From positions 1 through 64,000 of the forward strand of contig RGJX01000001.1 of assembly GCA_010023045.1 (NCBI GenBank): a stretch of 64,000 nucleotides of DNA. Direction: 5' to 3'. A program made the translations under genes and the position numbers. The DNA is from Actinomycetota bacterium (lineage in GTDB: Bacteria; Actinomycetota; Actinomycetes; Nanopelagicales; Nanopelagicaceae). The stretch's first letter is position 1; each line of letters opens with the position of its first letter. Below are positions 1 to 64,000 of the stretch, piece after piece. The notes under the pieces were generated by a model that was not told the origin of the DNA, did not search any database, and worked only from the letters and a program-made list of their open reading frames with translations.

Positions 1-1
1 T

Positions 2-295
2 ATCGCCGATCCCGAAATGATGCGATTAGTGATGCGGGAAGAGCCGGATGCCTATCCGATATCTGTTCATACCGGGGCTGGAATAGAAGCTTTAATCAAT
101 GCGATTGAAGCATCACTTCCTAGGCCAAAAGTTGAAGTACGTACCTTGATTCCCTACAACCGAGGTGACCTTGTGAGTCGGATTCATGAAGAGGGCGAGA
201 TTTTGCGCGAAGAGCACTTAGCCGAAGGAACTTCGTTACATGCCAGGGTGGATGGTGCGCTAGCGCACCTGCTTGAGAAATTTGTTCGGGTCTAG
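2..295 (+). CDS. hflX: GTPase HflX, C-terminal fragment (truncated by window start)
   Basis: Translation resembles the HflX C-terminus ([17 protein letters not shown]...[19 protein letters not shown]); adjacent to lexA as often seen in Actinobacteria. Confidence 0.8.
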
Positions 296-957
296 CGAAC
301 CGAACGGAGTACCGCCGTTACCTTTCCAAGAATCTCGCAGCTATCGCCATTTATAGGGGCGTAGTTTTCATTTGCCGGAAGTAGCCAGATATGGCCATCT
401 TTCTTTGAGAAGGTCTTTACGGTTGCCTCACCATCAATCATCGCGGCAACAATCTCGCCCTTGTTGCAATCTTTTTGGGAACGAATCACAACGTAATCGC
501 CATCGCAGATCGCAGCATCAACCATTGAGTCGCCAACAACTTTGAGCATAAACAATTCACCTTCGCCTACCAACGTGGAGGGGAGTGGAAAGAGCTCTTC
601 AACATTTTGTTCGGCGAGGATCGGGCCACCGGCAGCGATTCGTCCGACAAGTGGGACGTTATAAGTCTTCTCGGGTTTGATATCTTCAAATCTCTCATCG
701 CCCGGAGTTAATACTTCTAGCGCTCTACCTCTTGAGGGATCACGACGGATCCAGCCCTTGGTTTCCAGGGCCTCGAGTTGGTACTTAACACTTGAGGGGG
801 AGGCGAGCCCGGCAGCCTCACCAATTTCACGCATCGATGGTGGATAGCCCTTCTCTTCCATCGCGCTCTTAATCGCTTGAAGGATCTTAAGTTGGCGGGA
901 GGTCAGGCCATTCTCATCAACGGGGCCGTCTGGGAGCTCAGAGATTTTCGGGGTCAT
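292..957 (-). CDS. lexA: LexA repressor
   Basis: N-terminal wHTH ([40 protein letters not shown]), S24 peptidase domain with [16 protein letters not shown] and K in ATVKTF. Confidence 0.97.
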
Positions 958-989
958 GGCTAGAAGTTTAGAACAAATTTACGAGGATT

Positions 990-1005
990 TCAAACAAATG
1001 TTCTA
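990..1005. promoter_or_regulatory. putative SOS box (lexA autoregulation)
   Basis: TCAAACAAATGTTCTA, two mismatches to the actinobacterial consensus TCGAACN4GTTCGA, upstream of lexA. Confidence 0.65.
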
Positions 1006-1047
1006 AAAAAACTTGCCGATGTCAGTGGCGGGGTGTACCTTTAGCTT

Positions 1048-1063
1048 TAGAACAGACGTTCGA
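1048..1063. promoter_or_regulatory. putative SOS box upstream of the LysM gene
   Basis: TAGAACAGACGTTCGA, close match to TCGAACN4GTTCGA. Confidence 0.7.
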
Positions 1064-1121
1064 AGAGTATCCCCACTCTCAACGCTCGTTCTAGAGATAA
1101 GGCTAGAAATAGCTGGAGAGA

Positions 1122-1472
1122 ATGATGACGATCGCTATCAATCCGTCCCCCTTAAATGGCCAATCGCAACTGCGCCTCACCCCCCGAGGCCGAGCACTTG
1201 CCCGGCTTGCGGTTGTCTCATCTCTCTCCATCCTTCTTTTAGCTGGTTTTTCGCTATTTTCGGGCGCTTCTGCTGGGTCCTCTGATTCGGTATCGACTAC
1301 GCCCTATATGAAGATCACTGTGAAACCGGGTGAGACTCTCTGGTCTATCGCGGCAAATCTAAGTGGCTCTGGGGATCGCCGCGACCTCGTAGATGAGTTA
1401 ATTGAGGTCAACCGTTTGAAGAGCCCCGAGTTAGTTGCTGGCCAGAAGATTTATATCCCGACACGCGGCTAG
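1122..1472 (+). CDS. LysM-domain membrane protein, likely SOS-induced cell-division suppressor (ChiZ/DivS/YneA-like)
   Basis: One TM segment plus C-terminal LysM (ITVKPGETLWSIAANL...LVAGQKIYIPTRG); position between lexA and nrdR as in mycobacteria and corynebacteria. Confidence 0.75.
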   Translation: MMTIAINPSPLNGQSQLRLTPRGRALARLAVVSSLSILLLAGFSLFSGASAGSSDSVSTTPYMKITVKPGETLWSIAANLSGSGDRRDLVDELIEVNRLKSPELVAGQKIYIPTRG

Positions 1473-1517
1473 TTACCTAGCGATGTATTGCGAACTCTAA
1501 ACCCTTGCTTTACTCTT

Positions 1518-1535
1518 ACCCCTAGATATTGGGGT
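1518..1535. promoter_or_regulatory. palindrome upstream of nrdR, candidate NrdR box
   Basis: ACCCCTAGATATTGGGGT, near-perfect inverted repeat about 97 bp upstream of nrdR. Confidence 0.4.
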
Positions 1536-1631
1536 TAAAAAGCGGTAGGCTTCCATAAGTAGTGGTTCAAAGCCGAATCTCTGATACACCCAAAATCGGG
1601 AATTTCCCAGCATTGAAAGGAAAGACACGCC

Positions 1632-2129
1632 GTGAACTGTCCCTTCTGTCGGAACGAGGAGTCTCGAGTCGTTGACTCGCGCCCTGCCGATGAAGGAACG
1701 GCAATCCGTCGTCGTCGCGAATGCACCACTTGTGGCTCTCGCTTCTCCACTCAGGAAACAGCTGTTCTCTCCATCATCAAGAGAAGCGGCGCGACTGAAC
1801 CCTTTAGTCGCGAGAAGGTCATCAATGGCGTCCGCAAGGCATGCCAGAACCGCCCGGTCTCCGATGATGATTTAGCTCTGCTCGCACAGCGAGTTGAAGA
1901 GTCGCTCCGCTCGACTGGCCAAGCTGAGATTGAGGCCCAAGAAGTCGGTATGGCGATTCTCTCACCGCTGCGCGAATTAGATGAGGTGGCTTACCTGCGA
2001 TATGCCTCGGTATACCGTAACTTTTCCTCCCTTGAAGATTTCGAAGGTGAGATCGCACTTCTCCGCGCTATACCTTCCGAAAAGATTTCAGAGTCGAAAA
2101 CCCAAGTTTCTTCCCCGCAACTTAAATGA
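1632..2129 (+). CDS. nrdR: Transcriptional regulator NrdR
   Basis: [38 protein letters not shown] zinc ribbon plus ATP-cone. Confidence 0.96.
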
Positions 2130-2211
2130 CGCGTCCGATAAGTAGTTAGAAGAGAACTGAATAAAGCAGTAAAAACTAAAAGCTATAAAACAAAACTAAA
2201 GATTTCTAGAT

Positions 2212-5046
2212 ATGGAGAAAAAGAGAATGTCGGACACGGTTATCAATCGCGCTGGTGGAAAGAACAAGCTTGGAAAAGGCCTCCAAATGGAGCGAGTTTT
2301 CAGCACTCCTGGAGTACATCCTTACGACCAGGTGAATTGGGAGCGTCGCGATGTAGTCCAATCCAATTGGAAAACTGGCGAGACCGTCTTCGAACAGAAA
2401 GGCGTCGAATTTCCTGACTTCTGGTCAGTAAACGCCTCCACCATCGTGACCACGAAATATTTCCGTGGCGCTGTCGGACATGAGAACCGTGAATGGTCAC
2501 TAAAGCAAGTAATTGATCGTGTAGTTCTTACTTACACAAAAGCTGGAAAAGAGTTTGGTTATTTTGCAACTCCACAAGATGCTGAAGTTTTTGAGCACGA
2601 ACTTACCTACATGCTCCTTCACCAGGTCTTCTCCTTCAACTCCCCAGTCTGGTTTAACGTCGGAACCACCGCTCCACAACAAGTCTCTGCCTGCTTCATC
2701 CTCTCTGTCGATGACACGATGGATTCGATCCTTAACTGGTATCGCGAAGAGGGCATGATCTTCAAAGGTGGCTCAGGCGCCGGTTTAAATCTCTCCAGAA
2801 TTCGCTCCTCAAAGGAACTTCTCCGCTCCGGTGGAACCGCTTCGGGCCCCGTCTCCTTTATGCGTGGCGCTGATGCCTCAGCTGGCACCATCAAATCCGG
2901 TGGCGCTACTCGCCGGGCTGCGAAGATGGTTGTTCTAGATGTCGATCACCCAGATGTCGAAGAATTCATTGAAACAAAGGTCCGCGAAGAAGAGAAGATC
3001 CGCGTCCTCCGTGATGCTGGATTTGATATGGATCTCGGTGGAAAAGATGTCATCTCTGTTCAATACCAGAATGCAAATAACTCAGTCCGCGTTAATGATG
3101 AATTTATGCGCGCCTATGAGAACGGCGCGAAGTTCGGTCTACGTGCTCGCTCAACGGGTGAAGTAATTGAAGAGATTGATGCAAAGTCCCTCTTCCGCAA
3201 GATGGCTGAAGCTGCTTGGGCTTGCGCCGATCCAGGTATCCAATACGACACAACGATTAATGATTGGCACACAAACCCTGAGACTGGCCGTATTAACGCG
3301 TCGAATCCCTGCTCTGAGTACATGTCGCTAGATAACTCATCTTGCAACCTCGCATCTTTGAACTTGATGAAGTTCCTAAAGAGCGATGGTTCATTTGATG
3401 TAAAGAATTTTGTTAAGTCAACTGAGCTAATTATTACCGCTATGGATATCTCAATCTGCTTCGCTGATTTCCCAACCGAAGCAATCGGAGTGACTACCCG
3501 CGCATATCGCCAACTCGGAATTGGATATGCAAATCTTGGTGCCCTTTTGATGGCTTCTGGACTTGCATACGATTCTGAAGGTGGCCGAGCGCTCGCTGGC
3601 GCGATTACATCTTTGATGACCGGAACTTCATATCGCCGTTCCGCTGAAATCGCTGGCATCGTCGGTGCATACGACGGTTACGCTCGTAACGCAGCTGCGC
3701 ATACCCGAGTGATGAAGAAGCACCAAGCTGCATCTCTCTCTGCAAAGCCGCTCTCAACTCTCGATCGCGATGTCTGGACCGAGGCCAATAAGCAATGGGA
3801 TAGCTGCCTCTCAATCGGTGAGAAAAACGGCTGGCGTAATGCCCAGGCCTCTGTTCTTGCCCCAACCGGAACTATCGGCTTGATGATGGATTGCGATACA
3901 ACCGGTATCGAGCCAGATTTCTCACTAGTTAAGTTCAAGAAGCTGGTCGGCGGCGGATCGATGCAGATCGTCAACCAGACCGTTCCGCTAGCTCTTAAGA
4001 AACTTGGCTATACCGATGAGACGATCGAAGCAATCGTCGAGTACATCACTTCAAACGGCCATGTTGTTGATGCCCCTGGTCTAAAGCCAGAGCATTACGA
4101 CGTCTTCGACTGCGCACTTGGAGCGCGTTCAATCGCTCCAATGGGCCACGTCCGAATGATGGCGGCATGCCAGCCATTCCTCTCTGGCGCAATCTCAAAG
4201 ACCGTTAACCTCCCTGAGGATGCAACGGTTGAAGATGTTGAAGAGGTTTACTACGAAGGTTGGAAGCTAGGACTTAAGGCGATCGCGATCTATCGCGACA
4301 ATTGCAAGGTCGGCCAACCACTATCTGATGCAAAGGCAACTAAGAAAGAAGAGAGTTCTTCGGTAGCAGCACCTGCTCCTGCAACTCGCAAGCGTCTTCC
4401 AAAGTCACGCCCATCGCGCACCACTTCATTCTCCGTTGGTGGTGCTGAGGGTTACATGACCGCCGGAACTTATGAAGATGGCCAACTCGGAGAAATCTTC
4501 TTAAAGCTTGGAAAGCAAGGTTCAACTCTTGCTGGAGTTATGGATGCATTCTCAATCGCAGTCTCAATCGGTATTCAATACGGAGTACCGCTAGAAACTT
4601 ACGTTCAGAAGTTCACAAACTCTCGCTTCGAACCAGCTGGCATGACCGATGACCCAGACATCCGCATGGCCCAATCCATGATGGATTACATCTTCCGTCG
4701 CCTTGCTCTTGATTACCTACCTCATGATGTCCGTGCTGCCTATGGAATCTATTCCGCAGCCGAGCGCGCTAACGCTTTGGAGACTGGCGAATATGCCCAG
4801 GCTCAAGAAGTTGCAGCGCCATCTGCAGAGCCAGTAATTGAAGCTAAAGCAAAACCAGTTGAAGTGAAGATCGAATCTGCTCCATCCCAAACACCAACTC
4901 AAATCGGTTCTTCAACAGAACTACTTGAGAAGATCGCTGGCATAAAGTCCGATGCACCGCTCTGCGTAACCTGCGGAGTAAAGATGCGCGCATCTGGAGC
5001 CTGCTATGTCTGCGAGGGTTGCGGATCCACATCTGGTTGCTCCTGA
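2212..5046 (+). CDS. nrdJ: Vitamin B12-dependent (class II) ribonucleotide reductase
   Basis: Full-length class II RNR motifs (NPCSEYMSLDNSSCNLASLNL, APTGTIGLMMDCDTTGIEP) and C-terminal Cys-rich tail; follows nrdR. Confidence 0.95.
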   Translation: MEKKRMSDTVINRAGGKNKLGKGLQMERVFSTPGVHPYDQVNWERRDVVQSNWKTGETVFEQKGVEFPDFWSVNASTIVTTKYFRGAVGHENREWSLKQVIDRVVLTYTKAGKEFGYFATPQDAEVFEHELTYMLLHQVFSFNSPVWFNVGTTAPQQVSACFILSVDDTMDSILNWYREEGMIFKGGSGAGLNLSRIRSSKELLRSGGTASGPVSFMRGADASAGTIKSGGATRRAAKMVVLDVDHPDVEEFIETKVREEEKIRVLRDAGFDMDLGGKDVISVQYQNANNSVRVNDEFMRAYENGAKFGLRARSTGEVIEEIDAKSLFRKMAEAAWACADPGIQYDTTINDWHTNPETGRINASNPCSEYMSLDNSSCNLASLNLMKFLKSDGSFDVKNFVKSTELIITAMDISICFADFPTEAIGVTTRAYRQLGIGYANLGALLMASGLAYDSEGGRALAGAITSLMTGTSYRRSAEIAGIVGAYDGYARNAAAHTRVMKKHQAASLSAKPLSTLDRDVWTEANKQWDSCLSIGEKNGWRNAQASVLAPTGTIGLMMDCDTTGIEPDFSLVKFKKLVGGGSMQIVNQTVPLALKKLGYTDETIEAIVEYITSNGHVVDAPGLKPEHYDVFDCALGARSIAPMGHVRMMAACQPFLSGAISKTVNLPEDATVEDVEEVYYEGWKLGLKAIAIYRDNCKVGQPLSDAKATKKEESSSVAAPAPATRKRLPKSRPSRTTSFSVGGAEGYMTAGTYEDGQLGEIFLKLGKQGSTLAGVMDAFSIAVSIGIQYGVPLETYVQKFTNSRFEPAGMTDDPDIRMAQSMMDYIFRRLALDYLPHDVRAAYGIYSAAERANALETGEYAQAQEVAAPSAEPVIEAKAKPVEVKIESAPSQTPTQIGSSTELLEKIAGIKSDAPLCVTCGVKMRASGACYVCEGCGSTSGCS

Positions 5047-5084
5047 TCAGAAAAAAGGTCATAGCAAACTCATAAGGTTCAGCA

Positions 5085-7076
5085 ATGAGCCTTGAAAAGG
5101 TCAGAAACGCTCTAGCTGCTGCAATTAATGCGATTGATGGCTCTCCTCGTGAGGGCCAGATCGCCATGGCCGAAGCGGTCGCTAATGCCCTCTCTGATCG
5201 TCACCATCTCCTTGTCCAAGCTGGAACCGGAACGGGAAAGTCTCTTGCCTACCTAGTCCCTGCTCTTGTTCACGGCAAACGGGTACTTGTTGCAACCGCA
5301 ACATTGGCGCTCCAGCGCCAACTTGTAGAGCGCGACCTTCCTCGAGTTAAGGAGGCCCTCGAAGAAGAGCTAGGACGTGAAATTTCATTTGCTGTTTATA
5401 AGGGCGTTGGAAATTATCTATGTCTCCAAAAGATGAACGCAGATGAGAGCCACGATTCCGAAGTATTGGTAGATATCTCAACTCTAGAGCGCGATGCCCG
5501 TCGCCTTAGAGAGTGGGCAGCAAAACCTGGAATCTCTGGAGATCGCGATGATGCTCCCGAAGTTGATCGAAGAGTCTGGCTCGCTAACTCAACTTCTGGA
5601 AGAGAGTGTGTAGGGGCCGATGAATGTAGATTTGGGAGCGAGTGTTTTGCGGTAAATGCAAAGGCAAAGGCCCAAACTGCCGACATTGTCGTCACCAATC
5701 ACACCTTGCTCGCTATTGAGATTGTCGATTCGCATCCAATCCTTCCCGAACGTGATGCGGTCATTCTTGATGAAGCCCATGAATTCATGGATCGCACAAC
5801 CCAAGCCGTAACCGAAGAATTGACCGCCGGAAGAGTCTCTCGTGCTGCCGCAATGGCCAGAAAACATATGCCTGGCAAACTTGCAAATGCTTTTGATAAA
5901 GCCGCTGATTCATTTGCCGATGCATTGGATAGCTACAGCAATGATTACCGAAGTAGAAGTGAAGAGGAACGAAGGCTAGTTGAGTTACCTGACGAACTAG
6001 TCGCACCGATAAGAAAGGTGAAAGAAGCAGCCGAAGCGGTGGTTGCCGCGATAAATGCAGATAGTGAAATTATCGATCCAGACACGATCGCTGAGCGAGC
6101 CCGAGTCAAAGGCGCGGTCAATGAAGTAAAGACAACTGCCCAAAAACTACTGAAAAATAGCGATGGCAGCGTCCTTTGGTTTGAGCCAAATTTCTCAACT
6201 CTCTATCTCGCACCGTTGGATGTCTCCTCGGTTCTGCGCGAGAATCTCTTTACCCAAACACCGGTCATTGCTACGAGCGCAACGCTCTCGGTTGGAAAGA
6301 GCTTTGATTCGATAGCTAGGAATCTTGGGATAAGTGGTGAATCTGAAGACGAGGAAGATAGCTCTGGGATCGACCCAAGTAATGTCCAGATGCTAGATGT
6401 CGGCTCGCCCTTCGATTTTGCTTCCCAAGGAATGCTCTATCTTCCAAAACATCTTCCCGAACCTGGGCGAGATGGACCGAGCGTCGAGGCGCTAGTTGAG
6501 CTCGGTGAGCTGATTGATGCCGCTGGTGGCCGAACCCTTGCGCTATTTTCTTCTTGGCGGGGAGTCGAGATGGCCGATGACCATCTTCGCCGAGTCTTGG
6601 CTGAACTCCCAATAAAGATCATCACACAAAAGCGCGGCGATAGCGTCGGAACGCTTGTTGATCGCTTCGCTGAAGATCCAAATTCGATACTTCTTGGAAC
6701 GATGAGTTTATGGCAAGGCGTTGATGTCCCAGGTCCTGCTTGCACGCTAGTTGCGATTGATCGAATTCCTTTTCCAAGACCAGATGACCCGGTGATGTCG
6801 GCGCGCGCTTCAAAAGCTGATGCCACGGGAGGCTCAGGGTTTATGCAAGTCTCTCTTCCCCGCGCCGCACTTCTGCTTGCTCAAGGCACCGGAAGATTGA
6901 TTCGCTCCATAGATGATCGGGGAGTAGTTGCAATTCTCGATTCGCGCATCGTCAATAAGCGATATGGATCGGTCTTACTTAATTCAATGCCGCCACTTTG
7001 GCGTACTAGCGAAGGCGATGTTGTTAAGGAATCGCTTCGAAGGCTTAATCAACAATTTCTTGAAGCCGGGCGCTAA
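5085..7076 (+). CDS. ATP-dependent DNA helicase, DinG/XPD family
   Basis: Walker A QAGTGTGKSLAYLVPAL, DEAH box, GTMSLWQGVDVPG, QGTGRLIRS; Cys residues consistent with FeS domain. Confidence 0.92.
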   Translation: MSLEKVRNALAAAINAIDGSPREGQIAMAEAVANALSDRHHLLVQAGTGTGKSLAYLVPALVHGKRVLVATATLALQRQLVERDLPRVKEALEEELGREISFAVYKGVGNYLCLQKMNADESHDSEVLVDISTLERDARRLREWAAKPGISGDRDDAPEVDRRVWLANSTSGRECVGADECRFGSECFAVNAKAKAQTADIVVTNHTLLAIEIVDSHPILPERDAVILDEAHEFMDRTTQAVTEELTAGRVSRAAAMARKHMPGKLANAFDKAADSFADALDSYSNDYRSRSEEERRLVELPDELVAPIRKVKEAAEAVVAAINADSEIIDPDTIAERARVKGAVNEVKTTAQKLLKNSDGSVLWFEPNFSTLYLAPLDVSSVLRENLFTQTPVIATSATLSVGKSFDSIARNLGISGESEDEEDSSGIDPSNVQMLDVGSPFDFASQGMLYLPKHLPEPGRDGPSVEALVELGELIDAAGGRTLALFSSWRGVEMADDHLRRVLAELPIKIITQKRGDSVGTLVDRFAEDPNSILLGTMSLWQGVDVPGPACTLVAIDRIPFPRPDDPVMSARASKADATGGSGFMQVSLPRAALLLAQGTGRLIRSIDDRGVVAILDSRIVNKRYGSVLLNSMPPLWRTSEGDVVKESLRRLNQQFLEAGR

Positions 7077-7506
7077 TTGTTGGCCAGCTCCTTGCAAAAC
7101 TAGGGTGAAGGTTTACCGAACCTACCTCTTCGATGAGAAACCAGCGTAAATCAATAGTTTCATGGTTATTCTCAAAGACCATACCCTCGGGTTCAAGGTG
7201 AGCAACAATCGTTTCATAGCTCCAATCGCCGTGATCATCGAGATGCGTAAATCGAGCTGTTACATACTTCCCATCAATCCCAATCTCTTCATTACTCTCA
7301 CGCAGCGCTGCTTCTAGTGCGCTTTCATGCGAATCTCTAGCGCCTCCCGGTATTCCCCACGTATCACCGTTATGCACCCAAGGCGCTCGGTGCTGTAACA
7401 AGATCTCTCGGGAGCGGAAGAGAAGTAAGCCCGCAGCGCCATTTAAGCCCCAATGTCTTGAGCCACACTGACAATTCACCCAACCATCGCCATCACGAAC
7501 TGCCAT
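7045..7506 (-). CDS. NUDIX hydrolase
   Basis: Nudix box GGARDSHESALEAALRESNEEIG; overlaps the end of the helicase gene convergently. Confidence 0.88.
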   Translation of the reverse strand: MAVRDGDGWVNCQCGSRHWGLNGAAGLLLFRSREILLQHRAPWVHNGDTWGIPGGARDSHESALEAALRESNEEIGIDGKYVTARFTHLDDHGDWSYETIVAHLEPEGMVFENNHETIDLRWFLIEEVGSVNLHPSFARSWPTISARLQEIVD

Positions 7507-7574
7507 GCCCGCTAGTTTTCCACAGAAATTTGGTTTGGGCTCCGGGGGCAGGAAATTACTTCTAACGTGAGTAG

Positions 7575-8306
7575 ATGCGCCGTCTACTCATAGCCTTACT
7601 AATTGCAACAATTTCCATCGCAACCCCCGTACACGGAGAAGAGTGTGATGGTGATACTTGTATTGATGTAAGCGCCGATGATGATAACCATATTGTCATC
7701 AAGGTTAAGAAAGGCAAACCTGGATCGGCTACAACTACGACTCCATCGCCACGCCCCACCGCTACTGCAACTGCGAAACAACCTTGGATTCCCTGGTTGC
7801 CAAAGCCCGCTGCAACAACATCACCGCGGCCGAAATCTACAAAGATAAGTAAACCTAGAGTCCGCAAGCCAAGAGTTTCGAAGATCAGCTCCTCACAATT
7901 AGCCGATCAGGTAAAACGGATGCTGCCTGGCGGCCTCATTCTCACCCAACCGATGAGCACCGCCCTATTGAGAGAGCCAGTTAACTTCTTCACTACTGTT
8001 CCGGCTTCATTTCAAACCGTAATCGTGGTTCTCGAGGTTCCAATTCTGATTACGCTAAAGGCTCTATATAAATGGGAATTCGGCGATGGAAACTCTCAGA
8101 CCACAGTTCATCCGGGGGCGCCTTATCCGGCATCTCTAATTAAGAATAAATATCAAGAATCGGGTGAGTACGAAGTCGACCTACAGGTTACCTGGTCTGG
8201 AACTTGGCGTGCCGGCGCTCTATCTGGGCCGATAAAGGGAAGTATCAATCAGAACTTTGAGCGGACAATCTCCATCTACAAAGCCGACACTACATTTACT
8301 CGATAG
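7575..8306 (+). CDS. Secreted hypothetical protein with Pro/Thr-rich linker and PKD-like segment
   Basis: N-terminal signal peptide, low-complexity linker, YKWEFGDGNSQ PKD-like motif. Confidence 0.6.
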   Translation: MRRLLIALLIATISIATPVHGEECDGDTCIDVSADDDNHIVIKVKKGKPGSATTTTPSPRPTATATAKQPWIPWLPKPAATTSPRPKSTKISKPRVRKPRVSKISSSQLADQVKRMLPGGLILTQPMSTALLREPVNFFTTVPASFQTVIVVLEVPILITLKALYKWEFGDGNSQTTVHPGAPYPASLIKNKYQESGEYEVDLQVTWSGTWRAGALSGPIKGSINQNFERTISIYKADTTFTR

Positions 8307-8364
8307 TTATCCACAAAATAAAAGTTTCTTCCCATCCGATTAAGTGCTCGCCAATGCTTCGCCC

Positions 8365-9354
8365 ATGACAACAGTTACAACTCCTAATGATTTATTGGCT
8401 GCCGTTCCATTTCTAATCGGATACCAACCCAGTGATTCCATAGTTCTCATCTCATTAAAAGATGAGTCGATAAATATGGCAATTCGGATCGACTTTCCGG
8501 AGTCGATAGAGAAGAGAGAAGCAAGCGCGCTCATTGAGAAATTGAGGGGTAGCGATGGCGCGCTTCTTGTCTCTTATATCCCAGATTCATGTCACGACAC
8601 TGAGAGCGTGCTTCTTCCATTAATCGAGGCTCTCGAAGAAGAGGCGATTCCACTTCGCGAATCGATCATCATCGTGGGAAATAGGTGGCGTTCTCTGATG
8701 TGTAACGATCCAGATTGTTGCCCCATCGAAGGCTCGCCACTTCCCGAGCTCTCCGGCTCTAGGGTCGCTGTAGAGGAAATCGCGCAAGGAAAGTTGATGC
8801 CTTTCAAAAACTTAACCGAGATGGCCGGCTCACTTGATCAAGAGTTAGATTCGGTAATCATCGAAATGATCGGGCGAATCCCTCCAATCGATTACGACTG
8901 CGACCCAACTCCGGCACAAAGAGAGGGTGCAAATTCAATACTCGATTTTCTACACGACTTTGAAGTTGATGGAATCTGTAGGGATAAGCGATTGGTTGCG
9001 AAAGTTCTAGTTCGTCTCAAGGATCTCCAAGTTCGCGACTTCGCATTGGGAAGTATGAATGGCGAGAGTGATCTCTACTTCGACGCCTGGAAGTGGTTAC
9101 TGAAGAAGGCACCGGAGGGATTTATTGCTGCCCCCGCTACATTATTTGCAGTTGCGGCATATGAGCGAGGCGATGGCGCTATGGCAAATCTGGCTCTCGC
9201 AAAAGCTGAGGGTGATCAGCCGAACTACTCAATGATCAACTTACTCAAGCAACTCTTTAGAAGCGGAAAGTCACCAACCATCTTTGCTGAGTTAAGAGCC
9301 GAGCTTCACCCCAAGGTTTGTGCCGCTTTATTCTCCGGTAGCATTTCGGCGTGA
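8365..9354 (+). CDS. DUF4192 domain-containing protein
   Basis: TPNDLLAAVPFLIGYQPSDSIVLISL N-terminal signature. Confidence 0.8.
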   Translation: MTTVTTPNDLLAAVPFLIGYQPSDSIVLISLKDESINMAIRIDFPESIEKREASALIEKLRGSDGALLVSYIPDSCHDTESVLLPLIEALEEEAIPLRESIIIVGNRWRSLMCNDPDCCPIEGSPLPELSGSRVAVEEIAQGKLMPFKNLTEMAGSLDQELDSVIIEMIGRIPPIDYDCDPTPAQREGANSILDFLHDFEVDGICRDKRLVAKVLVRLKDLQVRDFALGSMNGESDLYFDAWKWLLKKAPEGFIAAPATLFAVAAYERGDGAMANLALAKAEGDQPNYSMINLLKQLFRSGKSPTIFAELRAELHPKVCAALFSGSISA

Positions 9355-10454
9355 ACATTGGCGTTCCCAAAGAGATAAAAAATAATGAATTTCGTGTCGC
9401 TATTACCCCGGCTGGTGTACGAGAGTTTGTAAGCCGCGGCCATACCGTATTTATCGAAAGTGGCGCCGGACTTGGCTCTGCGATAACTGATGAAGACTAT
9501 AAGAAAGTTGGCGCCACAATTCTCGGTGGCGCTGATGAGGTTTGGAGTAAAGCGGAATTAGTTTTAAAAGTTAAAGAACCGATTGCCGCTGAGTACAAGC
9601 GGATGCGAAGTGGCCAAACTCTCTTCACTTATCTCCATCTTGCTGCTTCAAAAGAGTGCACTGATGCGCTAATCAATAGCGGTATAACGGCAATCGCCTA
9701 TGAGACAGTCGAAGTTAATGGCGCGCTACCTTTACTTGCACCGATGAGCGAAGTTGCCGGTCGCATGGCCGCCCAAGTCGGAGCCGCTGCGCTACAACGA
9801 AGTAATGGTGGACGTGGCGTACTCCTTGGTGGAGTCCCAGGAGTTAGACCCGGGCGGGTTCTAGTTCTTGGCGGAGGTATCGCTGGACTTGCTGCTGCAA
9901 CCATCGCTCATGGAATGCGCGCCGATGTCACAGTTGTCGATTTAAACCAGAAACGCCTTGGCGAGATTGACCAGATCTTTGGCGGTACCGTCAAGACGCT
10001 GATGTCTAGCGCTCATGTAATCGAGGAGGAGGCGCTTCAAGCTGATTTAGTTATTGGCGCAGTCCTGATTCACGGAGCCAAAGCTCCAAAGTTGATTAAG
10101 AATGAATTGGTAAAACGGATGAAAGCTGGCTCGGTTCTAGTAGATATCGCGATCGATCAGGGCGGGTGCTTTGAAGATTCTCGTCCCACCACCCATGCCG
10201 AACCCACGTTTAATGTTCACGATTCCATTTTCTACTGCGTAGCCAATATGCCGGGAGCGGTCCCATTTACATCTACCTATGCGCTTTCCAATGCCACCTT
10301 GAAATATGCCATCGCCCTTGCCGATCTTGGTTGGCGGGAGGCGCTACGACAAGATTCAGGTTTAGCCCTCGGATTAAATGTCCATGAAGGAAAGATTTAT
10401 TATCAAGCCGTCGCCGAGTCGCATGGCCTTTCGAGTCATAAGTGGACTTTTTGA
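9351..10454 (+). CDS. ald: Alanine dehydrogenase
   Basis: MNIGVPKEIKNNEFRVAITPAGVREFVSRGHTVFIESGAG...; Rossmann VLGGGIAGLAAATIAHGM. Confidence 0.95.
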   Translation: MNIGVPKEIKNNEFRVAITPAGVREFVSRGHTVFIESGAGLGSAITDEDYKKVGATILGGADEVWSKAELVLKVKEPIAAEYKRMRSGQTLFTYLHLAASKECTDALINSGITAIAYETVEVNGALPLLAPMSEVAGRMAAQVGAAALQRSNGGRGVLLGGVPGVRPGRVLVLGGGIAGLAAATIAHGMRADVTVVDLNQKRLGEIDQIFGGTVKTLMSSAHVIEEEALQADLVIGAVLIHGAKAPKLIKNELVKRMKAGSVLVDIAIDQGGCFEDSRPTTHAEPTFNVHDSIFYCVANMPGAVPFTSTYALSNATLKYAIALADLGWREALRQDSGLALGLNVHEGKIYYQAVAESHGLSSHKWTF

Positions 10455-10478
10455 TTCTCATTTCCTAGAGTCCGCCTA

Positions 10479-10584
10479 GGTCACGAGTTCCAGCTTCAAG
10501 CCCCGGCTAACTGGACGGCAACCCTCCACCGCGGTGGGGTGCTCCGGGTGAGGACCAGGTCGAGAATTTCGACAAGCGCGGGTC
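10479..10584 (+). ncRNA. SAM-IV riboswitch
   Basis: GGTCACGAGTTCCAGCTTCAAGCCCCGGCTAACTGGACGGCAACCCTCCACCGCGGTGGGGTGCTCCGGGTGAGGACCAGGTCGAG...CAAGCGCGGGTC; GGTC/GACC P1, CCAG/CTGG P2, CCACCGCGGTGG hairpin, 3' GCGCGGG strand, as I recall the actinobacterial SAM-IV consensus. Confidence 0.88.
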
Positions 10585-10593
10585 TGCAAGAAA

Positions 10594-11385
10594 TTGTCAG
10601 ATGAGGGTGGATCAGCTAGTGGCGACACAACAACATGCTCACCAGATTCACTGCAAACAGTTGAAGCTGGCGTACTAACAATCGCAACCGGCGAACCCGC
10701 TTACTATCCATGGGTAATCGATGATGCCCCTGAAAGTGGCGAGGGTTTTGAGGCCGCAGTCGCATACGCTGTCGCAGCGCAACTTGGCTATGACCAAGCT
10801 GCCGTTAAATGGGTTCGCACTACCTTCGATGCCGCGATTGCTCCAGGACCAAAGACCTTCGACTTCAACCTCCAGCAATACTCGATTACTGATGAGCGTA
10901 AGCAAGTTGTTGATTTCTCATCCCCTTACTACAAGTCAAACCAGGCGATCGTCTCATTCAAGGGAAGCAAGATTGAGGGCGTAACAACCCTTCAGGGTTT
11001 GAAAGATGCTGGCGCGAAACTAGGGGCGGCGGTCTCTACAACATCACTTGATGTAATCGAGACAAACCTTGGCCTTAAGGCTTCGGTATTCAACGATAAC
11101 GCTGCTGCCGTTACTGCGCTTAAGAACAAGCAAATCGATGGTCTTGTAGTCGATCTTCCAACCGCTTTCTATCTCTCTGCAGTTGAGGTTCCAAATGGAA
11201 TCATCGTCGGCCAGATTGATGGCAGCGACGCTGGTGACCAAGGATTTGGATTACTACTATCGAAGGACAATCCGATTACATCCTGCGTCTCACAAGCCGT
11301 AGATGCAATTCGCGATAACGGAACCCTGGCTTCGATCACAGCCCAATGGCTCGCTGATTCAGCAGGTGCTCCGGTACTCAATTAA
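10594..11385 (+). CDS. ABC transporter substrate-binding protein (polar amino acid type), apparently lacking its signal peptide
   Basis: SBP_bac_3-like sequence (GVLTIATGEPAYYPWVIDD...GFEAAVAYAVAAQLGY); ORF begins at the mature-protein region immediately after the riboswitch. Confidence 0.8.
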   Translation: MSDEGGSASGDTTTCSPDSLQTVEAGVLTIATGEPAYYPWVIDDAPESGEGFEAAVAYAVAAQLGYDQAAVKWVRTTFDAAIAPGPKTFDFNLQQYSITDERKQVVDFSSPYYKSNQAIVSFKGSKIEGVTTLQGLKDAGAKLGAAVSTTSLDVIETNLGLKASVFNDNAAAVTALKNKQIDGLVVDLPTAFYLSAVEVPNGIIVGQIDGSDAGDQGFGLLLSKDNPITSCVSQAVDAIRDNGTLASITAQWLADSAGAPVLN

Positions 11386-11413
11386 TTACATTTAATGTTT
11401 AATTGAGAAATTA

Positions 11414-12252
11414 ATGTCTGATAATCGGGGGCGCGGGGCTGGCAATAACGCTGGTGCCGCGCCTTACGATTTTGGAGGGACTTGGAAACCAAGTGAGATT
11501 GAGAGCGCTCGAAGGATCGCCCGGAAAAAGCGAAACCGCAAGAACGCACTCATAGCAGCACTTTATTCTTCAAGTGGGCTTATGGCTTTGAGGTTCTCCC
11601 AAAGATACTTCTCGGTTTTGGTACAAACGCCACATTAACTCTGATTGCCGGTACATCAGTGGCACTTCTAGGCCTACTAATCGCTCTAATTAGAACTTCA
11701 AGATCTCCTGCACTAACGCCATTTAGATTTTTAGCAACAATTTATGTAGATGTTTTCCGTGGCATTCCGATGCTCTTGGTCATCTTGTTAGTTGGTTTTG
11801 GCATTCCCGCCTTACAACTCAAGGGTGTGACAAATAATGTGCTAATTCTTGGCACTATTGCTGTGATAATCACTTATTCGGCATATGTAGCTGAAGTGAT
11901 CAGAAGTGGAATTCTTACGGTTCACCCAAGCCAGCGAGCCGCCGCACGCTCACTGGGGCTCAGTCATATCCAAACTCTCCGCCATGTAGTTCTTCCGCAG
12001 GCTTTAAAACGAGTAACGCCACCGTTATTGAATGATCTCGTCGCACTCATTAAAGACACCGGGTTGATTTCAATTCTTGGAGTTACCGATGCCATAAGAG
12101 CAGCCCAGATTCAAACTTCTAAGAGTTTTAACTATACGCCTTATGTTATGGCGGCCCTTGTATTTCTTGCTGTCACTATTCCGTTGACCCGGATGACAGA
12201 TCGAATGCTTCGCAACTCACTCGAACGCCAGAATGCGCAAGGCCAGGCATGA
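11414..12252 (+). pseudogene. ABC transporter permease (HisM/GlnP type), broken into two frames
   Basis: ORF 11414..11638 gives the cytoplasmic N-terminus (RKKRNRKNALIAAL); the rest (FFKWAYGFEVLPKILLGFGTNATLTLIAG...) is in another frame through 11659..12252. Confidence 0.75.
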
Positions 12253-12998
12253 GTACTCCTGTATTGAGAGTTGAAAAACTTCGCAAGAGTTTTGGCAAGG
12301 AAATTGTCCTTCAAGACATCACATTCTCGGTTCCAGAGCACACCGCAACTGTCTTTATCGGCGCATCTGGTAGTGGTAAATCAACACTGCTGCGGTGCAT
12401 CAATCTTCTTGAGCAAGTCGATGATGGCGTGATAAGACTCGATGGTTCAGATATATCGGCGGCTAATGTGAATCCTGATGAAGTGCGAAAGAAACTCGGT
12501 ATGGTCTTTCAGGCTTTCAATCTTTTTCCTCACATGACCGTCTTGGAGAACATAATCCTTGCGCCGACCAAAGTTCAAGGAATTGGCGAAGAAGAGGCAG
12601 TAGCTGAGGCTTTCAAGTTGCTCGAGCGCTTTGGCTTAAAGGATAAAGCTGATCAATATCCAGATCGGCTAAGTGGTGGCCAACAACAGCGAGTTGCAAT
12701 CATCCGCTCTCTCGCTCGCCATCCACGATTGTTGCTTCTCGACGAGATTACTAGCGCGCTAGACCCAGTTCTGGTTAATGAGGTACTAAGCACGGTGCGG
12801 GAGCTAAAAGGCGAGGGCATGACCATGGTCCTTGCCACCCATGAGATGGGCTTTGCCAAACAGGTCGCCAATGAGGTCTGCTTCCTTCACCACGGAAAAA
12901 TCTTGGAGTGGGGCCCACCTGAGGAGCTTCTAGAATCTCCAAAATTGTCAGAGACGAGGGAATTCATTCGAAGAGTGCATGAGGCGGGGCGTCTTTAG
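12249..12998 (+). CDS. Amino acid ABC transporter ATP-binding protein (GlnQ/HisP type)
   Basis: Walker A GASGSGKST, signature LSGGQQQRVAI, LLLLDEITSALDP. Confidence 0.94.
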   Translation: MSTPVLRVEKLRKSFGKEIVLQDITFSVPEHTATVFIGASGSGKSTLLRCINLLEQVDDGVIRLDGSDISAANVNPDEVRKKLGMVFQAFNLFPHMTVLENIILAPTKVQGIGEEEAVAEAFKLLERFGLKDKADQYPDRLSGGQQQRVAIIRSLARHPRLLLLDEITSALDPVLVNEVLSTVRELKGEGMTMVLATHEMGFAKQVANEVCFLHHGKILEWGPPEELLESPKLSETREFIRRVHEAGRL

Positions 12999-13105
12999 CC
13001 TAAAAAGTGCGTTTCGGCCTGTGGACAATTTATAATATAGCCATAGCCATCTCCCCAAATGGCAAGTCTCTAGTAAATCGCTAGAACAAAAGCAAAGGAC
13101 TATTT

Positions 13106-14542
13106 GTGCCTGTATCTCGTGCGCCCAAAAAAGCCCCAAAGAAGTCGGCTGTGAAGAAGAGCGCGAAAAAAGATGCAGGGAAAAAAGAGAAGAAGAAAGC
13201 TGGTCCAAGACTCTTTCCAACCAAAGCAGAGCTAGAAGCGATGAAACTCGCTCGCGAAGCTGGCGCAAAAGATAAGAGTGGAAAAGATAAGAAGGCCGGT
13301 CCTCGTCTCTTCCCAACTAAAGCAGAGCTAGAAGCAATGAAAGCTGCGGCATCTGGCACAAAACCAGTCACGGCTACTTCAACAGCACAAGCCACTGGAA
13401 AACCAGGTCCAAAGAAAACTGTAAAGATTGATGGCGAAGAAGTTGAGTTAGAAGAAGTTGAACTTGAAGATCTCGAGAAGTTAGTTGCAGAAACTCCTGA
13501 AGAGGGAGGCGAAGGACAATCTGACCTTCGAGTTGTAAACCTAGCTGAAGAGGCAAAGCAAGAAGAGGGCGAATTCACTCTTAAAGATTCAGAAGAAGAT
13601 GATGCGCCACCACAAACTGTTTTGACTGCTGGCGCAACTGCAGACCCAGTAAAAGATTATTTGAAGCAAATCGGCCGCGTCGCGCTCCTTAATGCCGAAC
13701 TTGAAGTAGAGCTTGCGATGCGAATTGAAGCCGGTTTATTTGCGGAAGAGAAACTTAATTCTGGTGAGAAGTTAGATAGATCAGCAAAGCGTGAACTCGA
13801 GTGGATCGCCCATGATGGACGTCGCGCTAAGAATCATCTACTTGAAGCGAACTTGCGCCTCGTTGTATCTCTGGCAAAGCGCTATACCGGCCGCGGAATG
13901 CTCTTCCTAGATCTGATCCAAGAAGGAAACCTTGGTCTTATCCGCGCCGTTGAAAAGTTTGATTACACAAAGGGTTATAAGTTCTCTACATACGCGACTT
14001 GGTGGATCCGCCAAGCGATCACTCGTGCGATGGCGGATCAAGCTAGAACTATCCGAATTCCGGTTCATATGGTTGAAGTCATCAACAAACTGGCCCGTGT
14101 CCAACGCCAGATGCTCCAAGATCTCGGCCGTGAACCAACCCCTGAGGAATTAGCAAAAGAACTAGATATGACGCCGGAAAAGGTTGTCGAAGTTCAAAAG
14201 TATGGCCGCGAACCAATTTCGCTACACACCCCGCTTGGCGAGGAGGGCGATTCAGAGTTCGGCGATCTAATCGAGGACTCCGAAGCGATTGTCCCTGCCG
14301 ACGCAGTCTCTTTCACTCTTCTACAAGAGCAACTCCACTCAGTCCTCGACACTCTTTCTGAGCGCGAAGCCGGCGTCGTGGCGATGCGTTTTGGTCTAAC
14401 TGATGGCCAACCAAAGACTCTCGATGAGATCGGCAAGGTCTACGGCGTTACCCGTGAACGTATCCGCCAGATTGAATCAAAGACTATGTCGAAGCTGCGC
14501 CACCCATCTCGTTCACAAGTCCTCCGCGACTACCTCGACTAG
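13106..14542 (+). CDS. rpoD: Principal RNA polymerase sigma factor (RpoD/HrdB/SigA)
   Basis: Regions 1.2-4.2 ([92 protein letters not shown]). Confidence 0.96.
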
Positions 14543-14551
14543 GAGATAAAA

Positions 14552-14740
14552 ATGTCAGATCGTCCAAAGATTTTTGTGAAGCCAAATGGTTCTATCCGAG
14601 TTACGGGCGAAGTGGATTTTGTAGACGCCGATGGAAAAGTCATCGAAACCAAAGAGAACTTCTCACTTTGCCGCTGTGGCCAATCCAAAGAGAAGCCATT
14701 CTGTGATGGATCGCATCGTGACGCCGGTTTCCAGGGCTAG
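14552..14740 (+). CDS. CDGSH iron-sulfur domain protein
   Basis: LCRCGQSKEKPFCDGSH motif. Confidence 0.9.
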   Translation: MSDRPKIFVKPNGSIRVTGEVDFVDADGKVIETKENFSLCRCGQSKEKPFCDGSHRDAGFQG

Positions 14741-16043
14741 CAATTCGCTTTGGTCTTCTTCTCGAACTTCTTCAAGTAAGAAAACTCCACAAGATACCTA
14801 TGACGTCGCAATTATCGGCGGTGGATTTAGTGGGCTATGGAGCGCTTATCATCTCAACAAATTAGATCCATCTTTAAAGATAGCGATATTTGAAGCAGAA
14901 GTTCTTGGCTTTGGTGCAAGCGGCCGTAATGGTGGCTGGGCATCGAGTGAATATCCCGTCTACAAAGAAACGCTTAAGAAGCGAATCGGAAGTGCTCGCA
15001 CAGCTCAACTATTTGAGGCACTTGATGGCTCGATCAATGAGATAGGAGTCTTTTCAAGTAATCAAAAAGAGGTGGGTTTCGTTAAGTCTGGAAGTCTCTA
15101 CTTTGCCCGAAACAAAGCGCAATTAGAGAGATTGAAAGCAAAAGTTGATGGCTCAAGTTATTTTTTGGGTGCGAATGAAGTAAAAGAGAAGTTAAAAGTC
15201 GAAGGTGTTCTTGGAGGAGTATTCAATCCAATCTGCGCAACCATTAATCCATTTAGCCTTCTTAATTCTCTAGCTTCCCACCTTGAGAGAGTTGGAGTAT
15301 CGATCTTTGAAGGCTCTTGGGCGAGCCCCACGCACGGGGGAGCGCTCGTAAATAGCTCCTTTATAGCGGCGCCGGTTGTAGTTCAGGCCACCGAAGCTTT
15401 TGGCTCTCCTGGGCGAGAGTTCATACCGCTTTATTCGCTCATGGTTGCAACAGAACCACTCAGTGACTCAATTTGGAATGAGATTGGAAATCCCGAGCGT
15501 TTCACATTCGCCGAAAACTCCCATATGGTCAATTACGCCCAGCGCACCACGGATAATCGAATTGCAATTGGAGGTAGAGGCGCTACTTATCCATTTGGCT
15601 CTAAGTTAAAAACCTCAAAGGAGTCAACGGCTAAAGTTCACGAGACGATTCGTGCGCTCTTGAAGTCTTGGTTTCCGGTCTTACGAGACGTTAATTTCAC
15701 ACATTCATGGGGTGGAGCAGTTGCGGTAACTCGCAATTGGGAGCCATATGTTCAATGGAACCCCAAAGAAGGATTTGGAAGATTAGGTGGATACGCCGGT
15801 GATGGCGTAACAATGAGTCATTTATCGGCAAAAGTTTTGGCGCATGAGATTCTTGATAAAGATAGCGAGTTACGAAAACTTCATTTTGTTAATTCAAGAA
15901 TTCGAAAATGGGAACCCGAACCCATTCGATATCTCGGGGTAAATGCGCTCGTAAAGTTAAGTGGGATTGCCGATAAGGAAGAGAGACTTACTGGGAGAGC
16001 TAGTCTTCTAAATAGAGTTATCGAGCCGCTGATTCTTCGGTGA
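14706..16043 (+). CDS. FAD-dependent oxidoreductase (DAO family)
   Basis: YDVAIIGGGFSGLWSAYHL, GFGASGRNGGWASSEYP; start moved to internal ATG 14706. Confidence 0.85.
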   Translation: MDRIVTPVSRASNSLWSSSRTSSSKKTPQDTYDVAIIGGGFSGLWSAYHLNKLDPSLKIAIFEAEVLGFGASGRNGGWASSEYPVYKETLKKRIGSARTAQLFEALDGSINEIGVFSSNQKEVGFVKSGSLYFARNKAQLERLKAKVDGSSYFLGANEVKEKLKVEGVLGGVFNPICATINPFSLLNSLASHLERVGVSIFEGSWASPTHGGALVNSSFIAAPVVVQATEAFGSPGREFIPLYSLMVATEPLSDSIWNEIGNPERFTFAENSHMVNYAQRTTDNRIAIGGRGATYPFGSKLKTSKESTAKVHETIRALLKSWFPVLRDVNFTHSWGGAVAVTRNWEPYVQWNPKEGFGRLGGYAGDGVTMSHLSAKVLAHEILDKDSELRKLHFVNSRIRKWEPEPIRYLGVNALVKLSGIADKEERLTGRASLLNRVIEPLILR

Positions 16044-16236
16044 TTCGATCAGTCTCATCTTGAATTCGAGAAGCGACGTTCGCAAGTCCCTCTTGATATT
16101 TCTTAGCGTGATGACCACAGAAAAGTAGTTCGAATCCATTTGCCATTACAGCGCGCACATAAGCTTGGGCGCCGCAACGATCGCAACGATCAAGCGCGTT
16201 AAGCGGTGTGGACTCAAGTACTACATTCTCAGTCAT
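16018..16236 (-). CDS. Small zinc-ribbon-like protein (DUF7455-like)
   Basis: LDRCDRCGAQAYVRAVMANGFELLFCGHHAKKY. Confidence 0.7.
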   Translation of the reverse strand: MTENVVLESTPLNALDRCDRCGAQAYVRAVMANGFELLFCGHHAKKYQEGLANVASRIQDETDRITEESAAR

Positions 16237-16425
16237 TTGCCTGCCTCTCCGTAACTTCAGTAACTGCGTAGGGGAACATCAAACCATCTCTGGTTTATTC
16301 CCCGCAGGCTGAAATTGATTTTTCTTTGCCTCGGGAGTGTCTTTTCCCGCCATTATCGACAAATTCACAGCGATTTCGGCGCGTAATCCCGATATGTGGA
16401 ATGGCGCTGGATACCCTTCGCCGTC

Positions 16426-18501
16426 GTGACAGATAAAGATACTCGCTCGGTTGAGAGCACATACACCGCAAAAGATCTCTCAGTTCTGGAAGGTCTGGAC
16501 GCTGTTCGAAAGCGTCCCGGTATGTACATCGGATCAACTGATGGTCGCGGGCTCATGCACTGCCTGTGGGAGATCATTGATAACGCGGTTGATGAAGCGT
16601 TAGCCGGGCATTGCAAGAAAATTATTATCAATTTAGAAAAAGATGGATCTATCGAAGTCCATGATGATGGTCGCGGAATCCCGGTAGATAAAGAGCCGAA
16701 GACTGGGTTAACTGGTGTAGAAGTTGTTATGACTAAGTTACATGCCGGCGGGAAGTTCGGCGGCGGTTCTTACGCAGCCACCGGCGGATTACATGGCGTT
16801 GGCGCATCTGTCGTTAATGCACTCGCTTCTCGCCTTGATGTCGAAGTAGATCGTGATGGCAAAATTTATTGGATGTCCTTCAAGCGGGGAGTTGCCGGAG
16901 TTTTCGAAGGGGATGGTCCGGGCGCTTCATTTGAACCGCAATCTGGACTTAGAACAATTGGTAAAGTCTCAGCAAAGATAACTGGAACGCGAGTTAAGTG
17001 GTGGGCTGACAAACAGATTTTCATTAAGGATTCGCAATACGATATCGAAGAGATTTATACGCGTGCCCGTCAGACTTCTTATTTGGTTCCCGGCTTAACC
17101 TTAGAAGTAAATGACAATCGCACTAAAGAAAAGACGAGTGAGACCTTCTTTCATAAAGGTGGAATCTCTGAGTATTGCAATTTCATCCAGAGCGATGCTC
17201 CAGTCGGCGGTGTAATAAGACTCATCGGCAAGGGCCACTACCAAGAGACAGTCCCGGTGCTAGATGAAAAGGGCCACTTAGAGCCAAAAGAAGTAGAGCG
17301 GGATATGGATGTAGATATTGCTGTGACATGGGGCAATGGCTATGAAACGAACATCCGCTCCTTCGTGAACATTATCGCCACACCCAAAGGCGGAACCCAC
17401 GTCCAGGGCTTTGAACGTGCGCTAACCAAATCTTTTAATGACTTTCTCCGCTCGACTGGGACTTTGAAGAAAAATGAACCTGATGTAATTAAGGATGACA
17501 TCCTCGAAGGTTTAACTGCCGTGGTCACGGTGCGGATGCAAGAACCACAATTCGAGGGCCAAACTAAAGAGGTCCTAGGTACTCCGGCTGTAACCAAGAT
17601 TGTCCAACAGGTCGTAACTGATGAGTTAAAGAAATTCTTCACAACCACTAAGCGAATCGATAAGGCTAATGGTCGACTAATTCTCGAAAAGGTCGCAAAT
17701 GCTGCGCGCACTCGAATCTCTACCCGTACTCATAAAGACCTCCAGCGTCGCAAGAATGCTTTAGAGAGTTCGGCACTTCCTGCAAAATTATCTGATTGTC
17801 GCTCAGAGGATGTATCGCGTACAGAACTATTTGTGGTTGAGGGCGAATCAGCTCTGGGTACCACGAAGGCGGCGCGTAACTCCGAGTTCCAAGCAATTCT
17901 TCCGCTCCGTGGAAAAATTTTGAATGTCCAGAAAGCTTCGCTCTCCCAGATGCTCGATAACGCAGAGTGTGCTGCAATCATCCAAGTTATTGGAGCTGGC
18001 TCTGGAAAGTCATTTAGCCTTGAAGATGTACGTTATGGCCGAATCATCTTGATGTCAGATGCTGATGTTGATGGCGCACATATTCGTTGCCTTCTCCTTA
18101 CTCTGATCTATAGATACATGCAGCCGCTAATTGAAGATGGACGGGTATTCGCTGCGATTCCACCGCTTCATCGAATTGAAGTTCTGGGATCGGGCGGGAA
18201 GAAAGGCGAAGTTCACTACACATACTCAGATGATGAGATGAAGAAGTTGTTGGCTGATCTAAAGAAGCAGGGCAAGAAGTGGCGTGAACCGATCCAGCGC
18301 TATAAGGGGCTAGGTGAAATGGATGCCGACCAGCTCCGAGAGACCACGATGGATCCTGATCACCGGACCCTGCGCCGAATCACCATTAAAGATGGAGCAG
18401 ATGCTGAGAAGATTTTTGAGTTATTGATGGGAAATGAAGTAGCGCCCCGAAAAGAGTTTATCTCTGCTGCTGATATCGATAGAGAGCGGATCGACGCTTA
18501 A
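16426..18501 (+). CDS. parE: DNA topoisomerase IV subunit B (ParE/GyrB type IIA)
   Basis: LEGLDAVRKRPGMYIGSTDGRGLMHCLWEIIDNAVDEALAG, EGESALG, PLRGKILNVQKA; GTG start 16426. Confidence 0.9.
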   Translation: MTDKDTRSVESTYTAKDLSVLEGLDAVRKRPGMYIGSTDGRGLMHCLWEIIDNAVDEALAGHCKKIIINLEKDGSIEVHDDGRGIPVDKEPKTGLTGVEVVMTKLHAGGKFGGGSYAATGGLHGVGASVVNALASRLDVEVDRDGKIYWMSFKRGVAGVFEGDGPGASFEPQSGLRTIGKVSAKITGTRVKWWADKQIFIKDSQYDIEEIYTRARQTSYLVPGLTLEVNDNRTKEKTSETFFHKGGISEYCNFIQSDAPVGGVIRLIGKGHYQETVPVLDEKGHLEPKEVERDMDVDIAVTWGNGYETNIRSFVNIIATPKGGTHVQGFERALTKSFNDFLRSTGTLKKNEPDVIKDDILEGLTAVVTVRMQEPQFEGQTKEVLGTPAVTKIVQQVVTDELKKFFTTTKRIDKANGRLILEKVANAARTRISTRTHKDLQRRKNALESSALPAKLSDCRSEDVSRTELFVVEGESALGTTKAARNSEFQAILPLRGKILNVQKASLSQMLDNAECAAIIQVIGAGSGKSFSLEDVRYGRIILMSDADVDGAHIRCLLLTLIYRYMQPLIEDGRVFAAIPPLHRIEVLGSGGKKGEVHYTYSDDEMKKLLADLKKQGKKWREPIQRYKGLGEMDADQLRETTMDPDHRTLRRITIKDGADAEKIFELLMGNEVAPRKEFISAADIDRERIDA

Positions 18502-18504
18502 AAC

Positions 18505-20001
18505 TTAGGCAATTATGGTGCGACGCGGAGTCGCAAACTTCTTTGCAACCTCGCCTAACTCTTCAGAAACCTTGGTGCGAAGGGCCGCCTCATTCTTTAG
18601 AAGTGCGGTTAGCGCGGAAATCTCACTCTTCAAGGATTTCTGTTCAGTGTCCAGTTCAATCTTCGACATCTTGGTAAGCCTACGAAGCGGCATATCAAGA
18701 ATATGAGTAGCCTGTTCATCGCTCAATTTGAAAGTCTTCATCAATGATGACTTAGCTTCAGAAGCATCTTCGCTGCCACGTACGATCTTTACGACTTTAT
18801 CGATATCAACAATCGCCTTTAGAAGTCCCTCTACAAGAGTCAATCGCGCTGAAGCCTTCTCTTTTCGGAAGTTTGATCGACGGGTAACTACTTCGATGCG
18901 ATGATCGACAAAGACTTGAAGTAATTCTTTGAGTCCAAGGGTCTTTGGTTTGCCATTTACGAGGGCAACTGCGTTGATTGAGAAGGCATCTTCTAGGGGG
19001 GTGAGCTTGTAGAGGTTCTCTAGAACTTGTTCTGGCTCAAAACCATTCTTGATCTCAATGACGACTCGAGTTCCATTCTGGCCATCTGTTAGATCTACGA
19101 TGTCAGATATACCTTGAATCTTCTTGCTTCGTACGAGGTCGCTGATTCGTTCCACCACTTTCTCAGGACCAATGTTGTAAGGCAACTCAGTGATGGTTAT
19201 TCCCTGCTTACGTGTTGTAACTTTTCCAATCTCAACCTTTGCTCGGACTTTGAAAGCGCCTTTACCGGTCTGGTAGGCCTCTAGTACGCCTTCCTTACCA
19301 ATCAGCGTTCCACCAGTCGGGAAGTCGGGGCCTGGAACCAATTTCATTAATTGCTTTACCGTTGCGCTCGGATTCTCAATTAGATGTTGAGCAGCTGTAA
19401 TTACTTCGCCAAGATTATGCGGTGCCATGTTCGTTGCCATACCGACTGCAATTCCAGTCGCACCATTGACTAAGAGATTTGGATAGGCCGCGGGAAGAAC
19501 AAGTGGCTCCATGATCTGGCCGTCATAATTTGCGCCAAAGTCCACGGTATTTTCATCGACTTCATCGACCATCATCTGTGAGGCTGAGGCAAGGCGCGCC
19601 TCGGTGTAACGCATAGCGGCTGGGCCGGCATCTAGCGATCCAAAATTTCCATGTCCATCAACAAGCGGCAATCTCATGGAGAATGCTTGAGCCATTCGAA
19701 CTAGAGCATCGTAAATCGCGCCATCGCCATGCGGGTGCAACTTACCCATAACTTCGCCGACGACTCGCGCACTCTTTACATGTCCGCGATCAGGGCGAAG
19801 ACCCATCTCCGACATCTGGTGGAGGATGCGCCGCTGTACCGGCTTTAAACCATCACGCGCATCAGGTAAAGCGCGAGAATAAATTACGGAGTAGGCATAT
19901 TCAAGAAAAGAATCAGAGAGTTCGCTAGATACATCGACGTCAACAATCTTGCCCGGAAACTCACCAGGCTTAGGTCCACTCTTTGAATCGCGCTTTGCCA
20001 C
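18505..20001 (-). CDS. parC: DNA topoisomerase IV subunit A (ParC-type), lacking the C-terminal domain
   Basis: [23 protein letters not shown]...[10 protein letters not shown]...; 498 aa, ends at ...[14 protein letters not shown]; convergent with parE. Confidence 0.88.
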
Positions 20002-20032
20002 GGCGTGATTCTGCCAACGTCTTAGCTAATTT

Positions 20033-20920
20033 CTATGGATTGACTCTCGGCCTTGCGCCGATAGTTGCGACACATTGAGCGGCAACTTCCACAGCTCGCG
20101 AGATTGCAGCGCCAAGATCCTTTGAAGCGAGCCATGAGGCGAGGAAGCCTGCTGCAAATGCATCGCCGGCTCCAGTCGTGTCGATAACTACAGCTTCTTC
20201 TGCTGGTGTAGAGATTAAATCTGCGTCATTACATTTCGCGACAGCACCTTTGGCGCCACGCTTAATCACAATCAACGGAGCGAGATGTTTTAGGGATTGG
20301 AACTGCTCAGATTGATTCGTTGATCCGGTGAGGTATTCCGCTTCTGATTCATTCATGAATAGCCCACTAAATCCTCTAATGAGTGAGATTGCACGTTCTT
20401 TACCGAAAGCGCTCATTGTTCCAATTGAAGCAACATCGAAGAAAATCGGTATTCCGAGTTCCTGTATTGCATGAATCACTCCAACGACGCCATCACTGGA
20501 TTGTGGGTTAAAGAGTGAGTAGCCAGATAGAAAAACTCCATCAATTCCAACCAAACTGGGTAGATCAGAAAGGCTCAGGCCCGAATTAGCTCCCGCATCG
20601 GGAAACATAGTTCGGTTTCCGCTTTCATCTACTAAGACAACGACGGTTCCGGTTTTTGCACCGTCCAACGGTTGATTCTCGTGGCGCACGCCATGTGAAG
20701 TTAGCTCGGAGCGGAAGAACTCCCCAGATAAATCACTGCCGATTCGACCGGCAAATGAAGTTGTTACCCCGAGATGGGCAAGCCAGGTCGCAGTATTTGC
20801 AGCAGCGCCACCGCCATGCATAGAGATCTCTGAGAGAGTATCGCTATTAACGTTAATCGCGCCCTTCATCTGGACAATAACATCAATCATGGCATCGCCG
20901 ATACAGAGAACTTTGATCAT
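20033..20920 (-). CDS. PfkB-family carbohydrate kinase, likely pseudouridine kinase
   Basis: GGGAAANTATWLAHLG and DTTGAGDAFAAGFL; adjacent to psuG. Confidence 0.82.
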   Translation of the reverse strand: MIKVLCIGDAMIDVIVQMKGAINVNSDTLSEISMHGGGAAANTATWLAHLGVTTSFAGRIGSDLSGEFFRSELTSHGVRHENQPLDGAKTGTVVVLVDESGNRTMFPDAGANSGLSLSDLPSLVGIDGVFLSGYSLFNPQSSDGVVGVIHAIQELGIPIFFDVASIGTMSAFGKERAISLIRGFSGLFMNESEAEYLTGSTNQSEQFQSLKHLAPLIVIKRGAKGAVAKCNDADLISTPAEEAVVIDTTGAGDAFAAGFLASWLASKDLGAAISRAVEVAAQCVATIGARPRVNP

Positions 20921-20921
20921 A

Positions 20922-21809
20922 TTAGGAACTTGCGATCTGGGCCGCTAACTTCGAATTGCTCTTGATGATTTCGATGTTGACCTTGAGAGATTCACCATCA
21001 CTATTAGCGTGGAAAAACTCCAGTAAAAATGGTGTCACAGCTTTGCCAGTCACATTGTTATCGCGCGCCTTGGTTAAACCATCTTTAAGTAGTCGCTCAT
21101 GAAGCATTTGATTCATGGAGAGTGGAGTTGGATTTGCTACAACCAAACCAGAATTTGAAGTTCCCACTTCCTTGCGGGCACGCCAAATCGCGCCAATCTC
21201 GGCCGGACTCTTTGCCTCATGCTCGATTGCATAACCGCTATCCGGAAGGTAGAAACCAGGGAACTTCTTAGTACGATAGCCAATAACAGGTACTGAGAGA
21301 GTTTCCAAGCGTTCTAGAGTGGCTGGAATATCAAGAATTGATTTCACTCCAGCGCAAACGACAAGAACTGGAATATTTGCAAGAGCTAGTAGATCGGCTG
21401 ATTCATCCCAACTTTCTTGTGCGCCACGGTGTACACCGCCAAGTCCGCCGGTAGCGAAGTATTCGATTCCAGCTAAGTGTGCGATATGAGATGTTGCAGC
21501 AACAGTCGTTGCTGCCGAAAGACCAGTTGCCGTAACAGTAGCTAAATCTCTGATTGAAGCCTTTGTAAAGTTTTCATCATTGGCGACGCGATCAAGTTCA
21601 CTCTTCTCAAGTCCAACATGAATTTGACCATCAATGATGGCGATTGTTGCGGGGGTTGCACCTTCACTTCGGACAATCTCCTCAACCTCAAGAGCGACCT
21701 CAAGATTCTTCGGTCGCGGAAGACCGTGGGAGATAATTGTGGACTCCAACGCAACAAGGGGCCGCTTCTGTGAGAGCGCATTAGTAACTTCGCTTGAATA
21801 TTGGATCAC
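20922..21809 (-). CDS. psuG: Pseudouridine-5'-phosphate glycosidase
   Basis: RPLVALESTIISHGLPRPKN, GGLGGVHRGAQESWDESADL; GTG start 21809. Confidence 0.93.
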   Translation of the reverse strand: MIQYSSEVTNALSQKRPLVALESTIISHGLPRPKNLEVALEVEEIVRSEGATPATIAIIDGQIHVGLEKSELDRVANDENFTKASIRDLATVTATGLSAATTVAATSHIAHLAGIEYFATGGLGGVHRGAQESWDESADLLALANIPVLVVCAGVKSILDIPATLERLETLSVPVIGYRTKKFPGFYLPDSGYAIEHEAKSPAEIGAIWRARKEVGTSNSGLVVANPTPLSMNQMLHERLLKDGLTKARDNNVTGKAVTPFLLEFFHANSDGESLKVNIEIIKSNSKLAAQIASS

Positions 21810-21839
21810 AAGTCGGAAGGTTACTGGAAAGATGGGGCA

Positions 21840-22940
21840 GTGCCCCAAACGCTAGCGGAACTCTCGCAATCTCTATTTGCGACGCTAGGACTTGGGGGTA
21901 CAACTAATTCGCTACAAATACCTTCAAATGAGGGTCTTCGCGAGTGCCTTCTTCTAGTTGATGGTTTGGGCAAGAATGCGATTGATGAATTTTCTAATAA
22001 GACTAAACACTTAAGAGCTCTTGAATACAGAGAGACTTTGTTTGCAACTTTTCCTTCGACAACGGCAACAAGCTTGACTTCACTTGGGACGGGAGTCTTA
22101 TCTGGAGAACATGGCATGGTCGGTTACACGATGCGTGTGCCTCACAGTGGAACTCCGGAGCGAATTTTGAATGCTCTTAAGTGGGATGAGCGAGTTGACC
22201 CCGTTGTTTGGCAACCAAAAGCAACTCTGTTTGAGAGAGCAAATCAAGCGGGAATTCGCACCTCGCATATAGCGGGCAAGCGCTATGCCGAGAGTGGATT
22301 CACCCGAGCCGCACTTCGCGGTGGGATATATCGCGGTGCAAATAACAATGAAGAAATCTCCTCGGCGGCGGCCGATGCGCTAAAAGATGCGAACTCATTT
22401 GCCTATCTCTATTTGAATGATGTCGACGATGCCTCTCATAATTCCGGCTTTGGTTCAGATAAGTTCCTAACCGCACTTGAGAGAGTTGACCAATTAATTG
22501 GCTTACTGCTTGAACGCCTGCCGAAAGGTGCCCGTCTCTGGGTAACCTCAGATCACGGGATGATAAATCGAAGAGACTTTGTAGTTGTTGGAAAGGGAAA
22601 TGATCTTCTTAAGGATGTAAGACTGATGGCAGGCGAACCTCGGGTCAGATACCTCTATGTTGAAGCCGAGAAGATTTCACAGGTTAAGCAACGTTGGGAA
22701 GAATTCTTAGGGGATCGCGCTGAGATACTGACTCGAAGTGAAGCAATTGCAGCTGGGCTTTACGGGGCTGTAGTTCTAGATCACGTCAAAGAGCGAATTG
22801 GAGATTTAATAGTGATTGCGAAAGGCGAATTGATTCTCGTTGAAATCGAGCGCGAATCTCAACAGTGCGCAATGGTTGGCCATCATGGCGGCACCACCCA
22901 GGCAGAAGTAGAGATACCTCTACTCACTCAGAGGATTTAA
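21840..22940 (+). CDS. Alkaline phosphatase family protein / nucleotide pyrophosphatase-like
   Basis: LLVDGLGKNAIDEF, FPSTTATSLTSLGTGVLSGEHGMVGYTM, WVTSDHGMI; GTG start 21840. Confidence 0.82.
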   Translation: MPQTLAELSQSLFATLGLGGTTNSLQIPSNEGLRECLLLVDGLGKNAIDEFSNKTKHLRALEYRETLFATFPSTTATSLTSLGTGVLSGEHGMVGYTMRVPHSGTPERILNALKWDERVDPVVWQPKATLFERANQAGIRTSHIAGKRYAESGFTRAALRGGIYRGANNNEEISSAAADALKDANSFAYLYLNDVDDASHNSGFGSDKFLTALERVDQLIGLLLERLPKGARLWVTSDHGMINRRDFVVVGKGNDLLKDVRLMAGEPRVRYLYVEAEKISQVKQRWEEFLGDRAEILTRSEAIAAGLYGAVVLDHVKERIGDLIVIAKGELILVEIERESQQCAMVGHHGGTTQAEVEIPLLTQRI

Positions 22941-23734
22941 GACTCCTCGTCGCCATCTTTCTTCTTACTTCTTCCGAACATGATGTCATCCCATGAAGGT
23001 ATAGAGATGCGCCGTGTCACGCCATCTTTCTTAGCGTCGGTCGGAATATCAGTTACCGATGGAGCGTCATCTGATGAAGGGTCAGTTCTAACAGCTACAA
23101 GTCGTGGCGGTTGTGGTGAATCGCCTTCAGCGGGGAAGAGCACTCCATGGTCGCTCATTCGGTCTTGCTTTGTCGGATGTTTGGTGATTTCTTCGCCACA
23201 AATCCACTTTGCGCCATCATCTTGAGAAATAAAGGTCCGCTTATTTAGATCAAAGCTCCAAGTAGCTTCCCGATTTCCATCTGAGGATGGATAGCTAAGA
23301 ACAAGGTGCCAACTTCCATTATCAAGTCTCCAGGTATTCCAAGAGATTTGATTCATATTGACGCCGCGCGGGGCAAGTCTTTGGACTACTAATTCACGGA
23401 GCGGAAGTGAAGTTCCCTTGGGTGAAGATTTTTCTGCTTGCTCGATTACCCAGGCGCGTTCTTGCATAATGGGACTTGCATATCGTTCAATCTTATTCAT
23501 CGACAATCCAGAGATTCGAGCAACTTCGGCAAAACTCTCTCCGGCTCTAAGTCTTGCCTGGATTTCCTTAATGGAAAAAGTCGGAGCCTCTTCACTTACA
23601 GCGACTAATTTTCGCTCGGCCATAGCGTTCTTAAGGGATTCATCTATTTTTACCGTGAATGAATTTCCTTCGCTATCAGCAAGCTCAATTCGTTCGCCAT
23701 CGCTGGTGCGCCCAACAACTCGCAGTTCTGACAT
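22937..23734 (-). CDS. sepH: Septation protein SepH (DUF3071)
   Basis: MSELRVVGRTSDGERIELADSEGNSFTVKIDESL..., conserved N-terminal domain with HTH (SFAEVARISGLSMNKIERY). Confidence 0.88.
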   Translation of the reverse strand: MSELRVVGRTSDGERIELADSEGNSFTVKIDESLKNAMAERKLVAVSEEAPTFSIKEIQARLRAGESFAEVARISGLSMNKIERYASPIMQERAWVIEQAEKSSPKGTSLPLRELVVQRLAPRGVNMNQISWNTWRLDNGSWHLVLSYPSSDGNREATWSFDLNKRTFISQDDGAKWICGEEITKHPTKQDRMSDHGVLFPAEGDSPQPPRLVAVRTDPSSDDAPSVTDIPTDAKKDGVTRRISIPSWDDIMFGRSKKKDGDEES

Positions 23735-23775
23735 GAGGCAAAGGTTGCCATACCTACGCTCTCAAACAGTGGAAA

Positions 23776-24996
23776 TCAGAGTGGAATTTCGCGCACTTTC
23801 ATCCGCCATTCTTTCAAGAACGGGAAAATCGATAGCGCAGATAGGCCCATACAAAGAAGTGGGATCACGAAAGCGACAGAAACGCCTTGATTGTCAATGA
23901 TGTAACCGGTAATTGCTGGCGGTAGGGCGCCACCAAGATTTAGTGCAGATATTGCCCAGGCCAATACTTCAGTCTTTCGATTTTCCGCTACCGAGCGCTC
24001 CGCTGCGGCAAAGCCTGCGGTTAAGAGCGGGGCGATCGCAAGGCCATTAAAGAATAAGGCAACGCCCATTATCACTAGTTTCTCAGGAACTATAAGGGCG
24101 ACAAGATAGATTGGAATAGTTAGCAAGAAGAGAAGAAATAGAGATTCTAAGAATCGAGTTGCCTCGCTTCGCTTCCACTTAATTACGCCGATCACAAGGG
24201 CTGAGATGCCACTACCGAATGACCAGATCGCAATGAAGTAGCCGCTCCATTCGCGGATTCCGTACTCCTCGCTATAACCAACTATGACTAATCCAGCAGA
24301 ACTAAAGAAAGAGCCACATAGCATCAAAGGAATGAATAGCGCGCGAATAAATGGCAGTCGAATCAAAAGCGAATGATCGGAGTCTGGTTCTTTGGGATGA
24401 GGAGGTGGCTCAGTTGATTTCTGGCTGGCGAAGAGTAGGCCGCCGGTAGCAACAAACAACATGGCGGCAAAGATTGCGTATTCAGGTGCAAAGGTAACGG
24501 CCAATAGAGTTGCAATTACAGGACCGGAAGTAAAGATAACTTCGTCAACAAAGGCCTCAAAAGAGTAAGCGGTATCGGTGAGCGCTCGATCATCGCCAAT
24601 CGCATAAATCCAACGACGGCGAACCATCTGACCAGACCCAATAACAAATGCCTCAAATAGTAGAGCCGAGGTAAACCAGAGAATTGTGGGTGCATCGTTT
24701 TTAAGGAGAAAGACAAACGCACCCATAAAAAAGATATGAAGCGGTGCCGTGATACTTAGGATTCTTCGCTGTCCATATTGATCAGCCGCTCTAGACCAGA
24801 GTGGCGATGCAATTGAGAGCACGATCGACGCTGCCATCGAAAGCGCTCCAGCTGTGGCATAGGAATCAGTTTCGGCGACTACAAAAAGAACAATGGCAAG
24901 GTAGAGCATCGAGATTGGTAACCTGAGGATGAATGCTGCAAAGGAAAAACGCCAGCCCCCACGAACTTTGAAGAGTTTCTTGTAAGGGGTGAGCAT
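23776..24996 (-). CDS. MFS transporter
   Basis: Multiple TM helices; typical MFS loop SRAADQYGQRRIL. Confidence 0.82.
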   Translation of the reverse strand: MLTPYKKLFKVRGGWRFSFAAFILRLPISMLYLAIVLFVVAETDSYATAGALSMAASIVLSIASPLWSRAADQYGQRRILSITAPLHIFFMGAFVFLLKNDAPTILWFTSALLFEAFVIGSGQMVRRRWIYAIGDDRALTDTAYSFEAFVDEVIFTSGPVIATLLAVTFAPEYAIFAAMLFVATGGLLFASQKSTEPPPHPKEPDSDHSLLIRLPFIRALFIPLMLCGSFFSSAGLVIVGYSEEYGIREWSGYFIAIWSFGSGISALVIGVIKWKRSEATRFLESLFLLFLLTIPIYLVALIVPEKLVIMGVALFFNGLAIAPLLTAGFAAAERSVAENRKTEVLAWAISALNLGGALPPAITGYIIDNQGVSVAFVIPLLCMGLSALSIFPFLKEWRMKVREIPL

Positions 24997-25028
24997 GTTG
25001 GTGAGTCTACTTGTGATTAGATTCAACT

Positions 25029-25820
25029 ATGACTACAAATCAGCAACTCCTTAAATTAGCTGCGGAGATAGCTACTAAAGCGGGCGAATTGCTGATGAAA
25101 CGACCTTCGAATTTTGAATTGGATCAAAAGAGCGGTGTTCTTGATTTTGCAACCCAGATGGATCACGAAAGTGAGAAGTTGATTGTTGACGCAATCCTTG
25201 GCGCTAGACCTGATGATGGAATTATCGGCGAAGAAGGCGCAAACCGTAGCGGCACAAGCGGTTATACCTGGGTGATTGATCCGATCGATGGGACCGTTAA
25301 CTATCTCTATGGAATTCCCGGCTGGTGCATCAGCATCGCCATCAAAGATGCGATAGGTGGATTAATCGGAGTTGTTCATGCCCCATCCATTCAAATGACC
25401 TGGACCGCAATTCGCGGCTCCGGCGCGTTCTGTAATGGTGCTCCCATCAAATGTAATCAACAAGTCCCGTTAAATAGGGCGCTAATCGCAACAGGTTTTG
25501 CCTACGACATCGAGCGCCGCAAGCCTCAGGCAGAATTTATCCGTGAACTTCTTCCTAAGATCCGCGACATTCGAAGAATGGGCGCCTGCGCAGTAGATAT
25601 CTGCATGGTTGCTTCGGGCGCCATTGATGCGCATTTCGAAGCTGGTGTAAATGAATGGGATTACGCCGCTGCGGGTTTAATCGCCCAAGAGTCCGGAGCA
25701 AGATTCAATTTCATCAAGGGAATTTGGAATGGCGAGAAGTACTTTGTCTTGGCCGCAGGCACGGGACTTTTTGAGGCTCTAGCCCAAGAGCTCGCCCCTC
25801 ACGGATTTGACCTTCGATAA
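25029..25820 (+). CDS. Inositol monophosphatase family protein
   Basis: GEEGANRSGTSGYTWVIDPIDGTVNYLYGIP; EWDYAAAGLIAQESGA. Confidence 0.93.
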   Translation: MTTNQQLLKLAAEIATKAGELLMKRPSNFELDQKSGVLDFATQMDHESEKLIVDAILGARPDDGIIGEEGANRSGTSGYTWVIDPIDGTVNYLYGIPGWCISIAIKDAIGGLIGVVHAPSIQMTWTAIRGSGAFCNGAPIKCNQQVPLNRALIATGFAYDIERRKPQAEFIRELLPKIRDIRRMGACAVDICMVASGAIDAHFEAGVNEWDYAAAGLIAQESGARFNFIKGIWNGEKYFVLAAGTGLFEALAQELAPHGFDLR

Positions 25821-25922
25821 GACCAAAGTCGTAGCGTAAATAAGCCCGGATTTAACAGCGGCCGGCTCTTATGGCAGGATACGGCGGCTAGCAAAGAACA
25901 ACCTCTATCTAAGGATTCAATT

Positions 25923-26405
25923 ATGAACGTGCTCGATGCGGTAGATGCCGCCTCCCTCCGCAAGGACATCCCCAACTTCCGCCCCGGCGATGAGTTAAAG
26001 GTCCACGTCCGAGTTATCGAAGGTAATAAGAGTCGTGTTCAGGTCTTCCAAGGTCTTGTGATTTCACGTCGTGGCTCCGGTATCCGCGAGACATTCACTG
26101 TCCGCAAAATCTCCTACGGTGTAGGAGTAGAGCGCGTCTTTCCAGTCCATGCACCTGTAATTGAAAAAATTGAATTGGTTCGTAAGGGCGAGGTGCGCCG
26201 TGCGAAACTTTATTATCTCCGCGACCTACGCGGTAAAGCTGCCAAGATTCGTGAGCGTCGCGGCGGCGAAGATCTCGAAGTGATTTATGCAGAGGCAGCG
26301 CCAGTTGTCGAGACTCCAGTAGTTGAAACTCCAGTAGTTGAGACTCCAGAAGCCGAACCTGAAGTTCAAGTTTCACAAGAGTCTTCAGAGAAGCCACAAG
26401 CTTAA
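25923..26405 (+). CDS. rplS: 50S ribosomal protein L19 with acidic C-terminal extension
   Basis: [60 protein letters not shown]. Confidence 0.96.
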
Positions 26406-26408
26406 GGA

Positions 26409-27083
26409 ATGTCTCCTCGCGGAAAGGGTTCCGCACTTCGGGAACTGCCGATCCTTCTAGTCTCGGCGCTAATTCTCTCGATGGTTGTGAAAACTTTCTT
26501 TGTTCAATTCTTCTATATCCCGTCGGGCTCGATGGAGAACACCCTCTTGGTTAACGATCGGGTCGGCGTAAATAAGCTCGGAGCCCTATTTAGTGATATC
26601 AAGCGTGGCGAAGTCGTCGTCTTTAGAGATCCAGCTGATTGGCTTAGCGTTCCGACCAATGAAGAGACGGGCATAAAGAAAGTTGCAAAGGATGCCCTGG
26701 TCTTCGTTGGTGTGCTTCCAGATCCGGCTAAGCAGTATCTGATCAAGCGAGTAATCGGAGTTGGTGGCGACCGAGTTGTCTGCTGTAACGCTAGCGATCA
26801 AATCGAGGTAAATGGAACTCCCGTCACAGAGTCGTACATCTATCCGGGCGATAAACCCTCAGATAGTGAGTTTGATGTGACCGTGCCTAAAGGTTTTATC
26901 TGGGTGATGGGCGATCATCGTGGCGCAAGCGCAGATTCTAGGTTCCATACTCAAGATCCCAATAAGGGAATGGTTCCGTTGGATAAAGTCACCGGACGAG
27001 CGCTCTTTGTTATCTGGCCGCTTTCTAATCTGGGAATTCTCGAAGTTGGTAAGGATTTGTCGAAGATTCCCGTAGCGGGATGA
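26409..27083 (+). CDS. lepB: Signal peptidase I
   Basis: YIPSGSMENTLLVNDRV, KRVIGVGGDRV, GDHRGASADSR. Confidence 0.95.
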   Translation: MSPRGKGSALRELPILLVSALILSMVVKTFFVQFFYIPSGSMENTLLVNDRVGVNKLGALFSDIKRGEVVVFRDPADWLSVPTNEETGIKKVAKDALVFVGVLPDPAKQYLIKRVIGVGGDRVVCCNASDQIEVNGTPVTESYIYPGDKPSDSEFDVTVPKGFIWVMGDHRGASADSRFHTQDPNKGMVPLDKVTGRALFVIWPLSNLGILEVGKDLSKIPVAG

Positions 27084-27679
27084 TTGAGCGGAGACTTCTC
27101 GATTCCGGCATTAAGGCAATAGCTGGAGTGGATGAAGCTGGTCGCGGGGCGTGTGCCGGACCACTCGTTGTTGCTGCACTAATACTTAAGAACCCCAACA
27201 ATTCATCCTTGCTACAAGTAAGAGATTCGAAGTTACTCACGCCAATCCAACGAGAAAATCTCTACCCGCTAATCCTTGATCAAGCAAGTGCACATGCAAT
27301 CATCGAAATCCCCTCCGAGGAGATTGATACGAGGGGATTGCATAAATCAAATATCGAAGGGATGCGCCGCGCAGTTAATGCGCTGGGCTTGACCCCAGAT
27401 TATGTACTTACCGACGGATATGAAATACCAGGTATGCCTTATCCAAATCTTGCAGTCTGGAAAGGTGATCAGGTCGCTCTTACTATTTCGGCGGCTTCAA
27501 TCATCGCCAAGGTCTACAGAGATAGATTGATGATTGAACTAGATAAGAAATATCCCGGCTATGGCCTTGCCGAACATAAAGGTTACGTAACTAAGGCGCA
27601 TAGCGATGCGATGAAGCGGCTCGGTGTAACCCCAATTCACCGTAAGAGTTACGCCAATGTGGCCAAGCTAATCAAGTAA
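27080..27679 (+). CDS. rnhB: Ribonuclease HII
   Basis: IAGVDEAGRGACAGPLVVAALIL; SIIAKVYRD. Confidence 0.95.
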   Translation: MIERRLLDSGIKAIAGVDEAGRGACAGPLVVAALILKNPNNSSLLQVRDSKLLTPIQRENLYPLILDQASAHAIIEIPSEEIDTRGLHKSNIEGMRRAVNALGLTPDYVLTDGYEIPGMPYPNLAVWKGDQVALTISAASIIAKVYRDRLMIELDKKYPGYGLAEHKGYVTKAHSDAMKRLGVTPIHRKSYANVAKLIK

Positions 27680-27735
27680 TCCACAGCTCTAAAGAATTCT
27701 CACCAACATCACTTAAGCCTGCGTACCTTCGCGCC

Positions 27736-28104
27736 GTGGCAAAAAATCCAAGCGCAGCCAAGCTGGGCGAAGTCGGGGAAGATTTCGTAGCGAATTCGCT
27801 TACTACAAAGGGGATGCGTGTTCTAGATCGGAATTGGCGGATCAAAGAGGGTGAAATCGATTTAGTTGTCGAGGATCGAGAAGGAACCATCATCTTCGTA
27901 GAGGTGAAGACTCGCTCCAGCATTTCACACGGCGATCCGCTCGAATCGATATCCAATGAGAAAGCATTTCGAATTCAGCGTTTAGCTCTCGCTTGGCTCG
28001 CTACCCATCAAAGGCTTGGTAGTCGGTATCGAATCGATGTTGCAGGAATCCTGGTGGCCCGCTCTGGTGAGTTCTTGATGGACTATCGCGAAGGGGTTTT
28101 GTGA
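27736..28104 (+). CDS. YraN family protein (UPF0102 endonuclease-like)
   Basis: GEVGEDFVANSL...NWRIKEGEIDLVVEDREGTIIFVEVKTRS. Confidence 0.92.
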   Translation: MAKNPSAAKLGEVGEDFVANSLTTKGMRVLDRNWRIKEGEIDLVVEDREGTIIFVEVKTRSSISHGDPLESISNEKAFRIQRLALAWLATHQRLGSRYRIDVAGILVARSGEFLMDYREGVL

Positions 28105-29618
28105 CTCTTGCCCGCACAACTTCGATAAATCTTCTTGGGCTTAAAGGCGAACCGATTGAGATTGAGGTCGATGTCTCTAACGGTCTTCCAGCTTATTCAT
28201 TACTCGGTCTTCCGGATGCGACTCTAAGTGAATCCCGAGATCGAATAAGAGCGGCAATCTTAAATAGCGGTAGGAGTTGGCCGAATCGAAAAGTCACTGT
28301 TTCGCTATCTCCAGCATGGCTCCCAAAGAGCGGCTCGTCCTTTGATCTGCCAATTGCACTATCCATCTTGACCGCATCGGGCCAACTTAAAGAGAGCGAT
28401 CTATCAAAGGCCTTCTTTCTTGGGGAACTTTCGTTAGAAGGGAACTTGCGACCAGTCCGCGGAGTGCTTCCAACTTTGATAGCCGCTAGAGATCGAGGCG
28501 TGAAGAGGGTGATCGTTCCAATAGAGAATTTTCAGGAGGCTGGACTACTTAAGGATTTAGAGGTTCTAGCATTTTCTAAGTTATCGCATGTAATTACCTT
28601 TTTAGAGAGTGGAGTTCGCGCTGAGAATCCAACACTTATTGATGCCCCTAAAGAGGTAACAAAATTTGACATGTCTGAAGTGGCTGGTCATGTAGAAAAC
28701 AAAGTTGCTTTAGAAATTGCCGCAGCCGGTGGTCATAACTTATTGATGATCGGCGCGCCAGGCTCTGGTAAGACGATGTTAGCGGAGCGATTTTCAACAA
28801 TCTTGCCACCCCTTGATGAAGACGAGGCGATTGAAGTGAGTGGTATTCACTCCATTGCAGGAACGCTGAAGGATAGAAATGTACTTAGTGCCGAACCACC
28901 CTTTATCGCTCCACATCACTCCACAACTATTCCGGCGCTTGTAGGGGGTGGTAGTAACTTGATAAAGCCAGGCGCATGTTCGCTTGCGCATAGAGGCGTG
29001 CTTTTCATTGACGAGGCTCCGGAGTGCGATAGCGGAATATTGGATGCGCTACGGCAACCGATGGAATCTGGCTCTATAACTATTTCTCGATCCGCACTAA
29101 CTACTAGTTTTCCGGCGCGATTCATACTCCTACTTGCAGCAAACCCATGTCCTTGTGGTCGATTTGCTGGACGCGGTCGTGGTTGTCAATGTACTTCACT
29201 ACAGGTGCGAAGATATTTAGCGAAGCTCTCTGGCCCACTTTTGGATCGAGTAGATATACGACTACGTATTGAGAGTCCAACTCGAGTTGAGCTATCCACA
29301 TCTAGCGCAGAGCGAAGTGAATCAATTCGAATACGAGTGATAAGGGCGCGAGCGATTGCTGCCGAGAGATTTGCTCATGAGTCATTCAAATTGAACTCCC
29401 AAATCCCTCCGACGCTACTTCGCGAGAGATTCCGCCCAAATAAGGATGGAATGGCGCTACTTCACTCGCTCTTAGATAAAGAAGAGTTGAGTGCGAGAGG
29501 CTTTCATCGAACTATCCGGCTTAGTTGGAGTATCGCTGATGTGAATGGAGTAACCGCTCCCGGTAAGCCAGAAATAGAACAGGCGTTATTGCTAAGAAGT
29601 GGAATGCCGGGAGAATGA
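28101..29618 (+). CDS. comM: YifB/ComM family Mg chelatase-like AAA ATPase
   Basis: LPAYSLLGLPDATLSESRDRIRAAI, GAPGSGKTMLAERF, ANPCPCG. Confidence 0.94.
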   Translation: MTLARTTSINLLGLKGEPIEIEVDVSNGLPAYSLLGLPDATLSESRDRIRAAILNSGRSWPNRKVTVSLSPAWLPKSGSSFDLPIALSILTASGQLKESDLSKAFFLGELSLEGNLRPVRGVLPTLIAARDRGVKRVIVPIENFQEAGLLKDLEVLAFSKLSHVITFLESGVRAENPTLIDAPKEVTKFDMSEVAGHVENKVALEIAAAGGHNLLMIGAPGSGKTMLAERFSTILPPLDEDEAIEVSGIHSIAGTLKDRNVLSAEPPFIAPHHSTTIPALVGGGSNLIKPGACSLAHRGVLFIDEAPECDSGILDALRQPMESGSITISRSALTTSFPARFILLLAANPCPCGRFAGRGRGCQCTSLQVRRYLAKLSGPLLDRVDIRLRIESPTRVELSTSSAERSESIRIRVIRARAIAAERFAHESFKLNSQIPPTLLRERFRPNKDGMALLHSLLDKEELSARGFHRTIRLSWSIADVNGVTAPGKPEIEQALLLRSGMPGE

Positions 29619-30493
29619 ACTTAGCGCTACTTAGACTCTTTTTTGCAACAGATCCAGGCGATAAGTTTTGGACGACTGAAGTATCTGAAAAAGGTGCTGA
29701 AGAAGTAATTGAGCGGATTGAATCTGCAAGTTATGTTTCCGCAAAAAGGTCCTTCGAAAGAGTTCGTAAGCGACTGCAAGAACGAAGCGCGACATCACTT
29801 GAAGATGAAGTTGGTAGATCTGGTGGCGAATTTGTTACTCGAGGTGAAGCGAAATGGCCACACGCGCTAGATGATCTTCTCTCACCACCACTTGGGATAA
29901 TCATCAAAGGTTCGCCACCTAGATGTGATTCAGTTGCACTTGTAGGTACTAGAAACCCAACCCAATATGGTGCACGAATAGCTAGTGAATTCTCATCGGG
30001 GTTCGCAGATCGCGGACTTGAGATTATTAGTGGTGGAGCGTATGGGATTGATACTCACGCTCATAGGGGTGCGATTGCTGCCGAAGGAAGAACGACTGCA
30101 ATCCTTGCCTCCGGCATCTCAGTTAGGTATCCAGCTGGTAACGAACGGCTCTTCGAAGAGATCCTTGCTAACGGATCCCTTATTTCAGAAGTTATGCCGA
30201 ATGAGAAGGCGCGTCCTGAAAGATTTTTAACGAGGAATCGCCTTATCGCAGCTCTCTCAAGGGCGACAATTGTCATCGAGGCTGCATTTAGGAGTGGCTC
30301 ACTTCGCACCGCACACGATGCATCGGAATTGATGAAGGTAGTTCTCGCAGTTCCTGGCCCAATAACTTCACCCACTAGCGATGGATGTCATCGGTTGATT
30401 GGTCAAAGATGTGCGGAAATCGTCACATCAGTCTCTGATGCGATGGAGTTCTTACCTCAAAGTGCATGTACCCTATGCATTGATGACGCATAA
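29615..30493 (+). CDS. dprA: DNA-processing protein DprA
   Basis: VALVGTRNPTQYGARIASEFSSGFADRGLEIISGGAYGIDTHAHRGAI. Confidence 0.93.
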   Translation: MNLALLRLFFATDPGDKFWTTEVSEKGAEEVIERIESASYVSAKRSFERVRKRLQERSATSLEDEVGRSGGEFVTRGEAKWPHALDDLLSPPLGIIIKGSPPRCDSVALVGTRNPTQYGARIASEFSSGFADRGLEIISGGAYGIDTHAHRGAIAAEGRTTAILASGISVRYPAGNERLFEEILANGSLISEVMPNEKARPERFLTRNRLIAALSRATIVIEAAFRSGSLRTAHDASELMKVVLAVPGPITSPTSDGCHRLIGQRCAEIVTSVSDAMEFLPQSACTLCIDDA

Positions 30494-31394
30494 ATCTGCA
30501 TTTGTTTCGATTGTAGGTAGACCCAATACTGGTAAATCAACTCTTATAAATGCCCTGGTAGGGGAGAAGGTCGCAATAACTTCGCATCATCCAAACACGA
30601 CCCGCGGAGCTATTAGAGGAATAATTACAGAACCTGATTTCCAATTAGTTTTGGTCGATACCCCAGGCCTTCACAAGCCAAAGACAACCTTGGGTTCAGC
30701 GCTTAATCAAGTTGTAAGCGAAAGTATTGGTGATGTAGACATCATCATCCAATGTATACCTGCGATTGAAGCAGTTGGTGATGGCGATCTTTATATCGCC
30801 AAACAAATTAGTACCTTTAAAAGTACAATCAAAATTTGCGTTGTCACCATGATTGATATGGGTAAAGAGAATGAATTACCCCAACAGCTAATCGCCGCTT
30901 CGGAGTTGGCAAAACGAGCTGGATTTGTCTGGGATGAGATAGTGCCCGTATCTGCCTTCACCGATACCCAGATTGGGTTACTGATAAAGCTACTGGCGAA
31001 ACATGCAAAAGAGGGACCGGCTTTCTATCCAGCTGAGATGAGATCAGATCAAGAGTTGGAGCTGACTATCTCGGAATTGATCCGCGAAGCAGTGATTGCC
31101 GAACTCTTTGAAGAAGTTCCCCATTCAATTGCAGTAGTAATTGATGATCTATCGAAGCGAGAAGAGAGAGAATTATTTGATATCCATGCTTCGATAATTG
31201 TTGAGCGGGATAGCCAGAAAGGCATCATTATTGGCTCAAAGGGGGCGCATCTAAAAGATATTGGCACACGCGCACGTAAAGAGATAGAGAAGAAATTGAA
31301 TTCGAAGGTATTTCTTGCTTTACATGTAAAGGTTATTCCAAATTGGCAAAGCGACCCTAAGGCGCTCTCTAAACTGGGCCTTTTAAATAACTGA
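30483..31394 (+). CDS. era: GTPase Era
   Basis: FVSIVGRPNTGKSTLINALVGEKVAITS, DTPG, C-terminal KH domain IIIGSKGAHLKDIGTRARKEIEKKLNSKVFLALHVKV; start ATG 30483. Confidence 0.94.
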   Translation: MTHKSAFVSIVGRPNTGKSTLINALVGEKVAITSHHPNTTRGAIRGIITEPDFQLVLVDTPGLHKPKTTLGSALNQVVSESIGDVDIIIQCIPAIEAVGDGDLYIAKQISTFKSTIKICVVTMIDMGKENELPQQLIAASELAKRAGFVWDEIVPVSAFTDTQIGLLIKLLAKHAKEGPAFYPAEMRSDQELELTISELIREAVIAELFEEVPHSIAVVIDDLSKREERELFDIHASIIVERDSQKGIIIGSKGAHLKDIGTRARKEIEKKLNSKVFLALHVKVIPNWQSDPKALSKLGLLNN

Positions 31395-31402
31395 TTTTTG
31401 GA

Positions 31403-32281
31403 TTAAGCGGGAATTGGTTGCGCAGAAGGTCTCCGGCTAGCGAAGTAAGAACCGATAAGAACGAGCGGTAAACCAATCAAGATTGCAAGGGTTATCGGCT
31501 CGCTCAATATTATGATTCCTAGGATTACCGCGACAGCAGTATTTGGATAAACAACTAGAGATGCTCGCGCAGGCCCAATCTCGGCCAGCACGAGAAAGAA
31601 AATCCAGAACGCCATTCCGCTACACAGAACGCCAAGGCCTAGCGTTGCGAGCGTTACATCAAGAGAAGGCATCGATTCAGGCTTACTCATGAAAGCAAAG
31701 GGTGCAAAAATTACAGATGAAATCGTCATCGCGATGCCATTAATCGCAAGACCAGAGATTCCGGGAGCTTTTCTAGTAATCATATTTACGGCCCAAGCGT
31801 AAGAAACGGAGGCGATTAAAACTTGAGCAAGGGCTCCGAAGTTTCCAAAATCAGAGATGCTCTCGATTCCAACAATCAAGGAAATACCAATCAATCCAAT
31901 GACGATGCCAAAGATTCGGATGCGATGAGCAGCAGTTGAGTCACCAGTCTGATGAGCGAAGAGCGTTGCCCAGATAGGTACCGTGGCTACTAAAAGTGCC
32001 ACTACACCCGAAGAGAGATCTCGCTGGGAGCTGGTTATTAGTGACCAAGGAATAACCATCTCCAATACTGCGTAGAGCAATATGTAGCGCCAATAAGGCA
32101 GGGCTTTTCTAAGCGAACCCTCTCGCATCGCCAATGGGATCAAAAGGGCGGCGCCAATCAATAAACGCGAGAAGACAATCATCGGAGTAGAGAGTTCCTC
32201 GACGGCAACCTTCATAAAGAGATAGGGGATTCCCCAGAGAAGACCGACCAGGCTGAAGAGCAACCAGCCTTTACGTGACAT
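31403..32281 (-). CDS. EamA/DMT family transporter
   Basis: Ten TM segments, two EamA repeats. Confidence 0.88.
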   Translation of the reverse strand: MSRKGWLLFSLVGLLWGIPYLFMKVAVEELSTPMIVFSRLLIGAALLIPLAMREGSLRKALPYWRYILLYAVLEMVIPWSLITSSQRDLSSGVVALLVATVPIWATLFAHQTGDSTAAHRIRIFGIVIGLIGISLIVGIESISDFGNFGALAQVLIASVSYAWAVNMITRKAPGISGLAINGIAMTISSVIFAPFAFMSKPESMPSLDVTLATLGLGVLCSGMAFWIFFLVLAEIGPARASLVVYPNTAVAVILGIIILSEPITLAILIGLPLVLIGSYFASRRPSAQPIPA

Positions 32282-33447
32282 TAAATAAGACTCCGATACA
32301 AATCGATTGTTTGGTTGGCAACTTTATCCCAACCAAAGTGAGTCACAGCCCGCTTTCGCCCCGCAACTCCTAATCTTGTTGCGAGAGATTTATCACTTAG
32401 AACTTCTAATATTGATTCGGCAAGCTTCGCTTCAAAAACTTTCGCGTCAGAATCAAACTCAACTAGGAGTCCAGTTTCATTATTCACTACAACTTCAGGA
32501 ATACCACCAACTGCACTGGCAACTACTGCAGTTTCACATGCCATAGCCTCTAAATTTACGATTCCAAGTGGTTCATAGACCGAAGGACAAATGAAGACCT
32601 GAGCTGCGGTAAGAAGCGCAACCAACTCATCGTGGGGCAGCATTTCCTTTATCCAAATTATGTTCTCTCGATCTTGGCGCAACTCATTTATCAGTGACTC
32701 AACTTCAGCACCAATTTGGGGCTCATCCGGACTTCCGGCTGCAAGTACAAGGGCGTACTCCTTAGGTATTGATTTCCAAGACCTTAATAAATGGGCAAGA
32801 CCTTTCTGTCGCGTAATGCGCCCAACAAAGAGCGCAAACGGAGCTGAGACTCCATATTTTTCGAGAGTTAATGAATTTAGATTAGGTTTGAACTTCTCGG
32901 TATCTATTCCATTTCTTATTGTCGTAATCTTCCTAGAATCAACATTAGGGTAGGAAGAAATAACATCCTTTCTCATTCCATCACTAACTGCGATAATTGC
33001 ATCAGCGCTCTCATACGCGAGTTGTTCAACCCAAGATGAGATTACATAGCCGCCGCCTAGTTGTTCAGCTTTCCAAGGTCGAAGCGGTTCCAATGAGTGT
33101 GCAGTGACAACGTGCGGAATCTTGTAGATCTTGCTCGCTAGGTATCCTGCGAAGTTCGCATACCAAGTATGTGAATGAACTAGATCTGCATTTTCTATCT
33201 TTAACGCCATATCCATATCAATTAAAAGAGTCTGTAGAGCCGGATTTATCTCGGTGATTGGTGGCTTTAATTCATATCCAGTTGCATCAATTCGCGGCGC
33301 GCCAAAACAATGTACCCGGATGCTCGCCTTGAGAGTCTCGTTGAGCGCCTCAACCAAGTTCTTCACATGAACTCCAGCGCCGCCGTAGATGTTAGGCGGC
33401 CACTCTCTAGTCAGAAGCGCTACCGAAAGTGACTTCCCGCTATTCAC
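32281..33447 (-). CDS. glgA: Glycogen synthase (actinobacterial GT4 GlgA/GlgM type)
   Basis: [66 protein letters not shown]; divergent to glgC; GTG 33447 preferred (ATG 33471 possible). Confidence 0.88.
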
Positions 33448-33469
33448 CAAGCAAGAGTATCGTTCGCTC

Positions 33470-34693
33470 ATGGCGCGCTTAGATCTACCACTAGGAATAG
33501 TGCTCGCTGGTGGCGAAGGAAAGCGCTTGATGCCACTTACCGCAGATCGAGCTAAACCGGCAGTCCCGTTCGGTGGTTCATATCGACTCGTTGATTTCGT
33601 TCTCTCAAATCTAGTAAATGCAGGATTTCTCCGCATAGCAGTTTTGACTCAATATAAATCTCACTCACTGGATCGTCACATCACGACGACCTGGAGAATG
33701 TCTACTTTATTGGGTAACTATGTAACTCCAGTTCCTGCCCAACAGAGATTAGGTCCAAGGTGGTACACAGGAAGTGCCGATGCAATCTTGCAGAACTTCA
33801 ATTTGATTCATGATGAAAACCCTAAGCATGTAATTGTCTTTGGGGCTGATCACGTTTATCGAATGAATCCAGACCAGATGTACCAACAACACTTGGCAAC
33901 GGATGCTGGGGTAACAGTTGCGGCTATCCGAGTCAAGCGAAGTGAAGCTTCCCAATTTGGAGTCATTGAATTAGCCGAAGATGGTGTGACGATAAAGGCA
34001 TTTCATGAGAAACCAGAAAATCCTCCAGCGATGCCTGGAAATCCAGAGTTCTCACTCGCATCTATGGGTAACTACATTTTCCGAAGAGATGCGATGGAAG
34101 AGGCGCTAATACTTGATTCAGAAGATGTCGATAGCCGCCACGATCTAGGTGGAAACATAATTCCTTCGATGACCAAGGCAGGTCTGGCAAAGGCTTACGA
34201 CTTTGCTAACAATGTGGTCCCAGGTGAAACAGAGAGAGATCGCGGCTATTGGCGAGATGTAGGAACCATCGATTCATATTTCGATGCCCATATGGATTTG
34301 GTTTCAGTTCATCCAATCTTCAATCTATACAACCGCCAATGGCCAATACTTACAAATCCTCCTTCTCTTCCTCCAGCAAAATTCTCGGAGCGGGGTATCG
34401 CATTTGATTCGGTAGTCGGCGCTGGTTCGATTATTGCTGGCGGCGAAATGCATAGAACTGTTGCTTCTTATGATGTCTTAGTAGGTCGAGATGCTCGAGT
34501 AGAGCGAGCTGTTTTAATGCCATCAGTCCGAATCGGAGATGGCGCTCACGTTAAGAATGCAATTCTTGATAAGAACGTTGTAGTTGAGCCGGGAGCTCAA
34601 ATAGGAGTAAATCTCGAGAGAGATCGGGAGCGCTTCACCGTTTCCGAGGGCGGAATCGTCGTTGTCGGCAAGGGCGTAACCGTAACTCGTTAA
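33470..34693 (+). CDS. glgC: Glucose-1-phosphate adenylyltransferase
   Basis: [57 protein letters not shown]. Confidence 0.95.
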
Positions 34694-36183
34694 ATCTTCC
34701 CTTCTTCTAGACCTTTGATGACTTCATTTCCCCGTTTTATTGTTGCATCCAAATCACTTAATTTCTTCAAGCCACTTAACTGTTGAAACATCCGATGATT
34801 CTTCTTAAATCTTTCACCGTTTCGCGCCATGTAGTGCCAATAGAGAGTAGTGAATGGACATGAATCCTCTTGAATTCGGGTCTTTGGGTTGTACGCGCAA
34901 CTACCACAATAATTCGACATTCTTGAGATGTAGGCGCCACCTGCAACATAAGGTTTAGTCGACATCTTTCCGCCATCAGCATGAAGACTCATTCCGATGA
35001 CATTTGGGACCATCACCCAATCTGTGGCATCTATAAAGACTTCACGCATCCATGCAAGGAATTCAGCTGGCTTAACATCGGCAAGAGCGGCTAAATTACT
35101 TAGAACCATAAGGCGAGGGATGTGATGCACCCAAGATCGCTCTTCGATTTGCGAAATAATCTCACTTACGCACCTCATCTTTGTCTTTGAAGAGTCCGAG
35201 AAAAGCGGGAGCAACTTTCTAGTAGAGCTGAATTCGTTTAAATCACGATACTCGTTTCCAAAGTACCAGTAGAGCCCATTGATATATTCGCGCCATCCAA
35301 TTATTTGTCGGATAAAACCCTCACAAGAGGCGATAGAGATACCACCTCTCTTGAATCGTTTGAGCGCTTCAGCGACGATCTCATCGGGAGTAATCAACCC
35401 AACATTCATATAAGTGCTTAACAAGGAGTGATTTAAAGCCCAACTCTCACTTGTCATCGCATCTTCGTATGGACCAAAATCTCTAAATGAATCCTTTAGA
35501 AATCGATCTAGTTGTGCAAGTGCAGCCTCTCGAGTAGTTCCCCAAGTTCTGTCGGTCAATCTTCCAACCAAGTCCAAAGATTCAATCTCGGCGATCACTT
35601 CACGATCGATTTCATCACGTTCATGTTCTGGATACGAAGGCCAACTATGGCCAAGTTTGGGGGGTGGAAGACGGTTAGCTTCATCAAAATTCCACTTGCC
35701 ACCGACCGGCTCGCCATCGTCCATCAAAATGTTAAGTCGTTCTCGCTGAAAGCGATAGAAGCTCTCCATCTTGAGAGACTTCTGTGAATTCGCCCAACTA
35801 GAAAAAGTTTCTCTTGAAGTTAGAAAGAAATCATTTGGAACAAACTTGACTCCGATATCCAAGAGGTTCTTAGTTAGGCGATAAGAAGATGGGGCAGTCG
35901 CAATTACTGCCTCGTAATCATCTGCATACTTACTAATTCCAGAAGCGGTATCCCGCGACTTCTCGTAGTGGACTGTAAACCCCTCTTTTCGTAACGATTC
36001 TGCAAAATGTCTAGCTGCAGAAAGTAGAAAGAAGATCCGCTGGCGATGCCATCTTGCCCCTGTGAGCATTCGGTTACTTTCAACGAAGATGACCTCATGC
36101 TTCTTTGGATCAGCATCTTTAAGCGCACCTTTATGGCGATTTAGGTTGTCGTGAGCAAGATAAATCAAGGTCTTTGGCATCAC
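34690..36183 (-). CDS. Cryptochrome/photolyase family protein, FeS-BCP type (prokaryotic (6-4) photolyase-like)
   Basis: [83 protein letters not shown]. Confidence 0.88.
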
Positions 36184-36264
36184 GGAAAGAGTAGCGGGGT
36201 AGGGGTAGAATTGCGCTCTGGATCAGAGTTGATCAATTAATTGAGTCATCGGAGAATTTAGAAA

Positions 36265-37290
36265 ATGCGCTTTGGAGTTCTAACTGGTGGTGGCGATTGC
36301 CCGGGTCTTAATGCCGTTATTCGTGCCGTAGTTCGTAAGGGCGAAAAAGAGTATGGCTACGAGTTCATTGGATTCAGAGATGGCTGGAAGGGTCCGCTTG
36401 AGGGACTAACAATGCCACTTAATATCAAGGCTACTCGTGGAATTCTGCCTCGCGGTGGAACCATTCTTGGATCCTCGCGAACAAATCCTTTCAAGATTGA
36501 AAACGGCGTAGAGCGAATCAAAGAGAATCTTGCAAAAATGAACGTTGATGCCCTCATAGCGATTGGTGGCGAAGATACTCTTGGCGTGGCAACGAAACTA
36601 GATGCGCTGGGCGTAAAGGTAATTGGCGTCCCCAAGACTATCGATAATGATTTGAACAACACCGATTACACATTCGGTTTTGATACAGCTGTAAATATTG
36701 CTGTCGAAGCAATCGATCGGCTTCACACAACAGCCGAGTCACATCACCGCGCTCTAATTGTTGAGGTAATGGGTCGCCATGCCGGTTGGATCGCGCTGCA
36801 CTCAGGCCTTGCCGGTGGCGCCTCCTGCATTCTCATCCCAGAAGTCCCATTTGATATTGAGAAAGTATGCAAGTTGGTCGAATCTCGATTCCAGCAATCA
36901 TATGCTCCGATTCTGGTCGTTGCTGAAGGTGCGCTTCCAAAAGATGGAACTCTGGTGACTAAAGATGGCTCGCTCGACGCTTTTGGCCATGTCAAGTTAT
37001 CTGGAATTGGTGAGTGGCTCGCAAAAGAAATTGAAACTAGAACTGGGGCAGAAGCTCGTACTTCAATTCTGGGCCATATTCAAAGAGGTGGAACACCTAC
37101 TGCTTTTGATCGCGTACTTGCTACACGCTTTGGGCTGCACGCAATTACGGCGGCGCATGAAGGTGATTGGGGCAAGATGGTTGCGCTTCATGGCACCAAT
37201 ATCGTTCGAGTACCTCTGAAATCTGCTACCGATAAGTTAAAGACTGTAGATCCACGCTTACTTGCTGAGGCAGAAGTCTTCTTTGGCTAA
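36265..37290 (+). CDS. pfkA: 6-phosphofructokinase, likely pyrophosphate-dependent
   Basis: GGGDCPGLNAVIRAVV; AIGGEDTLGVA and GVPKTIDNDLNNTDYTFGFDTA. Confidence 0.93.
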   Translation: MRFGVLTGGGDCPGLNAVIRAVVRKGEKEYGYEFIGFRDGWKGPLEGLTMPLNIKATRGILPRGGTILGSSRTNPFKIENGVERIKENLAKMNVDALIAIGGEDTLGVATKLDALGVKVIGVPKTIDNDLNNTDYTFGFDTAVNIAVEAIDRLHTTAESHHRALIVEVMGRHAGWIALHSGLAGGASCILIPEVPFDIEKVCKLVESRFQQSYAPILVVAEGALPKDGTLVTKDGSLDAFGHVKLSGIGEWLAKEIETRTGAEARTSILGHIQRGGTPTAFDRVLATRFGLHAITAAHEGDWGKMVALHGTNIVRVPLKSATDKLKTVDPRLLAEAEVFFG

Positions 37291-37331
37291 TTGAGTAGCG
37301 CCTAGTTAGCGCTTCTACTTAACCTTCTCCT

Positions 37332-38672
37332 ATGACGGCCCAGCTAGAAACTCTCTTTGATAAGTCGCTTAAGGCTGCCCAACAACCCGAATGGCCCGAT
37401 ATCTCTAAGCTAGAAGCAGCAGTCAAAGAGTTAAAGGCGCTACCACCTCTTGTATTTGCCGGAGAGTGCGACAATTTAAAGGCAAAAATCGCGCAAGCAG
37501 CGCGCGGTGAGGCGTTCTGGCTACAAGGCGGGGATTGCGCAGAAACATTTGCCGGAGCAACAGCTGACTCGATTCGTAATCGAATCAAGACCATTTTGCA
37601 GATGGCAGCGGTTCTTCAATATGGCGCAAGTATGCCTGTTATAAAGGTTGGTCGAATGGCCGGACAGTTTGCTAAACCAAGAAGCAATAACATCGAAAAG
37701 CGTGGCGATATTGAACTTCCCGCATATCGTGGTGATGCTGTTAATGATTTGGAGTTCACCGAATCGGCACGTACCCCAGATCCCGCTCGATTAGTAAAGG
37801 TGTATCACAACTCTTCGGCCACTTTAAATCTAGTTCGTGCATTTACTAAAGGTGGCTTTGCTGATTTACGCCTGGTGCACGAATGGAACAAAGGCTTCGT
37901 TAAGGACTCCAATACTGGCATGCGATACGAAGCGCTTGCTAAGGAGATTGGAAGGGCGCTCGACTTCATGCGTTCTGCAGGAATAAATCCAGAAGAGTTT
38001 AAGACTGTTGATTTCTACTCCTCTCATGAAGCGTTAATTCTCGAATACGAAAAAGCACTTACTCGTATCGATTCACGCACTGGACTTCCTTATGATGTAT
38101 CTGCACACTTTCTCTGGATTGGTGAGCGAACTAGACAACTTGATGGAGCTCACATCGATTTTGCCAAGAAGATCAAGAATCCAATTGGCGTAAAACTGGG
38201 CCCAAAGACAAGCGTTGAAGAGATGATGTCCCTCATCAAGATATTAAATCCTGATGATGAACCAGGGCGCCTGACCTTTATCACAAGAATGGGAGCGAAG
38301 AATATCCGCACTGTTTTACCGCCTCTCGTTGATGCAGTCGCAAATAGCGGAAGTAGCGTTCTCTGGGTCTGCGATCCAATGCATGGAAATACTTACGAGG
38401 CTCCAAGTGGGTTTAAGACAAGAAGTTTTGATGACGTACTAGATGAAGTACGCGGTTTCTTCGAAGTTCATCATGCAAAAGGGACTCACCCAGGTGGAAT
38501 CCATATCGAGCTAACGGGCGATGATGTAACGGAGTGCGTTGGCGGTGGCGCTGAAATCTCGCATGAAGACCTAGCCACTCGGTATGAAACTGCCTGCGAC
38601 CCAAGGCTCAATCACACTCAATCACTCGAGTTAGCCTTCTTGCTCGCGGAAATGCTCCGCGATCGCAAGTAA
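37332..38672 (+). CDS. Class II 3-deoxy-7-phosphoheptulonate synthase
   Basis: AFWLQGGDCAETFAG, KVGRMAGQFAKPRS, WVCDPMHGNTYEAPSGFKTR. Confidence 0.96.
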   Translation: MTAQLETLFDKSLKAAQQPEWPDISKLEAAVKELKALPPLVFAGECDNLKAKIAQAARGEAFWLQGGDCAETFAGATADSIRNRIKTILQMAAVLQYGASMPVIKVGRMAGQFAKPRSNNIEKRGDIELPAYRGDAVNDLEFTESARTPDPARLVKVYHNSSATLNLVRAFTKGGFADLRLVHEWNKGFVKDSNTGMRYEALAKEIGRALDFMRSAGINPEEFKTVDFYSSHEALILEYEKALTRIDSRTGLPYDVSAHFLWIGERTRQLDGAHIDFAKKIKNPIGVKLGPKTSVEEMMSLIKILNPDDEPGRLTFITRMGAKNIRTVLPPLVDAVANSGSSVLWVCDPMHGNTYEAPSGFKTRSFDDVLDEVRGFFEVHHAKGTHPGGIHIELTGDDVTECVGGGAEISHEDLATRYETACDPRLNHTQSLELAFLLAEMLRDRK

Positions 38673-38714
38673 ATACAACTATCCGTTCCAAGAAGGTAGG
38701 CGTAGGCTTTCAAA

Positions 38715-39209
38715 ATGCTCAGTAAGGCGACGCTGAAGACGCCGGTAGGTTCGCTCTACCTGATCTCCCACGAACACTTGCTTCTTGCTTCGGGATTCTC
38801 AAACTTCAGAGATTTAACAAATCAGTTGGATGAAGAAGATCGCGATCAAGGTATCTCGGAAGTAAAGCGATTACCAATTATCTCTGACTTACTAGATGAC
38901 TACTTTTCAGGTGACCTTAAGGCTTTAGATGGAATATCAGTTCGCCAACCTGGAGAGAAATTCTCTCAATCTGCATGGAAGGCGATGCGTAAAGTTTCAC
39001 CAGGCAAGACAATCTCTTATGGCGAACTGGCGAAGCGAGCCGGTTCGGCCGATGCAGTTAGGGCCGCAGGCAGCGCCTGTGCTAGAAATTTAATTGCGCT
39101 CGTCGTTCCTTGTCACCGAATTGTTAAGACCGGGGGTGCGCTCGGGAATTATGCCTACGGTTTGCCAGTAAAAGAGTGGTTACTTCGCCATGAAGGCGCG
39201 CTCAAGTAA
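38715..39209 (+). CDS. ogt: Methylated-DNA--[protein]-cysteine S-methyltransferase
   Basis: LIALVVPCHRIVKTGGALGNYAYGLPVKEWLLRHEGA. Confidence 0.95.
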   Translation: MLSKATLKTPVGSLYLISHEHLLLASGFSNFRDLTNQLDEEDRDQGISEVKRLPIISDLLDDYFSGDLKALDGISVRQPGEKFSQSAWKAMRKVSPGKTISYGELAKRAGSADAVRAAGSACARNLIALVVPCHRIVKTGGALGNYAYGLPVKEWLLRHEGALK

Positions 39210-40229
39210 TCTCTTAAGTACCACAACTGCACTTTTAACACCGCTTTCATCTACATCCATATGAGTAACCATACGGACATATTTCGGCCCTAAGGCGCTT
39301 ATCCAAATTCCCTCATTTTTTGTTTCGGCTGCAAATTCAGCAGCGCTCCACGATGAACCGGTAAGGTCAAGACCGACGATATTTGTCTCAATCTCATCTG
39401 GATTAACGCTTGAAGGCACAACTTCATTACAAGCCAGGGCGAGAACCTTTGCTTTCTTATGATCCTCCGCTAAACGTGCAATGTTGTTATCAAGAGCAAA
39501 ATGACCGGCTGCGGCCAATAATCCAACTTGACGCATTCCAGCTCCATAACGTTTACGCCAGACGCGTGCGCTTGCCACCCTTTCTTTGTTACTAAGCATG
39601 AGTGAGCCAATGGGAGCGCCCAAACCTTTCGAGAGACAGACACTTACGGTATCGAAATGCTTTCCATAGTCTTTGAGAGAAACCTTTGATGCAACATGTG
39701 CATTCCAAATTCGGGCGCCATCTAAATGTAGTTTCAAGCCGAGGTTTTGGGCCGCTAGTGCCAACTTTTCAATTTCAGAGATTGGCTGGACTGTTCCACC
39801 GCCAAAGTTATGAGTGTTTTCTACTGCTATAGCGGTGGTGGAGACCAGGTACGGCCCGGAATTAGGACGCGCAAGTTCTAAGGCAGATTGAGCATCAAGC
39901 AGCCCTCGCTTCGCTGTCCAAGTTCGAGTAGTTATACCGCTAAAGGTTGCAGCTGCGCCAAGTTCAGCACGAACTATGTGAGAGTTGCTTTCGCATAGTA
40001 ATTCCTCGCCGGGTGAGACAAGTGTTCGAATTGCAAGTTGATTTGCAAGCGAGCCGCTCGGAGTAAAGACGGCAGCTTCTTTGCCAAACATTTCGGCAAC
40101 TCGTTCTTCTAGCGAGTTAACAGTTGGATCATCGCTATAAACATCATCTCCAACCGGAGCAGCAGCAATCGCAGCGCGCATTGCATCGGATGGTCGCGTT
40201 ACTGTGTCGGAGCGGAGATCAACTATCAT
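39180..40229 (-). CDS. ltaE: Low-specificity L-threonine aldolase
   Basis: MIVDLRSDTVTRPSDAMRAAIAAAPVGDDVYSDDPTVNSLEERVAEMFGKEAAVFTPSGSLANQLA. Confidence 0.93.
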   Translation of the reverse strand: MIVDLRSDTVTRPSDAMRAAIAAAPVGDDVYSDDPTVNSLEERVAEMFGKEAAVFTPSGSLANQLAIRTLVSPGEELLCESNSHIVRAELGAAATFSGITTRTWTAKRGLLDAQSALELARPNSGPYLVSTTAIAVENTHNFGGGTVQPISEIEKLALAAQNLGLKLHLDGARIWNAHVASKVSLKDYGKHFDTVSVCLSKGLGAPIGSLMLSNKERVASARVWRKRYGAGMRQVGLLAAAGHFALDNNIARLAEDHKKAKVLALACNEVVPSSVNPDEIETNIVGLDLTGSSWSAAEFAAETKNEGIWISALGPKYVRMVTHMDVDESGVKSAVVVLKRLLERAFMAK

Positions 40230-41082
40230 TTTTTGTGGGCGTAACTTTCGGTTGGACAATCATGACCATGGCTACGAGAACCATAGAGCCACCCAGAACT
40301 ATCCGTAAAGTTAATGGCTCGGCGCCCAGGGCTACTGAGAAGAGAGCAGCAAAGACAACTTCCATAGTGAGAATTACGGCGACTTTCGTAGCGGAAATAC
40401 GCGCTTGTGCCCAGGTCTGGACTACGAAGGCGAAGAAAGTAGCAAAGACCGCAGTAAAGATCACGACCGCCCAGACTTGGGTATCAGGTGGCGCAATGAA
40501 TCCATTTAGTGAGGCGGGAATCCCAGAAACGATTGCGCAAGTAGCTAATTGAACAAAAGTAAGTGTGTATGCATCAAAGTCTCTACTCCACCGACTCAAG
40601 AGAAGGATATGTGCAGCAAATAGAAATGCGGAGATTAGAACGAAAAGCTCACCGGTCCCAATTGATAATCCATTGATGGAGAGAACTCCAAGACCCACAG
40701 TTGCAAGAGCTATATAAAACCAGGCCGATATAGTTAATTTCTCCTTGAGAATTAAAGCTCCAATAAGTGGAGTTAAGACGACATAAAGTCCCGTAATGAA
40801 TCCAGTAATTGCCGGAGTCGTGCGCTCTAGCCCTAAAGTCTGGAATATGTAGCCGAGGCCAAGTGCCGTGCCAATGAGTGATCCCTTTAGTAAAAGCGTG
40901 CGATTAAGTCTTGCAATGACCTTTGGATTAGCTACTAACATCACTAGCGCTGCCACTATGAAACGTGAAACCAAGAAGCTGTAGACATCTTGCTGATCAA
41001 GAATGTCCTTCATCCAGACAAAGGAAATTCCCCACATCGCCGCAACGGCAAGAAGCGCCCACGGCGCAAGGACTAAGGCCAC
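40219..41082 (-). CDS. EamA/DMT family transporter
   Basis: TM repeats, AMWGISFVWMKDIL. Confidence 0.87.
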   Translation of the reverse strand: MALVLAPWALLAVAAMWGISFVWMKDILDQQDVYSFLVSRFIVAALVMLVANPKVIARLNRTLLLKGSLIGTALGLGYIFQTLGLERTTPAITGFITGLYVVLTPLIGALILKEKLTISAWFYIALATVGLGVLSINGLSIGTGELFVLISAFLFAAHILLLSRWSRDFDAYTLTFVQLATCAIVSGIPASLNGFIAPPDTQVWAVVIFTAVFATFFAFVVQTWAQARISATKVAVILTMEVVFAALFSVALGAEPLTLRIVLGGSMVLVAMVMIVQPKVTPTKNDS

Positions 41083-41961
41083 TTATTTATCCCGCAATTT
41101 CTTAAGAAGCGCGACTTCCCGACCATGTTCAGGTTCTTCACCCGGGGTCTCAAGAATCAGGGGAGCATTAACTACAGCTGGATGTCTAAGCAACTCTTCA
41201 AATGGCTTGGTTCCAATTTCACCCTCACCTAAGTTTGCATGTCTATCCTTCAAAGATCCTAGGACATCCATTGAATCATTTGCATGAATCAATTGAATTC
41301 TTTCTTTACCTGCAACTTCTACCAATAGATCCAAAGTCTCGGTCATGCCACCTTTACTCTTTATGTCATGGCCAGCTGCAAATACATGGCATGTGTCAAG
41401 ACAAACCCCAACTTTGGGATGCCACTCTAGAGCTTCAAAGTAATTCTTTAGATCATCTAACTTCTTGACTAGCGATTGTCCTTGGCCAGCAGTAGGTTCA
41501 AGTAGTAGCCAAGGATCCGCATCGGTTAACTTATCCAGGATCGGCATGACTCCGCTCTTTATCTGTTTCCATGCTTTACTCACATGGGCTTCATCAACGG
41601 CTGAGCCAGTATGGATTACAACTCCAAGTGCCCCTATCTCGCGACCTCTGCGAAGTGAGTAAGAAGTTGAAGCAACCGAGTTCTTATAGGTTCCTTCTGT
41701 CGGTGAACCAAGGTTTATAAGAAATGGGGCGTGAACGTAAGTTTCGATCCCAAGTTCGCTTGCTCGCTGGCGAAATGCTGAATCAGCTTCTGGATTTGCA
41801 TCGGGCATGGCCCAGCCACGTGGGTTGGATGCGAAGACCTGAATTGCTTCAGCCTTAATAGTCGCGGCATACTCGATGGAACGCTTTGCCATTCCACCAG
41901 AAGTAGGAACGTGCGCTCCGATTAAGGGGCGTTTCACTTCCTTACTTGAATTCTTGGCCAC
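41083..41961 (-). CDS. nfo: Deoxyribonuclease IV
   Basis: IGAHVPTSGGMAKRSIEYAATIKAEAIQVFASNPRGW; VCLDTCHVFAAGHD. Confidence 0.93.
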   Translation of the reverse strand: MAKNSSKEVKRPLIGAHVPTSGGMAKRSIEYAATIKAEAIQVFASNPRGWAMPDANPEADSAFRQRASELGIETYVHAPFLINLGSPTEGTYKNSVASTSYSLRRGREIGALGVVIHTGSAVDEAHVSKAWKQIKSGVMPILDKLTDADPWLLLEPTAGQGQSLVKKLDDLKNYFEALEWHPKVGVCLDTCHVFAAGHDIKSKGGMTETLDLLVEVAGKERIQLIHANDSMDVLGSLKDRHANLGEGEIGTKPFEELLRHPAVVNAPLILETPGEEPEHGREVALLKKLRDK

Positions 41962-41965
41962 ACCG

Positions 41966-43891
41966 TCACCCTACTGTGATTGTCACAGTAGAGCCACGTT
42001 TTACTTTGCTTCCCACCTTGGGGGAGATATTTGTGACGACCTTGTTCTTCTTATTGCCAACTTTCTTGACAACAACCTTTAGGTCGAGATCTTTGAGGGT
42101 TGCAACTGCTTTAGCCTCACTTAGCGCAAAGACATTAGGTATAAAAACAAATTCAGTTCCTTTTGAAACAATCAAAGTAATGGTGCTGCCCTTATCAGCT
42201 TCACCCTTGCCTGGGGTTTGAGAGACGACGGCGCCTGCGGGTAGATCTTCGCTAAAGATATATTGAGTCTTAACTTCAAAACCAGCTTCAACTAATTCGT
42301 TAAGGGCCTGTTCACCACTCTTGCCCTTGTAATCAGAGAGGGAGATCTGCTCTACTCCTTTAGAGACAAATAGCGTCAAGGAAGTATCTCGCTTTACTCG
42401 CTCCCCGCTTACAGGTGTCGTCCTAAGGATCAAACCTTTGGGTAGATCACTAGAGAACTCTTCAACAATCTCGCCCACGACCAACTTATTCTCGTCGATC
42501 AACTCTTGTGCTACATCAGGTTTGAGACCAACAAGGTTTGGGATTATGAATCGCTCTTTGCCTTTAGAAACAATAACGGTAACCAGACCATTTGGATCAA
42601 CGCGTCCACCTCCGGCTGGATCTGACTTAATTATCTTTCCTTCGCCAACATCTTCGCTAAATTCCTCAACTCCAATTTCCAAGTTCAACCCAAGATCGGA
42701 TAATTCGGAGCGGGCATCTTTTACGGTAAATCCAGCAAGTGATGGCACTACGACTTTCGAACCGGGCCCAGCCCAGATATACCAAGATGTAAATAGCAAG
42801 GCGAGAGCAGCGAGTGATGCAATACGTCGATTCCGCTTAACTCTAGGAGATACGGAACGTTTTGATTCCTTTGATTTCTTTTTCGCCACCGAACTCTCCT
42901 TTTCGCCCTCTGAGTTAACCTCTGATTCCTGTGAAACTTGAGGATTAGCCTTTCTTGCGCGTGGCTCTTTTTGCCGCTCCCTAATAGGTTGCTTGAGGGG
43001 CAACGGCGGCAAATCCAATTCCAAACTTAGTTGTCTCTTTTTTGGATCTAATTTCTCGGAGAGAGCACGGAGCTCTTCAAGAAATACTGCGCCATCAGCG
43101 GGGCGCTTATCTGGATTTACATCCGTGGCACGTAAAACCAGAGCATCTAATTCCGGCGTAATTGATGAATTCAATGTGGAGGGAGCTGGAACGCGATCAT
43201 TCACATGCCGGATTGCGATTTGGACGGGATCCTCACCTTGGTAAGGTTTTTCGCCGGTGATTAACTCAAAAAGAACTATTCCCAATGAGTACACATCGCT
43301 TCGAGCATCCGCAATACCGCGCTGAACTTGTTCGGGCGATAGATAGGAGACACTTCCTAAAATCACACTTGATTCGGCCGTCATGGTGCTTCCAAGTAAG
43401 GCTCCACGTGCCAAGCCAAAGTCAGCAATCTTTATTCGGCCCTCTTTTGAGACCAGGATATTTTCAGGCTTGATATCTCGATGGACTATTCCAATTTTAT
43501 GTGCAGCGGCCAGTGCGCTTGCTACCGGAATAATCATGGGAATCGCGCGTTCCGGGGGGATTCTTCCCTGCTCATGCAAATAGTCGCGGAGCGTTGCGCC
43601 TTCCACTAACTCCATAACAATGAAGACACATGGAGTTCCGCCTTGGTTCCATCCCTGGTCGAGGACGGCGACGATATTCGGATGCGAGAGCGAGGCAGCA
43701 GCTTTTGCTTCTCTTATGAATCTCTCTACAAACTTTTCATCTTGAGCGAGATGGGGATGCATAATCTTTACTGCGACTTGTCGATCTAAGCGAAGGTCAA
43801 GTGCGGCATAGATTGTTGCCATACCGCCTGAGGCAACTATGCGATTTAACTTATATCGACCATCTATGACTTCGCCAGTTAAATCAGACAC
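41966..43891 (-). CDS. pknB: Ser/Thr protein kinase with PASTA repeats (PknB-like)
   Basis: Kinase motifs HRDIKPENIL, DFGLARG; one TM; repeated PASTA units. Confidence 0.94.
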   Translation of the reverse strand: MSDLTGEVIDGRYKLNRIVASGGMATIYAALDLRLDRQVAVKIMHPHLAQDEKFVERFIREAKAAASLSHPNIVAVLDQGWNQGGTPCVFIVMELVEGATLRDYLHEQGRIPPERAIPMIIPVASALAAAHKIGIVHRDIKPENILVSKEGRIKIADFGLARGALLGSTMTAESSVILGSVSYLSPEQVQRGIADARSDVYSLGIVLFELITGEKPYQGEDPVQIAIRHVNDRVPAPSTLNSSITPELDALVLRATDVNPDKRPADGAVFLEELRALSEKLDPKKRQLSLELDLPPLPLKQPIRERQKEPRARKANPQVSQESEVNSEGEKESSVAKKKSKESKRSVSPRVKRNRRIASLAALALLFTSWYIWAGPGSKVVVPSLAGFTVKDARSELSDLGLNLEIGVEEFSEDVGEGKIIKSDPAGGGRVDPNGLVTVIVSKGKERFIIPNLVGLKPDVAQELIDENKLVVGEIVEEFSSDLPKGLILRTTPVSGERVKRDTSLTLFVSKGVEQISLSDYKGKSGEQALNELVEAGFEVKTQYIFSEDLPAGAVVSQTPGKGEADKGSTITLIVSKGTEFVFIPNVFALSEAKAVATLKDLDLKVVVKKVGNKKNKVVTNISPKVGSKVKRGSTVTITVG

Positions 43892-43900
43892 AACCGAATT

Positions 43901-44488
43901 TTAGATGAAGAAGTTGCCATCTACTCGAATTGTGGCGCAATCCCGAGTGTTTTCACTCTCGAAGTGCGCTTGCTCACGAATTTGCCAAATACGCATCTCA
44001 GTTTCGAGGTAATCACCATCTCTACGAAGGACTCTTTGAAGTCCAACTTCTACTTCTACATCAATCCAAATCAATTCGTCAGTGAATGCTCTAGTTGCTC
44101 TCTGTCCAGAACCAACCCCTTCCAAGATCAAGAGAGTGGGGCACGGATGCGAGATTAGATCTCCAAATGACCTACTTAACCAATCATATTTTCGATACCC
44201 AACTGCTTTGCCCTGGGAAGCAGGAGCGAGAATTTGATTTACCAGAGTACGAGTGAGTTGGGCAGTCAAAGCATCCTCCCAACCGTTGTAAAGATCATCC
44301 ATATGAATGGTAAGTACCGAGCCATCTTCAAAGTTTTCGGAAATTTGTCGCGCCAAAGTAGTTTTTCCGGAACCAGCTGGGCCGTCAATTGAGATTGCGG
44401 AAGTAAAGCGAGATTTTCGTGGGCTGGTATTGATCCGCTCCAAAATCTCACTAAGCGAAGTACTTGCTACCTTTTTATCTTTAGCCAT
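43901..44488 (-). CDS. P-loop (uridine kinase-like) kinase
   Basis: ISIDGPAGSGKTTLARQI, HMDDLYNGW, RKYDWLSRSF, LILEGVGSGQRA; ATG 44488 inside the end of the upstream gene. Confidence 0.8.
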   Translation of the reverse strand: MAKDKKVASTSLSEILERINTSPRKSRFTSAISIDGPAGSGKTTLARQISENFEDGSVLTIHMDDLYNGWEDALTAQLTRTLVNQILAPASQGKAVGYRKYDWLSRSFGDLISHPCPTLLILEGVGSGQRATRAFTDELIWIDVEVEVGLQRVLRRDGDYLETEMRIWQIREQAHFESENTRDCATIRVDGNFFI

Positions 44489-45036
44489 CGAACTAATCCA
44501 TAAATAGCAATGAGAGCAAAGACTGAGTAAAGCAACGCAGTGAAGAAGAACTCTTGCCGCGCGTAATGCCAAGTTCCAAACAAGTTGATTGCAAACCAGA
44601 GGGACCAAGTCTCGTGAAATTGCCGGACCATAATTAGTTGGGTTACTGCACTTGCCACCAGCAGAAGTGAATCTGGCCATGACGCCGCTGCGCCAATATT
44701 TGCGAGGAGAGGAGCTGCCAATAGCCATAAAACGAAAGCAGCAAATAACCAGATAGCTCTCTCGTTCTTGGTCATGTAACGAGGTTCAACGCCACTGGGT
44801 TTCCAACCAAACCATCCCCAGATTGCAGCTGCGATAAAAATGAGTTGGAGAATCGCACTAGCAAGTAGATCAACTCTGTAGAAGAAGAGTCCGTAAAGGG
44901 TGCTACTAAGAATCCACCAAGGCCATGCCCAGCGAGTACCTCGCGCTCCTAAAGTCACGGCGGTCAATGAAGTTAAGACAGAGATAAATTCCAGGTAGGA
45001 GACTTGGTATTCCCAGGCGGTAAAAAAAGTATTCAC
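44467..45036 (-). CDS. PnuC-family transporter, predicted thiamine transporter (PnuT)
   Basis: PnuC-family sequence (FFTAWEYQVSYLEFISVLTSLTAVTLGARG..WPWWILSSTLYGLFFYRVDLLA); preceded by TPP riboswitch; GTG 45036 start. Confidence 0.85.
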   Translation of the reverse strand: MNTFFTAWEYQVSYLEFISVLTSLTAVTLGARGTRWAWPWWILSSTLYGLFFYRVDLLASAILQLIFIAAAIWGWFGWKPSGVEPRYMTKNERAIWLFAAFVLWLLAAPLLANIGAAASWPDSLLLVASAVTQLIMVRQFHETWSLWFAINLFGTWHYARQEFFFTALLYSVFALIAIYGLVRWLKIKR

Positions 45037-45045
45037 GTTTAACCC

Positions 45046-45126
45046 CTTTCCAATTCGCATTACCGAACTGGTGTGACGGTCGACCCGAAGGTCCTCTCAG
45101 CCAACTTTTGGCTCCCGATTGAAAAG
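45046..45126 (-). ncRNA. TPP riboswitch (THI element)
   Basis: Reverse strand CTTTTCAATCGGGAGCCAAAAGTTGGCTGAGAGGACCTTCGGGTCGACCGTCACACCAGTTCGGTAATGCGAATTGGAAAG: core CTGAGAGG and GGTAATGC, P1 CUUUUC/GGAAAG. Confidence 0.85.
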
Positions 45127-45142
45127 AAGATTAGCATAAGCC

Positions 45143-45475
45143 GTGCTCAAGTTCGCTTACTTTGCGATGTTGCTATTCACATTTTTCGGCTCTATCTGGC
45201 TTGAGATTTTCTTGAAGGTTGGTGTACTCCGTAGATTCAAACGCGCACTTCTAAGCATCTTGCCGGTCTCGGTAATCTTTTTGATTTGGGACTATTACGC
45301 CGTTACCCAGGGACATTGGTGGTTTGATGAGAATCAAGTTGTCGGAATTTTCGGACCAAAGGGAGTGCCACTTGAGGAATTTCTCTTCTTCATCGTAGTC
45401 CCGCTCGCATCACTACTAACTATAGAAGCGGTTAGAACCCAGAAGCCAAATTGGAAATTTGGTGACGAAAAATGA
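45143..45475 (+). CDS. crtYc: Lycopene cyclase domain protein, CrtYc/CrtYe-like
   Basis: Small three-TM protein, FLIWDYYAVTQGHWWFDENQVVGIFGPKGVPLEEFLFFIVVPL. Confidence 0.9.
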   Translation: MLKFAYFAMLLFTFFGSIWLEIFLKVGVLRRFKRALLSILPVSVIFLIWDYYAVTQGHWWFDENQVVGIFGPKGVPLEEFLFFIVVPLASLLTIEAVRTQKPNWKFGDEK

Positions 45476-45777
45476 GCTATACAGAACTTTCGATACTTAG
45501 CGTTATCTTGGTGATACTTATTGATCGATACATCCTTAAATCTCGGCTACTTGAGAAGAAGGCATATTGGACGGCTTACGCAATCATCATCTTCTTCCAG
45601 CTTCTTACAAACTGGTGGCTAACTTCGCGCAATATTCTTAGTTATAGCGAAGCGGCAATCATTGGTTGGCGGATCGCATCTGCTCCCGTTGAAGATCTGC
45701 TCTTTGGCTTTTCCATGGTCACACTAACGATGTCGCTCTGGATCTTTTGGGGGCGCAAAGGAGTGGAGCGCGATTAG
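45472..45777 (+). CDS. crtYd: Lycopene cyclase domain protein, CrtYd/CrtYf-like
   Basis: WWLTSRNILSYSEAAIIGWRIASAPVEDLLFGFSMVTLTMSLW. Confidence 0.9.
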   Translation: MSYTELSILSVILVILIDRYILKSRLLEKKAYWTAYAIIIFFQLLTNWWLTSRNILSYSEAAIIGWRIASAPVEDLLFGFSMVTLTMSLWIFWGRKGVERD

Positions 45778-46682
45778 CGGGCGTTGATCGCCCTAACCCA
45801 GGCTGGCAGTGCGACCTTCATTCTTCTCAGCATTGAGGTCTTGGCACGCCGCTTAAAGATTTCATATTCAATCTTCTCTACTTCATCAACAATCCCGCAA
45901 TAGAGTTCACTAGCAGCTTGGATACATGGACGTGATTCAGGTGAAAGAAACGCAATGCCTTCGTCAGATTCGCGCTGCAGTTTTCGAACGCGATCGATTT
46001 GAAACTTAAGCGCCGCAATAATTTCAGGTGTCAGAGTTCGTCGCTCCAACATGGCTCGGTCGACGCCGAATTTGGCTAGTTCGTTCTTAGGGAGATAGAC
46101 GCGACCCCGATCGAGATCCTCATTAACGTCTCTAATGAAGTTTGCTAGCTGAAAGGCAATACCTAACTTTTCGGCAGCGATTTTTGATTCATTAAATTTT
46201 CCGGGAATTGTTCCCAAGATTGGGAGCATTTGGAGTCCAATTACCGCGGCCGAGCCGTAGACATACTCCATTAGTTCTTCAAAAGTTGCATACTCCGTTT
46301 TATCAAGATCCATAGCCATGGAATGTAAGAATGCCTCAAAGTATGCGATTGGGATATCAAATCGTTTTACCGTATCGACCAAGGCCCTACCTATGTGATC
46401 ACTACTTCTTCCAGCTTTGATATCTTGAAGTAATTGATAGCTCCAGCGCTCTAACTCAGCTCGTTTTTCTTGAGGCGAAAGTTTAGAATCTAAATCGTCG
46501 ACAATTTCGTCTGCATATCTGGCAAAGCCATATAGCGCGTGAACAAATGGTCGCTTGTTTTTCGGAAGTAAAAGAGTTGCAAGAAAGTAAGTCTTACCAT
46601 GTTGGGAGTTAAGTCGCTTACACTCTAAATAAGATTGGCGCAGGGCCTCTTCTTTTATGCCCGCTGCTTCTAATTCATCCAT
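45774..46682 (-). CDS. crtB: Phytoene synthase
   Basis: YALYGFARYADEIVDDL, LGIAFQLANFIRDVNEDLDRGRVYLP. Confidence 0.95.
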   Translation of the reverse strand: MDELEAAGIKEEALRQSYLECKRLNSQHGKTYFLATLLLPKNKRPFVHALYGFARYADEIVDDLDSKLSPQEKRAELERWSYQLLQDIKAGRSSDHIGRALVDTVKRFDIPIAYFEAFLHSMAMDLDKTEYATFEELMEYVYGSAAVIGLQMLPILGTIPGKFNESKIAAEKLGIAFQLANFIRDVNEDLDRGRVYLPKNELAKFGVDRAMLERRTLTPEIIAALKFQIDRVRKLQRESDEGIAFLSPESRPCIQAASELYCGIVDEVEKIEYEIFKRRAKTSMLRRMKVALPAWVRAINAR

Positions 46683-48073
46683 TTCCAGTAATTCGCTCTG
46701 CAGCTAACTTTCCAGAGATTAGAACCATAGGCACTCCAACACCGGGTTGAGTTCCACTTCCTGCGAAGACGACATTCTCAAAACCTCTTGCCATGTTCCC
46801 CGGCCTAAATGGACCGGTCTGGAAGAAAGTGTGTGCGCTCGCAAAAGGCGCACCCATTTCATGTCCCATGGCCTGCCACTCTAGCGGCGTGGTTAGGTGC
46901 TCAACTTCTATGGAATCGCCAAAACCGGTATATCCGCGTGACTCCATTACTCGCACCATCTCATCTCGATAACGAGGCGCTTCGCGCTTCCATTCAATAT
47001 CAGCGCTCAAGTTTGGAGTAGGGAAGAGGACGTAGTAACTCTCCTTTCCCTTTGGCGCTAGTTGCGGATCATCATGAGATGGAACGGTAACTAGCAAGCT
47101 TGGATCAGTCATTAGCCGCTTTTGATCTATCAATTCCTCGAAAACACCATCCCAAGAATCGCCAAAGTGAATGTTGTGATGTGCGATGTGGTCATACCGC
47201 TTATTTGAACCGGCAAGAAGAACTGCACAAGAAGGGGAGTAATTCAAGCGTTTAACCCGTCGCGGTGTCTTATTGAGCAGCTCTCTGTATGCAACGGGAA
47301 GGTCTGGGCTAAGAATTATGACATCACATTCGTAGCGAGAACCATCTTCAGTAATTGCTGCATTTACACGCGAATTGTTCTTTTCAAGTTTTGTTACTTT
47401 CGAGTTGTAGTGAATCTTTACTCCATGTTTGGTCGCAGCTCCGGCTAGCGCTCGCGGTAGGGCGTGCATTCCACCTTTGGGGAAGAAGACGCCATTTACT
47501 GAGTCCATATATGCAATTACTGCATATATTGCTAGAGCTTGTTGCGGGGAGACGCCGGCATACATCGCCTGAAATGAGTAAACCCTCTGGGTTCTTGGGT
47601 CTTTTAGAAATTGGGAGACCTTTGGCGCAAGTCTACGAAAGCCACCGATTGCAATTAATCGAGCTAGATTGGGAGTGAGCAGATCAAAGGGGGTATCAAT
47701 GTTCTTGTCGATGAAGTCATTCATCTCGTACTTGTAAAGTTTGGTTACGAAGTCCACATACTTTCGATAGCCAGCAGCCTCATCACCACCAATTACTTGG
47801 GCAATCTCATCTTCCATCTTCTTTGTATCCGCGTGAACATTGAGGATACTTCCATCTGAATAAAAGGCTCGATACAAAGGGGAGAGGGGCAGCACCGGTA
47901 TCGAACGAGTATCCATCCTTTTTTAGTAATCCATTTCGGCCACCGGGAACCGACTCACGTTCCAGAATAGTTACTTCATGTCCAGCTCCAGATAGTCGCA
48001 GAGCAGCGCTAAGGCCTGAGAGTCCAGCGCCAACTATCACTACACGATCGCGCTTGCCTTTAACTCTACGCAT
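46675..48073 (-). pseudogene. crtI: Phytoene desaturase CrtI, split by frameshift with missing segment
   Basis: ORF 48073..47807 gives the FAD-binding N-terminus through GYSFDTG; ORF 47916..46675 continues at PLSPLYRAFYSDGSILNVHAD in another frame. Confidence 0.85.
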
Positions 48074-48080
48074 CTAAGTT

Positions 48081-49145
48081 TCAACTCTTTCTCTTGGTGG
48101 CAGCAAGGGCCATCTCTTTTAGGCGCTCTGCAATTTCGCCATCCAACTCTGGATTATTGAGCGCAGAGAGAGCTTGATCCAACAAGCGTCCGATCAACTC
48201 TTCGCATTCAGCGAGGGCACCCGAATCCTCTATCAATCTCTGTATTTCTGCGACTTGAATTCTGTCGAGATTTGGGTCACCTAGGTGGCGTTCGATTTTT
48301 GCTTGGGTTAGCGAATCTGAACGTTCTGCGGTCATCGCTATCAAGACGGTTCGCTTTCCCTCCCGGATATCATCGCCAGAAGGCTTTCCAGTAACACTTG
48401 ATTCACCAAAGACTCCCAGGATGTCATCTCTTAGTTGAAAAGCTTCACCTAAGGGAAGTCCAAAGTCAGTTAGGGATTGTTGTAGCGATTGACTCGCTCC
48501 GGCGAGTGCCGCTCCAAAACGAAGTGGACGTTCAATCGAATATCTCCCAGATTTATAACGGGCAATCTTTCGGGCACGATCTAAATCTGATTTTCCGAGC
48601 GCTCCCTCCAAGACATCTAAGTATTGGCCAGCCATTAACTCAGCTCGCATCTCATGAAAGATTGGAATGGCTTGCTTAACTTGGGTTTCTGTGATTCCAG
48701 ATTCACTAATCATTTGATCGCTCCATGCAAGTGCTAAATCTCCAAGCAGAATTGCAGAAGCTAAACCGAATCTTTCAGAGCTACCGGCGTATTTGCTATC
48801 AATATGGAGCGCCTCAAATCTCCTATGTAGCGAGGGCTTATTCCGCCTGGAATCAGAACCATCCATGACATCATCATGAATCAACGCACAAACATGGACG
48901 AGCTCGAGAGCGGAACAGGCTTTGAGTACTTGCGGCGAAGCTTTTGCACCGGCTCCAAGAAATCCCAGGTAGGCAAAGATGGGCCGGAATCTCTTTCCGC
49001 CATCTAAGACATACTCGGATAGCGCTTCGGCGACTGGATTTAGATGAGTATCGATTTCCCTTAATTCGGATGCTCGATTGCGTGTAAAGGATTCTAACTC
49101 CGCATCAATTGCGCTACGAATCTCTGAGATTCCGGATAAAACCAC
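48081..49145 (-). CDS. crtE: Polyprenyl synthetase (GGPP synthase-like)
   Basis: ELVHVCALIHDDVMDGSDSRRNKPSLH; FQLRDDILGVFG. Confidence 0.92.
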   Translation of the reverse strand: MVLSGISEIRSAIDAELESFTRNRASELREIDTHLNPVAEALSEYVLDGGKRFRPIFAYLGFLGAGAKASPQVLKACSALELVHVCALIHDDVMDGSDSRRNKPSLHRRFEALHIDSKYAGSSERFGLASAILLGDLALAWSDQMISESGITETQVKQAIPIFHEMRAELMAGQYLDVLEGALGKSDLDRARKIARYKSGRYSIERPLRFGAALAGASQSLQQSLTDFGLPLGEAFQLRDDILGVFGESSVTGKPSGDDIREGKRTVLIAMTAERSDSLTQAKIERHLGDPNLDRIQVAEIQRLIEDSGALAECEELIGRLLDQALSALNNPELDGEIAERLKEMALAATKRKS

Positions 49146-49169
49146 AGCGCAACGGTACCCTCAACCCGT

Positions 49170-50015
49170 ATGCCAAGCACTCCAACTTTCTCTGTCGAAT
49201 TCTTTCCGCCAAAAGATATGGCAGGAGAAGCTCGACTCTGGGCATCTTTAGATGCGCTTGTGCCATTTAATCCTGACTTTGTCTCGGTGACTTATGGAGC
49301 CGGTGGCAGCACGCGCGATCGAACTATAAGAATCACAAGCGAGATCACCAAACGGACCGGACTAAAGACGGTCGCGCATCTAACCTGTGTCGGTTCTACT
49401 GAAGAAGAATTAAGGGAAACTTTAAGTAACTATCGCAACGCTGGAATAACTTCAGTACTCGCGCTTAGGGGAGACCCAGAAGGAGGACCGGCATCTAAGT
49501 GGCAAACTACCGAGGGCGGATTTGATCACGCTGATCAACTTGTAACGCTTGCTCGAGAGTTAGGTTTTGAAGTTGGCGTGGCTGCTTTCCCCGATAAACA
49601 TCCAGCTTCAAGGGATCTCAATCAAGATGTGCTAGTTCTGTTGGAGAAAGAGCGACGGGGCGCTTCTTTTGCCACAACACAATTCTTCTTCGGTATTGAA
49701 AAGTATTTAGACTTAAGGGAACGACTCCAAATTGGAAATTCAAAACTCCCGATAATTGCGGGAATCCTTCCTATCACTAACGTGAAACAACTTGAGCGAA
49801 TGGCGCTCTTGAGTGGAACTCCCATCCCACAAGACATCTCGGCTCGGATAAGCGTTGTTGAAGCCACTCCTGAATTGGTGCGAGCCGAAGGCGTTGCGAT
49901 TGCCAGCGAGTTGGCTCAAGATTTGATTAGTTCCGGTGCTCCGGGTCTTCACTTCTACACGATGAATTCTGCGGATTCGACCATTGAAATCGTAAAACGC
50001 GTAGGCCTTCGATGA
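49170..50015 (+). CDS. metF: Methylenetetrahydrofolate reductase
   Basis: SVEFFPPKDMAGEARLW...DFVSVTYGAGGSTRDRT; TVAHLTCVG; TQFFFGIEKYL. Confidence 0.94.
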   Translation: MPSTPTFSVEFFPPKDMAGEARLWASLDALVPFNPDFVSVTYGAGGSTRDRTIRITSEITKRTGLKTVAHLTCVGSTEEELRETLSNYRNAGITSVLALRGDPEGGPASKWQTTEGGFDHADQLVTLARELGFEVGVAAFPDKHPASRDLNQDVLVLLEKERRGASFATTQFFFGIEKYLDLRERLQIGNSKLPIIAGILPITNVKQLERMALLSGTPIPQDISARISVVEATPELVRAEGVAIASELAQDLISSGAPGLHFYTMNSADSTIEIVKRVGLR

Positions 50016-50653
50016 GCGAAGCAATGAGTAGAGAAGAATTCTTCATAAGTTGGAGTGCGCTTCATGGCGGCGCCCAAGTTAAGGGAATCGTGCGCGCTTG
50101 GCTCATCATTAGTTTTTACATAACTAGGCCACTAATAGTTATGAAATTCTCACCGAATTCTCTATCGCTTCTCTCCATCATCGCTGGGGTTGGATTCTTA
50201 CTAGCCCTAGAAAGTCATTGGGCAATTGCCCTTCTTGTGCTCTCACTTCTTCTTGATGGCATTGATGGCACTGTTGCAATTGCAACAGGAAAGAGCTCGA
50301 AATTTGGGGCTCTGGTCGATAGCGTTGCCGATAGATTTGTCGAAGGGCTCTGGGCGATTGCGCTCTATCTTTTGGGGGCTCCGTGGCAAATAGTTTTAAC
50401 AGCCTGGTTGGCAGCCTTCGTTCAGGAATACCTACGCGCGCGGGTTGGCGGGCTTGGAGTCAATCAAGTTCTATTTGTGACTTGGTGTGAGCGACCAGTC
50501 CGAGCGACGCTGATTTTCATTCCCTTAATCGGAAGGTTATTCGATTTAGATTTATTCGAATTAGCATCCTGGATCTGGGTCACTATGCAGATAAGTAGCG
50601 CAGTAACTCTTTTTAATTTGCTTCGATTGCAGCTGCGACAATCTCGGCGCTGA
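50012..50653 (+). CDS. CDP-alcohol phosphatidyltransferase family protein
   Basis: DGIDGTVAIATGKSSKFGALVDSVADR, variant of the CDP-OH-P motif; TM helices. Confidence 0.82.
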   Translation: MSEAMSREEFFISWSALHGGAQVKGIVRAWLIISFYITRPLIVMKFSPNSLSLLSIIAGVGFLLALESHWAIALLVLSLLLDGIDGTVAIATGKSSKFGALVDSVADRFVEGLWAIALYLLGAPWQIVLTAWLAAFVQEYLRARVGGLGVNQVLFVTWCERPVRATLIFIPLIGRLFDLDLFELASWIWVTMQISSAVTLFNLLRLQLRQSRR

Positions 50654-52124
50654 GCGCTACCAGCGGTAATCCGCCGCCCGGATGAGCAGAGCCACCAACG
50701 CAGAATAAATTTTCGATGGGTGAGCGATTTCGTGCTCTAAAGAATGCCGAGCGCATCCCATTACTTGAAGTTCCATAGATTGAGCCACCAGGTGCTCGAT
50801 ATTCTCGTTCTAAGTCTGCAGGAGTTCTAATCTCCATATTAATGATTCGATTCCTAACCGATATTCCCTTGCGCTCCATCTGGGAAATGATCAGGTTGGC
50901 ATACTCCTCTTTGTATCCAGACTTATTCCAATCGGTTCCATTTTCTGGATCATGCCGCGGGGCATTTATGAGAACAAACCAAGCTTCGTGATCTGGTGCA
51001 GGGACCATGTCCTGATCTTTTGGATTGCAGATATAGATGGCCGGATCTTTGGGCGGCTCATTACGCTTGAAGATTGCATCAAACTCGTCATCGTAGTTCT
51101 CTGGAAAAACCACAGTGTGATGCTTCAGATCACTCTTACCCTTTAATGAGAGCAGGAGCGAGAAGCCAGAGAGCGAAGGAGTAGCTCGCCTCAAAGCTTT
51201 GAGAGCTGGTTTTGCCTTCGGTTCTTCTTTAACTAATTCACTATAGAGTTCGGAGGCATCGGCATTTGAAATCACCAAATCACAGGCGAAATTTCTTCCA
51301 TCCGTCAACGTGACCCCAGTAGCTCTACCAGCCTCAGTGTTAATGGCCGCTACAGTTGAATTTAGGTGGATTGCTACGCCCAATTCGGCGACGCGTTGCG
51401 CGAGTTTCGTTCCAAGCGTCCCAACTCCACCAGTCACATGCCAAGCTCCGAAAGCCTCTTCTACAAAAGCTATAGTCAATAGGACTGCGGGTACTTTGCG
51501 AGGATCAGATCCAGTGTAGGTCGCATATCGATCGATAATTCTTCTTAGATACTCATTATCCGTGTAGCTATTCGTCAAAGAGCGTAGCGAGCGCCAGGGT
51601 GCAATCGTAAATAGATCATGGAAGAAACTCTTCCGCTTAAGAAAAGGAATTAAGCTTCTAAGTTCGCCTTCTATAAAACTCTCCCGAGAAGATTCCCACA
51701 TCGCTTCTGCTCGAGTGAGAAGTTTGTGCCAATCACGTCCGGCTGACTCGCCAAAAGTCTCCGATATAGCTTTCACGGTACCGTTATGCGAAAGATTTGG
51801 GAATGTCACCCTCTTTCCGTCATGGAAAATGTATTCAAAAGAGGGATCAACTGCTTTCAACTCGACAAGGTGCTCAAGGCGTTTGCCGGTTTTGATAAAG
51901 AGGTCTCGATAAACGGCCGGAAGAGTCAGTAATGAAGGTCCGGTATCGAAGCGAAAACCATCTATGTTCTCTGTTTGGCACTTACCTCCCAATTTGTTGC
52001 TCGCTTCAAAGAGCGTGACTTTGTGACCTTTTTTTGCCAATCGCGCAGCGCTGGCAAGACCCGCCATCCCGCCACCAATAACGACTATCGCCTTCGGGGT
52101 CTTAGTGGGAAAGTGATGGCTCAT
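50613..52124 (-). CDS. CrtI/CrtD-like carotenoid desaturase (FAD-dependent)
   Basis: IVVIGGGMAGLASAARLAKKGHKVTLFEASNKLGGKCQT...FRFDTGPSLLTLPAVYRDLF; GGSAHPGGGLPLVALSAEI. Confidence 0.9.
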   Translation of the reverse strand: MSHHFPTKTPKAIVVIGGGMAGLASAARLAKKGHKVTLFEASNKLGGKCQTENIDGFRFDTGPSLLTLPAVYRDLFIKTGKRLEHLVELKAVDPSFEYIFHDGKRVTFPNLSHNGTVKAISETFGESAGRDWHKLLTRAEAMWESSRESFIEGELRSLIPFLKRKSFFHDLFTIAPWRSLRSLTNSYTDNEYLRRIIDRYATYTGSDPRKVPAVLLTIAFVEEAFGAWHVTGGVGTLGTKLAQRVAELGVAIHLNSTVAAINTEAGRATGVTLTDGRNFACDLVISNADASELYSELVKEEPKAKPALKALRRATPSLSGFSLLLSLKGKSDLKHHTVVFPENYDDEFDAIFKRNEPPKDPAIYICNPKDQDMVPAPDHEAWFVLINAPRHDPENGTDWNKSGYKEEYANLIISQMERKGISVRNRIINMEIRTPADLEREYRAPGGSIYGTSSNGMRSAFFRARNRSPIENLFCVGGSAHPGGGLPLVALSAEIVAAAIEAN

Positions 52125-53197
52125 ATCGCCCTACCGCGCCATTCAAGTCGTCCCATTCGCTTTAGAAAAATCGATCTAATAATCAATCCAATCCAGATTG
52201 CTATCGCTAAGGGGTGAAGAGGTGCTGAAAATATTGTTGATTTAGTCCGTGCCGCCGCTAGCAGCCTGGAGATTATTAGCGCTAAATATCCATAGAGTCC
52301 CCAACTTTCGCCTTGAATCGCAGAAATCGCCGGATAAATTGAGGAGAAGAAAAGTATTGAGATTGCAACCAGTGCTCCTGGCGTTCCACCAAAGGCACGC
52401 CATTGTGACTTTGAGTATCCAGCGATTAGAGAATCTGAGTCCTTGTACATCTCGCAGCTTGCAATCTTTGATCCATCTACAACCGAACCGATAGCTCCAG
52501 ATTTGCGGAGTAAACGAGCTAACTCCATATCATCTATTACTTCACCCTTTATCGCCTGATGACCGCCTGCTCTTTGATAATGTGAATTGCGAACAATGAA
52601 TAGTTGTCCATTGGCTACAACCGTGCGCGGACTCTTACTCCTCTCAATTAATCTAAGTGGCAATGAAGCAAACCAGGACCATTGAAGTAATGGTTGCACG
52701 AGTTTTGCAATAGGCGTACTAGCAATTTGGCGAGGGTAAGGAGAGATATAGTCCCAACCTTCTTTTTTGAGTAGCGCAATTGCGTCTGCGATGGCGCTCT
52801 TCTCGAGGCGAACATCTGCATCGAGGAAAACCAGAAATTCTTCACTACTGCGATTTGCAAGTTGCTGTAACGCATAGTTCTTACCGAGCCAACCCTCTGG
52901 TAATGGAGTTGCGGGGATAGATTCAAAGCGATAATCCTTAACTATCTTCAATACTTCAGCGGTACCGTCAGAAGATTCATCATCAAGAACTCGGATTTTG
53001 AAATTGTCGAGTTGCACTTGGGCAAAGGCTGCGGAAAGTACTCCTTCTGCGTTTTCGATTTCATTACGCATGGGAATCAAAAGCGCCACCGACTCCGATA
53101 CAGGAGTTCTATTTGACTTAACCGAGCGAGCGGTAAAGAAATTAAAGAGAGAGAAAATGAGAATCAACGAGATTAGCGCTTGGGAAAGTTGATCCAT
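52121..53197 (-). CDS. Glycosyltransferase family 2, CruG/CrtQ-like
   Basis: VALLIPMRNEIENAEGVLSAAF, DDESSDGTAEVL, PLPEGWLGKNYALQQL, FLDADV. Confidence 0.8.
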   Translation of the reverse strand: MDQLSQALISLILIFSLFNFFTARSVKSNRTPVSESVALLIPMRNEIENAEGVLSAAFAQVQLDNFKIRVLDDESSDGTAEVLKIVKDYRFESIPATPLPEGWLGKNYALQQLANRSSEEFLVFLDADVRLEKSAIADAIALLKKEGWDYISPYPRQIASTPIAKLVQPLLQWSWFASLPLRLIERSKSPRTVVANGQLFIVRNSHYQRAGGHQAIKGEVIDDMELARLLRKSGAIGSVVDGSKIASCEMYKDSDSLIAGYSKSQWRAFGGTPGALVAISILFFSSIYPAISAIQGESWGLYGYLALIISRLLAAARTKSTIFSAPLHPLAIAIWIGLIIRSIFLKRMGRLEWRGRAI

Positions 53198-54003
53198 TAG
53201 TCATTACGCCCAAGTTTCACCGATAAGAAGTACCAGGCCACCACGATACCGAGGGCAAAACCTCCAAGAAGAGCCACTCCAGGTCTATCGAAGAAGAAGA
53301 GATTGGCGATAATCCCACTCAACCAACTCCACATTAGGAAGAACTCCGGCACTGCGCGACTAGCTCCAAGAGAGCGTCGCTCTTTGGGCAGCGCAAAATT
53401 AAGTAAGGCCATCAAACCCATTCCGGTTAATAGCCAACCAAAGGTATTTGAGATTGGAATCTCAGGTTGAAATGGAACCGTTGAGCCAGAAATTTCCCAA
53501 GTCCATCGCCCTGCTGAAACCATCTGTGGATCCAAGAAGAGATCCCAAGCCATTAATCCATAACCACCAACAAGAAAAACCCATCGCGGTGCGATTCTTC
53601 TAGCTGCGAGGAAAATTGGATGGGCCATCATTAGCCAGGCAAAGGGCACAACTAGTGGCACTCCGTAAATTTGATAACCCAACGAGCCTGAATATTCGTA
53701 AGTTCCAAACGGCCAACCAGTTCGCATTCCTATCTGTTCGACAAAGAGGGCATAAAAAAACGTGATTGCTAGAAAACGAATTGCGTATGCAAGGCGATAA
53801 GCAAAGAGTGCGTGTAGCAACATGGCGCCAGCGCACCAATAAACAGTCGAAATAGTCACGAGACGAAGCGGTTCACCATCTAGAAGTGGATAAGAAATCT
53901 GTAGGCCAATCGCCACGGTTAAAACTGCAATTAATAGGAAGTTTTGAAAAGGAGTTATACGACGACGCGAATCCCGTCTGGGCCGGAAGTTGCGAATCGA
54001 CAT
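53197..54003 (-). CDS. Carotenoid biosynthesis protein, CruF-like (DUF422)
   Basis: Multi-TM; FVEQIGMRTGWPFGTYEYSGSLGYQIYGVPLVVPFAWLMMAHP, AWDLFLDPQMVSAGRWTWE. Confidence 0.88.
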   Translation of the reverse strand: MSIRNFRPRRDSRRRITPFQNFLLIAVLTVAIGLQISYPLLDGEPLRLVTISTVYWCAGAMLLHALFAYRLAYAIRFLAITFFYALFVEQIGMRTGWPFGTYEYSGSLGYQIYGVPLVVPFAWLMMAHPIFLAARRIAPRWVFLVGGYGLMAWDLFLDPQMVSAGRWTWEISGSTVPFQPEIPISNTFGWLLTGMGLMALLNFALPKERRSLGASRAVPEFFLMWSWLSGIIANLFFFDRPGVALLGGFALGIVVAWYFLSVKLGRND

Positions 54004-54028
54004 GGGTCAATTCTGCCTTAATCGCCGG

Positions 54029-54697
54029 CTAGAGCACTCCAGATGAACTTATCAGCGCAAATCGGCCGAACAACTCTTCGGCATACCATTTCTCGCGAGC
54101 TGTAGCTGCGATAACTTCTTTATGAGCCTCACCCCGATAGGCAAAGTAACTAATCGTCTTTGGGTCTTCCCAGATCGAAAAAGTTCCTTGTAGTCCCAGT
54201 GGCGCTTCACCAATTCCAATTGCGCTGATTAAACCTGGAGCGCTCCTCAAACTCTTCGTTACGGGAGGTACAGAGCTCCAAAATAGAAAATTCTTACGCC
54301 ACTTGATTCGAGCTCTCGTTATCGCAACAACCTTGCCATTCCAATCTATCGGAGCGATTTCTGATTTGAATGGATTCTTTCTAGACCACTTACCATGGAC
54401 TGCGATTGGCTTAAGAGTCGCCTCAAACTTCTCGATAGATTTTCCATTCCAGTTTTTTATCAACTTAGAATTTTCGAATTCAGCTAACCCCTGATCTTCA
54501 ATGTTTATTAATAGTCCCCATCGGCTTGGATCTGCATCTCGAGGAGTAAAAGTCTCTCCCTTTCCTGTTCCCAATAATTTCCAGAATGAGATACTGGGAT
54601 TTCTTCTTAGCGCACGTCTATCAAGAGCCATACGAAGTATCGCCCAAAGAAAGTACTTACGTGGAACTCTCCAAAAATAGACTTTTGTAGTCATCAC
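54029..54697 (-). CDS. Spheroidene monooxygenase (CrtA)-like protein
   Basis: Resembles CrtA family: LLGTGKGETFTPRDADPSRWGLL, GIGEAPLGLQGTFSIWEDPKTISYFAYRGEAHKEVI. Confidence 0.8.
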   Translation of the reverse strand: MMTTKVYFWRVPRKYFLWAILRMALDRRALRRNPSISFWKLLGTGKGETFTPRDADPSRWGLLINIEDQGLAEFENSKLIKNWNGKSIEKFEATLKPIAVHGKWSRKNPFKSEIAPIDWNGKVVAITRARIKWRKNFLFWSSVPPVTKSLRSAPGLISAIGIGEAPLGLQGTFSIWEDPKTISYFAYRGEAHKEVIAATAREKWYAEELFGRFALISSSGVL

Positions 54698-55479
54698 AAT
54701 TTAGCAGTCTCTCTAATTGCGGCGATTACATCCTGGGGGCTATCCCACATGGGGGCATGTCCGGTATTAGGAAAGATAATCCACTTAGCATGAGCTGGTG
54801 CGATTGAGCGTTCTTGGCAAGTAGTTTCAGGGAGCGTGCGATCAGTATCACCAAAAATAATTGTCACGGGAATCTGCTCTGGAATTTTTCCATCGAAACG
54901 TTTCATCAACATCCCATCCCAGGCAGGGTAATAGCCATCTGCCTTTGCCATCGCAGTTACTGCGTCTAGACAGAGTTCATAAGAGAATTCATTCCATCTT
55001 GGGCTCACATCAGCAAAACCGAGCTTGCGCGCTGCTTCAAAATGCAGCGCTGTTGGCGCCAATTTGCTAGTCGATCGAGCTAGAAATCTTGCTAGCGCTG
55101 TTGCGGGATAGCGCACGTTGTAAGGGTTTAGCCAAAGACCCGCGGGAGCAAGGCCGGTCACGCTCTTCACTCGCTCGGGGGCAGAACTTGCAATCTCAAG
55201 TGCAACCCAACCACCCAGAGAGTTACCAACGACATGGAATTCTTCTAAGCCCAACTCACTCATTTCATTAAGCGCGGAAAGGGCCAAGCTATGTGGATCC
55301 ATAGGCGCCCCTTTAATCAACGGGGTATCTCCATGTCCAGGTAGATCTACTAACACAACTTTGAAGTGCTGGGCTAGCTCGCTTTGGATCGGTTTCCATG
55401 CAGTACTTGCCGATCCCATGCCATGAATTAGCAATAACGGTTCACCTTCACCAAATACTTTTTGACTAAGGCGTTGCAT
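54694..55479 (-). CDS. Alpha/beta hydrolase
   Basis: LLIHGMGSASTAWKPI, VVGNSLGGWVALEIA, NTGHAPMWDSP. Confidence 0.9.
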   Translation of the reverse strand: MQRLSQKVFGEGEPLLLIHGMGSASTAWKPIQSELAQHFKVVLVDLPGHGDTPLIKGAPMDPHSLALSALNEMSELGLEEFHVVGNSLGGWVALEIASSAPERVKSVTGLAPAGLWLNPYNVRYPATALARFLARSTSKLAPTALHFEAARKLGFADVSPRWNEFSYELCLDAVTAMAKADGYYPAWDGMLMKRFDGKIPEQIPVTIIFGDTDRTLPETTCQERSIAPAHAKWIIFPNTGHAPMWDSPQDVIAAIRETAKL

Positions 55480-55967
55480 CAGTCGCCAACTACCGCATCA
55501 GTACCGCCAGTTACTCTAAGTAGTTCATCAAAGCTAGTTGGAAAAACTGTATGGGGATGGCCAGCGGCAGCCCAAACTTCTTCATATTCACCAAGCGCTC
55601 TATCAATCAAAATTATTTCAGGGGCGTTTAGCCAACCGACTGGGGCAACTCCACCTACAGAGTATCCCGAGACATTCTTAACGTAGTCTGCATCGGCTCT
55701 TCCAAGTCCTTCTACTCCTAGATCCCTTGATACCAAATCAGTGTTTACGCGATGCCGACCTGAGGTCACTATCAAAAGTGGATTGCCGCTTGGAAGTTTG
55801 AAGACGATTGAGGAAGCTATCTGTCCCACTTGTATGCCAAGTGCCGTTGCCGCATCTTGTGCAGTGCGCGCGCTATCAGAGAGAACTTTTATCTCGCCTG
55901 ACATCTCATTGCGTTTTATTGCCTCAGCGGCACGCTTTACTGCAGCCTTTTCTAATATGCCGTCCAC
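55479..55967 (-). CDS. YbaK/EbsC family protein (aminoacyl-tRNA deacylase-like)
   Basis: TAQDAATALGIQVGQIASSIVFKL...GYSVGGVAPVGW. Confidence 0.9.
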   Translation of the reverse strand: MDGILEKAAVKRAAEAIKRNEMSGEIKVLSDSARTAQDAATALGIQVGQIASSIVFKLPSGNPLLIVTSGRHRVNTDLVSRDLGVEGLGRADADYVKNVSGYSVGGVAPVGWLNAPEIILIDRALGEYEEVWAAAGHPHTVFPTSFDELLRVTGGTDAVVGD

Positions 55968-55980
55968 TTCTAAATTCTAT

Positions 55981-56727
55981 TCAAAAGAGCCATGTCTCAA
56001 TGAGAGTGAAGGCGGCTATGGCAAATACGGTGTATGCAAATGCACGTTTTAAAGATTGCGGGCTCATCGAAGTACTCCGTTTGGCAGCTAACGTTGAGAT
56101 TAGGACCGCAACTACCGCGATGAGGATTGGTATTTCCCAGGAGACTTCCTCCCAATGACGGTAATGAGCAAAGAAGCCCGTGAGCGTGTTTATCGTGATT
56201 ATGAAGAGCGAAGTACCTGCGGCTTTGGCGGGAGAGACGTTGTAAAAGAGGACCAAGATAGGGATTGCGATAAACCCTCCGCCGATACCGAAGAGACCCG
56301 TAAGTGCGCCCACCAACAGCGATAAGCCAATCAGCGCAGGTAGGGGCATCTTCCGTTCACTTGATCCAGTGGGCGGCTTTAGCAGCATTGAAATTCCCGC
56401 AGAGATGAGAACTAGTGAAAAGCCGGTGAGGATAATTGATTCAGAGATCTTTGGGAGCACATAAGCTCCACCGAAATTTGTTGCTAATCCAATCGCCCAA
56501 ATTGAGAGCGATTCTTTAACCAGAACATCCTTACTTTTGAACTTAGAGATAACTCCAGATAACGCCCCACTAAATACAATTATGAGTGAAGCAGTAGTTG
56601 CTTGCACCGGCGTCATTCCAAATACATAGATCAACATAGGAACAGCTACCATCGAGCCTCCGGCGCCAACAAAGCCCAAGATTGAACCGATGGCAACGCC
56701 ACAGATGATGGCTAGGAGTATTTCCAC
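55981..56727 (-). CDS. TauE/SafE family sulfite exporter
   Basis: GFVGAGGSMVAVPMLIYVFGMTPVQATTASLIIV, GLFGIGGGFIAIPILVLF. Confidence 0.92.
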   Translation of the reverse strand: MEILLAIICGVAIGSILGFVGAGGSMVAVPMLIYVFGMTPVQATTASLIIVFSGALSGVISKFKSKDVLVKESLSIWAIGLATNFGGAYVLPKISESIILTGFSLVLISAGISMLLKPPTGSSERKMPLPALIGLSLLVGALTGLFGIGGGFIAIPILVLFYNVSPAKAAGTSLFIITINTLTGFFAHYRHWEEVSWEIPILIAVVAVLISTLAAKRSTSMSPQSLKRAFAYTVFAIAAFTLIETWLF

Positions 56728-56748
56728 GAGGTAAAGGTAGCCTGAAAT

Positions 56749-56782
56749 AAATAAGACCCCTGAGAAGCCAGGGGTCTTATTT
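56749..56782 (-). terminator. Rho-independent terminator (downstream of the DoxX gene)
   Basis: AAATAAGACCCCTG-AGAAGC-CAGGGGTCTTATTT, 14-bp perfect stem. Confidence 0.85.
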
Positions 56783-56810
56783 GTGACTCTTTATGTATTA
56801 GAGTTTTGTA

Positions 56811-57224
56811 TTAGAGGTTGAAGAATCCATCAGTGACCGCAGGACCGAAATCAACTCCGCTTCCAACCAATACGAAGATAATCAAGGCAGCGCCGGCAAG
56901 AGAGAGGTTCTTGAAGAAATTGATCATCTCACCTTGCTTGGCTTGCGGATCCTGGATGGTCCAGAAGTTATGCATCATAAATGCGGTTGGCACGAGGAAG
57001 AGCGCAAGAAGTAGCGCACCGAGATCGGCGTAAACGCCAAAGACAATGTAGAGACCACCGATGATCAACATCAGGCCGGTCACTATGACCGCTAACTTGG
57101 CAGCCGGAACTTTCTTGAATTTGGCGTAGCCAGTCATGTCATTGAGCTTTGTGAGGTGTGCGATACCTGAGTTGATGAAGATCAACGCAAAGAGCACGCG
57201 ACCGATTACCAGGAGAATATCCAT
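56811..57224 (-). CDS. DoxX family membrane protein
   Basis: GRVLFALIFINSGIAHLTKLNDMTGYAKFKKVPAAKLAV. Confidence 0.88.
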   Translation of the reverse strand: MDILLVIGRVLFALIFINSGIAHLTKLNDMTGYAKFKKVPAAKLAVIVTGLMLIIGGLYIVFGVYADLGALLLALFLVPTAFMMHNFWTIQDPQAKQGEMINFFKNLSLAGAALIIFVLVGSGVDFGPAVTDGFFNL

Positions 57225-57310
57225 TTAGTTTGCGTCCTTTCGAGACAGTTGGTTGAAGATTAAACCAATTTGCTTGAAGTTTCAACTATTTCGGCGTGTC
57301 GCAAAAGAAA

Positions 57311-57337
57311 ACCGCGCCTTTTTTTCAAAGGCGCGGT
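57311..57337 (-). terminator. Rho-independent terminator (downstream of the 5'-nucleotidase gene)
   Basis: ACCGCGCCTTT-TTTTC-AAAGGCGCGGT with flanking T/A tract. Confidence 0.8.
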
Positions 57338-57355
57338 CTCTTTTATTTCTAGCTT

Positions 57356-59326
57356 TTAGCCTACTTTTGTGATTCGTCCATCAGCTTTAGGAGTCTGGGT
57401 GACTCGCTTAGCTGCTAGATCTGCCTTGATTCCATCAACCAATATGTCTAGCAATAACTTGCCAGGGAATTTAGCGGTAGAAGGATTTAGCATCGTATAA
57501 CCATCGCCTCCATAGAGCATGAAGTCGTTTGTGGCTACCGTGTAGGTCTTTGCATCTTTTGCGATTGCAGTTCCATCTAACTTAGTAACAGCAGTGATTC
57601 TTGATCCCACTGCTTTTGAAGTGTCGAAGGAGAACTTGAATCCAGAGATTTGCGGGAATCGACCACCGGATGGATGTTGCGAGACTCCATTTTCTAGAGC
57701 GGCCCAGAGCTGGGTTCCAGAAATTGTCGCAACAGCAACTGAGTTACCAAATGGAAGCACTGAGATTGCATCTCCGAGGGTCACATCAAATGGACCAGTA
57801 ACCCCGGCTGCGGGGCGCTTGTAAGTTGTATCGACAGCTTTGTAAGTAGCCGCTGGGAAGGTATCGCGTAGACCGCCACCATTTGTTAGCGCAAAGTCAG
57901 TCTTCAATTCCTTGCGCATCAAATCAGCGAGGTAATTACCCATTGGAGTTTCGCCAGCGCGCTCTACGGCAGGAGTACCGCCGCGTGGGAATAGTTCAGA
58001 AACTTGACCAATCTTTACATCAAGTTTGGTCACCAGTTGATCCTTATATTTATTAACGAGCGCCGCACCAGCTGTATCAGCGGTTACACCCTTTAGGTCA
58101 GCGGTTGTTACGTAGTCGAGGGATGCTCCCTGGACTCTGCTTCCACTTACGCAGAGCTGGATACGGTTGTAACCAACACCAGCATTTGGGGTTTGTGCGA
58201 TGAGAGTCGAGCCATAGCGAGCCGAAGTTCCCATGATGCTGCTGTAGCGCTGGTGGCTATGGCCACCAAGAACTGCTGCTGCACCCTTGATTCCCTTTGC
58301 GAGATCCAAGAGTTGGCCCTTTGCTAGCCCATCAGCGTTCTCTGACCAGCCGTAATGAAGTAGCGCTACAACAATGTCAGCGCCAGCGGACTTTGCATCC
58401 TTGATTGCTTGATTTACGCCAGCAACCGAGGCGGAGATTTGTAAGGTCTTCTTCGCACCACTTGCATCTGTGTAATCGAGGTTTCCAGGGAAAATTACCT
58501 CAGGTGTCTCATCGGTATTCATTCCGACAACGCCAACTTTTACTCCACCACGGTCGATAATCACATAACTCTTAGCTGCTTTTGTACCTGACTTAAGCGG
58601 CTCAAGGGAGCTGTAATTAGATGCGACCCAGGCAAAATCAGAAGCGCCGATGACTTTCTGGACGTGAGCGATATTTCTATCATGCTCATGATTTCCAAAT
58701 GTAGAGACATCGAACTTCATCAAATTCATTGATTCGATAGTTGGAAGTTCTTCGAATTGGCTTGAGATAGCCGGAGCTGCGCCAATATTGTCACCGCTTG
58801 AAAGAGTGATAGTTGAGGCAACAGCAGTTGCTGTGAAAGTCTTGCTCCACTTTGCAGCAGGTGAGAAGCCATAAGCATTTACAGCCTGCACATTTACAGT
58901 TGCAGAGGTCTGTCCTTCAAGAATCGGTAGTCGAACCGAACCGGATGTGGTTGCAGGTACGACAACTGGACATGATCCTTGTCCACCGGTAACTACATAG
59001 TGAGTTACCGCAGGTGATGCGCTAACAGGATTGAATCGGACACGGATACCGGCATCAGTTACATATGCCTTGGTGATGGTTGGTGCTGCAGGAACAGCAT
59101 AGGTATTTGCTGAGGCCTGCGGGGAAGTGAGCACTACGAGAGCGGATATCACTAGCGCGAGGGAGCTTGTGATGGCAGAGAGACGTACGCGGAGGGAGTT
59201 GCCCTGGGCGGACGTGGATGGCTTGTGTGTGATCACGGGCGGATACTCGCACCGCCTAGGTAAATAACTAGGTAAATAAGAGGCGAGCGGCTCGTGTCGG
59301 TTGGGCCAACATTCGTAGATCAGCAT
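57356..59326 (-). CDS. Secreted 5'-nucleotidase/metallophosphatase (UshA-like) with Fn3-like domain, lacking the first metal-binding motif
   Basis: SSGDNIGAAP, FGNHEHDRN, GGHSHQRY, C-terminal 5'-nucleotidase domain TNGGGLRDTF; expected D-x-H motif absent. Confidence 0.85.
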   Translation of the reverse strand: MLIYECWPNRHEPLASYLPSYLPRRCEYPPVITHKPSTSAQGNSLRVRLSAITSSLALVISALVVLTSPQASANTYAVPAAPTITKAYVTDAGIRVRFNPVSASPAVTHYVVTGGQGSCPVVVPATTSGSVRLPILEGQTSATVNVQAVNAYGFSPAAKWSKTFTATAVASTITLSSGDNIGAAPAISSQFEELPTIESMNLMKFDVSTFGNHEHDRNIAHVQKVIGASDFAWVASNYSSLEPLKSGTKAAKSYVIIDRGGVKVGVVGMNTDETPEVIFPGNLDYTDASGAKKTLQISASVAGVNQAIKDAKSAGADIVVALLHYGWSENADGLAKGQLLDLAKGIKGAAAVLGGHSHQRYSSIMGTSARYGSTLIAQTPNAGVGYNRIQLCVSGSRVQGASLDYVTTADLKGVTADTAGAALVNKYKDQLVTKLDVKIGQVSELFPRGGTPAVERAGETPMGNYLADLMRKELKTDFALTNGGGLRDTFPAATYKAVDTTYKRPAAGVTGPFDVTLGDAISVLPFGNSVAVATISGTQLWAALENGVSQHPSGGRFPQISGFKFSFDTSKAVGSRITAVTKLDGTAIAKDAKTYTVATNDFMLYGGDGYTMLNPSTAKFPGKLLLDILVDGIKADLAAKRVTQTPKADGRITKVG

Positions 59327-59356
59327 TTGCAGCCTGTCAGGCCCCTTCGCTAGGGT

Positions 59357-59372
59357 TCGAACAAATGTTCGA
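59357..59372. promoter_or_regulatory. SOS box (LexA site)
   Basis: TCGAACAAATGTTCGA, perfect match to TCGAACN4GTTCGA. Confidence 0.9.
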
Positions 59373-59667
59373 AAATCCTAACCCACCCCAGATATACCTA
59401 ATAGGCGGCGAGCCGGCTGAATTCACCTTCCGCGGCCAGCGCTTCCGTATCCATTCCGTTTTATCTTCTTGGCGCGAATCAGGTGGCTGGTGGAATCGAG
59501 CGAGCGATGGCTTCTATCGCCCCGATGATGGTGCGCGCATTCTCTGGCGAGTAGAGGCAGCCCCGATTGGAACGATGGCGACCTTCGAGATTGAACGCGA
59601 AGAGGTTATCGATCCTCGTAATCCAATCTGGCGGATAAGGCCGACCTCAAGATCTGCCAGCGCTTAA
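59365..59667 (+). CDS. DUF6504-like protein
   Basis: Short protein (FTFRGQRFRIHSVLSSWRESGGWWNRASDGFYRPDDGA) directly upstream of dnaE2. Confidence 0.75.
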   Translation: MFENPNPPQIYLIGGEPAEFTFRGQRFRIHSVLSSWRESGGWWNRASDGFYRPDDGARILWRVEAAPIGTMATFEIEREEVIDPRNPIWRIRPTSRSASA

Positions 59668-59668
59668 A

Positions 59669-59707
59669 GACATGAGCTTAGGGACATGAGCTTAAAGACA
59701 TGAGCTT
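59669..59707 (+). repeat. 14-bp tandem repeat, three copies of (G)ACATGAGCTT
   Basis: GACATGAGCTTAGG-GACATGAGCTTAAA-GACATGAGCTT read directly; ATGs at 59672, 59686, 59700. Confidence 0.95.
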
Positions 59708-62700
59708 CACACATCTACATGTAGCAAGTGGCTACTCATTTAAATATGGAACAAATCTTCCCGACCAACTAGTTGCTAGAGCTGGCGAGTTAGGGATGAA
59801 CGCACTTGCCCTAACTGATCGAGATACTCTCGCTGGCGCTATCCGTTTTGCCACAAGTTGCGAATTAAATTCAATCGCTCCGATTATCGGAATAGATATC
59901 GAGTATGAGAATCAATCTAGGTTGACACTTCTAGCTACTCCAAATAATTGGAGCTCGTTAGTTCGCCTAGTAACAGCGCTAAAACGACTTAGTTCACCTC
60001 CAGGCGCTGATTTCTTTATTGCTAATGAAAGTCACACAAAAAATCTTCTTCTATTGCATGGACCAAGCTCTGAGGTAAGCCTGGCGATTCTCTCGCGTCG
60101 TTACGATAAAGCGCTCGCAATCTTAAATAAGACTAGAGATATATTTAAAGATCAAGCTCTTGAGTGCGTCACTCATCTAGAGAGCGAGGGAATCCGATCT
60201 ACCGCACATGCTGCTAGAACCCTTGGATTTGCTAGAGATAATGATCTAAAAGTTGTATTAAGTAATGCCGTTCGAATGAGAGAACGTTTGGATGCCCCAA
60301 TCGCCGATATCTTGGATGCGACTCGAAATCTCTTGCCACTTCATCGCAGCGTTGTAGAGCGCAAGAACGCTGAGGCATTCTTGAAAAGTAGCGAGGAGAT
60401 GGCTTATTTAGCGGAGATTATCGCTAGGGCAGCCGGGGAGCGGAACGGAAGGCTTCTGCTTCGAACAACTAGAGAGTGGGCAGAATCGGCCCAACTATCG
60501 CCACGAATTGATATTGGAATCGGTTCGATTCACCTTCCCGAACCAAGCGTTGTTGGCGCATCTAGCCATGAAGAACTGGTGAACCAATTAAGAGAGCGTT
60601 CTTACTCAGGCATAAATTGGCGTTATGGAAGTGAAGTATCTAGCGATGTAATAGATCGATTGGAGAAAGAGCTACAGATAATCAAAACCCTTGGCTACGA
60701 GTCATATTTCCTAACTGTCGCAGACGTGACCGATCGCGCTCGTAACTCTGGAATCCGAGTCGCAGCCCGAGGGAGCGGCGCTGGTTCACTTGTCTGCCAC
60801 TTGCTTGGGATATCTGGGGTTGAGCCGCTATCACTTGGACTTCTCATGGAGCGATTTTGCTCGCCACTTAGAGCTGCGCTTCCTGATATCGATATCGATG
60901 TCGAATCAGCTCGCCGCCTTGAAATCTATGATCAAGTATTTGATTTCTATAAAGAGCGAGCCGCAACTGTTGCGATGTTTGATACATATCGCGCTCGCCA
61001 TGCGATTCGTGATGTTGGCGCCGCGCTCTCACTTCCACCAATGGAGATTGATTTAGTAGCAAAGTCGCTACCGCACATAAGAGCGCGAAATATAGGTAAA
61101 TCTCTAGAGAATCTGCCGGAACTTAAAACTCTAAATCTCACTTCGCCACTTTGGCGGATGGCGATTGGTTTGGCTGAACGACTAGATGGATTACCAAGAA
61201 ACCTTGCAATGCATCCTTGCGCTGTTGTCTTATCTGATATCGGTTTATATGACCGCGCTCCAATTGAAGAGAATGCAAGCGGCTACCCAATGATTCAATG
61301 GGATAAGGATGATGTAGAGGCAATCGGCTTATTGAAGCTGGACATCCTTGGGGTACGGATGCAATCCACGCTTGCCTATGCTGTTACTGAGATAGAGCGG
61401 AGCGCTAATAAGAAGATAGATATCGATTCGATACCTCTTGATGATGGCGCAACCTTCGAATTAATCCAATCAACTAAGACTCTAGGCCTATTCCAAATCG
61501 AGAGCCCTGGGCAACGTGAACTAGTAGGAAAGTTCGCACCCGAGAGCTTTAACGATCTGATAATCGATATCTCACTCTTCCGCCCCGGCCCGGTAAAGAG
61601 CGACATGATTACTCCATTCTTAAATAGCCGGCAGGGCTGGAAGCCAAGATCAATCATCCATCCTGATCTCGCCCCGATATTGAGTGATACCGAAGGGGTT
61701 GTCGTATTCCACGAACAGGTCATCGAAATCATCTCGACTATGACTGGAGTCTCGCTAGCTGAAGCTGATGAGAAGCGACGCGCTTTAGGTGATCGCGATA
61801 GCCAACAAGTTATCTGTGATTGGTTCTTTCCGGCTGCGCTTGCTCGCGGTTACTCATTAGCGGTGGTAACAGAAATTTGGGATGTGCTGCGCGCCTTTGC
61901 CTCCTTTGGTTTCTGTAAAGCTCATGCCGCAGCCTTTGCACTACCCACCTATCAATCTGCTTGGTTAAAAACCCACTACCCAGCTGCTTTTCTAGCTGGC
62001 GTCTTAACTCATGATCCAGGGATGTATCCAAAGCGATTAATCCTCGATGAGGTCCGCCAATGCGGGATAAAGATCGCCCCAATTGATATCAACCGCTCAG
62101 ATAGGAGCTATCGAGTAGAGGCTGGCGCGATTCGAATTGCTCTATCTGATGTGAGCGGCATTAGCGATAACGAGGTTGATTCGATAATGAAAGCCCGGCC
62201 ATTTCTAGATCTCGCTGACTTCGTACATAGAGCTGAAGTAAGTAAGCCGATTACCGAATCTCTACTTATGGTCGGAGCTTTTGACTCTTTATATGAAACT
62301 AACCTGAATCGTCGCGATCTATTACTCCACTTAAATGATTTATATAAGTGGTCGCGCTCAACAAGTAAAACCAGTAGCTCCCAACTAACTATGGCCTTTA
62401 CGCCATCGCTAGTTAAAAGTGGTCTACCTGATCTGAGAAGTGATGAATTGGTAAAGCATGAGATTGAGCATCTAAATATGGATATCTCACATCACATGAT
62501 TGAGTTCTACTCTAATTTCTTAAATGAGATTGGTGCGGTTCGCTCAAGCGATTTATTAAAGCAACGCTCTAAATCTCAAGTCCTTGTCGCTGGAGTAAAA
62601 GTAGCGCTACAAACTCCGCCCGTAAGATCAGGCAAGCGAGTTATGTTTTTAACCCTCGATGATGGCTTTGGTTGTAGCGATGCCACTTTCTTTGAAGATA

Positions 62701-62861
62701 CCCAAAAATCCTATGCAAGTACGCTTCTTAACTCTCAGCTCTTATTAGTTCGAGGAGAGATAAGAAGAACCGGACCTAGGGGAGTCTCGCTCCGCGCCAC
62801 CGGGGCATGGGGACTACTAGATGCCTATGAAAAGTGGCGTAATCTCGCATCTTGTGAGTGA
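59700..62861 (+). CDS. dnaE2: Error-prone DNA polymerase III alpha subunit (DnaE2/ImuC type)
   Basis: PHP domain THLHVASGYSFKYG; VAARGSGAGSLVCHLLGI, LPDIDIDVESARR; CKAHAAAFALPTYQSAWLKTHYPAAF. Confidence 0.92.
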   Translation: MSFTHLHVASGYSFKYGTNLPDQLVARAGELGMNALALTDRDTLAGAIRFATSCELNSIAPIIGIDIEYENQSRLTLLATPNNWSSLVRLVTALKRLSSPPGADFFIANESHTKNLLLLHGPSSEVSLAILSRRYDKALAILNKTRDIFKDQALECVTHLESEGIRSTAHAARTLGFARDNDLKVVLSNAVRMRERLDAPIADILDATRNLLPLHRSVVERKNAEAFLKSSEEMAYLAEIIARAAGERNGRLLLRTTREWAESAQLSPRIDIGIGSIHLPEPSVVGASSHEELVNQLRERSYSGINWRYGSEVSSDVIDRLEKELQIIKTLGYESYFLTVADVTDRARNSGIRVAARGSGAGSLVCHLLGISGVEPLSLGLLMERFCSPLRAALPDIDIDVESARRLEIYDQVFDFYKERAATVAMFDTYRARHAIRDVGAALSLPPMEIDLVAKSLPHIRARNIGKSLENLPELKTLNLTSPLWRMAIGLAERLDGLPRNLAMHPCAVVLSDIGLYDRAPIEENASGYPMIQWDKDDVEAIGLLKLDILGVRMQSTLAYAVTEIERSANKKIDIDSIPLDDGATFELIQSTKTLGLFQIESPGQRELVGKFAPESFNDLIIDISLFRPGPVKSDMITPFLNSRQGWKPRSIIHPDLAPILSDTEGVVVFHEQVIEIISTMTGVSLAEADEKRRALGDRDSQQVICDWFFPAALARGYSLAVVTEIWDVLRAFASFGFCKAHAAAFALPTYQSAWLKTHYPAAFLAGVLTHDPGMYPKRLILDEVRQCGIKIAPIDINRSDRSYRVEAGAIRIALSDVSGISDNEVDSIMKARPFLDLADFVHRAEVSKPITESLLMVGAFDSLYETNLNRRDLLLHLNDLYKWSRSTSKTSSSQLTMAFTPSLVKSGLPDLRSDELVKHEIEHLNMDISHHMIEFYSNFLNEIGAVRSSDLLKQRSKSQVLVAGVKVALQTPPVRSGKRVMFLTLDDGFGCSDATFFEDTQKSYASTLLNSQLLLVRGEIRRTGPRGVSLRATGAWGLLDAYEKWRNLASCE

Positions 62862-62865
62862 AGCA

Positions 62866-64000
62866 ATGAGAGAGCGCTCCACAATCCTCCATGTAGATAT
62901 GGATGCATTCTTTGCCTCGGTATCTGAACTTGACTACCCGCAATACCGTGGAAAACCGCTAGTCGTAGGAGCTGGAGCGAGGGGAGTAGTTCTCTCTGCA
63001 AATTACCTGGCGCGAAAGTTCGGCATTCGCGCTGCCATGCCGGTATCGCGAGCGCAACGCATGGCCCCAACGGCGGTATTCATCCCGCCTGATCATGAAC
63101 GTTATTCCGAAGTCTCACGAAGAGTTATGGAGATTTTCTTTGATTTCACTCCTCATGTCGAACCACTATCACTTGATGAAGCCTTCCTTGATGTAAGTGG
63201 TTCGAAGCGATTATTTGGTGAGGGAAGAGATATTGCAGCCCAGATTAGAAAACGCGTTAAAGAGCAAGAACGGATTACATGTTCGGTCGGAATTGCGAGT
63301 TCAAAATTCATCGCAAAATTAGCCTCTGGAAGATGTAAACCTGATGGCATGCTGGAGATTCAAGATGAGCGGGTTCTTACATTCTTACATCCACTTCCGG
63401 TAGGGGAGTTGTGGGGTGTTGGACCAAAGACAAATGAAGAGCTACAAAGATTGGGATTGCGCACTGTTGGAGAGATTGCCAACACTCCATTAGCGACCCT
63501 AAAGCGCGCCCTTGGTGATGGAGCCGGGGAGTCTCTCTACGAATTGGCTTGGGGTAGAGATTTTCGAGAGGTAATAACGGACTCTCCCGAGAAGAGCATT
63601 AGCGCTGCTGAGACTTTTGCATATGACTTAGAGGATCGCGAAGAGATTTTCCGTGAATTGCTCCGACTTTCGGAGCGAGCGACCCATCGAATGCGAAAGC
63701 GCGAATTGAGAGCCAGAACAATCGGATTAAAGGTCCGTTTCTCCGACTTTACAAATACCACCAAGTCAAAAACTCTCCCCCTTCCCATAAATGGGATGCA
63801 TGAGGTATTTGAAGTTGCGCGCGATCTCTTTACCTCTTTGAGATTAGATGGCTCGAGAATTCGACTTCTTGGAGTATCGCTAGAAAATTTAGTTGACGAG
63901 GAGGGCGCAGTCGAACAATTACTTTTGGGCGAGCGCGAGAGCGGTTGGCGTGAGGCGCAAGTCGCGATTGATCGAGCAATCACCAGATTCGGTAGCGGTT
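62866..64000 (+). CDS. dinB: DNA polymerase IV (DinB, Y-family), 3' end outside window
   Basis: Open to window end, hence not in ORF track: MRERSTILHVDMDAFFASVSELDYPQYRGKPLVVGAGARGVVLSANYLARKFGIRAAMP...PLSLDEAFLDVSGS...CSVGIASSKFIAKLAS...WGVGPKT. Confidence 0.95.
   Translation, partial: MRERSTILHVDMDAFFASVSELDYPQYRGKPLVVGAGARGVVLSANYLARKFGIRAAMPVSRAQRMAPTAVFIPPDHERYSEVSRRVMEIFFDFTPHVEPLSLDEAFLDVSGSKRLFGEGRDIAAQIRKRVKEQERITCSVGIASSKFIAKLASGRCKPDGMLEIQDERVLTFLHPLPVGELWGVGPKTNEELQRLGLRTVGEIANTPLATLKRALGDGAGESLYELAWGRDFREVITDSPEKSISAAETFAYDLEDREEIFRELLRLSERATHRMRKRELRARTIGLKVRFSDFTNTTKSKTLPLPINGMHEVFEVARDLFTSLRLDGSRIRLLGVSLENLVDEEGAVEQLLLGERESGWREAQVAIDRAITRFGSG

Follow-up and report, generated by a model that had tools for sequence, protein, structure and literature searches.

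A 14-bp tandem array at the DUF6504-dnaE2 junction of an actinobacterial genome and its possible mini-ORF relay

The window analysed here, a stretch of 64,000 nucleotides, harbored a tandem array of 14-bp units that forms the junction between the DUF6504 gene and dnaE2 and generates two five-codon mini-ORFs in front of the polymerase gene. With modest confidence, we infer that it arose by slipped-strand duplication at a tolerant junction, and that translation of the mini-ORFs acts as a relay preserving the coupling of DUF6504 and dnaE2, the array being near neutral.

The array (positions 59662 to 59707, forward strand) was composed of 3.3 copies of GCTTAAAGACATGA with a period of 14, as obtained by tandem-repeat detection and genome search. 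Its score of 78 was the highest among all tandem arrays of the window, and the genome search found it only once genome-wide. The detector cut-off of 11 was reached at none of the other 54 gene starts and 55 gene ends of the window, and no copies of the array were found in the viral contigs searched. An earlier note on this DNA had recognised the 14-bp triplication but gave it a slightly short extent, the array beginning at 59662 with GCTTAAA, and did not mention that the DUF6504 stop TAA (59665-59667) lies inside the first repeat copy. Its placement of ATGs at 59672, 59686 and 59700 in three different frames was confirmed by reading the sequence, as were the products MSLGT* and MSLKT* with their ATGA overlaps, TGA 59687-59689 lying over the second ATG and TGA 59701-59703 over the third. 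Both mini-ORFs were predicted by sequence reading only. The first (59672 to 59689, forward strand) begins 4 nt past the DUF6504 stop and the second (59686 to 59703, forward strand) shares ATGA overlaps with mini-ORF 1 and with dnaE2.

The DUF6504 gene (59365 to 59667, forward strand; open reading frame, Pfam PF20114, E 4e-10) is the first of the operon. The following gene, dnaE2 (59700 to 62861, forward strand), encodes an error-prone C-family DNA polymerase of 1053 aa displaying PHP, C-family polymerase alpha, finger, HHH and OB domains (Pfam PF07733, PF17657, PF02811, PF14579 and PF01336), and its start MSFTHLH was kept across the genus. Four nt past the dnaE2 stop, a dinB-type Y-family polymerase gene (62866 to 63999, forward strand; Pfam PF00817 and PF11799, junction alignment) begins and continues beyond the window. 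DUF6504 and dnaE2 probably constitute one operon and would be co-transcribed. In nearly all surveyed family members DUF6504 was located immediately 5' of dnaE2, downstream of a LexA box. No mention of DUF6504 was found in the literature searched; it is possibly an uncharacterised partner of translesion polymerases.

The predicted LexA/SOS box TTCGAACAAATGTTCGAA (59356 to 59373, forward strand) was a perfect match to the Streptomyces LexA motif, tCGAAC-N4-GNNCGa (PMC9380542), and includes the ATG of DUF6504. The LexA core was found in 94 of 96 family loci, and a start codon within it was in frame with DUF6504 in 88 of 89. These start-containing cores were nearly all CGAACAAATGTTCG or CGAACATATGTTCG and held the sole in-frame start found in 41 loci, while related loci with CGAACATCTGTTCG usually displayed an in-frame ATG about 40-47 nt past the box start instead. 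TAGGGT (59351 to 59356, forward strand) is a candidate -10 element of the form TANNNT, which occurred at one fixed offset upstream of the core in 79 of 89 start-containing loci and in 47 of 49 whose box lacks an ATG. Given the usual -10 spacing, the transcript would be expected to start about 2 nt 5' of the ATG. The arrangement suggests that the SOS operon is leaderless, with its first start codon within the LexA operator, and this leaderless appearance strengthens the view of an operon running without Shine-Dalgarno sites. With a predicted box at its promoter and domains identifying both dnaE2 and a Y-family polymerase, the locus can be classed as a putative LexA/SOS translesion operon. It resembles the LexA-controlled dnaE2-dinP operon of Streptomyces (PMC9380542; DinB2-DnaE2, PMC6511836) in combining an SOS box with dnaE2 and a dinB-type gene, and differs from dnaE2-dinP (PMC9380542) by the DUF6504 gene before dnaE2, the first start codon in the box and the array at the dnaE2 start.

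The nearest named relatives were 'Candidatus Nanopelagicaceae' metagenome-assembled genomes. DnaE2 gave a match in all 60 relatives searched, although for part of them the match was solely to a different C-family alpha subunit. The close-clade tree placed the window genome (G000) outside a group composed of G016 and the pair G013 and G019, with full support. Array copies in G000, G016, G013 and G019 numbered three, three, one and one, respectively; one genome per species was compared, and the copy-number variation seen is between species. The three copies of G016 were located at the same place and displayed AAAAAC spacers. Units ended before the ATG with GAC in all three window units and with AAC in all G016 units, and the two array-bearing species differed only in the 4-nt spacer and the left end. 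In both, ACATGAGCTT was intact in every copy at a period of 14, a retention compatible with constraint and also with recent duplication. In G002, one step further out, DUF6504 and dnaE2 overlapped by -4 through ATGA, and the repeat was missing. A pattern search recovered the array in two of 296 order members; a third match, in G124, had two mismatches and was on a different contig from the dnaE2 of that genome. The earlier note had held that a repeat absent or random in relatives and without effect in reporters would speak against its reading, and the part on relatives applies, the array being absent from nearly all of them.

Two histories accounted for this distribution with equal counts of copy-number events. 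In one, the array expanded twice independently; in the other, it was already present in the ancestor and underwent one contraction and homogenisation. In both cases the array turns over between species. It is proposed to have started from one copy of the dnaE2 start region, GCTTAAARACATGAGCTT, the form present in sister species, and to have arisen by duplicating this region twice. G013 and G019 both displayed a one-copy state, which in G019 (GCTTAAAAACATGAGCTT) included two GCTT tracts 14 nt apart; slippage between two such tracts would produce the exact unit, and the dnaE2 frame would be preserved whatever the copy number. Family junction segments reached the detector cut-off in nine of 151 cases versus three of 300 flanking segments of the same loci, counts that come from related loci and are not fully independent. 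The DUF6504-dnaE2 junction tolerates repeats.

The mini-ORF chain can be explained by the period of the duplication. The dnaE2 start region was duplicated in silico at every length from 6 to 23. All 3k+2 periods including ATGA yielded a mini-ORF in -4 overlap with the true start, 3k periods fused an upstream ATG in frame with dnaE2, and 3k+1 periods mostly gave an out-of-frame run into dnaE2, or a stop just before it. Two coupled five-codon ORFs resulted here because dnaE2 begins with ATGA and the period of 14 is 3x4+2. As a by-product of 3k+2 duplication and a one-in-three arithmetic outcome, the ATGA chain is not evidence of design; nor are the two mini-ORFs two extra coincidences beyond the duplication itself. 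Caution is advisable in similar cases, as a pretty mini-ORF chain can come automatically from tandem duplication of an ATGA start.

Spacing at the junction was tight throughout the family. Among 97 loci, the DUF6504-dnaE2 gap was -4 in 25, -1 in four and another overlap in eight, while it amounted to 0-10 nt in 31, 11-20 nt in 21, 21-40 nt in eight and more than 40 nt in none. Shine-Dalgarno-like 4-mers were encountered at seven of 99 family dnaE2 starts and seven of 54 window gene starts, and this rarity implies that genes here normally rely on coupling or on Shine-Dalgarno-less initiation. In E. coli, reinitiation drops by 40-80% with a 14-nt gap and is (almost) abolished with 38 nt, and 15 nt from the end of the upstream gene are enough for it (PMC10666635). 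Because published reinitiation is strongly distance-dependent, coupling should be weaker across a bare gap of 32 nt; the distances were established in E. coli and Haloferax, outside the host lineage.

The mini-ORFs turn this single 32-nt gap into hops of +4, -4 and -4 nt, which correspond to the overlap or few-nt spacing of termination-reinitiation pairs, whereas the direct gap would not. Ribosomes finishing DUF6504 at TAA 59665 would restart at ATG 59672 (+4 nt) and, after each further termination, first at 59686 (-4 nt) and then at dnaE2 59700 (-4 nt). Consequently dnaE2 would probably stay coupled to DUF6504 with somewhat reduced efficiency. Relay through these hops would be the best-supported mechanism. 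The termination-reinitiation chain claimed in the earlier note was retained as far as the junction type is concerned, since tight gaps and rare Shine-Dalgarno motifs allow reinitiation, but the chain itself is the 3k+2 by-product described above. Known ATGA coupling (PMC6728339, PMC10666635) likewise displays a -4 nt TGA/ATG overlap, little or no Shine-Dalgarno sequence and genes in series; here, in contrast, the five-codon mini-ORFs were made by duplication, stand two in series between real genes and are known from sequence alone. If the relay works, it constitutes a natural test of serial ribosome reinitiation in a freshwater actinobacterial operon that encodes a mutagenic polymerase under SOS control, and also of how small operon-junction duplications become tolerated.

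A bridging test addressed whether long DUF6504-dnaE2 gaps are generally crossed by ATG mini-ORFs, relatives being collapsed in the final set. Bridging was observed in six of 29 cases of a first set versus 2.4 expected (P 0.03), with a criterion set after viewing the data. In a second set, comprising 52 junctions, the count was four of 11, of which L172 and L157 were mis-mapped DUF6504 stops; the mini-ORF of L192 was the same as in L132. After cleaning and collapsing, six of 30 were bridged versus 2.6 expected (P 0.03), and five of 29 versus 2.3 (P 0.07) when the window locus was left out. The excess of bridging mini-ORFs across the family is weak and marginal, and was not taken as proof. Five relatives (L092, L101, L029, L099 and L084) displayed gaps of 22-31 nt without ATG mini-ORF, which implies that bridging is not required. 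L132 (G219) and L192 (G172), from two species, harbored an identical non-repeat five-codon mini-ORF, MRHQV*, located 2 nt past the DUF6504 stop and overlapping dnaE2 by ATGA.

A more general serial relay can be put forward tentatively. ATGA-start copies would then serve as stepping stones, a junction-lengthening duplication would repair its own coupling, and duplications of 3k+2 lengths would be those that survive. Further instances would be the 11-bp duplication of G084 (3k+2) and the unrelated bridging mini-ORFs of G219/G172, G081 and G202.

Pure neutral duplication, in which dnaE2 is initiated independently at its own ATG without a Shine-Dalgarno site and the mini-ORFs go untranslated or have no bearing, is possible although rather doubtful. 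It is consistent with the restriction of the array to two of 296 order members, with the relatives tolerating 22-31 nt gaps devoid of any mini-ORF, and with a chain that follows automatically from the period at a junction where other repeats are tolerated. It fits less well with the tight or overlapping junction maintained family-wide, never beyond 40 nt, and with ACATGAGCTT and the period of 14 being intact in every copy of both array-bearing species.

Phase variation of dnaE2, as suggested in the earlier note, was not borne out: copy-number change leaves dnaE2 with its own ATG and its frame unmoved. Phase-variable loci switch by frame or promoter spacing, and the array displayed neither, being downstream of the first gene and outside the promoter. 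On/off switching by frame was excluded by inspection, the dnaE2 ATG being retained at any copy number. The number of hops may have a graded effect on dnaE2 expression. A contingency locus, whose copy number would tune or phase-vary dnaE2 and hence the mutation rate, nevertheless seems improbable. Close species do differ in copy number (3, 3, 1 and 1), the GCTT tracts and the near identity of the units make slippage more likely, and reinitiation should fall with each added hop; but a frame switch is impossible, only three copies are present, internal mismatches in the window would reduce slippage, and the array is absent from other relatives. TAACTGA repeats of Beggiatoaceae (PMC4679880) are comparable tandem repeats in the translation initiation region, the G tract of Moraxella catarrhalis uspA1 being cited there as another repeat upstream of a start codon. 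Unlike the TAACTGA repeats, which are genome-wide, the array described here is restricted to a single locus and its 14-nt unit includes the start codon.

A structural attenuator, in which adjacent copies would pair through an AGCU palindrome (UGAGCUUA with UGAGCUUA) and hide the starts, is very unlikely: the minimum-energy fold does pair copies, and its energy is lower with three copies than with a single one, but it did not surpass shuffled sequences (z -1.16; 24 of 200 shuffles equally good) and the centroid structure was not the same as this fold. An assembly or sequencing artefact, conceivable in a draft genome of 121 contigs, can practically be dismissed because the units differ internally (AAAG/AGGG/AAAG) and the separately assembled sister species G016 has its own triplet at this position, equal in copy number but different in its spacer bases. 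Slipped-strand duplication followed by a mini-ORF relay is the reading we prefer.

Several other small repeats were encountered. Among relatives, L113 (G084) displayed an 11-bp x2 duplication at the dnaE2 start, which creates ATG-TAA, and L030 (G032) a 10-bp x5 repeat at the same position, no DUF6504 being found upstream in G032. L103 (G071) harbored a 10-bp x2 duplication spanning the DUF6504 stop, and G309 and G030 displayed 12-bp repeats within the DUF6504 tail. In the window, the divergent region upstream of the 5'-nucleotidase-like gene harbored a perfect tandem duplication of 12 bp, CTAGGTAAATAA, at positions 59256-59279, and positions 26301-26349 are occupied by a 15-bp x3.3 array, CCAGTAGTTGAGACT, which is probably a coding repeat.
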